Positions 1 through 29,722 of a stretch of DNA of 29,722 nt are shown piece by piece. The DNA comes from a virus. The DNA is taken from the IMG/VR virus record IMGVR_UViG_3300046352_000017, positions 1-29,722 of that record. One strand, 5' to 3'. The notes under the pieces were generated by a model. It was given only the letters and a program-made list of their open reading frames with translations. It was not told where the DNA came from and did not search any database. Position 1 is the stretch's first letter; each line of letters begins with the position of its first letter. The position numbers were made by a program, and so were the translations under genes.

Positions 1-16
1 AAAAAATACTATTGTA

Positions 17-154
17 ATGGCTAAAAAACAAACTGAAGTATCTGCTAAATTAGATGTTAAAATCTCAAGACCTTGTGTACATTCAAAGTCTAAAACTTCT
101 TCGCTTAAAAGCAGTAAAAACTACAAAAAAAAATACGCAGGGCAGGGTAGATAA
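17..154 (+). CDS. small basic hypothetical protein, possibly 5'-truncated
   Basis: This 45-residue ORF starts ATG GCT AAA AAA and ends at TAA 152-154. It is rich in Lys and Ser and ends KKKYAGQGR, a tail I recall from small conserved proteins of flavobacterial phages whose function is unknown. The frame is open upstream to the window edge, so a longer protein beginning outside the window is possible. No signal peptide, membrane segment or catalytic motif is visible. A basic, Lys-rich composition would suit nucleic-acid binding, but that is only a guess. A probable promoter follows directly downstream. Confidence 0.55.
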   Translation: MAKKQTEVSAKLDVKISRPCVHSKSKTSSLKSSKNYKKKYAGQGR

Positions 155-188
155 AATAACTTGTTAATAAAATACCATTTGACAAAAT

Positions 189-216
189 TTTGATGTTCTT
201 TTTTTATATAAATTTG
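189..216 (+). promoter_or_regulatory. probable Bacteroidota-type promoter for the GIY-YIG/ninG unit
   Basis: A -7 element TAAATTTG (209-216) matches TANNTTTG. A TTTG at 189-192 lies 16 nt upstream, slightly shorter than the usual 17-23. The leader to the ATG at 251 contains a CCAAACAAA stretch like the leaders of the other promoters in this window. A TTGTTAATAA element lies just upstream at 161-170. Confidence 0.5.
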
Positions 217-250
217 TGTAATAATTTTAACCAAACAAATATAAAGAAAT

Positions 251-778
251 ATGAAATTAGAATATTTAGTTAAATGTGAATATTACGGAACAGGTAAAAG
301 TTATAATAAAGTATTTTATAACGAACAAGAATACCAAAGCTTTAAAAATTGGATAACTACTAAAAGAGGATATACCAATGTTAAATTCCTTAAAAAGCAA
401 AATAAAGAAATAACTAATAAAGATAGTATTGCTTTAGATAAAAAAGTAACTATTAGAAATAAGAAAGAATATTTAAAAAGTTATTTAATAAGCACTAAAA
501 AAGAAATTGAATTTTTTAAGTTTATTTACTGTTTAATAAAAGACAATGAAATTGTATATGTAGGTAAAACTATAAACATACAAAGTAGAATACTTACACA
601 TAAAAAAGATGAAGGAAAAGAATTTAATAGCTTTTCTATAATTGCAAAACTTCCTGCAGAAATTTCTGAACAAGAACTTTTAAAGCTTGAAGAAAAATAC
701 ATTAAATTGTTAAAACCTAAATTAAACATAATTCACAACGTAAATGGCAAAGAAACCAACAAGGACTTCTCTTATTAA
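251..778 (+). CDS. GIY-YIG domain endonuclease (probable free-standing homing endonuclease)
   Basis: The 175-residue protein has a C-terminal GIY-YIG nuclease domain (about residues 90-163). The first strand reads IYC (92-94), the second YVG (103-105), followed by R113 and H117 on the expected helix and the metal-binding Glu at 147/148 in the LEEKYIKLL helix. Residues 1-85 are basic, match nothing I recognise, and may be a DNA-target domain. GIY-YIG proteins of this size in phages are usually free-standing homing endonucleases that cut phage DNA and spread by repair. The 3' end overlaps the start of the ninG-like gene by 35 nt, as expected if the gene inserted at the front of that gene. The ATG at 251 follows an A-rich leader behind a promoter. 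Confidence 0.8.
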   Translation: MKLEYLVKCEYYGTGKSYNKVFYNEQEYQSFKNWITTKRGYTNVKFLKKQNKEITNKDSIALDKKVTIRNKKEYLKSYLISTKKEIEFFKFIYCLIKDNEIVYVGKTINIQSRILTHKKDEGKEFNSFSIIAKLPAEISEQELLKLEEKYIKLLKPKLNIIHNVNGKETNKDFSY

Positions 779-1133
779 AAAGCTTGATACGGTGTTTTCA
801 ATTTATATTCGCCGCAAAGATGCAGTGAATGATATAGCACAATGCGTTACTTGTGGTAAAAAAGACCATTGGTCAAAACTTCAGAATGGACATTGGGCAA
901 GTAGAAGACATTATAGCACACGTTGGGACGAACGAAACTGTAACGTGCAATGTGCGTCTTGTAATGTGTTTAGAGCAGGTGAAATATACTTATATACTAA
1001 ATATCTTTGTTCACAATATGGTGATAACTTCCCTGAAGAGTTGTATATACAATCGCAACAAATACGTAAATTTACAGACGTAGAACTACAAGAACTAATT
1101 GAACACTACACACAACTAAATAGTCTTTTCTGA
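744..1133 (+). CDS. ninG: NinG-like recombination protein
   Basis: The 129-residue protein matches the lambda NinG (Rap) family, whose lambda member acts on Holliday junctions and branched recombination intermediates. Visible hallmarks are C34xxC37, the NGHW segment with H50, the ASRR run, and C66-x3-C70-x2-C73, forming a likely zinc-binding nuclease core of the HNH/treble-clef type. It is shorter than lambda NinG (about 200 residues), as is common in Bacteroidota phages. The start lies inside the end of the upstream GIY-YIG gene. A strong terminator follows within 35 nt, so this gene ends its transcription unit. The family call is strong; the exact substrate here is inferred. Confidence 0.85.
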   Translation: MAKKPTRTSLIKKLDTVFSIYIRRKDAVNDIAQCVTCGKKDHWSKLQNGHWASRRHYSTRWDERNCNVQCASCNVFRAGEIYLYTKYLCSQYGDNFPEELYIQSQQIRKFTDVELQELIEHYTQLNSLF

Positions 1134-1164
1134 TTTCTCTTTATAATTTGGTTAATGTTAAATT

Positions 1165-1193
1165 GGGCTACTTTAAACGGTAGCCCTTTTTTT
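1165..1193 (+). terminator. intrinsic terminator after ninG
   Basis: GGGCTAC (1165-1171) pairs with GTAGCCC (1180-1186) across an 8-nt loop. Seven T follow (1187-1193). Confidence 0.9.
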
Positions 1194-1232
1194 GCCAATC
1201 TGTTAAAATTATGTTAAAATTTAAAATCATAG

Positions 1233-1262
1233 TTGGTTATTAAAAAACCTGTTATATATTTG
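1233..1262 (+). promoter_or_regulatory. Bacteroidota-type promoter for the ERF/SSB unit
   Basis: TTG at 1233-1235, a 19-nt spacer, then TATATTTG at 1255-1262, a full match to TANNTTTG. It lies directly after a terminator and 30 nt before the ATG at 1292. Two TGTTAAAATT-like repeats sit just upstream (1201-1220). Confidence 0.8.
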
Positions 1263-1291
1263 CCACATCAAACATTAACAAATAACAAATT

Positions 1292-1393
1292 ATGAAAGCA
1301 ATCAAAACATTTTTAACAAAAGCAAACTACCAAATTTTATTCGCACAGGCTTTAGCCTTGTATTTTTTAATCCAAATAATTTTAAGATACTAA
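1292..1393 (+). CDS. 33-residue single-span membrane peptide
   Basis: The ORF reads M-K-A-I-K-T-F-L and ends FLIQIILRY, with a TAA at 1391-1393 that overlaps the next ATG (TAATG). After a basic N-terminus, residues about 13-31 form one hydrophobic segment, so it is probably a small inner-membrane protein. It is the first gene behind a well-formed promoter and has an A-rich start region (AACAAATAACAAATT), which supports real translation. Function is unknown. First-gene membrane peptides in phages can be host-takeover or exclusion factors, but nothing here shows that. Confidence 0.6.
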   Translation: MKAIKTFLTKANYQILFAQALALYFLIQIILRY

Positions 1394-1584
1394 TGAAAGA
1401 TTTAATCGACTTTAACAGATTTCAAATAGAAGCATTACAGGCAGAAATTTGTAAACTTAAACAGGAAAACAATTTACTATCTACTTATTGCTTTGAAGCA
1501 TTAGAAGAAGGAATTACACAAGAGTACAAAACATTAATCAAGCAACAAATTTACGAACTTAAACAAAACAATTTAAAACTTTAA
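1393..1584 (+). CDS. small coiled-coil hypothetical protein
   Basis: This 63-residue protein shares one base with the stop of the preceding membrane peptide, so the two are probably translationally coupled. Residues about 8-30 show a heptad-like pattern (EALQAEICKLKQENNLL) that predicts a short coiled coil, and the C-terminus is also helical. It sits just ahead of the ERF gene. I do not recognise the family. It may dimerise or bind a partner, but no role can be assigned. Confidence 0.6.
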   Translation: MKDLIDFNRFQIEALQAEICKLKQENNLLSTYCFEALEEGITQEYKTLIKQQIYELKQNNLKL

Positions 1585-1586
1585 TT

Positions 1587-2123
1587 ATGAAAACAGAAAC
1601 AAATTTTTATGAAAAATTATCAGCAGTAAAAGCTGAAGTAGGTAGAATATCAAAAGATAGTAGTAATCCTTTTTTTAAAAGTAAATACTTTGATGTAAAT
1701 TCACTATTACTACACGTTGAACCAATTATTCAAAAACACGAATTATTGCTTTTACAACCAATACAAGATGGTTTAGTAAAGAGTATTATATTTGATACGA
1801 AAGGTTTTAGTATCGAATCAGGGATTGCATTGCCTGAAATTAATGACCCACAAAAATTAGGTTCTGCAATTACTTACTATAGAAGATACACGCTTCAAAG
1901 TTTATTAGCATTACAAGCTGAAGATGATGATGCTAATTTAGCAAGTAATAAAGTTGGCAACACTTTGAAGTCAACTGAAGATGACAAAAAGTGGTTAAAC
2001 AAAAACACACCTGAATTTAGTAAATCAATTGAATACTTAAAAAGTGGAGGTAATATAGAAGCTATTGAAAAAAAGTATAAATTAGCCAAAGCAGTTAAAG
2101 ACGAATTGTTAAAAGTTAAGTAA
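1587..2123 (+). CDS. erf: ERF-family single-strand annealing protein
   Basis: The 178-residue protein has the ERF core: NPFFKSKYFDV (27-37), then LLLHVEPIIQKHELLLLQP, and the signature ITYYRRYTLQSLLALQAEDD (about 95-114). ERF proteins form rings on single-stranded DNA and anneal complementary strands for phage recombination and genome circularisation. It probably works with the SSB-like protein (2373), the RecE-like exonuclease (7095) and NinG (744). The C-terminal part (about 120-178) is charged and variable, as is usual for the family. The gene lies in a tight operon 2 nt after the previous stop. Confidence 0.9.
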   Translation: MKTETNFYEKLSAVKAEVGRISKDSSNPFFKSKYFDVNSLLLHVEPIIQKHELLLLQPIQDGLVKSIIFDTKGFSIESGIALPEINDPQKLGSAITYYRRYTLQSLLALQAEDDDANLASNKVGNTLKSTEDDKKWLNKNTPEFSKSIEYLKSGGNIEAIEKKYKLAKAVKDELLKVK

Positions 2124-2124
2124 T

Positions 2125-2307
2125 ATGAAAATAATAGTTAAAAGAAACAAGCAACAATCAAAAGTAACATTTGATTTAAAAGATATACATTTTCCTTATG
2201 CAATTAGAGAAGCTATAATATCAGCATTGTTAATTGATGGATTTACACAAGAAACTATAGATGAAGTTTTTAATATGTGTCAGGATGCTAAATGTGAATC
2301 TAAATAA
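2125..2307 (+). CDS. hypothetical protein
   Basis: A 60-residue protein that begins one base after the ERF stop and is clearly in the same operon. It has a basic N-terminus (MKIIVKRNKQQSKVTF) followed by a mixed beta/alpha pattern and two C-terminal cysteines (MCQDAKC). There is no recognisable family, membrane segment or signal peptide. Its position between ERF and the SSB-like gene suggests a link to DNA metabolism, but this is context only. Confidence 0.6.
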   Translation: MKIIVKRNKQQSKVTFDLKDIHFPYAIREAIISALLIDGFTQETIDEVFNMCQDAKCESK

Positions 2308-2372
2308 TAATTAAATAAAACTGAATAGCTGACAACAGTAAAAAAAGGTAGGCAAAGTAAAAAACAAATATT

Positions 2373-2675
2373 ATGAGTGCATTAATTAACGTAAGTTTAA
2401 GAGTTGACAAATTACCAAAAGAAAAATTTGTAGCTGGTAAAGATGGCGCAGTTTATTACAACTTCACAATTGGAGTTAACGACGAAGCTAACCAGTTTGG
2501 ACAAAATGTTTCTTTAACAGATTCACAAACTAAAGAAGAGCGTGAAGCTAAAAAAGCTAAAAACTACATCGGTAACGGTAATGTAGTTTGGACAGATGGT
2601 AACATTGTAGCAGTTAAAAAGGAACAAAACGTTGCTGAAAAAGCACAAACAGTTTCTGACGGGTTGCCGTTCTAA
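2373..2675 (+). CDS. probable single-stranded DNA-binding protein
   Basis: The 100-residue protein begins MSALINVSLRVDKLPKEKF and continues with beta-strand segments (AVYYNFTIGVND, GQNVSLTDSQT), as expected for a short OB fold. A low-complexity linker follows. It ends SDGLPF, resembling the acidic-tip-plus-PF tail by which SSBs recruit partners. I recall very similar flavobacterial phage proteins annotated as SSB or hypothetical. It would coat ssDNA during replication and ERF-mediated annealing. The start is preceded by an A-rich stretch. A strong terminator lies 8 nt after the stop. Confidence 0.65.
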   Translation: MSALINVSLRVDKLPKEKFVAGKDGAVYYNFTIGVNDEANQFGQNVSLTDSQTKEEREAKKAKNYIGNGNVVWTDGNIVAVKKEQNVAEKAQTVSDGLPF

Positions 2676-2682
2676 ATTAATT

Positions 2683-2718
2683 GGGGGTAGTAAAGGGATA
2701 TAGCTACCCCCTTTTTTT
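2683..2718 (+). terminator. intrinsic terminator after the SSB-like gene
   Basis: GGGGGTAG (2683-2690) pairs with CTACCCCC (2704-2711). Seven T follow (2712-2718). Confidence 0.9.
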
Positions 2719-2748
2719 AAATTATTAAAGCAGTAAAAGAAAAGAAAA

Positions 2749-3600
2749 ATGATAGACTTAGATAAAGATGCAATACAACTCCTAATGGAAATGTATGAAG
2801 ATGAATTAAGAATTGACCCAACACAAAAAATAGAACACCCTGAGCCTGCTTTATCTTTAGGAACAAAAACATACGAAACAAGAGAAGGCCTGAAAGAATT
2901 CCCACTACCATTAGGAACATACGGAAACTTTAGTTTTGTACAAGCGCCACCAAAAAGCAAAAAAACATTTTTTATATCATTACTTTCAGCAGTTTATATG
3001 AAAGGGCAAATAGAAACCTTTGGTGGTGATTTACGTGGCTATAGTAATGGCAAGCACTTAGTACATTTTGACACTGAGCAAGGTAACTTCCACGCACAAA
3101 TGGTTTTTAGAAGACCAATTGATATGACTGAAATAGATACAAAGAAATATCATACGTTTGCATTAAGACAATTAGGATTTAAAGAACGCATACAATTTAT
3201 AGAATGGTACTTGTATGAAAAATTAGAAGGTAAAGATGTAGGGTTAGTAATTATAGATGGTGTAGCTGATTTATGTAGTGATGTAAATAATATTGAAGAA
3301 TCAAATGCAGTAGTACAAAAGCTAATGAAGTGGACAAAGGAATTAAATTGCCATATTATTACGGTAATCCATAGCAACTTCGGTTCAGATAAACCTACAG
3401 GACATTTAGGAAGCTTTTTAGAAAAGAAAACAGAAACACAAATACAATTAGAACTTAACACAGTAAACAAAGACTTGGTAACTGTAAGCTGTAAAAGGAG
3501 TAGAAACGCATCGTTTGAAACATTTAGTTTTACTGTTAACAAATTTGGTCTACCACAGGTTGCAGGTGCTTTTTACGACCCGCTTGCCGGAGTTTTTTAA
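2749..3600 (+). CDS. RecA/KaiC-fold ATPase, probable replicative helicase-like or RepA-like protein
   Basis: The 283-residue protein shows a RecA-type ATPase core. A Walker-A-like loop APPKSKKT lies at 66-73 and lacks both canonical glycines. A HFDTEQ strand (106-111) follows, then a hydrophobic strand ending in D170 (VGLVIIDG, Walker B), then IITVIHSN (203-210), a typical post-Walker-B segment of RepA/DnaB-like ATPases. Such proteins in Bacteroidota phages are usually labelled AAA_25 or RecA-like NTPase and sit with replication genes. It would act on DNA in the cytoplasm, perhaps as a helicase or loader. The atypical P-loop makes enzymatic activity uncertain. No separate primase is visible in the window. 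Confidence 0.7.
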   Translation: MIDLDKDAIQLLMEMYEDELRIDPTQKIEHPEPALSLGTKTYETREGLKEFPLPLGTYGNFSFVQAPPKSKKTFFISLLSAVYMKGQIETFGGDLRGYSNGKHLVHFDTEQGNFHAQMVFRRPIDMTEIDTKKYHTFALRQLGFKERIQFIEWYLYEKLEGKDVGLVIIDGVADLCSDVNNIEESNAVVQKLMKWTKELNCHIITVIHSNFGSDKPTGHLGSFLEKKTETQIQLELNTVNKDLVTVSCKRSRNASFETFSFTVNKFGLPQVAGAFYDPLAGVF

Positions 3601-3601
3601 A

Positions 3602-3627
3602 TTGTTAATAACTTTTAATTATATTTA
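3602..3627 (+). promoter_or_regulatory. weak candidate promoter
   Basis: TTG at 3602-3604 lies inside TTGTTAATAAC, which also occurs at the 12 kb promoter. TATATTTA at 3620-3627 is one base from TANNTTTG. The 15-nt spacer is short, so this is tentative. Confidence 0.25.
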
Positions 3628-3631
3628 CAAA

Positions 3632-3931
3632 ATGAAAACAACTATTAAAAACCAAATTCAGGAATTAAAAAATACAGCATCAAGAACAGGATTGATATTC
3701 TGTGATAATAAAGTTATGTTTTCTTTTGTGCAAGATGTGCTTTTAAAGTTAGAACAAATAGAAGACTTAATAGAATTAGAAAACGAATTGCATTTTACTG
3801 ATGTAGCTGATGCAGTCAAGAATATGTACAAGAAGGATGAAAATTTAACACACGTCTATGTTAACTTTCAGATTAGACCTGTAGAAGTAGAAAAAAAGTT
3901 TGGTGTAATTGATGCTAAATTATACCTATAA
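3632..3931 (+). CDS. hypothetical helical protein
   Basis: The 99-residue protein starts MKTTIKNQIQELKN. The frame is open upstream to 3515, but those codons overlap the end of the ATPase gene. The ATG at 3632 follows a typical AT-rich leader, so I chose it. Residues about 30-60 are acidic and helical (VLLKLEQIEDLIELENEL), and the C-terminus ends in a beta segment (THVYVNFQIRPVEVEKKFG). There is no known family. It lies between the ATPase and the sigma-like gene. Confidence 0.6.
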   Translation: MKTTIKNQIQELKNTASRTGLIFCDNKVMFSFVQDVLLKLEQIEDLIELENELHFTDVADAVKNMYKKDENLTHVYVNFQIRPVEVEKKFGVIDAKLYL

Positions 3932-3992
3932 AAAATAAATTAGTTTAGAATAGTCAGAAAAGAAGAATTGATTATTAATTTAAACTATTTAT

Positions 3993-4205
3993 ATGATTAC
4001 AATTTTATTTGCTATTGCAGCAGTAGTATGGGTTATTTTAATGACTATACAAAAATACGGGGGTGAATTAATTATTAGCCCAGTTATTGGTTTTATGGTT
4101 GGTTGGTTATACAACCCAGAACAATTTGAAAAAGAAACAGAACACACTATTCAAGTTCTTTTAGGAATTGTATCTTTTACAATAATTTGGACTACCTATG
4201 AGTAA
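3993..4205 (+). CDS. small membrane protein with about three spans
   Basis: The 70-residue protein has hydrophobic segments at about 2-19, 26-41 and 52-67, separated by a charged turn (YNPEQFEKETEH). It is probably an integral inner-membrane protein. It overlaps the start of the sigma-like gene by 8 nt, so the two may be co-translated. A holin would be the obvious phage candidate of this size, but the gene is far from any lysis gene and sits in the early region, so I do not make that call. Function is unknown. Confidence 0.6.
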   Translation: MITILFAIAAVVWVILMTIQKYGGELIISPVIGFMVGWLYNPEQFEKETEHTIQVLLGIVSFTIIWTTYE

Positions 4206-4737
4206 CCAATGGTTGGCTAAAGTAGCTGTGTATCACGATGACTGGATTAAAGTGGTACAATCGTTTGGTGAATATGATTATGCTGAAGACATAGTTCAAG
4301 AAAGTTATATTGCATTGTGGAAATATGCTGATGCAGAAAAGCTTTTAGACACTGATGGTGAAGTAAGAAAAGGATATATGTACTTCACATTACGTTCTTT
4401 GTTTTACCAATACTATAACAAAAAGAAAAAAGTAAACAAAGTTGACATTGATGGGTGTTGGGAATTATTTGATGATTCAAACATAGAAGAACACAAAGCT
4501 TATAATGAAATATGTTTACTTATTGATGAAGAAATTAAAGATTGGAATTGGTATGATAGAAAACTATTTAAACTATATCGTGATACTGATTTATCAATGC
4601 GAGATATTTCAAAAGAAACAGGTATAAGTTTGATTTCAATATTCCATTCATTAAAGAATCATAAAGCTATTTTAAAAGAAAAGTTTCAAAAAGATTATCA
4701 AGATTATATTACTAACGATTATAACTCAATTTACTAA
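4198..4737 (+). CDS. sigma-70-like RNA polymerase sigma factor
   Basis: The 179-residue protein has the size and two-domain layout of ECF-type sigma factors. Region 2 is visible as YDYAEDIVQESYIALWKY (26-43), close to the usual DLVQE...LW pattern, followed by LRSLFYQYYNKKKK. Region 4 is a helix-turn-helix near 134-165 (LSMRDISKETGISLISIFHS), with an RKLF...Y lead-in. It would redirect host RNA polymerase to phage promoters, probably those of the structural genes, where I see no standard TANNTTTG promoters on the forward strand. The C-terminal helix is unusually basic and Asn-rich. The function call rests on motif shape. Confidence 0.7.
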   Translation: MSNQWLAKVAVYHDDWIKVVQSFGEYDYAEDIVQESYIALWKYADAEKLLDTDGEVRKGYMYFTLRSLFYQYYNKKKKVNKVDIDGCWELFDDSNIEEHKAYNEICLLIDEEIKDWNWYDRKLFKLYRDTDLSMRDISKETGISLISIFHSLKNHKAILKEKFQKDYQDYITNDYNSIY

Positions 4738-4739
4738 CT

Positions 4740-5129
4740 ATGGCAAAAGCAAGAACAAAAGCACCATCAAAAGGATTAGGTGACACTATTGAAAAAATTA
4801 CAGAAGCAACAGGAATTAAAAAAGCAGTTGAAGTATTCGCAAAAGCAACTGGATTAGATTGCGGATGTGAAGAAAGAAAAGTTAAACTAAACAACTTGAT
4901 TCCTTATAGAAGAAAAGTTAACTGTTTAAATGAAGCAGATTACAATATGCTAACTGAATTTCTTAAACCGACAAAGGGAAGTTTAACACCAAACGAACAA
5001 TGGACAATAGCTGCTATTTATGATAGGGTTTTTAATGTAAAGTTAGAACATTCAAGTTGTAGTTCTTGTTGGAGGGATACACTTTCTGATTTAAGAAAAG
5101 TTTATAACGAATACAAAGTTAATGATTAA
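4740..5129 (+). CDS. conserved phage protein with cysteine pairs, function unknown
   Basis: The 129-residue protein begins with a basic, Ala/Lys-rich tail, then GLGDTIEKITEATGIKKAVE. A CGC cluster near 42-44, a single Cys near 61, and CSSCW near 107-111 follow and could form a zinc site. I recall closely similar small proteins in many Flavobacteriia phages, always uncharacterised. The middle (NEADYNMLTEFLKPTKGSL) looks helical. It lies immediately downstream of the sigma-like gene and overlaps the next ORF by 8 nt, so it is co-expressed with DNA metabolism genes. No enzymatic motif is visible. Confidence 0.65.
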   Translation: MAKARTKAPSKGLGDTIEKITEATGIKKAVEVFAKATGLDCGCEERKVKLNNLIPYRRKVNCLNEADYNMLTEFLKPTKGSLTPNEQWTIAAIYDRVFNVKLEHSSCSSCWRDTLSDLRKVYNEYKVND

Positions 5130-5523
5130 CTGGAACGAGGCTGACTTATTTGAGTTTTTACGCTCAAATGTTTACCCTGATTTAGTTAAGTCAAAGAATC
5201 AGATGTCAAGGTGGGATTGTTATAGTCCCACTACAGGACATCGTATAGAACTAAAATGCAGGAAACGACATTACCCAACATTACTACTTGAAAAGAAAAA
5301 ATATGATGCAATGATAGAAGAATGTGAAAAGCATTTAGATATACCAATTTATATAAATTCAACACCTGAAGGGGTATTTAGTTTTAACCTGCATAAGATA
5401 CACCCAACGTTTGAAATAAATAATAAAAACCCTGCTACAACACAATTTTATAACACACAAAGAATAGAAAAAGAAGTTACATATTTAGAAATTAACGAAG
5501 CATTAAAATTAAACGAATTATGA
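5122..5523 (+). CDS. putative PD-(D/E)XK-fold nuclease-like protein
   Basis: The 133-residue protein contains D32 (SRWDCYS), a turn, then RIELKCRKRHY with E43-x-K45. This is the spacing and hydrophobic context of the PD-(D/E)XK core, with an acidic helix before it (NEADLFEFLRS). Such a protein would cut or bind DNA, for example in junction resolution or host DNA breakdown. Tryptophan and aromatic residues follow a plausible beta-alpha-beta order (IPIYINSTPEGVFSF after helix EKKKYDAMIEEC). The gene overlaps both neighbours (8 nt and 4 nt), so it is part of the same early operon. The fold call is my inference from the motif, not from a search. Confidence 0.5.
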   Translation: MINWNEADLFEFLRSNVYPDLVKSKNQMSRWDCYSPTTGHRIELKCRKRHYPTLLLEKKKYDAMIEECEKHLDIPIYINSTPEGVFSFNLHKIHPTFEINNKNPATTQFYNTQRIEKEVTYLEINEALKLNEL

Positions 5524-5879
5524 AAGACAATCCAATCCAATTAGAATTTTTAAAAAGCGTATTATTATCGCAATTATTATTAGAGTGCAATGAAAATTTA
5601 AGGTTCACAAAGCAATATAACGGCGCTTTAAAGCATTTACTAAACAAAGTAAACAACCACTTGGAAACTACAGTTTATGACGAGTATAGAAAGATATACA
5701 ATACTGATGCCGAAATGACTACCAATATTTTGCGCAGCATTGAAGATTTAACTACAAAGTTAACCACATCAGATTTAGACGAACTGGTAATGATTAATGC
5801 AGTTATTGAAAAGTACCACGAAAACAAAGAATGGTTTGCTGAATATGGTAACGCTGAATTTTTAAGGATAGATGGCTAA
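5520..5879 (+). CDS. hypothetical helical protein
   Basis: The 119-residue protein starts with an ATGA overlap on the upstream nuclease-like gene and ends overlapping the next ORF by 8 nt. It is nearly all helix by composition (LEFLKSVLLSQLLLECNENL, LTTSDLDELVMINAVIEKYH). It has one cysteine and no membrane segment. I recall similar-looking helical proteins in flavobacterial phages, but no function is known to me. It could be a partner protein for a neighbouring enzyme. Confidence 0.6.
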   Translation: MKDNPIQLEFLKSVLLSQLLLECNENLRFTKQYNGALKHLLNKVNNHLETTVYDEYRKIYNTDAEMTTNILRSIEDLTTKLTTSDLDELVMINAVIEKYHENKEWFAEYGNAEFLRIDG

Positions 5880-6126
5880 ACGTAAAATAGAAATATATCA
5901 AGCAAACTATAAAGAAGTAGATGCTATGGTGTATTGTGTTAAAAGAAACGTAGCTTATTCATTAGAAGCAAATACAAACAAAAGATTCTACATAGTTAAG
6001 TATATTCCAAGTGATTATAAAAATGTAATATATTTAAAGGAAAACAATAAGAAAGTAGAATTTAACGAATACGAAGCAACTAAAAAGATAATGGAATTAT
6101 ATATTAACCAAAGCAAATTGATATGA
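5872..6126 (+). CDS. hypothetical protein
   Basis: The 84-residue protein overlaps both neighbours, by 8 nt upstream and by an ATGA coupling downstream. It starts with basic residues (MAKRKIEIY) and has alternating short strands and loops (KRFYIVKYIP, NVIYLKENNK) followed by a C-terminal helix. There is no family assignment, signal or membrane segment. Composition matches the other early small genes. Confidence 0.55.
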   Translation: MAKRKIEIYQANYKEVDAMVYCVKRNVAYSLEANTNKRFYIVKYIPSDYKNVIYLKENNKKVEFNEYEATKKIMELYINQSKLI

Positions 6127-6299
6127 AAGATAAAGAAAAATACATTAAAAATTTAATTGAAAATTATCAATCAATAGTAATAGAAAATAATAATATTTTA
6201 AAAGATGAAAAAATATATATACCGGATTGGCAATGGTGTGAATTAAAAAAAGAAATACAAGTTTATGAATTGGTAATAAAAAATTTAAAGAAAATATGA
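6123..6299 (+). CDS. hypothetical short helical protein
   Basis: The 58-residue protein fills the gap between two ORFs with ATGA overlaps at both ends (6123-6126 and 6296-6299), strong evidence of real translation. It is Lys/Glu/Ile-rich, with one loop containing YIPDWQWCE, and probably forms two helices. I do not recognise it. Confidence 0.6.
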   Translation: MKDKEKYIKNLIENYQSIVIENNNILKDEKIYIPDWQWCELKKEIQVYELVIKNLKKI

Positions 6300-6517
6300 A
6301 AGTAAAAGACACAATGTCACAATGGATTGAAGCACAAGTAAAAGATAGTGTAGTACAATCAGTAATTAATAAGTTTAAACAACGTAGTGAAGTAGGAATA
6401 AAGAAATACGGAACTACAATGGATAGAGATGATTTAACAAGAGATGAATGGATTACCCACATCTCCGAAGAATTAATGGATGCTTTGTTGTATCTCGAGA
6501 AACTTAAAAGACTATAA
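6296..6517 (+). CDS. possible all-alpha NTP pyrophosphohydrolase-like (MazG-type) small protein
   Basis: The 73-residue protein contains RSEVGIKKYGTTMDRDDLTR followed by ISEELMDALLYLEKL (55-69), where E57, E58 and D61 recall the EExxD metal-binding helix of MazG/dUTPase-like phage hydrolases. Related short phage proteins are often annotated as nucleotide pyrophosphohydrolase-like. Such enzymes remove non-canonical or alarmone nucleotides. At 73 residues it holds only part of a four-helix bundle, so it would have to oligomerise or be non-catalytic. It is coupled to the upstream gene by ATGA. Confidence 0.45.
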   Translation: MKVKDTMSQWIEAQVKDSVVQSVINKFKQRSEVGIKKYGTTMDRDDLTRDEWITHISEELMDALLYLEKLKRL

Positions 6518-6519
6518 CT

Positions 6520-6648
6520 ATGAAACAATCAGCACTACAAAGAATATTGCGTATAATGAAATTTAACTATAACAGGGGATTAAATAGTGAAAGAGTAAAC
6601 GCAGTTTATAGAAAGATTATAAAACTAAAATTAGAGGGTAGCAATTAG
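6520..6648 (+). CDS. small basic hypothetical protein
   Basis: The 42-residue ORF (MKQSALQRILRIMKFNYNRG...) starts 2 nt after the preceding stop and ends inside the stem of the downstream terminator. It is highly basic, with Arg/Lys on a likely helix, which fits a nucleic-acid binder, but no family is recognised. Spacing and the terminator directly after it support it as the last gene of the unit. Confidence 0.5.
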   Translation: MKQSALQRILRIMKFNYNRGLNSERVNAVYRKIIKLKLEGSN

Positions 6649-6662
6649 CTATCCTTTTTTTT
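6636..6662 (+). terminator. intrinsic terminator ending the sigma/nuclease-like unit
   Basis: GGGTAGC (6636-6642) pairs with GCTATCC (6648-6654, one G-U pair) around a 5-nt loop. Eight T follow (6655-6662). The stem includes the TAG of the preceding ORF. Confidence 0.85.
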
Positions 6663-6680
6663 GTTAAAATTTTGTTAATA

Positions 6681-6712
6681 CTTGCAGGATATTAATAACT
6701 TGTTTATATTTG
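6681..6712 (+). promoter_or_regulatory. Bacteroidota-type promoter for the RecE/MTase unit
   Basis: CTTG at 6681-6684, a 20-nt spacer, then TATATTTG at 6705-6712. It follows a terminator directly and precedes the ATG at 6736 by 24 nt. TTGTTAATA lies upstream at 6672-6680. Confidence 0.8.
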
Positions 6713-6735
6713 TTTCAACATTAAAACCAAACAAA

Positions 6736-6921
6736 ATGACAAAGCAAGAAATCAAAACAGAATTAGAAAATGTAATCTACGTTTTAGAAACATTAGAAAA
6801 CGATTACGCAGCACTTAAACTAAAAGCAGTACTATCAGCTTTAGAACACGACTGGATGCAATCAGCATACTTTACAAACGAAATAGATGTAATACTAAAC
6901 CTTGAACAAGACAATGAATGA
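6736..6921 (+). CDS. small acidic hypothetical protein
   Basis: The protein starts MTKQEIKTELENVIYVLETL and has 61 residues. The frame is open upstream to 6682, but that part contains the promoter and its leader, so the ATG at 6736 is the sensible start. It is acidic and helical, with a likely helical hairpin. It is the first gene behind the promoter. Function is unknown. Confidence 0.6.
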   Translation: MTKQEIKTELENVIYVLETLENDYAALKLKAVLSALEHDWMQSAYFTNEIDVILNLEQDNE

Positions 6922-7111
6922 AGATGCAACAATAAAAATATTTAGCAAGATACAATCACTGGAGCGTGACTTGCAATGGATATACCAAGAATACTTCAAT
7001 GCACAATTAAATGACGACCAGTTTATGGCAATGATAGATTCAACTGAAAGAGATATCCAAACACATTATTATATTTACGACTTAATTATACAAGATGCAA
7101 GAAAAAATTAA
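6914..7111 (+). CDS. hypothetical helical protein
   Basis: The 65-residue protein uses the ATG at 6914, overlapping the previous stop by 8 nt. A TTG four codons earlier is less likely as the start. It overlaps the RecE-like gene by 17 nt. The sequence (SKIQSLERDLQWIYQEYFNAQ) predicts a helical, possibly coiled-coil protein. No family is recognised. Tight overlaps suggest coupled translation with the exonuclease. Confidence 0.55.
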   Translation: MNEDATIKIFSKIQSLERDLQWIYQEYFNAQLNDDQFMAMIDSTERDIQTHYYIYDLIIQDARKN

Positions 7112-7868
7112 AACATTCGACAACAAGATTTGGGACAAACAGGAACTATTAGATAATATGTACGATGATGATTTCTACTATGGTTATTTAGGAAAACAAG
7201 CATTATCATCTTCAAGTCTAAAGATGGTGCTTAAATCACCTAAAACATATAAATATGTTACAAAGTATGGTCAAGCAGAAACGCAACCATTAAGAGATGG
7301 TAAACTATTCCACACACTTATACTTGAACCTAATAAGATAGATGACTTTACATTTGTAGATTGTAAAACTAAAGCAGCAAAAGAATACAAACTTGCAGTA
7401 GAAGAACATCAAAACGTTTATACTACAAACGAATTAAGAGATGCTGAAAGATTAGCTGATGCAATTCTAAAGAACAATGAAGCCACAAGTTATTTTATGG
7501 GTGCAGAATTTGAAATACCTGAAGTAGCTATGATAGATGGAATACCATTTAGAGCCAAAGCAGATATTTTAAGAGGCAATCAAATAATAGATTTAAAAAC
7601 TACTACAGGTTTAAATGAATTTAGATATTCAGCAGATAAATACTCTTATGACTTACAAGCTTATATGTATAAAGAAATGTTTGGAGTAGATGAATTCGTA
7701 TTTGTATGTATTGACAAAGGTAGTTTAGATATTGGAATCTTTGAATGTAGTGACGACTTCTACCAAAAAGGTAAATACAAACTTGAACAAGGTATTGCCA
7801 ATTACAAATACTTCTTTCAGAATGAAGCAGTAGATTTGAACCAATATGTATTAAGAGGAATACTTTAA
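7095..7868 (+). CDS. RecE/exonuclease VIII-like PD-(D/E)XK nuclease
   Basis: The 257-residue protein matches phage exodeoxyribonuclease VIII-like proteins (DUF3799, PDDEXK_12-like). A SSSSLKMVLKSPKTY segment leads in, followed by RDGKLFHTLILEP with the conserved His (73). Then PFRAKADIL carries D157 and QIIDLKTT carries D166 and K168, the catalytic D...(D/E)xK. YDLQAYMY follows, as in RecB-type nucleases. It would degrade one strand from a double-strand end so that ERF can anneal the exposed DNA. It is much shorter than full RecE but normal for a phage nuclease domain. The gene sits in the same operon as the methyltransferase. Confidence 0.85.
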   Translation: MQEKIKTFDNKIWDKQELLDNMYDDDFYYGYLGKQALSSSSLKMVLKSPKTYKYVTKYGQAETQPLRDGKLFHTLILEPNKIDDFTFVDCKTKAAKEYKLAVEEHQNVYTTNELRDAERLADAILKNNEATSYFMGAEFEIPEVAMIDGIPFRAKADILRGNQIIDLKTTTGLNEFRYSADKYSYDLQAYMYKEMFGVDEFVFVCIDKGSLDIGIFECSDDFYQKGKYKLEQGIANYKYFFQNEAVDLNQYVLRGIL

Positions 7869-7871
7869 GAT

Positions 7872-8579
7872 ATGAAAGTAACAGATAAAATAACAATAAC
7901 AAACGAGGACAATATGCTTTTAATGGCACGTTACCCTGATAACTATTTTGATTTAGCTATTATAGACCCTCCTTATGGAATTGATTTAGCTAATATGAAT
8001 ATGGGTATAGGTAATACACCAAAAGCATCAAAAGCTAAAAATAGAAAATGGAAGGCTAAAGATTGGGATAGTTCAATACCAAGTGACGAGTATTTTGAAG
8101 AACTTTTTAGAGTTTCAAAAAATCAAATTATATGGGGTGGTAATTATTTTAATTTAGGAATATGTAATAAGTTTATAATTTGGGATAAAGAAATACCTGA
8201 AGGTTTATCATTTTCAGATTGTGAATATGCTTGGACTTCTTTTAGTGGTGCAAATAAAATATTTAGATATTCTGCATATTTAAACAAAAGTGAAAAATTT
8301 CATCCAACACAAAAACCACCACAATTATACAAATGGATATTAGATAAGTATGCTAAAATAAAATGTGACCACAAGCACGAAGAACATTATAGATATTTAT
8401 GTACTGATTGTAATAATGGAAACGTTAAAATACTTGACACACATTTAGGTTCAGGTTCAATAGCAATAGCTTGTCACGATTACGGATTTGAATTGACTGC
8501 TTGTGAATTAGACAAAGAGTATTACGATAAATCAATACAAAGAATAGTAAACCATACAAATCAAACTAAACTATTTTAA
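7872..8579 (+). CDS. beta-class DNA methyltransferase (N6-adenine or N4-cytosine type)
   Basis: The 235-residue protein has the catalytic DPPY motif IV at 32-35, HPTQKP at 144-149, and DTHLGSGS (189-196) as the SAM-binding motif I, followed by FELTACELDKEYY. The order IV before I is that of the beta class. Between 165 and 180, C165, H167, C177 and C180 (CDHKH...CTDC) suggest a small zinc site inserted before motif I. No cognate restriction gene is adjacent, so it is probably an orphan phage enzyme that protects phage DNA from host restriction or marks it. Target sequence cannot be told from the window. Confidence 0.9.
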   Translation: MKVTDKITITNEDNMLLMARYPDNYFDLAIIDPPYGIDLANMNMGIGNTPKASKAKNRKWKAKDWDSSIPSDEYFEELFRVSKNQIIWGGNYFNLGICNKFIIWDKEIPEGLSFSDCEYAWTSFSGANKIFRYSAYLNKSEKFHPTQKPPQLYKWILDKYAKIKCDHKHEEHYRYLCTDCNNGNVKILDTHLGSGSIAIACHDYGFELTACELDKEYYDKSIQRIVNHTNQTKLF

Positions 8580-8581
8580 CA

Positions 8582-9058
8582 ATGGAAAATCAGATAAAAG
8601 AATTAATCTTAAGAGAACTAAAAGTAGATATAACTGAAAACTGCAGGAAGCGAGAAATAATAGAAGGCAGAGCATTATACTTCTATTTAGTAAGAAAGCT
8701 ATATAAGAAAAGAAGCTTACAATCTATAGCGGCAGACTTTGATATGAATCACGCTACAGTAGTACATTCACTAAAGAACTTTTCAATGTATGAAGAATAC
8801 AACACAAAGATATTAGACTGCAAGAATTTAATATTAAAACTATTGGGCGGTGAAGTAGAACAAGAATTATCACAAGAAGACATATTTAAGAAGAAGCTGC
8901 ACGATTTAGAAAAAGAACTGAATCAACCAAGATACGAATACAAAATAATTGAAAACCTAAACAACCTATTAGAAGCTACTAAAGGAACAGAACAACACGA
9001 TTTAATCACTTTACGATTAGAGGCATTCTATTCAATGAATAAAAACATAAGGTTATGA
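8582..9058 (+). CDS. protein with a DnaA domain-IV-like helix-turn-helix
   Basis: The 158-residue protein has, at about 35-70, YFYLVRKLYKKRSLQSIAADF followed by DMNHATVVHSLKNF. This mirrors the DnaA C-terminal DNA-binding domain (IGxxF...xHxTVxxAxxKI). It lacks the AAA+ part of DnaA. The rest is charged and helical with a likely coiled coil. In phages such proteins are annotated as DnaA-like or chromosomal replication initiator domain proteins. It may bind DnaA-box-like sites in phage or host DNA, or interfere with host initiation. It lies 2 nt after the methyltransferase and overlaps the next ORF by 4 nt. Confidence 0.7.
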   Translation: MENQIKELILRELKVDITENCRKREIIEGRALYFYLVRKLYKKRSLQSIAADFDMNHATVVHSLKNFSMYEEYNTKILDCKNLILKLLGGEVEQELSQEDIFKKKLHDLEKELNQPRYEYKIIENLNNLLEATKGTEQHDLITLRLEAFYSMNKNIRL

Positions 9059-9237
9059 CACTAAAAGAAAAGTTTATAGACGCATTTAAAAGCGGTAAAA
9101 GATTTGATATTCAAAACGCTGAAACAATAGCAGATGATTACGCTATTGAGTTTGCAGAGTGGATATATGAATATAATAAAACTGGATTTACTACTGATGA
9201 GTTATTAATAATATTCAAAAAAGAAAAAGGATTATGA
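9055..9237 (+). CDS. small hypothetical protein (KEK family)
   Basis: The 60-residue protein starts MTLKEKFIDAF with an ATGA overlap and ends by an ATGA overlap to the next gene. I recall similar short phage proteins with TDELL...FKKEKGL at the end. It is probably two or three helices. Its start resembles that of the next gene and of the damaged copy at 10030, which suggests a small gene family generated by duplication. Function is unknown. Confidence 0.55.
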   Translation: MTLKEKFIDAFKSGKRFDIQNAETIADDYAIEFAEWIYEYNKTGFTTDELLIIFKKEKGL

Positions 9238-9452
9238 CGCCAAAAGAAAAAGCAGAACAATTAATTAGAAAATATTATTCATTTGGAATTAATAAAGAAG
9301 GTCAAACATTAAGTTGGGACGAAAGTAAACAATGCGCATTAATAGCAGTTGATGAAATCATAAATAACTCTTTAGAATATATGGGTTGTGATTTGAATGA
9401 TGGAGAAATAATTTATTGGCAAGAAGTTAAACAAGAAATTGAAAAGTTATGA
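9234..9452 (+). CDS. small hypothetical protein ending in YWQEVKQEIEKL
   Basis: The 72-residue protein begins MTPKEKAEQLIRKYYSFG and continues CALIAVDEIINNSLEY, ending YWQEVKQEIEKL. This N- and C-terminal pattern recurs in flavobacterial phage hypotheticals. A second copy, damaged by a stop codon, lies at 10030. ATGA overlaps at both ends show it is translated as part of an operon. It is all helical and acidic near the C-terminus. Function is unknown. Confidence 0.6.
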   Translation: MTPKEKAEQLIRKYYSFGINKEGQTLSWDESKQCALIAVDEIINNSLEYMGCDLNDGEIIYWQEVKQEIEKL

Positions 9453-9817
9453 AGATAACAGAAATAATAGAAATTTTAAGAAACGATAACACATCTTACC
9501 TATGGGACTTACCAAAACCTAAATGGGAAGCAATAGACTATTATAATCTAAATCAAATTAAACAAGGTAATAAATACCATAATAGAAAAAACCAATATGA
9601 CTTTGTAGAACTATCTGATAAGAGTTTAAAGATGCAAAAAGAACAATTACATAGAATGAAACCAATTAGAAGAAAATCTGATGGTAAAGTATTTAGCGGT
9701 ATGATACAACTATGCAGGGAAACTGGTATTAATCGTTCTTCATTATCTTTAGCTTTAAATAATAAACCAAACGGCCTACAAAAATATAAAGATGAATATG
9801 AATTTATAAATGATTAA
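9449..9817 (+). CDS. hypothetical protein with NUMOD1-like C-terminal motif
   Basis: The 122-residue protein ends with RRKSDGKVFSGMIQLCRETG followed by INRSSLSLALNNK, which resembles the NUMOD1 DNA-binding motif found next to GIY-YIG and HNH nuclease domains. The N-terminal half (EIIEILRNDNTSYLWDLPKP) matches no nuclease I know. It may be a DNA-binding protein or the remnant of a homing endonuclease from which the catalytic part has been lost. It is coupled to the previous gene by ATGA and is followed 2 nt later by the next start. Confidence 0.5.
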   Translation: MKITEIIEILRNDNTSYLWDLPKPKWEAIDYYNLNQIKQGNKYHNRKNQYDFVELSDKSLKMQKEQLHRMKPIRRKSDGKVFSGMIQLCRETGINRSSLSLALNNKPNGLQKYKDEYEFIND

Positions 9818-9819
9818 CT

Positions 9820-10026
9820 ATGAAACAAACACCTATAGAATGGTTAGAAGAACAATTTAACAACCCTAATATACCATTTAGCCAAACATTATTTAAACAG
9901 GCAAAAGAAATGGAAAGGCAAGAAATTGTAATGGCATTTTGGAATTCAAAACATTCATTATGTGATGAAAATACAGATTTACTTTATTTAGCAGAACAAT
10001 ATTATAAAGCAAAATTTAATAAATAA
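9820..10026 (+). CDS. hypothetical helical protein
   Basis: The 68-residue protein starts MKQTPIEWLEEQFNNPN and contains FKQAKEMERQEIVMAFW and a C-terminal AEQYYKAKF. I recall this start-and-finish pattern in small flavobacterial phage proteins of unknown function. It is predicted helical, with no membrane segment. Packing between two ORFs by 2-3 nt supports it as real. Confidence 0.55.
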   Translation: MKQTPIEWLEEQFNNPNIPFSQTLFKQAKEMERQEIVMAFWNSKHSLCDENTDLLYLAEQYYKAKFNK

Positions 10027-10029
10027 TAT

Positions 10030-10194
10030 ATGAAACCAAAAGAAAAAGCAAAAGATTTATATATAACTTATATAGACTATACATTTGGAAACTATAATTG
10101 TAAAGAATGTTGTTTGTTATTGGTTAATGAATTAATTAATGTAACTGGTTCTGCATATTGGTATTAAGTTAAAAAAGAAATAGAAAAGTTATGA
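10030..10194 (+). pseudogene. copy of the 9234 gene truncated by an in-frame TAA
   Basis: ATG at 10030 opens a 45-codon ORF (MKPKEKAKDLYITYIDYTFG...) ending YWY followed by TAA at 10165-10167. The frame continues as VKKEIEKL to a TGA at 10192-10194 that overlaps the next ATG. The intact relative at 9234 ends YWQEVKQEIEKL, so a GAA-to-TAA change most simply explains the stop. Nine C-terminal residues are lost and the middle is shorter than in the relative. The truncated 45-residue product could still be made. Confidence 0.6.
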
Positions 10195-10331
10195 AGCCAA
10201 TACATAGATATAATAATACTGATGGGTTAACTTTGTGTCGTAACTGCAGGGTAATAATAGCAAAACAATTAACCGATGCTTTATACTGTAATAAATGTAA
10301 AGGCTATGATAAACAAAAACAAAGTAGCTAA
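10191..10331 (+). CDS. small zinc-ribbon protein
   Basis: The 46-residue ORF reads MKPIHRYNNTDGLTLCRNCR... with C16xxC19 and C33xxC36, a compact zinc ribbon or knuckle. It is basic and lacks other domains. The ATG overlaps the ancestral TGA of the upstream pseudogene (ATGA), which suggests it was once coupled to it. Such mini-zinc proteins may bind nucleic acid or a host protein. Function is unknown. It is the last gene before the terminase. Confidence 0.55.
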   Translation: MKPIHRYNNTDGLTLCRNCRVIIAKQLTDALYCNKCKGYDKQKQSS

Positions 10332-10380
10332 CAAATATAACAAATAGTTATTATTGCTTTGAATAAACAAATTATTTCAA

Positions 10381-10641
10381 ATGGAAAATAAAAGTAAAGC
10401 AGGTGGCAAGCGTGAAGGTGCAGGCCGTAAACCAAAAGCAGAAGAAATAGCATTAATTGAAAAGCTTTCGCCATTAGAACCATTAGCATTTTCAGCTTTA
10501 GAAAAAGGCTTGGAACGTGGTGACTTTAAATTTACGCAGTTATTTTATAACTACTATGCAGGTAAACCAAGGGAAACAAAAGATGTAACCCTAACAACAG
10601 AACAACCTATATTCAACTTAGATGATTTAGGGGACTTGTAA
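10381..10641 (+). CDS. terS: terminase small subunit (putative)
   Basis: The 86-residue protein begins MENKSKAGGKREGAGRKPKA, the GAGRKPK stretch typical of small terminase or terminase-associated DNA-binding proteins in Bacteroidota phages. A short helical body follows (LSPLEPLAFSALEKGLERGD), with an acidic end (FNLDDLGDL) that would contact TerL. The gene lies 9 nt upstream of the large subunit. It would recognise the packaging site and regulate the motor. It is shorter than most small terminases, so the assignment rests on context and the N-terminal motif. Confidence 0.7.
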   Translation: MENKSKAGGKREGAGRKPKAEEIALIEKLSPLEPLAFSALEKGLERGDFKFTQLFYNYYAGKPRETKDVTLTTEQPIFNLDDLGDL

Positions 10642-10650
10642 GAAACGATA

Positions 10651-11817
10651 ATGGAATTTATAGTAACTACTGCTTTAAAAAAGCTATTACGTCTACAAAA
10701 GCGTATTAAGGTCGTTAGGGGTGGAACATCTGCCTCTAAGACCTTTTCTATTTTACCAATACTAATAGACAGGGCAATAAAAACGTCTAACCTTGAAATA
10801 AGTGTTGTTTCTGAATCTATACCACATTTGCGTAGGGGTGCATTAAAAGACTTCTTAAAAATAATGATGGCTTTAGGTAGGTACAATGACAATCAGTTTA
10901 ATAAGTCTACTTTAAAATATACATTTGGCAATGGAAGTTATATTGAATTCTTTTCAGTTGACCAGCCTGATAAATTACGTGGTGCAAGAAGAAATATATT
11001 ATATGTTAATGAGTGTAACAATGTAGACTTTGATTCATACTACCAATTAGCAATTAGAACCAGTGGGGAAATATGGTTAGATTATAACCCTTCAAGTTTA
11101 TTTTGGGTTGATAGGGAAATAATAACGCAAGATGATGTAGACTTTATTACATTAACCTATTTAGATAATGAAGCATTAGCTGACACTATTGTAAAAGAAA
11201 TAGAATCAGCAAAGGTTAAGGCATTAACTTCAGCTTATTGGGCTAACTGGTGGCAAGTATATGGATTAGGGTTAACAGGTTCTTTAGAAGGTGTATGTAT
11301 TCCTGATTGGCAAGAAATAAACTTACCTACTGAAGCCCGTTTACTTTGTTACGGAATGGACTGGGGTTATAGCAATGATCCAACTTCATTAATAGCTATG
11401 TACAAATACAATGATGCTTACATATTTGACGAACTAATATACCAAAAAGGGTTACTAAATTCAGATATTAGCGACTTACTTAAAACAAACAACGTTGAAG
11501 ATATAGTTTATGCTGATAGTGCTGAGCCAAAATCAATAGCTGAGTTAAATAGTTACGGACACAATGTGTTACCAGTTAGCAAGGGTAGAGATAGCATCGT
11601 TTACGGCCTTAATTTAATTAACCAAAATAAAGTTTATGTTACATCAAGAAGCAAGAACTTAATTAATGAATTAAGAAACTACATTTGGATGACAGACAAA
11701 CAGGGTAATAAATTAAACAAACCTATAGACGCATACAACCACGCTATTGATGCAATGCGTTATGCAATTACTTCACAATTAGAAAACCCAAACAAGGGTA
11801 CTTATTACGTCTACTAA
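10651..11817 (+). CDS. terL: terminase large subunit
   Basis: The 388-residue protein is a Terminase_3-type ATPase and nuclease that packages DNA into the prohead. The P-loop GGTSASKT is at 24-31, Walker B NILYVNE at 115-121 with the catalytic Glu, and DYNP at 144-147 is the coupling motif. In the nuclease domain, D237 (GMDWG), D289 (YADSAE) and D367 (HAIDAMRY) make the RNase-H-like metal site. Length and motif order are normal for siphophage TerL. The stop shares a base with the ATG of the next small ORF (TAATG). This is among the surest calls in the window. Confidence 0.95.
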   Translation: MEFIVTTALKKLLRLQKRIKVVRGGTSASKTFSILPILIDRAIKTSNLEISVVSESIPHLRRGALKDFLKIMMALGRYNDNQFNKSTLKYTFGNGSYIEFFSVDQPDKLRGARRNILYVNECNNVDFDSYYQLAIRTSGEIWLDYNPSSLFWVDREIITQDDVDFITLTYLDNEALADTIVKEIESAKVKALTSAYWANWWQVYGLGLTGSLEGVCIPDWQEINLPTEARLLCYGMDWGYSNDPTSLIAMYKYNDAYIFDELIYQKGLLNSDISDLLKTNNVEDIVYADSAEPKSIAELNSYGHNVLPVSKGRDSIVYGLNLINQNKVYVTSRSKNLINELRNYIWMTDKQGNKLNKPIDAYNHAIDAMRYAITSQLENPNKGTYYVY

Positions 11818-11966
11818 TGACATACGGTAATATCATAGCAGTAATACAATGTTATATCCACCACGTTAAAGGTGTTCAGGTAGTAATTAACTTGCCACGT
11901 AATATTGGTGAAATAAAAAAGATGCAGGCTATGTATAAAGTTGCTGAACAATATTTAAGGGTGTAA
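11817..11966 (+). CDS. small hypothetical protein coupled to terL
   Basis: The 49-residue ORF (MTYGNIIAVIQCYIHHVKGV...) starts in the TAATG overlap with terL and ends at TAA 11964-11966. It has a beta-rich first half and a helical end (KKMQAMYKVAEQYLRV). No family is recognised. The one-base overlap suggests expression with terL and perhaps a packaging-related role, but nothing in the sequence shows this. A short inverted repeat follows, without a T-tract. Confidence 0.5.
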   Translation: MTYGNIIAVIQCYIHHVKGVQVVINLPRNIGEIKKMQAMYKVAEQYLRV

Positions 11967-12046
11967 CCTTAAGTAATTTAATTTTATTAAGGCTATTACC
12001 TTAAACGTTAAACAAAAGTTAAAGAAATGTTAAAGTTTTAAAATAG

Positions 12047-12077
12047 TTTTGTATTGTTAATAACCTTTGTATATTTG
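12047..12077 (+). promoter_or_regulatory. Bacteroidota-type promoter
   Basis: TTTTG at 12047-12051 and TATATTTG at 12070-12077 have an 18-nt spacer between TTG and the -7 element. TTGTTAATAAC (12054-12064) and several GTTAAA copies (12006-12035) lie within or upstream. The ATG at 12108 is 31 nt downstream, after an AAACAAAAACACAAATT leader. Confidence 0.8.
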
Positions 12078-12107
12078 TACAAGTTAAAACAAACAAAAAC
12101 ACAAATT

Positions 12108-12323
12108 ATGGAAACTTTAAAAAACAACTTTGAAACTGTAACTAACAACATCTACAACAATCAACAATTTTTATTAAACTCTTTTAATAACTTTTTAAAT
12201 GATAATGTTGACTTTAAAAAAGAGTTCTTTAAAGCAACAAAAGAAGAACAAGATAACTTATTTGGTTATGTAGTAAATTCTTTAATAGGTAGAATAGCAA
12301 TTGAAGAAACTTTTAAAAACTAA
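12108..12323 (+). CDS. small acidic hypothetical protein
   Basis: The 71-residue protein begins METLKNNFETVTNNIYNNQQ and is Asn/Phe-rich and helical. The frame is open upstream to 12054, but those codons cover the promoter and leader, so ATG 12108 is the likely start. It is the first gene behind a strong promoter and is followed by a small cysteine-rich ORF. Function is unknown; early expression is likely from the promoter type. Confidence 0.6.
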   Translation: METLKNNFETVTNNIYNNQQFLLNSFNNFLNDNVDFKKEFFKATKEEQDNLFGYVVNSLIGRIAIEETFKN

Positions 12324-12327
12324 TATT

Positions 12328-12447
12328 ATGGAATGGTATGATTTTTTAAACCCAAACGAACAACCTGAAAACGAATGCAGGTATTGTGGTGAAGCTTGTC
12401 ACAAATCATATTGTGATACTAATTGCGAAATGGCAGATGAAGATTAA
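12328..12447 (+). CDS. small cysteine-rich, acidic protein
   Basis: The 39-residue ORF reads MEWYDFLNPNEQPENECRYC, then GEAC and YCDTNC, and ends EMADED. Five cysteines in CxxC-x3-C and C-x3-C spacing plus a His suggest a zinc site. It starts 4 nt after the previous stop, after an AATATT leader, and ends before the terminator. Function is unknown. Confidence 0.5.
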   Translation: MEWYDFLNPNEQPENECRYCGEACHKSYCDTNCEMADED

Positions 12448-12474
12448 TTAGGTTTTAAATATGTTGGTTAATTA

Positions 12475-12501
12475 GGTAGTCAGAAATGGCTGCCTTTTTT
12501 T
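12475..12501 (+). terminator. intrinsic terminator before the structural genes
   Basis: GGTAGTC (12475-12481) pairs with GGCTGCC (12488-12494), including two G-U pairs, with a 6-nt loop. Seven T follow. Confidence 0.8.
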
Positions 12502-12554
12502 ATGCCTTTAATACAATAATGTGAAATGTTTATTTATAAATAAAACAAAACAGA

Positions 12555-13232
12555 ATGAAAATAGAATTAACAATACCAACAACGCTAAATGATATAAAGC
12601 TGGTGCAGTACCAAAAGTTTTTATCTATAGCAAAAGACAATGAAGAAGGAGAATTTTTGCAGCAGAAAATGGTGCAGCTGTTTTGCGGTATAGATTTAAA
12701 AGATGTAGCTCAAATTAGATACAAAGATGTTGCTGAAATTACTGCTAATATTAATAAACTATTTACAAAAGAAAACGCATTTATACAACGGTTTAAAATG
12801 GGCGGTGTAGAGTTTGGGTTTATACCTAACCTTGACGATATGACAACTGGCGAGTATATGGATTTAGATAATTACATTACAGACTGGGATACTATGCACA
12901 ATGCGATGGCGGTATTATACAGGCCTATTACAAATAAGTTAGGAAACAAATACCAAATAGAAGAATACAAAGGTTCTGTAACATATGCTGACGTAATGCG
13001 CCACGCACCATTAGACGTAGTGTTAGGGGCTATGGTTTTTTTTTACACTTTAGGCAACGACTTGTTGAAAAGTACGATAAACTATTTGGAGGAGAATCAG
13101 GAGCTGCAGAATATTCTGAACAGGCACAATTTGGAAAACGTTGGGGATGGTATTCAAGTATCTATGCTCTTGCTCAAGGAAACGTTAGAAGATTTGATGA
13201 AGTTTCCAAGCTACCAATCACCCAAAGTTTAA
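12555..13232 (+). CDS. tail assembly chaperone, zero-frame product (gpG-like)
   Basis: The 225-residue protein starts MKIELTIPTTLNDIKLVQYQ and contains FGFIPNLDDMTTGEYMDL and HNAMAVLYRP, a pattern I recall from proteins of the tail chaperone/assembly class in Bacteroidota phages. Such proteins hold the tape measure protein and tail tube ready for assembly and are not part of the finished tail. The ORF ends at TAA 13230-13232, leaving 61 nt before the next gene in an otherwise gap-free cluster. That space is filled by a -1 ORF (see next entry). The start is preceded by the ATTTATAAATAAAA block shared with other late genes. Confidence 0.7.
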   Translation: MKIELTIPTTLNDIKLVQYQKFLSIAKDNEEGEFLQQKMVQLFCGIDLKDVAQIRYKDVAEITANINKLFTKENAFIQRFKMGGVEFGFIPNLDDMTTGEYMDLDNYITDWDTMHNAMAVLYRPITNKLGNKYQIEEYKGSVTYADVMRHAPLDVVLGAMVFFYTLGNDLLKSTINYLEENQELQNILNRHNLENVGDGIQVSMLLLKETLEDLMKFPSYQSPKV

Positions 13233-13297
13233 CTTGGTTAACATTTGAAAAGGAAAAAACAGAAATAGAAATGAAACTTATAAATAAAAAACAATGA
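12555..13297 (+). CDS. tail assembly chaperone, probable -1 frameshift fusion (gpGT-like)
   Basis: The zero-frame reading passes GTT TTT TTT TAC at 13035-13046. A slip of -1 on T TTT TTT (13037-13043) joins codon 163 to an 84-residue ORF from 13043 to the TGA at 13295-13297, giving 247 residues. This -1 ORF has no ATG near its start and is open from 12992. It reads like real protein: FGKRWGWYSSIYALAQGNVR, then RFDEVSKLPITQSLTWL and KTEIEMKLINKK. I recall such W-G-W-Y-x-x-I-Y stretches as part of frameshifted tail chaperones. Its stop overlaps the next ATG as ATGA. The mechanism is known for lambda G/GT; its use here is inferred. Confidence 0.7.
13037..13043 (+). promoter_or_regulatory. candidate -1 slippery heptamer
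   Basis: T TTT TTT lies in the zero frame of the chaperone gene, inside a run of nine T (13036-13044). It has the X XXY YYZ form. A +1 slip would meet TAG within three codons, so only -1 gives a long product. Confidence 0.65.
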
Positions 13298-13749
13298 AAG
13301 GATTTTACCAAATAAGCAAAGCAATTAAAGACCAGTTAGCTGCTGATGCTTTTGTAAACACTATTACAATGGGCGATATATTTAAAGTTGATTTAAATAA
13401 ACAAACTATATTTCCATTGTCCCATATAATGATTAATTCAGCTGCTTACAACGGTAATACTTTTAACTATAGTATTTCTGTTTTATGTATGGATATAGTA
13501 GATGAATCAAAAGAAGCTACTACTGATATATTTACAGGTAATGACAACGAGCAAGATGTATTAAATACTCAGCAAATGGTTGCAACACGTTTACTTGAAA
13601 TGCTAAGACGTGGCGACTTATACACTAACGGTTACCAGTTACAAGACGGTGCCAATATAGAATACTTTGTTGATAGGTTTGAAAACAAGGTAGCAGGTGT
13701 AACGGTAACTTTTAACGTGGTTGCACAAAATGATATGACTATCTGCTAA
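13294..13749 (+). CDS. putative tail terminator or tail completion protein
   Basis: The 151-residue protein starts MKGFYQISKAIKDQLAADAF and has an alternating alpha/beta pattern: VLCMDIVDESKEA, NTQQMVATRLLEMLRRGD, and a C-terminal strand pair FENKVAGVTVTFNVVAQND. This resembles small head-tail joining proteins of the tail-terminator class, and the neighbour is a HK97 gp10-like protein. ATGA overlaps connect it to both the frameshift product and the next gene. It would act at the top of the tail. The family is inferred from size, fold pattern and position. Confidence 0.45.
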   Translation: MKGFYQISKAIKDQLAADAFVNTITMGDIFKVDLNKQTIFPLSHIMINSAAYNGNTFNYSISVLCMDIVDESKEATTDIFTGNDNEQDVLNTQQMVATRLLEMLRRGDLYTNGYQLQDGANIEYFVDRFENKVAGVTVTFNVVAQNDMTIC

Positions 13750-14306
13750 TGGAATTAACAGAAGTAAATATTATATTAAACCGCTTTAAAGATTACGTTA
13801 TTCAGCAATCAAGGAGTAACCTATCTAAAAGCAAAAAGAACAATACTAAAACTTTATACAATAGTATTAAAGGGGAAGTTATTACCGAAGATAGTTATTC
13901 TATTGTAGGCTTTTCAATGGATGATTACGGCCAGTTTGTTGACAAAGGTGTTAAGGGTGCTGAACCTTCCAAAGTTTCGCCTAATGCAAAAATAACAGGA
14001 CAACAAGCGCCTGATAGCCCGTATAGTTTTAAAAACTTAAGACCACCTTCCAAACCTTTGGCTGATTGGGCAAAAAGTAAAAATTTAAGGTTAAGGGATA
14101 GCAAAGGTAAATTTAAAGAAGGTAGCTATAAAACAATAGGGATAATACTGGCTAGAAACATTTGGGCAAGGGGTATTAAACCAAGTTTATTTTTTACAAA
14201 GCCATTTGAAGCAGGATACAAAAAATACATAGACACAGATTTAATTAAAGCATTTAGCCAAGACATAGACACAATGATAGATTATAATTTAAAAAATACA
14301 AAATGA
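13749..14306 (+). CDS. HK97 gp10-like neck/tail completion protein
   Basis: The 185-residue protein contains IVGFSMDDYGQFVDKGVKG, a hallmark of HK97-gp10-like proteins, then SPYSFKNLRPPSKPLADWA, LRLRDSKGKFKEG and GIKPSLFFTKPFE near the C-terminus. Proteins of this family cap or complete the tail or neck. The start overlaps the stop of the previous gene by one base (TAATG) and its end overlaps the next ATG. Length is normal for the family in Bacteroidota phages. Confidence 0.75.
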   Translation: MELTEVNIILNRFKDYVIQQSRSNLSKSKKNNTKTLYNSIKGEVITEDSYSIVGFSMDDYGQFVDKGVKGAEPSKVSPNAKITGQQAPDSPYSFKNLRPPSKPLADWAKSKNLRLRDSKGKFKEGSYKTIGIILARNIWARGIKPSLFFTKPFEAGYKKYIDTDLIKAFSQDIDTMIDYNLKNTK

Positions 14307-15361
14307 TAATATATACAAGAAGCCCGTACTTCATTACAGTAAATGAATCAGGGCAAGTAGGTTCTAAAATAGAATTAAGAATATGGAATGGAACTGGTTC
14401 AGTGCCTACACCTGCTACATATACTTTTAGTAAATCTATTGCAAGTTCAACACAAACTGAAAACGTTTATAATATCAGTAACTTTGTAAAAGAATATATA
14501 GACAACGTTGCACCTGTTTACGCTGCAGGAGAAACTGATTCAACTACTATGTGGGCAAACGTACAAGTTAAACGCTTTAAAGAAACTTCAGTAGGTTCTT
14601 ATACCTTGTTAGATACTACTACATATTTAGGAACTAACGGATATACTTTATTTACTGATGGTTATAATTACACTAATGCTTCAAATACTTTTATGCTTTT
14701 GTCAGACAATACAAAAGAAATTAGATATGACATTACAAAATCAATTCCATACGTTAACGTATTAATTAACCCTGCAGGTGGAGATGTTATAACTGCTACT
14801 TATAAGGATTTAAGAGGCAGAAATGAATTGGTAGTTGGCTACACAGAAACAAAAGGAATGCTCAAAATACCATTAACAACTACAAGCGTAAAATACAATA
14901 AAGGCAACACATTAACTATTACTTATAACGAAACTACTTTTCAGTATAGAGTTATACCTATTTGTGAACCTAAATACTCGCCAGTAATTTGTTCTTATAT
15001 TAACCGCTTTGGTGGTTGGCAATTTTTAACATTTTTTAAGAGCCGTACAGACAATATAAATGTAGAAGGCAGTAACTACAACTTACTTCAAGATTCAATT
15101 AACTACAACGTATCTAAAGGACAAAGTAAGTCATTTAACATTAATGGTAAGCAAACTGTAAAATTAAGTTCTGGTTTTGTTCCTGAAAATTACTCTGATT
15201 TAATACAAGATTTGTTATTAAGTGAAACTGTATTGTTAGACGGTAAACCAGTTGAAGTAAAAACGCAAGCAACTACATTAAAGACATCATTACAAGACAA
15301 GAACATTAATTACGAAATAGAATTTGATTACGCATTTAACCTAATTAACAACGTTATTTAA
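14303..15361 (+). CDS. virion structural (tail or baseplate) protein
   Basis: The 352-residue protein is rich in beta-strand patterns and Thr/Ser/Asn, for example IYTRSPYFITVNESGQVG, then KIELRIWNG and KSIPYVNVLINPAGGDVITA. It has no signal peptide or transmembrane segment. I recall similar proteins in Bacteroidota siphophages next to the large baseplate-like protein that follows here. The start overlaps the previous gene by ATGA and the stop overlaps the next start by TAATG. A distal-tail or baseplate role is likely from position upstream of the tape measure, but its exact place is unknown. Confidence 0.55.
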   Translation: MIIYTRSPYFITVNESGQVGSKIELRIWNGTGSVPTPATYTFSKSIASSTQTENVYNISNFVKEYIDNVAPVYAAGETDSTTMWANVQVKRFKETSVGSYTLLDTTTYLGTNGYTLFTDGYNYTNASNTFMLLSDNTKEIRYDITKSIPYVNVLINPAGGDVITATYKDLRGRNELVVGYTETKGMLKIPLTTTSVKYNKGNTLTITYNETTFQYRVIPICEPKYSPVICSYINRFGGWQFLTFFKSRTDNINVEGSNYNLLQDSINYNVSKGQSKSFNINGKQTVKLSSGFVPENYSDLIQDLLLSETVLLDGKPVEVKTQATTLKTSLQDKNINYEIEFDYAFNLINNVI

Positions 15362-17307
15362 TGGTAACAATAGGATTATATATTTACATTAACGGAATAT
15401 CAAATCGCGTTGAATTATTTGAGGATGAAAAGATTTCTATTACATCTTCAGTTCAAGACGTTAGTGATATTTCTAAAGTAAGAACAGATTTTAGCCAATC
15501 TTTTACAGTGCCAGCAAATGAAAACAATAATAAAATATTTAGCCACTGGTATAATAGTTCTTTAGATGGCGGCTTTGATGCAAGAAAAAGAAAAGATGCT
15601 TATATTGAATTAGACACAATACCATTTAGAAAAGGTAAAATACAATTAGAAAAAGCAAATATTAAAAACGGTATCCCTGAAGATTACACAATTACTTTTT
15701 TTGGTAGTTTGGTTTCTTTAAAAGATACCTTTGCTGAAAAGAAATTATTTGATTTAGACTTTAGCGACTATAACTTTACTTATACTGGTGGCGATGTAGT
15801 TGATAGGGTTAGTGGTGCAATAACTAATGATGTTAAGTTTCCATTAATCACTTCGAATAGAGTTTGGACTGAAACAGGAACTACTGAAAACATAACTACT
15901 TCAGGTGGTGCTATATTAACAAACGAATTATTCCCTGCATTACGTTTGAGTAAAGTGTTTGATACAATAGAATCTGATTATGGTATTACATTCCAAGGCG
16001 ACTTTTTAACTGATGCAAGGTTTACAAATGCTTTTTTATGGTTAAAGAATGCTGAAACTTTTGTACCTAAAAGTAGCTTGACTAAAATAGAGTTTTCTAC
16101 AAGTTCAGGGTTTCCAGTTGGTAGTCGTTGGTTTTTAGGTAGCACATTAACGTATGTTCAACCTTCTACTTTTGTTAATACTTCTGTTCAATTGAGTATT
16201 ACTGCAGCTACAACTGGAATTGATTACCAAATATTACTTTATAAAAATGGTTCGTTAGTTACTACGTTTCCTGTTCCAAACAAAAACACTGCTACAAATA
16301 CGTTCACGCTTTTAAACTTTGTATCTGATTTACCTGCAAACGTAGGTAGCTATGAATTTTATATTCAATCAGAAGCACCATTAACATTCTCAAATGCTTT
16401 AACAGTATTTGTAACTGGCTTCAATAACGGTACTGCAAGCAAAGCTTCTTCAACTACATCAGGATTGGTAAACATTTCTTCTTTTATGCCAGATATTAAA
16501 GTAGAAGATTTCTTTAGTGGTATTTTAAAGATGTTTAACTTGACCTGTATTAGCTATGAAAAAAACGTTTATGAAATACAAGAATTAGAATCTTGGTATG
16601 CTGATGGAAATATTACAGATATAACTCAATACGTTTTAAGTGATGATATTTCTGTTGAAAGATTACAGTCTTATAAAAAAATTAATTTTAAATACCAAAA
16701 GTCAGAATCATTAATGAATGTAGCCTATGCTTCTAACAACGGAATAGAGTATGGCGATTTATTAGCTGATTTAGATACCGATGGTGGTGAATATGGTGTT
16801 CAATTACCATTTGAAAACTTATTATTCAATAAATTAACTGGGCAAAATTTGCAGGTAGGTTACGCACTAAAGCAAGACTTTAAAAACTACCAACCAAAAC
16901 CAGTTATACTATACGACTATAACACTTTACAAAGCTGTAATTTTTATTTAAAATACGATACAACTACAACTAATGTTACTTCATACAACTGCTTTGGGCA
17001 AGATACTTTAATTGGTTCAACAAATTATAGTTTAAATTTTGGTAATGAAATTAGTTCTTTATTATTAACACCAATTTCAAACAGTTTGTATAACGTTTAC
17101 TATTATAATTATTTGAGTAATATATACAATGTAAAAACAAGAAAGTATAACTTAAAAGCTATTTTACCAGTTAGCCTATTAACTAAATTAAAATTAAATG
17201 ACAGGGTTATAATACGTGACACAAGGTATTTAATTGATAATATGAACATAGACTTAAATTCAGGCGAAGTAAGTTTAACCCTAATAAACGACTACAGAAT
17301 ATTATGA
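15361..17307 (+). CDS. large tail/baseplate structural protein
   Basis: The 648-residue protein begins MVTIGLYIYINGISNRVELF and has the conserved N-terminal stretch DISKVRTDFSQSFTVPANEN, then NNKIFSHWYNSSLDGGFDAR and PFRKGKIQLEKANIKNG, which I recall from flavobacterial phage structural proteins. The centre (about 260-360) is a Thr/Ser-rich beta region. Later parts (EDFFSGILKMFNLTCI, DDISVERLQSYKKINF) resemble baseplate hub folds, and the end has LPVSLLTKLKLNDRVIIRDT. It is probably a tail-tip or hub protein. An ATGA overlap links it to the next small gene. Confidence 0.6.
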   Translation: MVTIGLYIYINGISNRVELFEDEKISITSSVQDVSDISKVRTDFSQSFTVPANENNNKIFSHWYNSSLDGGFDARKRKDAYIELDTIPFRKGKIQLEKANIKNGIPEDYTITFFGSLVSLKDTFAEKKLFDLDFSDYNFTYTGGDVVDRVSGAITNDVKFPLITSNRVWTETGTTENITTSGGAILTNELFPALRLSKVFDTIESDYGITFQGDFLTDARFTNAFLWLKNAETFVPKSSLTKIEFSTSSGFPVGSRWFLGSTLTYVQPSTFVNTSVQLSITAATTGIDYQILLYKNGSLVTTFPVPNKNTATNTFTLLNFVSDLPANVGSYEFYIQSEAPLTFSNALTVFVTGFNNGTASKASSTTSGLVNISSFMPDIKVEDFFSGILKMFNLTCISYEKNVYEIQELESWYADGNITDITQYVLSDDISVERLQSYKKINFKYQKSESLMNVAYASNNGIEYGDLLADLDTDGGEYGVQLPFENLLFNKLTGQNLQVGYALKQDFKNYQPKPVILYDYNTLQSCNFYLKYDTTTTNVTSYNCFGQDTLIGSTNYSLNFGNEISSLLLTPISNSLYNVYYYNYLSNIYNVKTRKYNLKAILPVSLLTKLKLNDRVIIRDTRYLIDNMNIDLNSGEVSLTLINDYRIL

Positions 17308-17453
17308 TAAAAGAAATACTAAATCTTTTAATGACTGGAAACCATTACGGAGAAAGTGAAACTATAGAAATTGCTAAAGGTAAATACGAATTACCAAACA
17401 GTTGGAAAAAAGGATTAAACCAAATTAAAAGAGAAATAAAATGGCTGAAGTAA
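17304..17453 (+). CDS. small hypothetical protein between hub and tape measure genes
   Basis: The 49-residue ORF (MIKEILNLLMTGNHYGESET...IKREIKWLK) starts in ATGA overlap with the preceding stop and overlaps the tape measure start by 13 nt. Both couplings support translation. It is amphipathic and helical, with Lys and Trp near the end. No family is recognised. Position just before the tape measure suggests a tail-assembly accessory role. Confidence 0.5.
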   Translation: MIKEILNLLMTGNHYGESETIEIAKGKYELPNSWKKGLNQIKREIKWLK

Positions 17454-19180
17454 AAACAGTAGAATTAAAAATAACCACTAACATACCTGACGCATCTAAA
17501 AAAATAGATGGTTTAAAAACAAGTATTGACGGCGCTAAAGAAAGTACAAAAGGTTTAAAGAAAGAAACTGAATCTGTAAACGAAGGCGGGTTTAATAAAT
17601 TAGGTGAGTCTTTATCTAACCTATCGCCAGCTTTTCAGTCAGGTATTCAAGGGGCAAAGACTTTAGGTGTTCAATTATTAGCTTTAGCAGCTAACCCTAT
17701 TGGCGCAACTATTTTGGCCGTAGTTGGTGCGGTTACATTATTATATAAAGCATTTGCTTCTACTAATGATGGTGCTGACAAACTTGAACAAATAATGGAT
17801 GGTTTGGGTGCGGTTTTAAACGTCTTAAGAGACAGGGTTTTATCTGCTGGTAAAGCTATTGCTAATTTCTTTTCTGGAGACTTTAAAGGGGCTTTAGCTG
17901 AAGCTCGTAAGTCAGTTGGTGGACTTGGTAGTGAAATTGAAAAAGAATTTAAACAGGCCGCTACTGCTAAAAGGTATTTACAAGAAGTAGAAGATTCATT
18001 ACGTTCGTTAAGTGTTTCACGTGCAAGGTTAAACAGAGATTTAGCAAGGTCGAAAGAAATCATAACTGATGAAAATGCAAGTTATGCTGAAAAGAAAAAA
18101 GCTATTGAAGCAGTAAGAATAGCTGAAGAAAAGCAAACACAAGCTGAATTAAGAAATGCGGAAAAGAAGCTAAAGGCTATTAAATTAGCAAATAGTTTAT
18201 CAGATGTAAGTGATGAAAATTTAGACAAGCAAGCACAAGCAGAAGCTGAATTATTTGCATTGCAAGAAAAAAGCGCAAGTGATAGACGTGCTATCCGTAA
18301 AACTGAAATTAGAGCAGACAAAGAAGAAGCTGCAAGGGTAAAAGATATTGCTGATAAACGTGCTGCAAAGATAAAAGAAGAATCTGATACAAGAAAAGCA
18401 GCTAATAAAAAAGCACTACAACAAAGAAAAGAATATATAAATAAAGAAAAAGTTGTAGAAGATGAAGTAAAATTAGCAAAAGAAGCTTTAGTTTTAAAAC
18501 AAAAAAATCAATACTTTGAAGAAATTGCTGCTAACAATGCTAAAAATAAAAAAATTGTTGATGACAATAAATTAAGGGTTGAAGCTGAAAGGTTAGTTGA
18601 AGAAGAAAGAGCAAATGCTGCTATTGAGTTTGAAAAGAAAAAGAATGAAGCTATAGCAAATTCAAAAGCTAACTTAACTAATATAGTGGCTAATTTAGAA
18701 GCTTCAGGTTTGGCAAAAACAAAAGCAGGTCAAGTTATATCTAAAGCAATTGCATTAACTCAAATTGGTATTGATTCTGCAGTAGCTATTTCTAAGGCAT
18801 CTACATTAGCAAATGCTGAAGGGGTTGCTGCTCAATTAGCCTTTCCATTAGTTCCTGGAATTGGTACTATTGCAAGAGTCGTATCGTACGCTTCTACTGC
18901 AGCTTCTGTTATTGGTAATATAGCAAGGGCAAAACAATTATTGTCAAGCGGTGGTAATGCCGCTGCGAGTATTGGTGTTGGTGGTGGTAATAATGGTGGG
19001 TCAGCGCCTGCTGCACCTGCTGCACCTACATTTAACGTAGTTGGTACAAGTGGGCAAAACCAAATAGCGCAATCTTTAGGTAGTCAGGCACCTGTTAAGG
19101 CCTATGTAGTTAGTAATGATGTAACAACTGCACAAAGCTTAGATAGAAATATTGTTAACACTGCTACATTAGGTAATTAA
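17441..19180 (+). CDS. tail tape measure protein
   Basis: The 579-residue protein begins MAEVKTVELKITTNIPDASK, then a hydrophobic, Ala/Gly-rich segment (LGVQLLALAANPIGATILAV, about 75-105), then a long Lys/Glu/Ala coiled coil (about 200-420), then another hydrophobic region (GVAAQLAFPLVPGIGTIARV) and a Gly/Pro/Ala tail. Helical rod plus membrane-like patches is the pattern of a tape measure, which sets tail length and may pass into the host envelope on DNA ejection. Using roughly 0.15 nm per residue, the tail would be near 90 nm, short for a siphophage. The hydrophobic patches are probably not true transmembrane segments. Confidence 0.8.
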   Translation: MAEVKTVELKITTNIPDASKKIDGLKTSIDGAKESTKGLKKETESVNEGGFNKLGESLSNLSPAFQSGIQGAKTLGVQLLALAANPIGATILAVVGAVTLLYKAFASTNDGADKLEQIMDGLGAVLNVLRDRVLSAGKAIANFFSGDFKGALAEARKSVGGLGSEIEKEFKQAATAKRYLQEVEDSLRSLSVSRARLNRDLARSKEIITDENASYAEKKKAIEAVRIAEEKQTQAELRNAEKKLKAIKLANSLSDVSDENLDKQAQAEAELFALQEKSASDRRAIRKTEIRADKEEAARVKDIADKRAAKIKEESDTRKAANKKALQQRKEYINKEKVVEDEVKLAKEALVLKQKNQYFEEIAANNAKNKKIVDDNKLRVEAERLVEEERANAAIEFEKKKNEAIANSKANLTNIVANLEASGLAKTKAGQVISKAIALTQIGIDSAVAISKASTLANAEGVAAQLAFPLVPGIGTIARVVSYASTAASVIGNIARAKQLLSSGGNAAASIGVGGGNNGGSAPAAPAAPTFNVVGTSGQNQIAQSLGSQAPVKAYVVSNDVTTAQSLDRNIVNTATLGN

Positions 19181-19217
19181 CAAAAACCAAATAATTTAAT
19201 TTATAAATAAAAATAAA

Positions 19218-20120
19218 ATGCGAATAGTAGAATTAATAATAGACGAAAAAGAAGACTTAAGTGGTGTTGAAGCTATTTCAGTTGTAGAATTTCCTGCAAT
19301 AGAAGAAAACTTTATAGCACTTAATCAACAATTACAACTTGCAAAAGTAGATGAAGAAAAGCGTATCTTAATGGGTGCTGCTTTAATTCCAAACAAGAAT
19401 ATCTACAGACGCAATGGTGAAGATGAATATTATATTTTCTTTTCAGATGCTACAGTAAAAAAGGCAAGTGAATTATTCTTAATGAATAGCAACCAAAACA
19501 ATGCTACATTAGAACACCAAAAAAAGATAAATGATTTATCTGTAGTTGAATCTTGGATTGTTGAAGATACTGAAATGGACAAGTCTAAAAAATATGGTTT
19601 AAATGCACCCGTTGGAACTTGGATGGTTAGTATGAAAGTAAACAATGATACTATTTGGAATGACTTTGTAAAAACTGGTAAAGTAAAAGGTTTTTCTATT
19701 GAAGGATATTTTGCAGATAAATTAGAGATGAGTTTGCAATTAGAAAAAGAAGAAGAATTACTAAATAAGATTAAAGATATAATTCTAAACAACGAAAAAA
19801 AAAAGATTAGTTTAGAAAGTTATACAGACTACCCTGAACAAGCTACTGAAAATGCTAAAATAGCTTTGCGTTATGCTGAAGAAAATGGTTGGGGTAGTTG
19901 TGGTACTGCAGTAGGTAAAGCAAGAGCAAACCAATTAGCAAACCGTGAACCAATAAGTGAAGATACTATTGCAAGAATGGCTTCATTTGAAAGACAAAGA
20001 CAAAATTCTGATAGGGAACTTGGTGATGGTTGTGGTCGTTTAATGTGGTTAGCTTGGGGTGGTGATGCAGGTGTAGAATGGGCTCAAAGAAAATTAGAAC
20101 AAATAAAAAATGATAAATAA
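19218..20120 (+). CDS. prohead protease-like protein (XkdF type) with a C-terminal extra domain
   Basis: The 300-residue protein has an XkdF-like serine protease part: ALIPNKNIYRRNGEDEYYIF, then LEHQ with H100, VVESWIVED with S112, GTWMVSMKVN, and KGFSIEGYF with S160 (about 50-165). The protease matures the capsid by trimming scaffold and other head proteins. Residues 201-297 form a separate domain (SYTDYPEQATENAKIALRYA, GKARANQLANREPISEDTIA, LMWLAWGG) that I recall as a conserved flavobacterial phage domain of unknown function. Which serine is catalytic cannot be decided here. It lies upstream of scaffold and capsid, as expected, with the HNH gene inserted in between. Confidence 0.7.
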   Translation: MRIVELIIDEKEDLSGVEAISVVEFPAIEENFIALNQQLQLAKVDEEKRILMGAALIPNKNIYRRNGEDEYYIFFSDATVKKASELFLMNSNQNNATLEHQKKINDLSVVESWIVEDTEMDKSKKYGLNAPVGTWMVSMKVNNDTIWNDFVKTGKVKGFSIEGYFADKLEMSLQLEKEEELLNKIKDIILNNEKKKISLESYTDYPEQATENAKIALRYAEENGWGSCGTAVGKARANQLANREPISEDTIARMASFERQRQNSDRELGDGCGRLMWLAWGGDAGVEWAQRKLEQIKNDK

Positions 20121-20133
20121 ACTAATTAAAATT

Positions 20134-20316
20134 ATGGGAAAAACAACAAGTCCAAAAGGCGGTAACAGGGGATGTCTTGGTAAAGACGGAAAATATGCAA
20201 TTGAAAATTGTGATGGCGAATTACAATCACAAGGAATTGGTAGTACAGTTCGACAAGGTGGTGCTACAGTAACTGTAGTAGATGGTGTAAAAACTATTGT
20301 TAGAAGTAACGGTTAA
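20134..20316 (+). CDS. small Gly-rich hypothetical protein
   Basis: The 60-residue protein starts MGKTTSPKGGNRGCLGKDGK and ends VTVVDGVKTIVRSNG. The frame is open to 20110, but ATG 20134 has the better A-rich leader (AACTAATTAAAATT), and similar small phage proteins start MGKTT or MGTTT. It has two cysteines and several Gly. It sits between the protease and the HNH gene. It may be a small virion or assembly factor, but this is only context. Confidence 0.55.
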   Translation: MGKTTSPKGGNRGCLGKDGKYAIENCDGELQSQGIGSTVRQGGATVTVVDGVKTIVRSNG

Positions 20317-20323
20317 ATATATA

Positions 20324-20350
20324 AGGGTAGTTTAATCGCTACCCTTTTTT
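20324..20350 (+). terminator. intrinsic terminator at the end of the tail/protease unit
   Basis: AGGGTAG (20324-20330) pairs with CTACCCT (20339-20345) around 8 nt, followed by T to 20350. It lies between the converging forward unit and the antisense HNH gene, whose stop is at 20349. Confidence 0.85.
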
Positions 20351-21086
20351 AATATTTAGAACTTTTTTTAAGATTATCAGCAGCCCATAATGGTTGAAAG
20401 TTACTATAATGATTTAACTCTATAACTTCTTCTTCTGTATTAGCTAAAATTAATGGTTTTATGTGGTCAAGATGCCATTTACCATAATTTTCAAAATTCA
20501 TTCCTTCAGTAAATTTAGATTTAATAAATAAAGAAAATTCTTCTATTGTACAACCTAATATTTTTTCTGATTTTGCTCTTTTAGTAAATTGATTATTGCC
20601 ACGTTTAAAAGAACCACTAATTAAACTTCTAACATTAGATTTGAATCTAAATATGTGGTCAACTTTTTTTCTATTTTTTTGTCTTATTGTATTTATTTGA
20701 GATTTAATTGTTTTGTCACCAATATTTTTATTGCAACATTTACAAAGATTTACAACTATTTCTTTTTTTAAAAATACAATATCAATATCATTTACACATC
20801 TTTCATTCTTACAACAAACACATTGAAATACATAATAATTTTCCATTAAGTATAATCTAAATCCAAATTCAGTACCGCCTTTTTTTAAGTGCTTTTTAAA
20901 CAAAGTTAAAACTTCATCTAAATATTCTTGCTTTATATGTTTAGGTATATTTACTCTATTTTTATATTGTAAGTTTTGAATCTTATTTTGTTCTCTAATA
21001 AATACTTTATCGTATTGGTAATCCCAATCTACTTTATTATATAGATTGTCAAGCTTTTTTAAATTTTCTTTTTTAGGTAAATACAT
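20349..21086 (-). CDS. antisense HNH homing endonuclease
   Basis: The 245-residue protein on the minus strand starts MYLPKKENLKKLDNLYNKVD. Cysteine pairs CVCC and CKCC (about residues 110-138) suggest a zinc-binding part. The C-terminal HNH domain has WHLDHIKPL with H205, D207 and H208, then NFQPLWAADNLKKSS with N229 and N238, the canonical metal-binding and core residues. The ILGCTIEEFSLFIKSKF lead-in is typical of phage HNH proteins. It is a free-standing homing nuclease inserted opposite to all neighbouring genes, between protease and scaffold. It has its own promoter and structured leader. I see no sign of an interrupted host gene at its edges. Confidence 0.85.
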   Translation of the reverse strand: MYLPKKENLKKLDNLYNKVDWDYQYDKVFIREQNKIQNLQYKNRVNIPKHIKQEYLDEVLTLFKKHLKKGGTEFGFRLYLMENYYVFQCVCCKNERCVNDIDIVFLKKEIVVNLCKCCNKNIGDKTIKSQINTIRQKNRKKVDHIFRFKSNVRSLISGSFKRGNNQFTKRAKSEKILGCTIEEFSLFIKSKFTEGMNFENYGKWHLDHIKPLILANTEEEVIELNHYSNFQPLWAADNLKKSSKY

Positions 21087-21089
21087 ATT

Positions 21090-21172
21090 TTAAAAATAAA
21101 AACCCCCTCTAATAGTACCGCCAAGTAAACTAAAAGAGAGGGAATTATAATATTTTAATCTTGGCGGATTTA
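21090..21172 (-). ncRNA. structured 5' leader of the HNH gene: candidate attenuator or pseudoknot
   Basis: Read on the minus strand from a start near 21172, the leader has CCGCCAAG (21167-21160), CCCTCT (21142-21137), CTTGGCGG (21125-21118) and AGAGGGGG (21110-21103), then TTTTTATTTTT, then the ATG at 21086. The arms alternate A-B-A'-B'. So either the 8-bp A:A' stem and the B:B' stem exclude each other (antiterminator versus terminator) or they form an H-type pseudoknot. B:B' gains a TAGT/ACTA inner stem. Function is inferred from the layout; no known riboswitch consensus is recognised. Confidence 0.55.
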
Positions 21173-21178
21173 TATATG

Positions 21179-21212
21179 CAAATATAAAACAAATAATTTA
21201 AAATATAACAAA
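21179..21212 (-). promoter_or_regulatory. Bacteroidota-type promoter for the antisense HNH gene
   Basis: On the minus strand, TTTG (21212-21209) is followed, with a 22-nt spacer counted from TTG, by TATATTTG (21186-21179). The expected start near 21172 lies just before the first arm of the structured leader. Confidence 0.65.
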
Positions 21213-21259
21213 CTTTTTTTATTTTATTATAAAGATATTAATATTAATATAAAAATAAT

Positions 21260-21844
21260 ATGAGTGTTTTAAACGAAATTAAGACTTTGCTTGGGATGGA
21301 AGTAAAACTTGCCCAAATGAAACTTGAGAACGGCACGGTAATCGAAGCAGAAGCTTTTGAACCTGAAATGGCTGTTTTTATAGTTAACGAGGAAGATAGA
21401 ATTGCAATGCCTGTAGGTGAATACCTTTTAGAAGACGGAATGCTTTTAAAGGTTGAAGTTGAAGGAATTATTGCTTCTGTTGAAATGCCTGAAGAAGTAG
21501 CCCCTGAAGCTGAAGAAGAAGTTGCTGCTCCTGCTGAAGAAGTAGAAGTTGAAGCATCTGCTCCTATGGCTACTCCTAAAAGGATTGTAGAATCTGTTTC
21601 TAAAGAAATGTTCTTTTCTGAAATTGAAAAATTAAGAAATGAAATTGCTGAATTGAAAGGTGTTAAATTATCTTCTGATGAAGAAGACAAAACTGATGAT
21701 GATTTAAAATCTAAAGAAGTTGAATTGAGTGTTGAACCATTAACACATTCACCTGAAGTTAAAGAAGTTAAAATTCAACAATTCGCATCTAACAGAGCCT
21801 TAACTACACAAGATAGAGTTATGGCAAAAATTTTTAATAAATAA
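21260..21844 (+). CDS. scaffold-like head assembly protein
   Basis: The 194-residue protein is acidic and lies between protease and capsid. Its N-terminus (MSVLNEIKTLLGMEVKLAQM, then DGMLLKVEVEGIIA) looks like a compact beta domain. A Glu/Ala/Val-rich middle (about 75-105) follows, then a helix EMFFSEIEKLRNEIAELKGV that predicts a coiled coil, and a variable Glu/Asp/Ser tail. This composition is typical of scaffolding proteins that are later cut by the prohead protease. I recall related flavobacterial phage proteins without a firm name. It directly precedes the major capsid gene. Confidence 0.6.
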   Translation: MSVLNEIKTLLGMEVKLAQMKLENGTVIEAEAFEPEMAVFIVNEEDRIAMPVGEYLLEDGMLLKVEVEGIIASVEMPEEVAPEAEEEVAAPAEEVEVEASAPMATPKRIVESVSKEMFFSEIEKLRNEIAELKGVKLSSDEEDKTDDDLKSKEVELSVEPLTHSPEVKEVKIQQFASNRALTTQDRVMAKIFNK

Positions 21845-21863
21845 TAAACTAAATAAATAAAAA

Positions 21864-22799
21864 ATGGCTACTACTACAAGTATTACTACAACTTATTCGG
21901 GAAGTTTTGCAGGTAAATATATTTCTGCAGCTTTACTTTCTGCTTCTACTATCGAAAATGGTGGTATCGAAGTTAAACCAAATGTTAAATACAAAGAAGT
22001 AATTAAAAAAATTGCTACTGACGGATTAGTTAAAAACGCAACTTGTGATTTTGACGCTACATCTACTGTAACTTTAACTGAAAGAATTTTGGTTCCAGAG
22101 GAATTCCAAATTAACCTATCTTTGTGCAAAAAAGACTTTAGGTCAGATTGGGAAGCGATTGAAATGGGATATTCTGCTTTTGATTCTTTGCCACCAAGCT
22201 TTGCTGATTTCTTGTTAGGACACGTTGCTGCTAAAGCTGCTGAAAACAATGAAATCTCAATTTGGAGAGGCGCTAATGCTACAGCTGGACAATTTGATGG
22301 ATTAGTAACTTTAGCTACTGCTGATTCAACTGTTATTGATGTGGTTGGAACTTCTGTTACAGCTTCAAATGTAATTGCTGAAATGGGTAAGGTAATTGAC
22401 GCAATCCCTGCTGCACTTTACGGAAAAGAAGATTTGTACTTATACGTTTCTCAAAACGTTGCACGCGCCTACGTGAGACAACTTGGTGGATTTGGTGCAT
22501 CAGGATTAGGTGCTAATGGTACAAATGCTCAAGGAACACAATGGTTTAACAATGGTTCATTATCTTTTGATGGTGTTAAAATCTTTGTTGCTAATGGAAT
22601 GGCTAACAACTTTATGATGGCTGCTGAAAAATCTAACTTATACTTTGGTACAGGTTTATTGTCTGACCATAACGAAGTTAAATTAATCGATATGGCTGAC
22701 GTTGACGGAAGTCAAAATGTAAGAGTTGTAATGCGTTATACAGCAGGTGTACAATACGGAATCGGTTCTGATATCGTTCTTTACACTCCTGCATCATAA
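21864..22799 (+). CDS. major capsid protein
   Basis: The 311-residue protein matches Bacteroidota phage major capsid proteins of HK97 type. It starts MATTTSITTTYSGSFAGKYI, has ERILVPEEFQINLSLCKKDF and FADFLLGHVAAKAAENNEIS in the centre, then LYLYVSQNVARAYVRQLGG. It ends NVRVVMRYTAGVQYGIGSDI followed by VLYTPAS. It is expected to form the icosahedral shell after scaffold removal. Codons are somewhat less AT-biased than in the early genes, as often seen for highly expressed proteins. A strong terminator follows within 30 nt, so it may be a separate transcript end. Confidence 0.85.
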   Translation: MATTTSITTTYSGSFAGKYISAALLSASTIENGGIEVKPNVKYKEVIKKIATDGLVKNATCDFDATSTVTLTERILVPEEFQINLSLCKKDFRSDWEAIEMGYSAFDSLPPSFADFLLGHVAAKAAENNEISIWRGANATAGQFDGLVTLATADSTVIDVVGTSVTASNVIAEMGKVIDAIPAALYGKEDLYLYVSQNVARAYVRQLGGFGASGLGANGTNAQGTQWFNNGSLSFDGVKIFVANGMANNFMMAAEKSNLYFGTGLLSDHNEVKLIDMADVDGSQNVRVVMRYTAGVQYGIGSDIVLYTPAS

Positions 22800-22824
22800 T
22801 TTAAGCTATCTTTTTAAAACGAGA

Positions 22825-22856
22825 GGGGTGGTGGAATAAACACCATCCCTTTTTTT
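22825..22856 (+). terminator. intrinsic terminator after the capsid gene
   Basis: GGGGTGGTG (22825-22833) pairs with CACCATCCC (22841-22849), 9 bp with one G-U, followed by seven T. Confidence 0.9.
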
Positions 22857-22880
22857 AATTAACTTATAAAAATATAAAAA

Positions 22881-23408
22881 ATGGCTTGTGAAATTTCATT
22901 AGGTAGAATTGAACCTTGCAAAGATAGCAATGGTGGATTAAAAGCGGTTTACTTTGTAAACTGGGGTGATATGACAGGGGTAACTTATGACGTAACTAAT
23001 ACAGATGCTATTAGTGCGGTTGCAGGTACTCCAAGTGCATACAAATATGACTTGAAAGGTAATAGTTCATTCGAACAAGCAATTACTTCTTCAAGAGAAA
23101 ATGGAACTACATTCTTTGAACAAACTTTGAACTTAACTTTGAAGAAATTGTCTATTGTAGACCACAAACAAATTAAATTATTAGCTTATGGTCGCCCACA
23201 AGTTGTAGTTGAAGACAACAACGGAAACTTATTCTTGTGTGGTTTAGAACACGGAATGGATGTATCAGGTGGTACAATTGTAACTGGTGCTGCTATGGGT
23301 GATTTGTCAGGATATACTTTGACATTATCAGGACAAGAAGCAGTTCCTGCAAATTTCTTGACTACTACTTTAACCTCTGCTGGTTTCACTGTAGTTTCAG
23401 GGTCATAA
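22881..23408 (+). CDS. probable major tail (tube) protein or other virion protein
   Basis: The 175-residue protein begins MACEISLGRIEPCKDSNGGL and contains NSSFEQAITSSRENGTTFFE, LKKLSIVDHKQIKLLAYGRP, EDNNGNLFLCGLEHG and GAAMGDLSGYTLTLSGQEAV. The beta-rich pattern, with an EQ...TSSREN loop and a late GLEHG motif, is one I recall from flavobacterial phage structural proteins. Tail-tube proteins have a similar two-sheet layout. It is flanked by terminators on both sides, which fits a strongly expressed monomer such as the tube. The role is inferred, not shown. Confidence 0.6.
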   Translation: MACEISLGRIEPCKDSNGGLKAVYFVNWGDMTGVTYDVTNTDAISAVAGTPSAYKYDLKGNSSFEQAITSSRENGTTFFEQTLNLTLKKLSIVDHKQIKLLAYGRPQVVVEDNNGNLFLCGLEHGMDVSGGTIVTGAAMGDLSGYTLTLSGQEAVPANFLTTTLTSAGFTVVSGS

Positions 23409-23433
23409 TTGTTTGTTTTTTTGATTGGAAAAG

Positions 23434-23458
23434 GGGTGGCTTCGGCTACCCTTTTTTT
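23434..23458 (+). terminator. intrinsic terminator with TTCG tetraloop
   Basis: GGGTGGC (23434-23440), TTCG (23441-23444) and GCTACCC (23445-23451) form a 7-bp stem with one G-U pair and a C(UUCG)G cap. Seven T follow. Confidence 0.9.
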
Positions 23459-23507
23459 GTTTTAAATAACAATAATTAAATAGATTTATTATTAAATAAA
23501 AAAAAGA

Positions 23508-23837
23508 ATGATAATCTTAAAAGAACAAGAAGCTGCACAAGTTTTAAAATTCATACCTCGTAGTTATGGTGCTGATACTATTGTATTAAGAAACGAAACT
23601 ACTAATGAAGTTCAAACTATTTCTGCATCATTTGCTTTAGATAAATATTATTTGACAACTACTACTGCTTTTGATTTATTACAGAATACATTTTATAATT
23701 TAACTATTAAGAATGGTGCTGAAGTGGTTTACAAAGATAAAGTATTTTGCACGAATCAAAATATAGTTAACTATACAGTCAACAAAGATGAATATGTGGC
23801 AAACGCTACAAATAACGATTTTATAATTTATGAGTAA
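23508..23837 (+). CDS. hypothetical virion-associated protein
   Basis: The 109-residue protein starts MIILKEQEAAQVLKFIPRSY and has alternating short strands (TIVLRNETTNEVQTISASFA, FYNLTIKNGAEVVYKDKVFC), probably a small beta fold. The C-terminus overlaps the portal start by 8 nt. It follows a terminator and an AT-rich leader. I recall similar small proteins in flavobacterial phages beside head genes. Its role may lie in head-tail joining, but this is context only. Confidence 0.5.
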   Translation: MIILKEQEAAQVLKFIPRSYGADTIVLRNETTNEVQTISASFALDKYYLTTTTAFDLLQNTFYNLTIKNGAEVVYKDKVFCTNQNIVNYTVNKDEYVANATNNDFIIYE

Positions 23838-25596
23838 TATATCAATTGTAAATTTAAGTGCTTATACAAGCCCTGTAATTCAAGAAAATAAGAAATCAGA
23901 CTATATTGAGTATGGTGTAGATAATAACTACTTTCAATACTTAATTGATAGATATCTGTATTCAGCTACAAACAATGCTATTATCACTGGTGTTACCAAT
24001 ATGATTTATGGTAAAGGATTAGATGCATTAGATTCTAATCGTAAACCTAATGAATATGCACAAATGCGTAGTATCATTAAAGGTGATATGTTAAAGCGAG
24101 TAGCTATGGAGCGTAAAATGCTTGGAATGGGTGCTATGCAAGTTGTAATGGAAAAAGGTCAAGTTAAATCTATAGACCACTTCCCAATGAATACATTAAG
24201 AGCTGAAAAATGCAATGATAAAGGAGAAATTGAAGCTTGGTACTATTACCCTGATTGGACTAAAAAGAAGCCTTCTGAACAAGCTAAAAGAATTCCTGCA
24301 TTTGGATTCGGAAATGGTAATGAAGTTGAAATGTATGTGGTACATCCTTATGTTAGTGGATTTCATTATTACACACCTATTGATTATTCAGGTGCTTTAC
24401 CTTATGCTAAATTAGAAGAAGAAATTAGTGATTACTTGATTAATGATGTTCAAAACGGATTTTCAGGAACTAAAGTAATTAACTTTAACAATGGTATTCC
24501 TTCTGAAGAAATGCGTGACAAAATTAAACGTGACGTATTAAATAAATTAACTGGTTCAAGAGGTGAAAAAGTAATTGTAGCATTTAACGCTAATGCAGAA
24601 TCTAAAACTACAGTTGAAGATATTCCATTAAATGATGCACCAGCACATTACGAATATTTAAGTACAGAATGTTTTGAAAAGTTAATTGTAGGACATAGAG
24701 TTACATCGCCTATGCTTTTGGGTATTCGTGATACTGGAGGTGGATTAGGTAACAATGCAGATGAAATTAAAACTGCTACTTTGTTATTTGATAACATAGT
24801 AATTAAACCTTACCAACTTGAATTGATTAATGCTATTGATGAAATTTTAGCAGTTAATAATATTAGCTTAAAATTATACTTTAAGACTATACAACCTTTA
24901 GAATTTGTAGATGCTTCAGGAATGAATGCAGAAACTGCTGAAGAAGAAACAGGTATTAAAATGTCTGCACATACAGACCCGATTATTGCAAATGCTTTAA
25001 TTGATAAAGGTGAACAACTTGGTGAAGAATGGGTGTTGATTGATGAAACAGAAGTAGATGTAGAATCTGAAGAAGATTTAGATGCTGAAATTGAATCTTT
25101 AAATAATCCTAAAAAGAAAGAATTGTCTTTAATTCAGAAATTAGCAACTGCTATTACAGGCAGACCTAATGCAAAGAGTTCACAAGACGAAAATGTAGAT
25201 GGTATTAGATTCATTACAAGATATAAATATTCAGGTGCTGAATCAGGCGAAAGAGAATTCTGCAATAAGATGTTAAGAGCTGATAAACTTTACAGAAAAG
25301 AAGATATAGTAAACACTAATTCTAATTTTGTAAACTCAGGTCAAGGTCACAAAGGATTACCTTATGATTTATTCTTATACAAAGGTGGAGTTAATTGTAA
25401 GCACAAATGGTTAAGACAAACTTATGTTTCATTTGATAACGTAAAAATTGATGTTACCAATCCTAATGCAACACAAATTAGTACAAACAAGGCAGAAAAA
25501 TATGGATATAGAGTTAGGAATCCTAAAGAGGTTGCTATGACACCATACGATATGCCAAATCACGGACATCATCCTGACTATAATAAAGAAAATTAA
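23830..25596 (+). CDS. portal protein fused to a C-terminal Cys/His domain
   Basis: The 588-residue protein carries a portal-type body (about 1-400): VNLSAYTSPVIQENKKSDYI, ATNNAIITGVTNMIYGKGLD, then LSTECFEKLIVGHRVTSPML and LGIRDTGGGLGNNADEIKTA, with a linking acidic stretch (about 400-440). Portals form the ring through which DNA enters and leaves the head. Residues 460-588 form a second domain (RFITRYKYSGAESGEREFCN, C478, H507, C523, H525 in GGVNCKHKW) that I recall in separate or Mu-gpF-like minor head proteins of Bacteroidota phages. Here it is fused to the portal. The gene follows capsid and tail genes, unlike the usual portal-before-capsid order. Confidence 0.7.
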   Translation: MSNISIVNLSAYTSPVIQENKKSDYIEYGVDNNYFQYLIDRYLYSATNNAIITGVTNMIYGKGLDALDSNRKPNEYAQMRSIIKGDMLKRVAMERKMLGMGAMQVVMEKGQVKSIDHFPMNTLRAEKCNDKGEIEAWYYYPDWTKKKPSEQAKRIPAFGFGNGNEVEMYVVHPYVSGFHYYTPIDYSGALPYAKLEEEISDYLINDVQNGFSGTKVINFNNGIPSEEMRDKIKRDVLNKLTGSRGEKVIVAFNANAESKTTVEDIPLNDAPAHYEYLSTECFEKLIVGHRVTSPMLLGIRDTGGGLGNNADEIKTATLLFDNIVIKPYQLELINAIDEILAVNNISLKLYFKTIQPLEFVDASGMNAETAEEETGIKMSAHTDPIIANALIDKGEQLGEEWVLIDETEVDVESEEDLDAEIESLNNPKKKELSLIQKLATAITGRPNAKSSQDENVDGIRFITRYKYSGAESGEREFCNKMLRADKLYRKEDIVNTNSNFVNSGQGHKGLPYDLFLYKGGVNCKHKWLRQTYVSFDNVKIDVTNPNATQISTNKAEKYGYRVRNPKEVAMTPYDMPNHGHHPDYNKEN

Positions 25597-25599
25597 AAT

Positions 25600-26100
25600 A
25601 TGGCTCAATCATTATTTGTAACAAGAGAAGATATAGTAAAATTTACTGCAATGAATGGTAATGTTGATACAGACAAATTCATTCAATTTGTAAAGATTGC
25701 TCAAGATATACACATTCAAAATTATTTAGGTACAAAGTTATTTGATAAAATTAACGATGATATTGTAGCGGGTACTTTGGCTAATCCTTATTTAGCCCTT
25801 TTAAAGGACTATATCAAGCCAATGGTAATACACTTCGCTATGGTAGAATACTTGCCATTTGCAGCTTATACAATAGCTAATAAAGGTGTATTCAAACATA
25901 ATAGTGAGAATAGTACAAACGTAGAAAAGAATGAAGTAGATTTCTTAATTGAAAAAGAAAGGGATATTGCACAACACTACACAAATAGATTCTTGGATTA
26001 CATTTGTTATAACACAGCAACTTTTCCAGAATATAACACTAATTCAAATGGTGATATGTTCCCTGATTCAGATAGTTCTTTCACAGGTTGGGTTTTATAA
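25600..26100 (+). CDS. head-tail connector or adaptor protein
   Basis: The 166-residue protein starts MAQSLFVTREDIVKFTAMNG and contains QDIHIQNYLGTKLFDKINDD and YIKPMVIHFAMVEYLPFAAY, a helical layout shared with small connector proteins of flavobacterial phages (DUF6712-like in my memory). The C-terminus is Asn/Ser-rich. It follows the portal by 3 nt and would join the portal to the neck. The stop at 26098-26100 is followed immediately by the start of the inserted GIY-YIG gene. Confidence 0.6.
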   Translation: MAQSLFVTREDIVKFTAMNGNVDTDKFIQFVKIAQDIHIQNYLGTKLFDKINDDIVAGTLANPYLALLKDYIKPMVIHFAMVEYLPFAAYTIANKGVFKHNSENSTNVEKNEVDFLIEKERDIAQHYTNRFLDYICYNTATFPEYNTNSNGDMFPDSDSSFTGWVL

Positions 26101-26101
26101 T

Positions 26102-26710
26102 ATGGCAATAGTTTACAGACATAGAAGATTAGATACTAACAAGATTTTTTATATAGGTATTGGTAAAGAAGAAAAAAGAGCGTATAGAAAAGATGGCAGA
26201 AATACACATTGGAAAAATATAGTAAATAAAACTAATTATGATGTAGAAATAATTGCTAAAAATATAGATTGGGAAACTGCTTGTGAATTAGAAATTTTTT
26301 TAATTAGCGAATATGGAATAAAAAATTTATCAAACATAACTTTAGGTGGTGAAGGTAATCTTGGAAACTATCATTCTTTAGAAACAAAGAAAATAATGAG
26401 TGAAAAGAAATTAGGAAAACCTGCTTGGAATAAAGGAATAAAAAGAAGTTCTGAAGAAATACAAAAACAAAGATTAAAATTAATAGAATACTATAAAAGT
26501 AACGACCAATATTTTAAAAATAAAAAGTTTTCTGAAGAACATAAAAAGAAAATATCTATTAATAATTCAAAGAAAGTAATTGATAAAATAACAAATACTG
26601 AATATTACGGATTAAAAGAAGCTTGTAAAGTTTTGGAATTAAATTATGGATATCAAAAACATTTATTAAGAAAATATAGTGATAAATCAAGATTTCAATG
26701 GGTAATCTAA
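26102..26710 (+). CDS. GIY-YIG homing endonuclease with NUMOD3 and NUMOD1-like motifs
   Basis: The 202-residue protein starts MAIVYRHRRLDTNKIFYIGI, the GIY (IVY) and YIG (YIG) strands of the nuclease. HWKNIVNKTNYDVEIIA follows, and a Glu-containing helix at ETACELEIFLISEYG. Next come SLETKKIMSEKKLGKPAWNK and FSEEHKKKIS, both NUMOD3-like DNA-binding repeats. Then TNTEYYGLKEACKVLELNYG, a NUMOD1-like motif. This is the standard layout of phage seg/hom-type free-standing endonucleases. ATG 26102 is preferred to earlier in-frame codons, which lie inside the connector gene. Its end overlaps a small downstream ORF by 13 nt. Confidence 0.85.
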   Translation: MAIVYRHRRLDTNKIFYIGIGKEEKRAYRKDGRNTHWKNIVNKTNYDVEIIAKNIDWETACELEIFLISEYGIKNLSNITLGGEGNLGNYHSLETKKIMSEKKLGKPAWNKGIKRSSEEIQKQRLKLIEYYKSNDQYFKNKKFSEEHKKKISINNSKKVIDKITNTEYYGLKEACKVLELNYGYQKHLLRKYSDKSRFQWVI

Positions 26711-26787
26711 AAGAAACTTACAAGCCAAAAGCGGTTAACGTAAAAAAACTGCAACTATTTTTAAATAAAATAAAAGATAAAAAATGA
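26698..26787 (+). CDS. 29-residue basic ORF at the endonuclease exit
   Basis: ATG at 26698 lies inside the last codons of the GIY-YIG gene. The ORF reads MGNLKETYKPKAVNVKKLQL and then FLNKIKDKK, and ends with TGA at 26785-26787 in ATGA overlap with the next gene. It is basic and short. The coupling at both ends and the coding feel suggest a real gene whose start was the insertion point of the endonuclease. It could also be chance, because it is only 29 codons. Confidence 0.4.
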   Translation: MGNLKETYKPKAVNVKKLQLFLNKIKDKK

Positions 26788-27122
26788 GTTTACAATTTAC
26801 ACATATAAAAGGGGACACTTTTGATGAGGTTGCTTTTCAATTAAAGATTAACGATACAGTTGTTAACTTAACAGGTGCAACTATTAGAATGCAATTACGC
26901 AAGAGTTATTCAGATACTGTAGCTGCTTTGTCTCTTACTTCGGTTTCTTCTGCAGGTATTACCATAACTAATGCCACAAATGGAGAATTTAAAATTAACA
27001 CACAAATTATAGACATCCCTGTTTACAATTATGTATACGATATACAAATTACTTTAGCGAGTGGAGTAGTTAAAACGTATGTACAAGGTGGGTTCAATAT
27101 TACTAACGAAGTAACAAGATAA
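26784..27122 (+). CDS. BppU-N-like baseplate/fibre attachment protein
   Basis: The 112-residue protein starts MSLQFTHIKGDTFDEVAFQL and continues VVNLTGATIRMQLRKSYSDT, GITITNATNGEFKINTQIID, YNYVYDIQITLASGVVKTYV and QGGFNITNEV. This is the Ig-like pattern of the N-terminal domain of baseplate upper proteins (BppU_N), which connect receptor-binding proteins to the tail tip. It directly precedes the tail fibre gene and fits a joining role. Length matches the single domain. The call is by pattern recognition. Confidence 0.65.
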   Translation: MSLQFTHIKGDTFDEVAFQLKINDTVVNLTGATIRMQLRKSYSDTVAALSLTSVSSAGITITNATNGEFKINTQIIDIPVYNYVYDIQITLASGVVKTYVQGGFNITNEVTR

Positions 27123-27126
27123 AAAA

Positions 27127-29142
27127 ATGGGTGATAATATTACTATTGGTGTAACTGAAATTGTAAACAATATTGAAGTTACTGCACAACCAAACGACCA
27201 AATTGTAGACATTAGCGTTACTGATAATGCAGATAATGTAACTTTAAACATTACACCTACTGTAGTTGAAGTAAACATTAACAAGGGTGGTTCTTTTGCC
27301 AAGTGGGGTGATTTATACGGAACTCTATCAGACCAAACTGATTTACAAAATGCTTTAAATTTAAAAGCTAATTTAGTAGGAGGTAAAGTTCCTGCTTCAG
27401 AATTACCTTCTTATGTAGATGACATTATTGAAGTGGCTAACTACGCTGCTTTACCTGCTACAGGTGAAATTGGAAAAATATACGTTACATTAGATAACAA
27501 TAAAATATATCGTTGGAGTGGTTCAGTTTATATTGAAATCGCTTCTAACAGTGCTATTTGGGGTGCAATCACTGGAACTTTAGGAGACCAAACAGATTTA
27601 CAAAACGCTTTAAATGCAAAACAAAACGCTTTAACTAACCCAGTTACGGGAACAGGAACAACAAATTACATTCCTAAATTTACAGGTTCAACTGCTATTG
27701 GGAATAGCAATATAACTGACAACGGAACTGTTGTTTCGATTAGTACAGATGCTAGTATTAATAGTGTTAATATAGGATTAGGAAGAGGAGCTATTGCAAC
27801 TAATACAAGGGTAGGAGCAAGTGCTTTAAATGCTAATACTACTGGAACTAATAATGCTGCTTTTGGGCATCAATCATTACTTTCAAATACAACTGGAGGT
27901 TTTAATACTGCATTTGGAGCTAGTTCGCTTAGAATAAACACAACTGGTTCTATAAATACAGCGGTTGGATCGGAAGCATTATATAATAATAATGGAGGTC
28001 AAAATACAGCGGTTGGAGTATCGGCATTATACGGAAATACTACTGGAGGTCAAAATATTGCGTTAGGAAGGAATGCCGGAAGACATATAGCTGATGGAAC
28101 AACTGCAAATACAATATCTAATAATTCTATATTTTTAGGTTTTGGAACAAAAGCATTAGCAGACAACCAAACAAATCAAATTGTAATCGGATATAATGTT
28201 GTTGGATTAGGTTCAAACACAACTGTATTAGGTAATAGCTCAACAACAACTACTGCTATTTATGGCAACGTACTAATAGGAACTACAACAGACGCTGGTT
28301 ACAAACTTGACGTTAATGGAACTTTAAGAGTAAGCGGTCAGGTTACATCTACAACAAACTTTTATACTGCATCTATTTCAGACACTTTAGGTTCAAGAAC
28401 TTTTGGTGGGAATAGTTTTTCAATTAGAAACAATGTTGCAGAAGATTTTAATATAGATGTTTATAATCGTACTTTAGGAGCTTGGTACACACCTTTTATA
28501 ATTAAAAATACAGGCAACGTAGGTATAGGTACAACAAGTACTGTTCAAAAACTAACAATCGGAGACGGAACTGGAACAGGAAATCAATATATAAGAATTC
28601 ACGCATCTGCAAGTGATATGTATATTGGGCAAACAGGAAGTAATTTATTTGGAGCTGGTAACGGTCAAGTTATTGTCACAGATGTTACTTATACATCAAA
28701 TTTAGCAATTGGAACTTTAAATTCTTCTGCTAATTTAGTTTTTGGTACTGCTTCAACAGAACGTATGCGTATCACTTCAGGTGGCAACGTATTAATAGGC
28801 ACAACCACAGACGTAGGATTTAAGTTAGATGTTAATGGAAATGTAAGAGCAACAGGATTTTTTAACAGTTCAGATAATAGATTAAAAGACTTAACAGATT
28901 ACGATTACAACGTTTCAGATATTAAACCAATTACATACCTTTGGAAAGACGGTAGGGATAATAAAAAACACGTTGGATATTCTGCTCAACAGGTTCAAAA
29001 AGTAATGCCAGATGCGGTTAATGAAGACGATAAAGGATTTTTATCTGTTAACTATGTAGAAGTCCTCGTTGCTCAAGTGGAATTATTGAACAACAGAATG
29101 GCTGAAATGCAAAAAGAAATTGAACTTTTAAAATCTAAATAA
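27127..29142 (+). CDS. tail fibre/spike with YadA-like repeats and S74 intramolecular chaperone
   Basis: The 671-residue protein is a likely trimeric host-binding fibre. Near the N-terminus DQTDLQNAL occurs twice. Residues 229-318 hold five repeats of about 17-18 residues (ALNANTTGTNNAAFGHQ and relatives), like the YadA/trimeric-adhesin head. VLIGTTTDAGYKLDVNG (from 382) and VLIGTTTDVGFKLDVNG (from 555) are a second internal duplication. The C-terminus (about 581-650) has NRLKDL, HVGYSAQQVQ and VNYVEVL, the Peptidase_S74 chaperone domain, which assists trimer folding and cuts itself off at Ser in SSDNR. A coiled coil (645-671) ends it. Genes on either side are also tail-tip type. Confidence 0.85.
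   Translation: MGDNITIGVTEIVNNIEVTAQPNDQIVDISVTDNADNVTLNITPTVVEVNINKGGSFAKWGDLYGTLSDQTDLQNALNLKANLVGGKVPASELPSYVDDIIEVANYAALPATGEIGKIYVTLDNNKIYRWSGSVYIEIASNSAIWGAITGTLGDQTDLQNALNAKQNALTNPVTGTGTTNYIPKFTGSTAIGNSNITDNGTVVSISTDASINSVNIGLGRGAIATNTRVGASALNANTTGTNNAAFGHQSLLSNTTGGFNTAFGASSLRINTTGSINTAVGSEALYNNNGGQNTAVGVSALYGNTTGGQNIALGRNAGRHIADGTTANTISNNSIFLGFGTKALADNQTNQIVIGYNVVGLGSNTTVLGNSSTTTTAIYGNVLIGTTTDAGYKLDVNGTLRVSGQVTSTTNFYTASISDTLGSRTFGGNSFSIRNNVAEDFNIDVYNRTLGAWYTPFIIKNTGNVGIGTTSTVQKLTIGDGTGTGNQYIRIHASASDMYIGQTGSNLFGAGNGQVIVTDVTYTSNLAIGTLNSSANLVFGTASTERMRITSGGNVLIGTTTDVGFKLDVNGNVRATGFFNSSDNRLKDLTDYDYNVSDIKPITYLWKDGRDNKKHVGYSAQQVQKVMPDAVNEDDKGFLSVNYVEVLVAQVELLNNRMAEMQKEIELLKSK
27811..28080 (+). 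repeat. five YadA-like head repeats within the tail fibre gene
   Basis: About 50-nt units encode N-T-T-G-G-x-N-T-A-x-G with small changes between copies. The repeats are coding and remain in one frame. Confidence 0.75.
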
Positions 29143-29609
29143 TGGCTTGGAGTGATTTGCAATCGAATCAAATGGTAAGTTATACAGATTCGCAAAGTGG
29201 ATATTTTACTTTGCAGCCTGGACAGTCAACTGTCGTTTCTAACCAATGTATGACTAAAAATGATGCTTTAACTAAATACGTTCTTGATAGTTCGTATATG
29301 GAAGATTACGCATCTAACCAATTAGTACCTAAAAGTACTTGGGTGGCTGGGGGATATCCAATTTCGCTTTCACTACCTAGAATTACAGGTTCAAGTGCGT
29401 GTATTTTTGGTCAAGCATTTCCTACTACTGTTTACTCGTCTGTATTAAGTCCGTTTTTAGGTGACCAGCTTTTTACAAATGGTTCGCTAACTGTTGCATT
29501 TCAAGGAAACGACCTTTGGTATGAAGTTTCAGGTGCATCTGTTGGAGGTTATTCGTATCAAATAAACAATTCAGGAGTAGTTATAGATACCTATGACTGT
29601 ATGTATTAA
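29142..29609 (+). CDS. tail-tip/host-contact protein
   Basis: The 155-residue protein begins MAWSDLQSNQMVSYTDSQSG and then STVVSNQCMTKNDALTKYVL, an N-terminal module I recall from flavobacterial tail proteins. The rest is aromatic- and Ser/Thr-rich beta sequence (YPISLSLPRITGSSACIFGQ, SGASVGGYSYQINNSG), consistent with a receptor-binding or fibre-tip domain. It overlaps the fibre stop by one base (TAATG). A tetranucleotide repeat separates it from the next gene. No signal peptide is present. Confidence 0.55.
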   Translation: MAWSDLQSNQMVSYTDSQSGYFTLQPGQSTVVSNQCMTKNDALTKYVLDSSYMEDYASNQLVPKSTWVAGGYPISLSLPRITGSSACIFGQAFPTTVYSSVLSPFLGDQLFTNGSLTVAFQGNDLWYEVSGASVGGYSYQINNSGVVIDTYDCMY

Positions 29610-29629
29610 TAAATAAATAAATAAATAAA
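29610..29629 (+). repeat. (TAAA)5 tract before the last gene
   Basis: Five TAAA units fill the gap between the stop at 29609 and the ATG at 29631. The tract resembles the A-rich leaders of other genes here and may simply be a ribosome-entry region. Slippage could vary its length. Confidence 0.6.
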
Positions 29630-29630
29630 A

Positions 29631-29722
29631 ATGAAAACAATTGAATCAATCTCAATTTGGGATAACGGACAAACACAGGAAGCAACTGTTTTAAATGCTT
29701 ATGCGGTAAATGTATCACTTGG
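29631..29722 (+). CDS. partial gene, probable tail-tip protein, cut by window end
   Basis: The ORF starts MKTIESISIWDNGQTQEATV and runs open to the end, giving 30 full codons. The I-W-D-N-G-Q stretch followed by L-N-A-Y-A-V-N-V-S-L looks like a beta-rich virion protein. It lies downstream of tail-tip genes, so a related role is likely. Nothing more can be said without the rest of the gene. Confidence 0.5.
   Translation, partial: MKTIESISIWDNGQTQEATVLNAYAVNVSL

Follow-up and report, generated by a model that had tools for sequence, protein, structure and literature searches.

The window analysed here, a stretch of 29,722 bases (G+C 30.5%) that constitutes an uncultivated virus record, carries what is very probably a programmed recoding gene with two selected products (probability about 0.82). 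This estimate, drawn from comparison of the gene with its relatives, covers recoding and the selection of both products and not the choice of the machine that slips. Ordinary expression would yield a protein of 225 aa composed of an N domain and a zero-frame tail, while in a fraction of events a base would be added, or a slip back by one base would occur, at a run of nine T (T9), giving a protein of 247 aa in which the same N domain is joined to an M domain read in the -1 frame. We infer that both proteins are made, in a phage lineage whose hosts, known or inferred, are Flavobacteriia/Bacteroidota. The features concerned are as follows.

10651-11817: terminase large subunit, preceding the recoding gene
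12555-13232, plus strand: zero-frame ORF of 225 aa, PHROG 32199 (unknown function), comprising the shared N domain and the zero-frame tail
12555-13043, plus strand: N-terminal domain of 163 codons, present in both products, supported by alignments
13036-13044, plus strand: T9 slip site, GTT TTT TTT TAC, with at least nine T in 281 of 281 distinct relatives
13037-13043, plus strand: T_TTT_TTT heptamer inside T9, phased for -1 tandem slippage
13043-13297, plus strand: -1 frame tail (the M domain), 84 aa and a TGA, predicted helical, with a WGWY motif, reachable by a shift only
13044-13232, plus strand: zero-frame tail, 62 aa and a stop, overlapping the M domain and forming the dual-coding stretch, from four-fold-site and codon-position tests
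13051-13053, plus strand: TAG closing the +1 frame, two codons past the slip in 279 of 281 relatives
13294-13749, plus strand: next gene, 151 aa, PHROG 30964, its ATG overlapping the -1 stop (ATGA), with similar neighbours in loci L298 and L299
17441-19180: putative tape measure gene, named by length and position, its PHROG function unknown

An earlier note, made from the letters of the window, had described a hidden -1 frameshift ORF in this gene, and most of its reading holds. The -1 frame of the gene that begins at 12555 is indeed open from 12992 to the TGA at 13295-13297, with ATG, GTG and TTG all absent near its beginning; the T_TTT_TTT heptamer does lie in the zero frame, within the run of nine T; and the fusion comes to 247 residues, 163 shared and 84 in the tail. 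The zero frame continues past the slip for 62 sense codons and a stop, where 63 codons had been counted, a +1 slip runs into the TAG at once, and the -1 stop overlaps the downstream ATG. The -1 ORF also fills a gap of 61 nt, but it is not the only gap in the cluster, as had been stated, since 11818-12554 and 17308-17440 are gaps as well. The former, 737 nt in an otherwise tight cluster, has no long ORF on its plus strand, the exception being a short one at 12054-12323.

Scans of viral contigs with the zero-frame protein matched 155 stretches, and those with the -1 ORF at least 589; from each set the best 80 were retained. Scans started from distant members and from genomes added further relatives, and 382 loci were scored with profiles of the N part and the M part. 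M lies in the -1 frame at 286 of the 287 first-round loci that have both parts. The exception (L114:50-125) carries a 1-base insertion about 50 nt past the slip, near a contig end, that puts M in the zero frame, and is either an error or a rare natural fusion. Removal of duplicates left 281 distinct genes, which group into 84 clusters at a protein identity of 80% and into 14 at one of 50%; these genes share ancestry, and counts over them are counts of related, non-independent sequences. Mean identity among the 84 cluster representatives is 45% for N and 50% for M. Hosts named among the matches are Nonlabens (Persicivirga) and metagenome-assembled genomes called Flavobacterium, Winogradskyella and Bacteroidetes. 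A search of about 800 sampled host genomes of the phylum and order with the N profile gave no new match, a scan of host genomes at family level gave two clear matches beyond the starting genome (L298 and L299), and viral searches directed towards distant forms returned no matches.

The slip site is strikingly constant across these relatives. Nine T are found in 271 of the 281 genes and ten in the other 10, and a shorter run in none. The two Phe codons at the slip are TTT TTT in all 281, against 175 of 412 Phe-Phe pairs (42%) elsewhere in the same loci. In two lineages the phase of the run has shifted by one base: L299/L382 and L383 read GGT TTT TTT TTG, a T having been lost on the left and another gained on the right, with nine kept. 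A C in place of T at 13043 would be silent in either frame (TTT/TTC; TTA/CTA or TTG/CTG), giving UUUUUUC, yet it occurs in none of the 281, while further upstream in this gene 27% of Phe codons are TTC, and TTT TTC accounts for 35 of the 210 Phe-Phe pairs beginning with TTT elsewhere in these loci.

None of the cases that the earlier note had named as damaging to its proposal has materialised. Every relative with both parts intact has the slippery run (L228, which lacks it, has an internal deletion), the -1 ORF is missing only where a contig is truncated or disrupted, and the relatives with ten T still require the shift. Overlapping ORFs of which the second has no start, together with a slippery sequence at the frame junction, are conserved here, as is expected of programmed -1 recoding; with the run, its phase and the -1 ORF kept in 281 relatives, chance as the origin of the -1 ORF and its slip site is excluded. 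That the frame is in truth continuous and merely broken by a sequencing or assembly error, or by decay of the gene, is hardly credible: homopolymers are error-prone and the single-base insertion in L114 does join the frames, but nine T recur across many samples and in cultured phages, and both frames are under selection, so the relatives refute this reading.

It is also highly improbable that the M domain is a separate protein, made from a start of its own by re-initiation or at a non-standard codon and never fused to N. Such a protein would agree with the annotation of two Nonlabens phages, where part of the domain is listed as its own ORF from an internal ATG, and with the presence of short M-like viral proteins in a fold library. 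However, the M frame is devoid of ATG and GTG over its first 55 codons in 272 of the 281 genes (upstream of the slip, in 279), and in the alignments the conservation of the M domain begins at the T9 run. Moreover, a fold search found eight viral proteins that match both the N and the M models in a single chain, A0A6J5N0W0 and A0A6J5SVK3 among them, which suggests that some distant relatives hold the two domains in one frame.

The claim that about 190 nt are dual-coding is borne out by two measures of diversity over the 189-nt overlap. Among 100 close relatives, diversity at codon positions 1, 2 and 3 is 0.24, 0.16 and 0.49 upstream of the slip and 0.24, 0.16 and 0.41 beyond the zero-frame stop, whereas inside the overlap the -1 frame gives 0.24, 0.14 and 0.24; wobble variation in either frame is reduced only where it is overlaid by the other coding frame. 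Differences at four-fold-degenerate sites, taken over 1,500 pairs from the 281 genes, tell the same story: outside the overlap they reach 0.44 in the zero frame upstream and 0.41 in the -1 frame beyond the zero-frame stop, and inside it 0.14 for the -1 frame and 0.18 for the zero frame. Since four-fold sites are constrained in the overlap, the zero-frame tail is selected as protein, above all over its first 30 residues, as is M; protein-level selection on both tails in the same 189 nt is thereby shown at the level of sequence.

Could the zero-frame tail nevertheless be a by-product, with selection acting on the -1 protein only and the zero frame open by chance? Most of the tail is modelled by AlphaFold2 at low confidence (pLDDT about 80 dropping to 35), and its length varies, the overlap ranging from 51 to 267 nt with 189 nt the commonest (123 of 281) and being short in the Nonlabens phages. 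Against this, the -1 frame shows differences at its four-fold sites of only 0.055-0.065 over the initial 90 nt of the overlap, and of 0.19-0.22 later, below the 0.41 seen outside it, and the probability that the zero frame stays open for at least 57 codons given the -1 protein alone averages 0.028 per gene (0.001 in the reverse case). A by-product is thus improbable, and the reading with two selected tails is preferred.

The same arrangement occurs in cultured phages. Genes 40-41 of Nonlabens phage P12024L (JQ823123; L144:6001-6695) encode homologous N and M parts with a T9 in the same phase, the -1 frame reading from the slip site LSFRERLRDLYPELY...KWGWYHTF...LAYQSDL, and P12024S_38 and _39 of Nonlabens phage P12024S (JQ823122) are arranged alike. 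The homologue was reached through the N domain and its -1 frame was then read by hand; searched by tblastn, cultured phages gave no match to the -1 tail. The overlap is only 78 nt in these two phages, in contrast to 189 nt in the window. The site had been thought to be unannotated, and in both phages two separate hypothetical proteins are listed in place of a frameshift gene, gene 41 of P12024L and gene 39 of P12024S being the -1 frame begun at an internal ATG. By their sequences, P12024L_40/_41 and P12024S_38/_39 are each one recoding gene with a T9. A further phage, Flavobacterium phage 6H (NC_021867), has an unannotated gap of about 300 nt after gp10 (L292:10044-10351, minus strand); gp10 is a fold match to the N domain and the gap holds an open, protein-like -1 frame, while the junction seemingly needs more than one shift, and a sequencing error may be present.

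Which machine slips is a separate matter. The earlier note had assumed ribosomal slippage as in lambda; the heptamer is phased for it, as proposed, but the invariant presence of nine or more T agrees with slippage by RNA polymerase equally well or better. We lean slightly, on the strength of the sequences, towards RNA polymerase, and the two could add up. In the polymerase version, part of the mRNAs would carry an additional U, and transcripts one base shorter or two longer would end after about two codons and give a product consisting of the N domain only. That slippage of RNA polymerase at the invariant T9 sets the product ratio, with some 60 codons encoding two selected tails, is a tentative proposal at not quite even odds. 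A conserved homopolymer of at least nine A or T at overlapping ORFs, as expected for such slippage, is present, and nine-base runs are avoided in other coding sequence: among 710 other ORFs of these loci, runs of nine or more A occur 4 times where synonymous shuffles predict about 40, and the observed/expected ratio falls in one abrupt step from 0.70 at A8 to 0.12 at A9 in all phases. Such a step has been interpreted as avoidance of polymerase slippage (PMC1088944), slippage at T9 is known in bacteria (PMC5009743), and RNA polymerase of E. coli slips on T runs more than on A runs (PMC6260861). Since TTTTTTC is never seen, the run has moved while nine T were kept, and A9 or longer is avoided elsewhere, the length of the run is itself taken to be a selected trait.

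The evidence from T runs is less clear-cut. Runs of nine or more T number 2 against 9.2 expected in the other ORFs, and T runs are avoided from T7 upwards, with or without a phased heptamer; as T7-T8 is avoided too, in any phase, T9 marks no clean threshold for T. The avoidance of A9 and T9 in genes could also stem from replication slippage. As an observation on codon usage in these 710 ORFs (141 loci), Phe-Phe is written TTC TTT three times as often as expected, whereas TTT TTC has only about half its expected frequency.

A purely ribosomal shift, by tandem slippage of tRNA-Phe on U_UUU_UUU in the manner of lambda G/GT and SPP1 17.5/17.5*, is quite possible though it, too, falls short of even odds, and it differs only in the slipping machine, recoding and two products being common to both. 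The X_XXY_YYZ heptamer is correctly phased in every relative, and published recoding in tail chaperones is described as ribosomal (PMC5009743), including that at UUUUUUC in SPP1 (PMC6316719). Several points stand against it, none of them decisive: seven T would suffice, yet no gene has fewer than nine, a length preserved in two lineages by displacement of the run; UUUUUUC is absent though doubly synonymous; in E. coli, U_UUU_UUU works weakly as a slip site relative to A_AAA_AAG (PMC5009743); and a nearby stimulatory RNA structure, frequent but not obligatory at ribosomal sites, was not detected with simple, pseudoknot-free folds (mean z between -0.04 and -0.27, the site folding no more strongly than shuffles or control stretches). 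In favour of the ribosome, that of these hosts may prefer UUUUUUU to UUUUUUC.

The recoding pair probably serves in tail assembly. By analogy with lambda gpG/gpGT, the two proteins would be unequally abundant chaperones of tail assembly: the N domain would hold the tape measure protein, and the M domain would bring in subunits of the tail tube, as architecture and position suggest. The name tail chaperone gene, given in the earlier note, agrees with the lambda-like architecture and the context; the tests of sequence and structure did not confirm it. Searches of Pfam and NCBIfam gave no match, nor did the PDB, by sequence or by fold, and profile comparison with HK97 gp13 showed no relation. AlphaFold2 gives a pLDDT of about 90 to most of the N domain between residues 11 and 160, and models M as a small helical domain (81). 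In a viral fold library the matches are the Nonlabens protein and many proteins of uncultured phages, with one weak match to a protein annotated as a tail assembly chaperone (E 0.06, probability 0.96). With homology and fold giving no confirmation, the chaperone role is argued from architecture and location. One further candidate, PHROG 166 ('tail protein'), was set aside as too weak, 2 of its 59 members matching at E 0.005.

It is rather unlikely that the pair recodes as described but serves the virion or its assembly in some other way. Known chaperone families, HK97 gp13 and solved structures all gave no match, which speaks for such a role, as does a gene order unlike that of lambda, with the recoding gene after the terminase and four genes, all of PHROG families of unknown function, before the putative tape measure gene. 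This spacing agrees with the three to four genes noted earlier, and the position directly upstream of the tape measure, typical of a gpG/gpGT-type chaperone, is not found. Nonetheless, an architecture identical to that of gpG/gpGT, the location between the terminase and the putative tape measure gene, and the weak fold match make the chaperone role the preferred one.

The slip site in lambda is of the GGGAAAG type. That of TP901-1 is GGGAAAG (PMC4493119). Lambda gpG/gpGT and the gene described here have in common a shared N part, a longer product made by a -1 shift, and a location upstream of the tape measure (PMC5009743); the T9 site, the long dual-coding overlap and the four intervening genes set the latter apart, and a sequence relation is not detectable, so that likeness to that family does not amount to membership. 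SPP1 17.5, compared by description, is closer in its overlap, the zero frame running on for about 61 codons past a -1 shift at UUUUUUC (173 aa against 112 shared; PMC6316719), and for this reason the overlap alone is not new; it differs in its slip site, as TTTTTTC never occurs here, and in the longer tail of 17.5*. In two sets of chaperones the distance from slip to stop averages 26 and 36 nt (PMC10274946), far below the 189 nt of the window gene, and a frameshift predictor based on this distance may miss this family. Among bacterial genes with slippage shown experimentally, an extra base at a U run joins two overlapping ORFs in Shigella mxiE, as proposed here, and Thermus dnaX has transcriptional slippage at a run of nine A (PMC1088944); the present case concerns phage morphogenesis and is read from sequence.

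A literature search of partial coverage found neither a chaperone-like family with an invariant T9 nor evidence for polymerase slippage in one. What emerges is an unannotated recoding family that is widespread among contigs of environmental phages; present-day gene calling misses its longer product, in two cultured phages as well. It offers a clean example of two protein tails evolving in one stretch of DNA and a natural test case for whether a chaperone ratio is set by RNA polymerase or by the ribosome. If true, polymerase slippage at T9 would be a different solution to the chaperone ratio in a large group of environmental Bacteroidota phages.

Further observations concern the genomic neighbourhood. 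Past the tape measure candidate lie a maturation-protease-like gene, a virion structural gene, the portal gene (23830) and a tail-fibre-like gene, and the order of the module (10651-25596) is unusual, with the terminase, the recoding gene and the tail genes ahead of the protease, structural protein and portal. The protease-like gene (19218-20120) contains a run of ten A at 19795-19804, between its protease-like and C-terminal parts; both alternative frames stop soon after it, and slippage there would thus yield a truncated protein. Runs of ten A are otherwise nearly absent from these phage genes.
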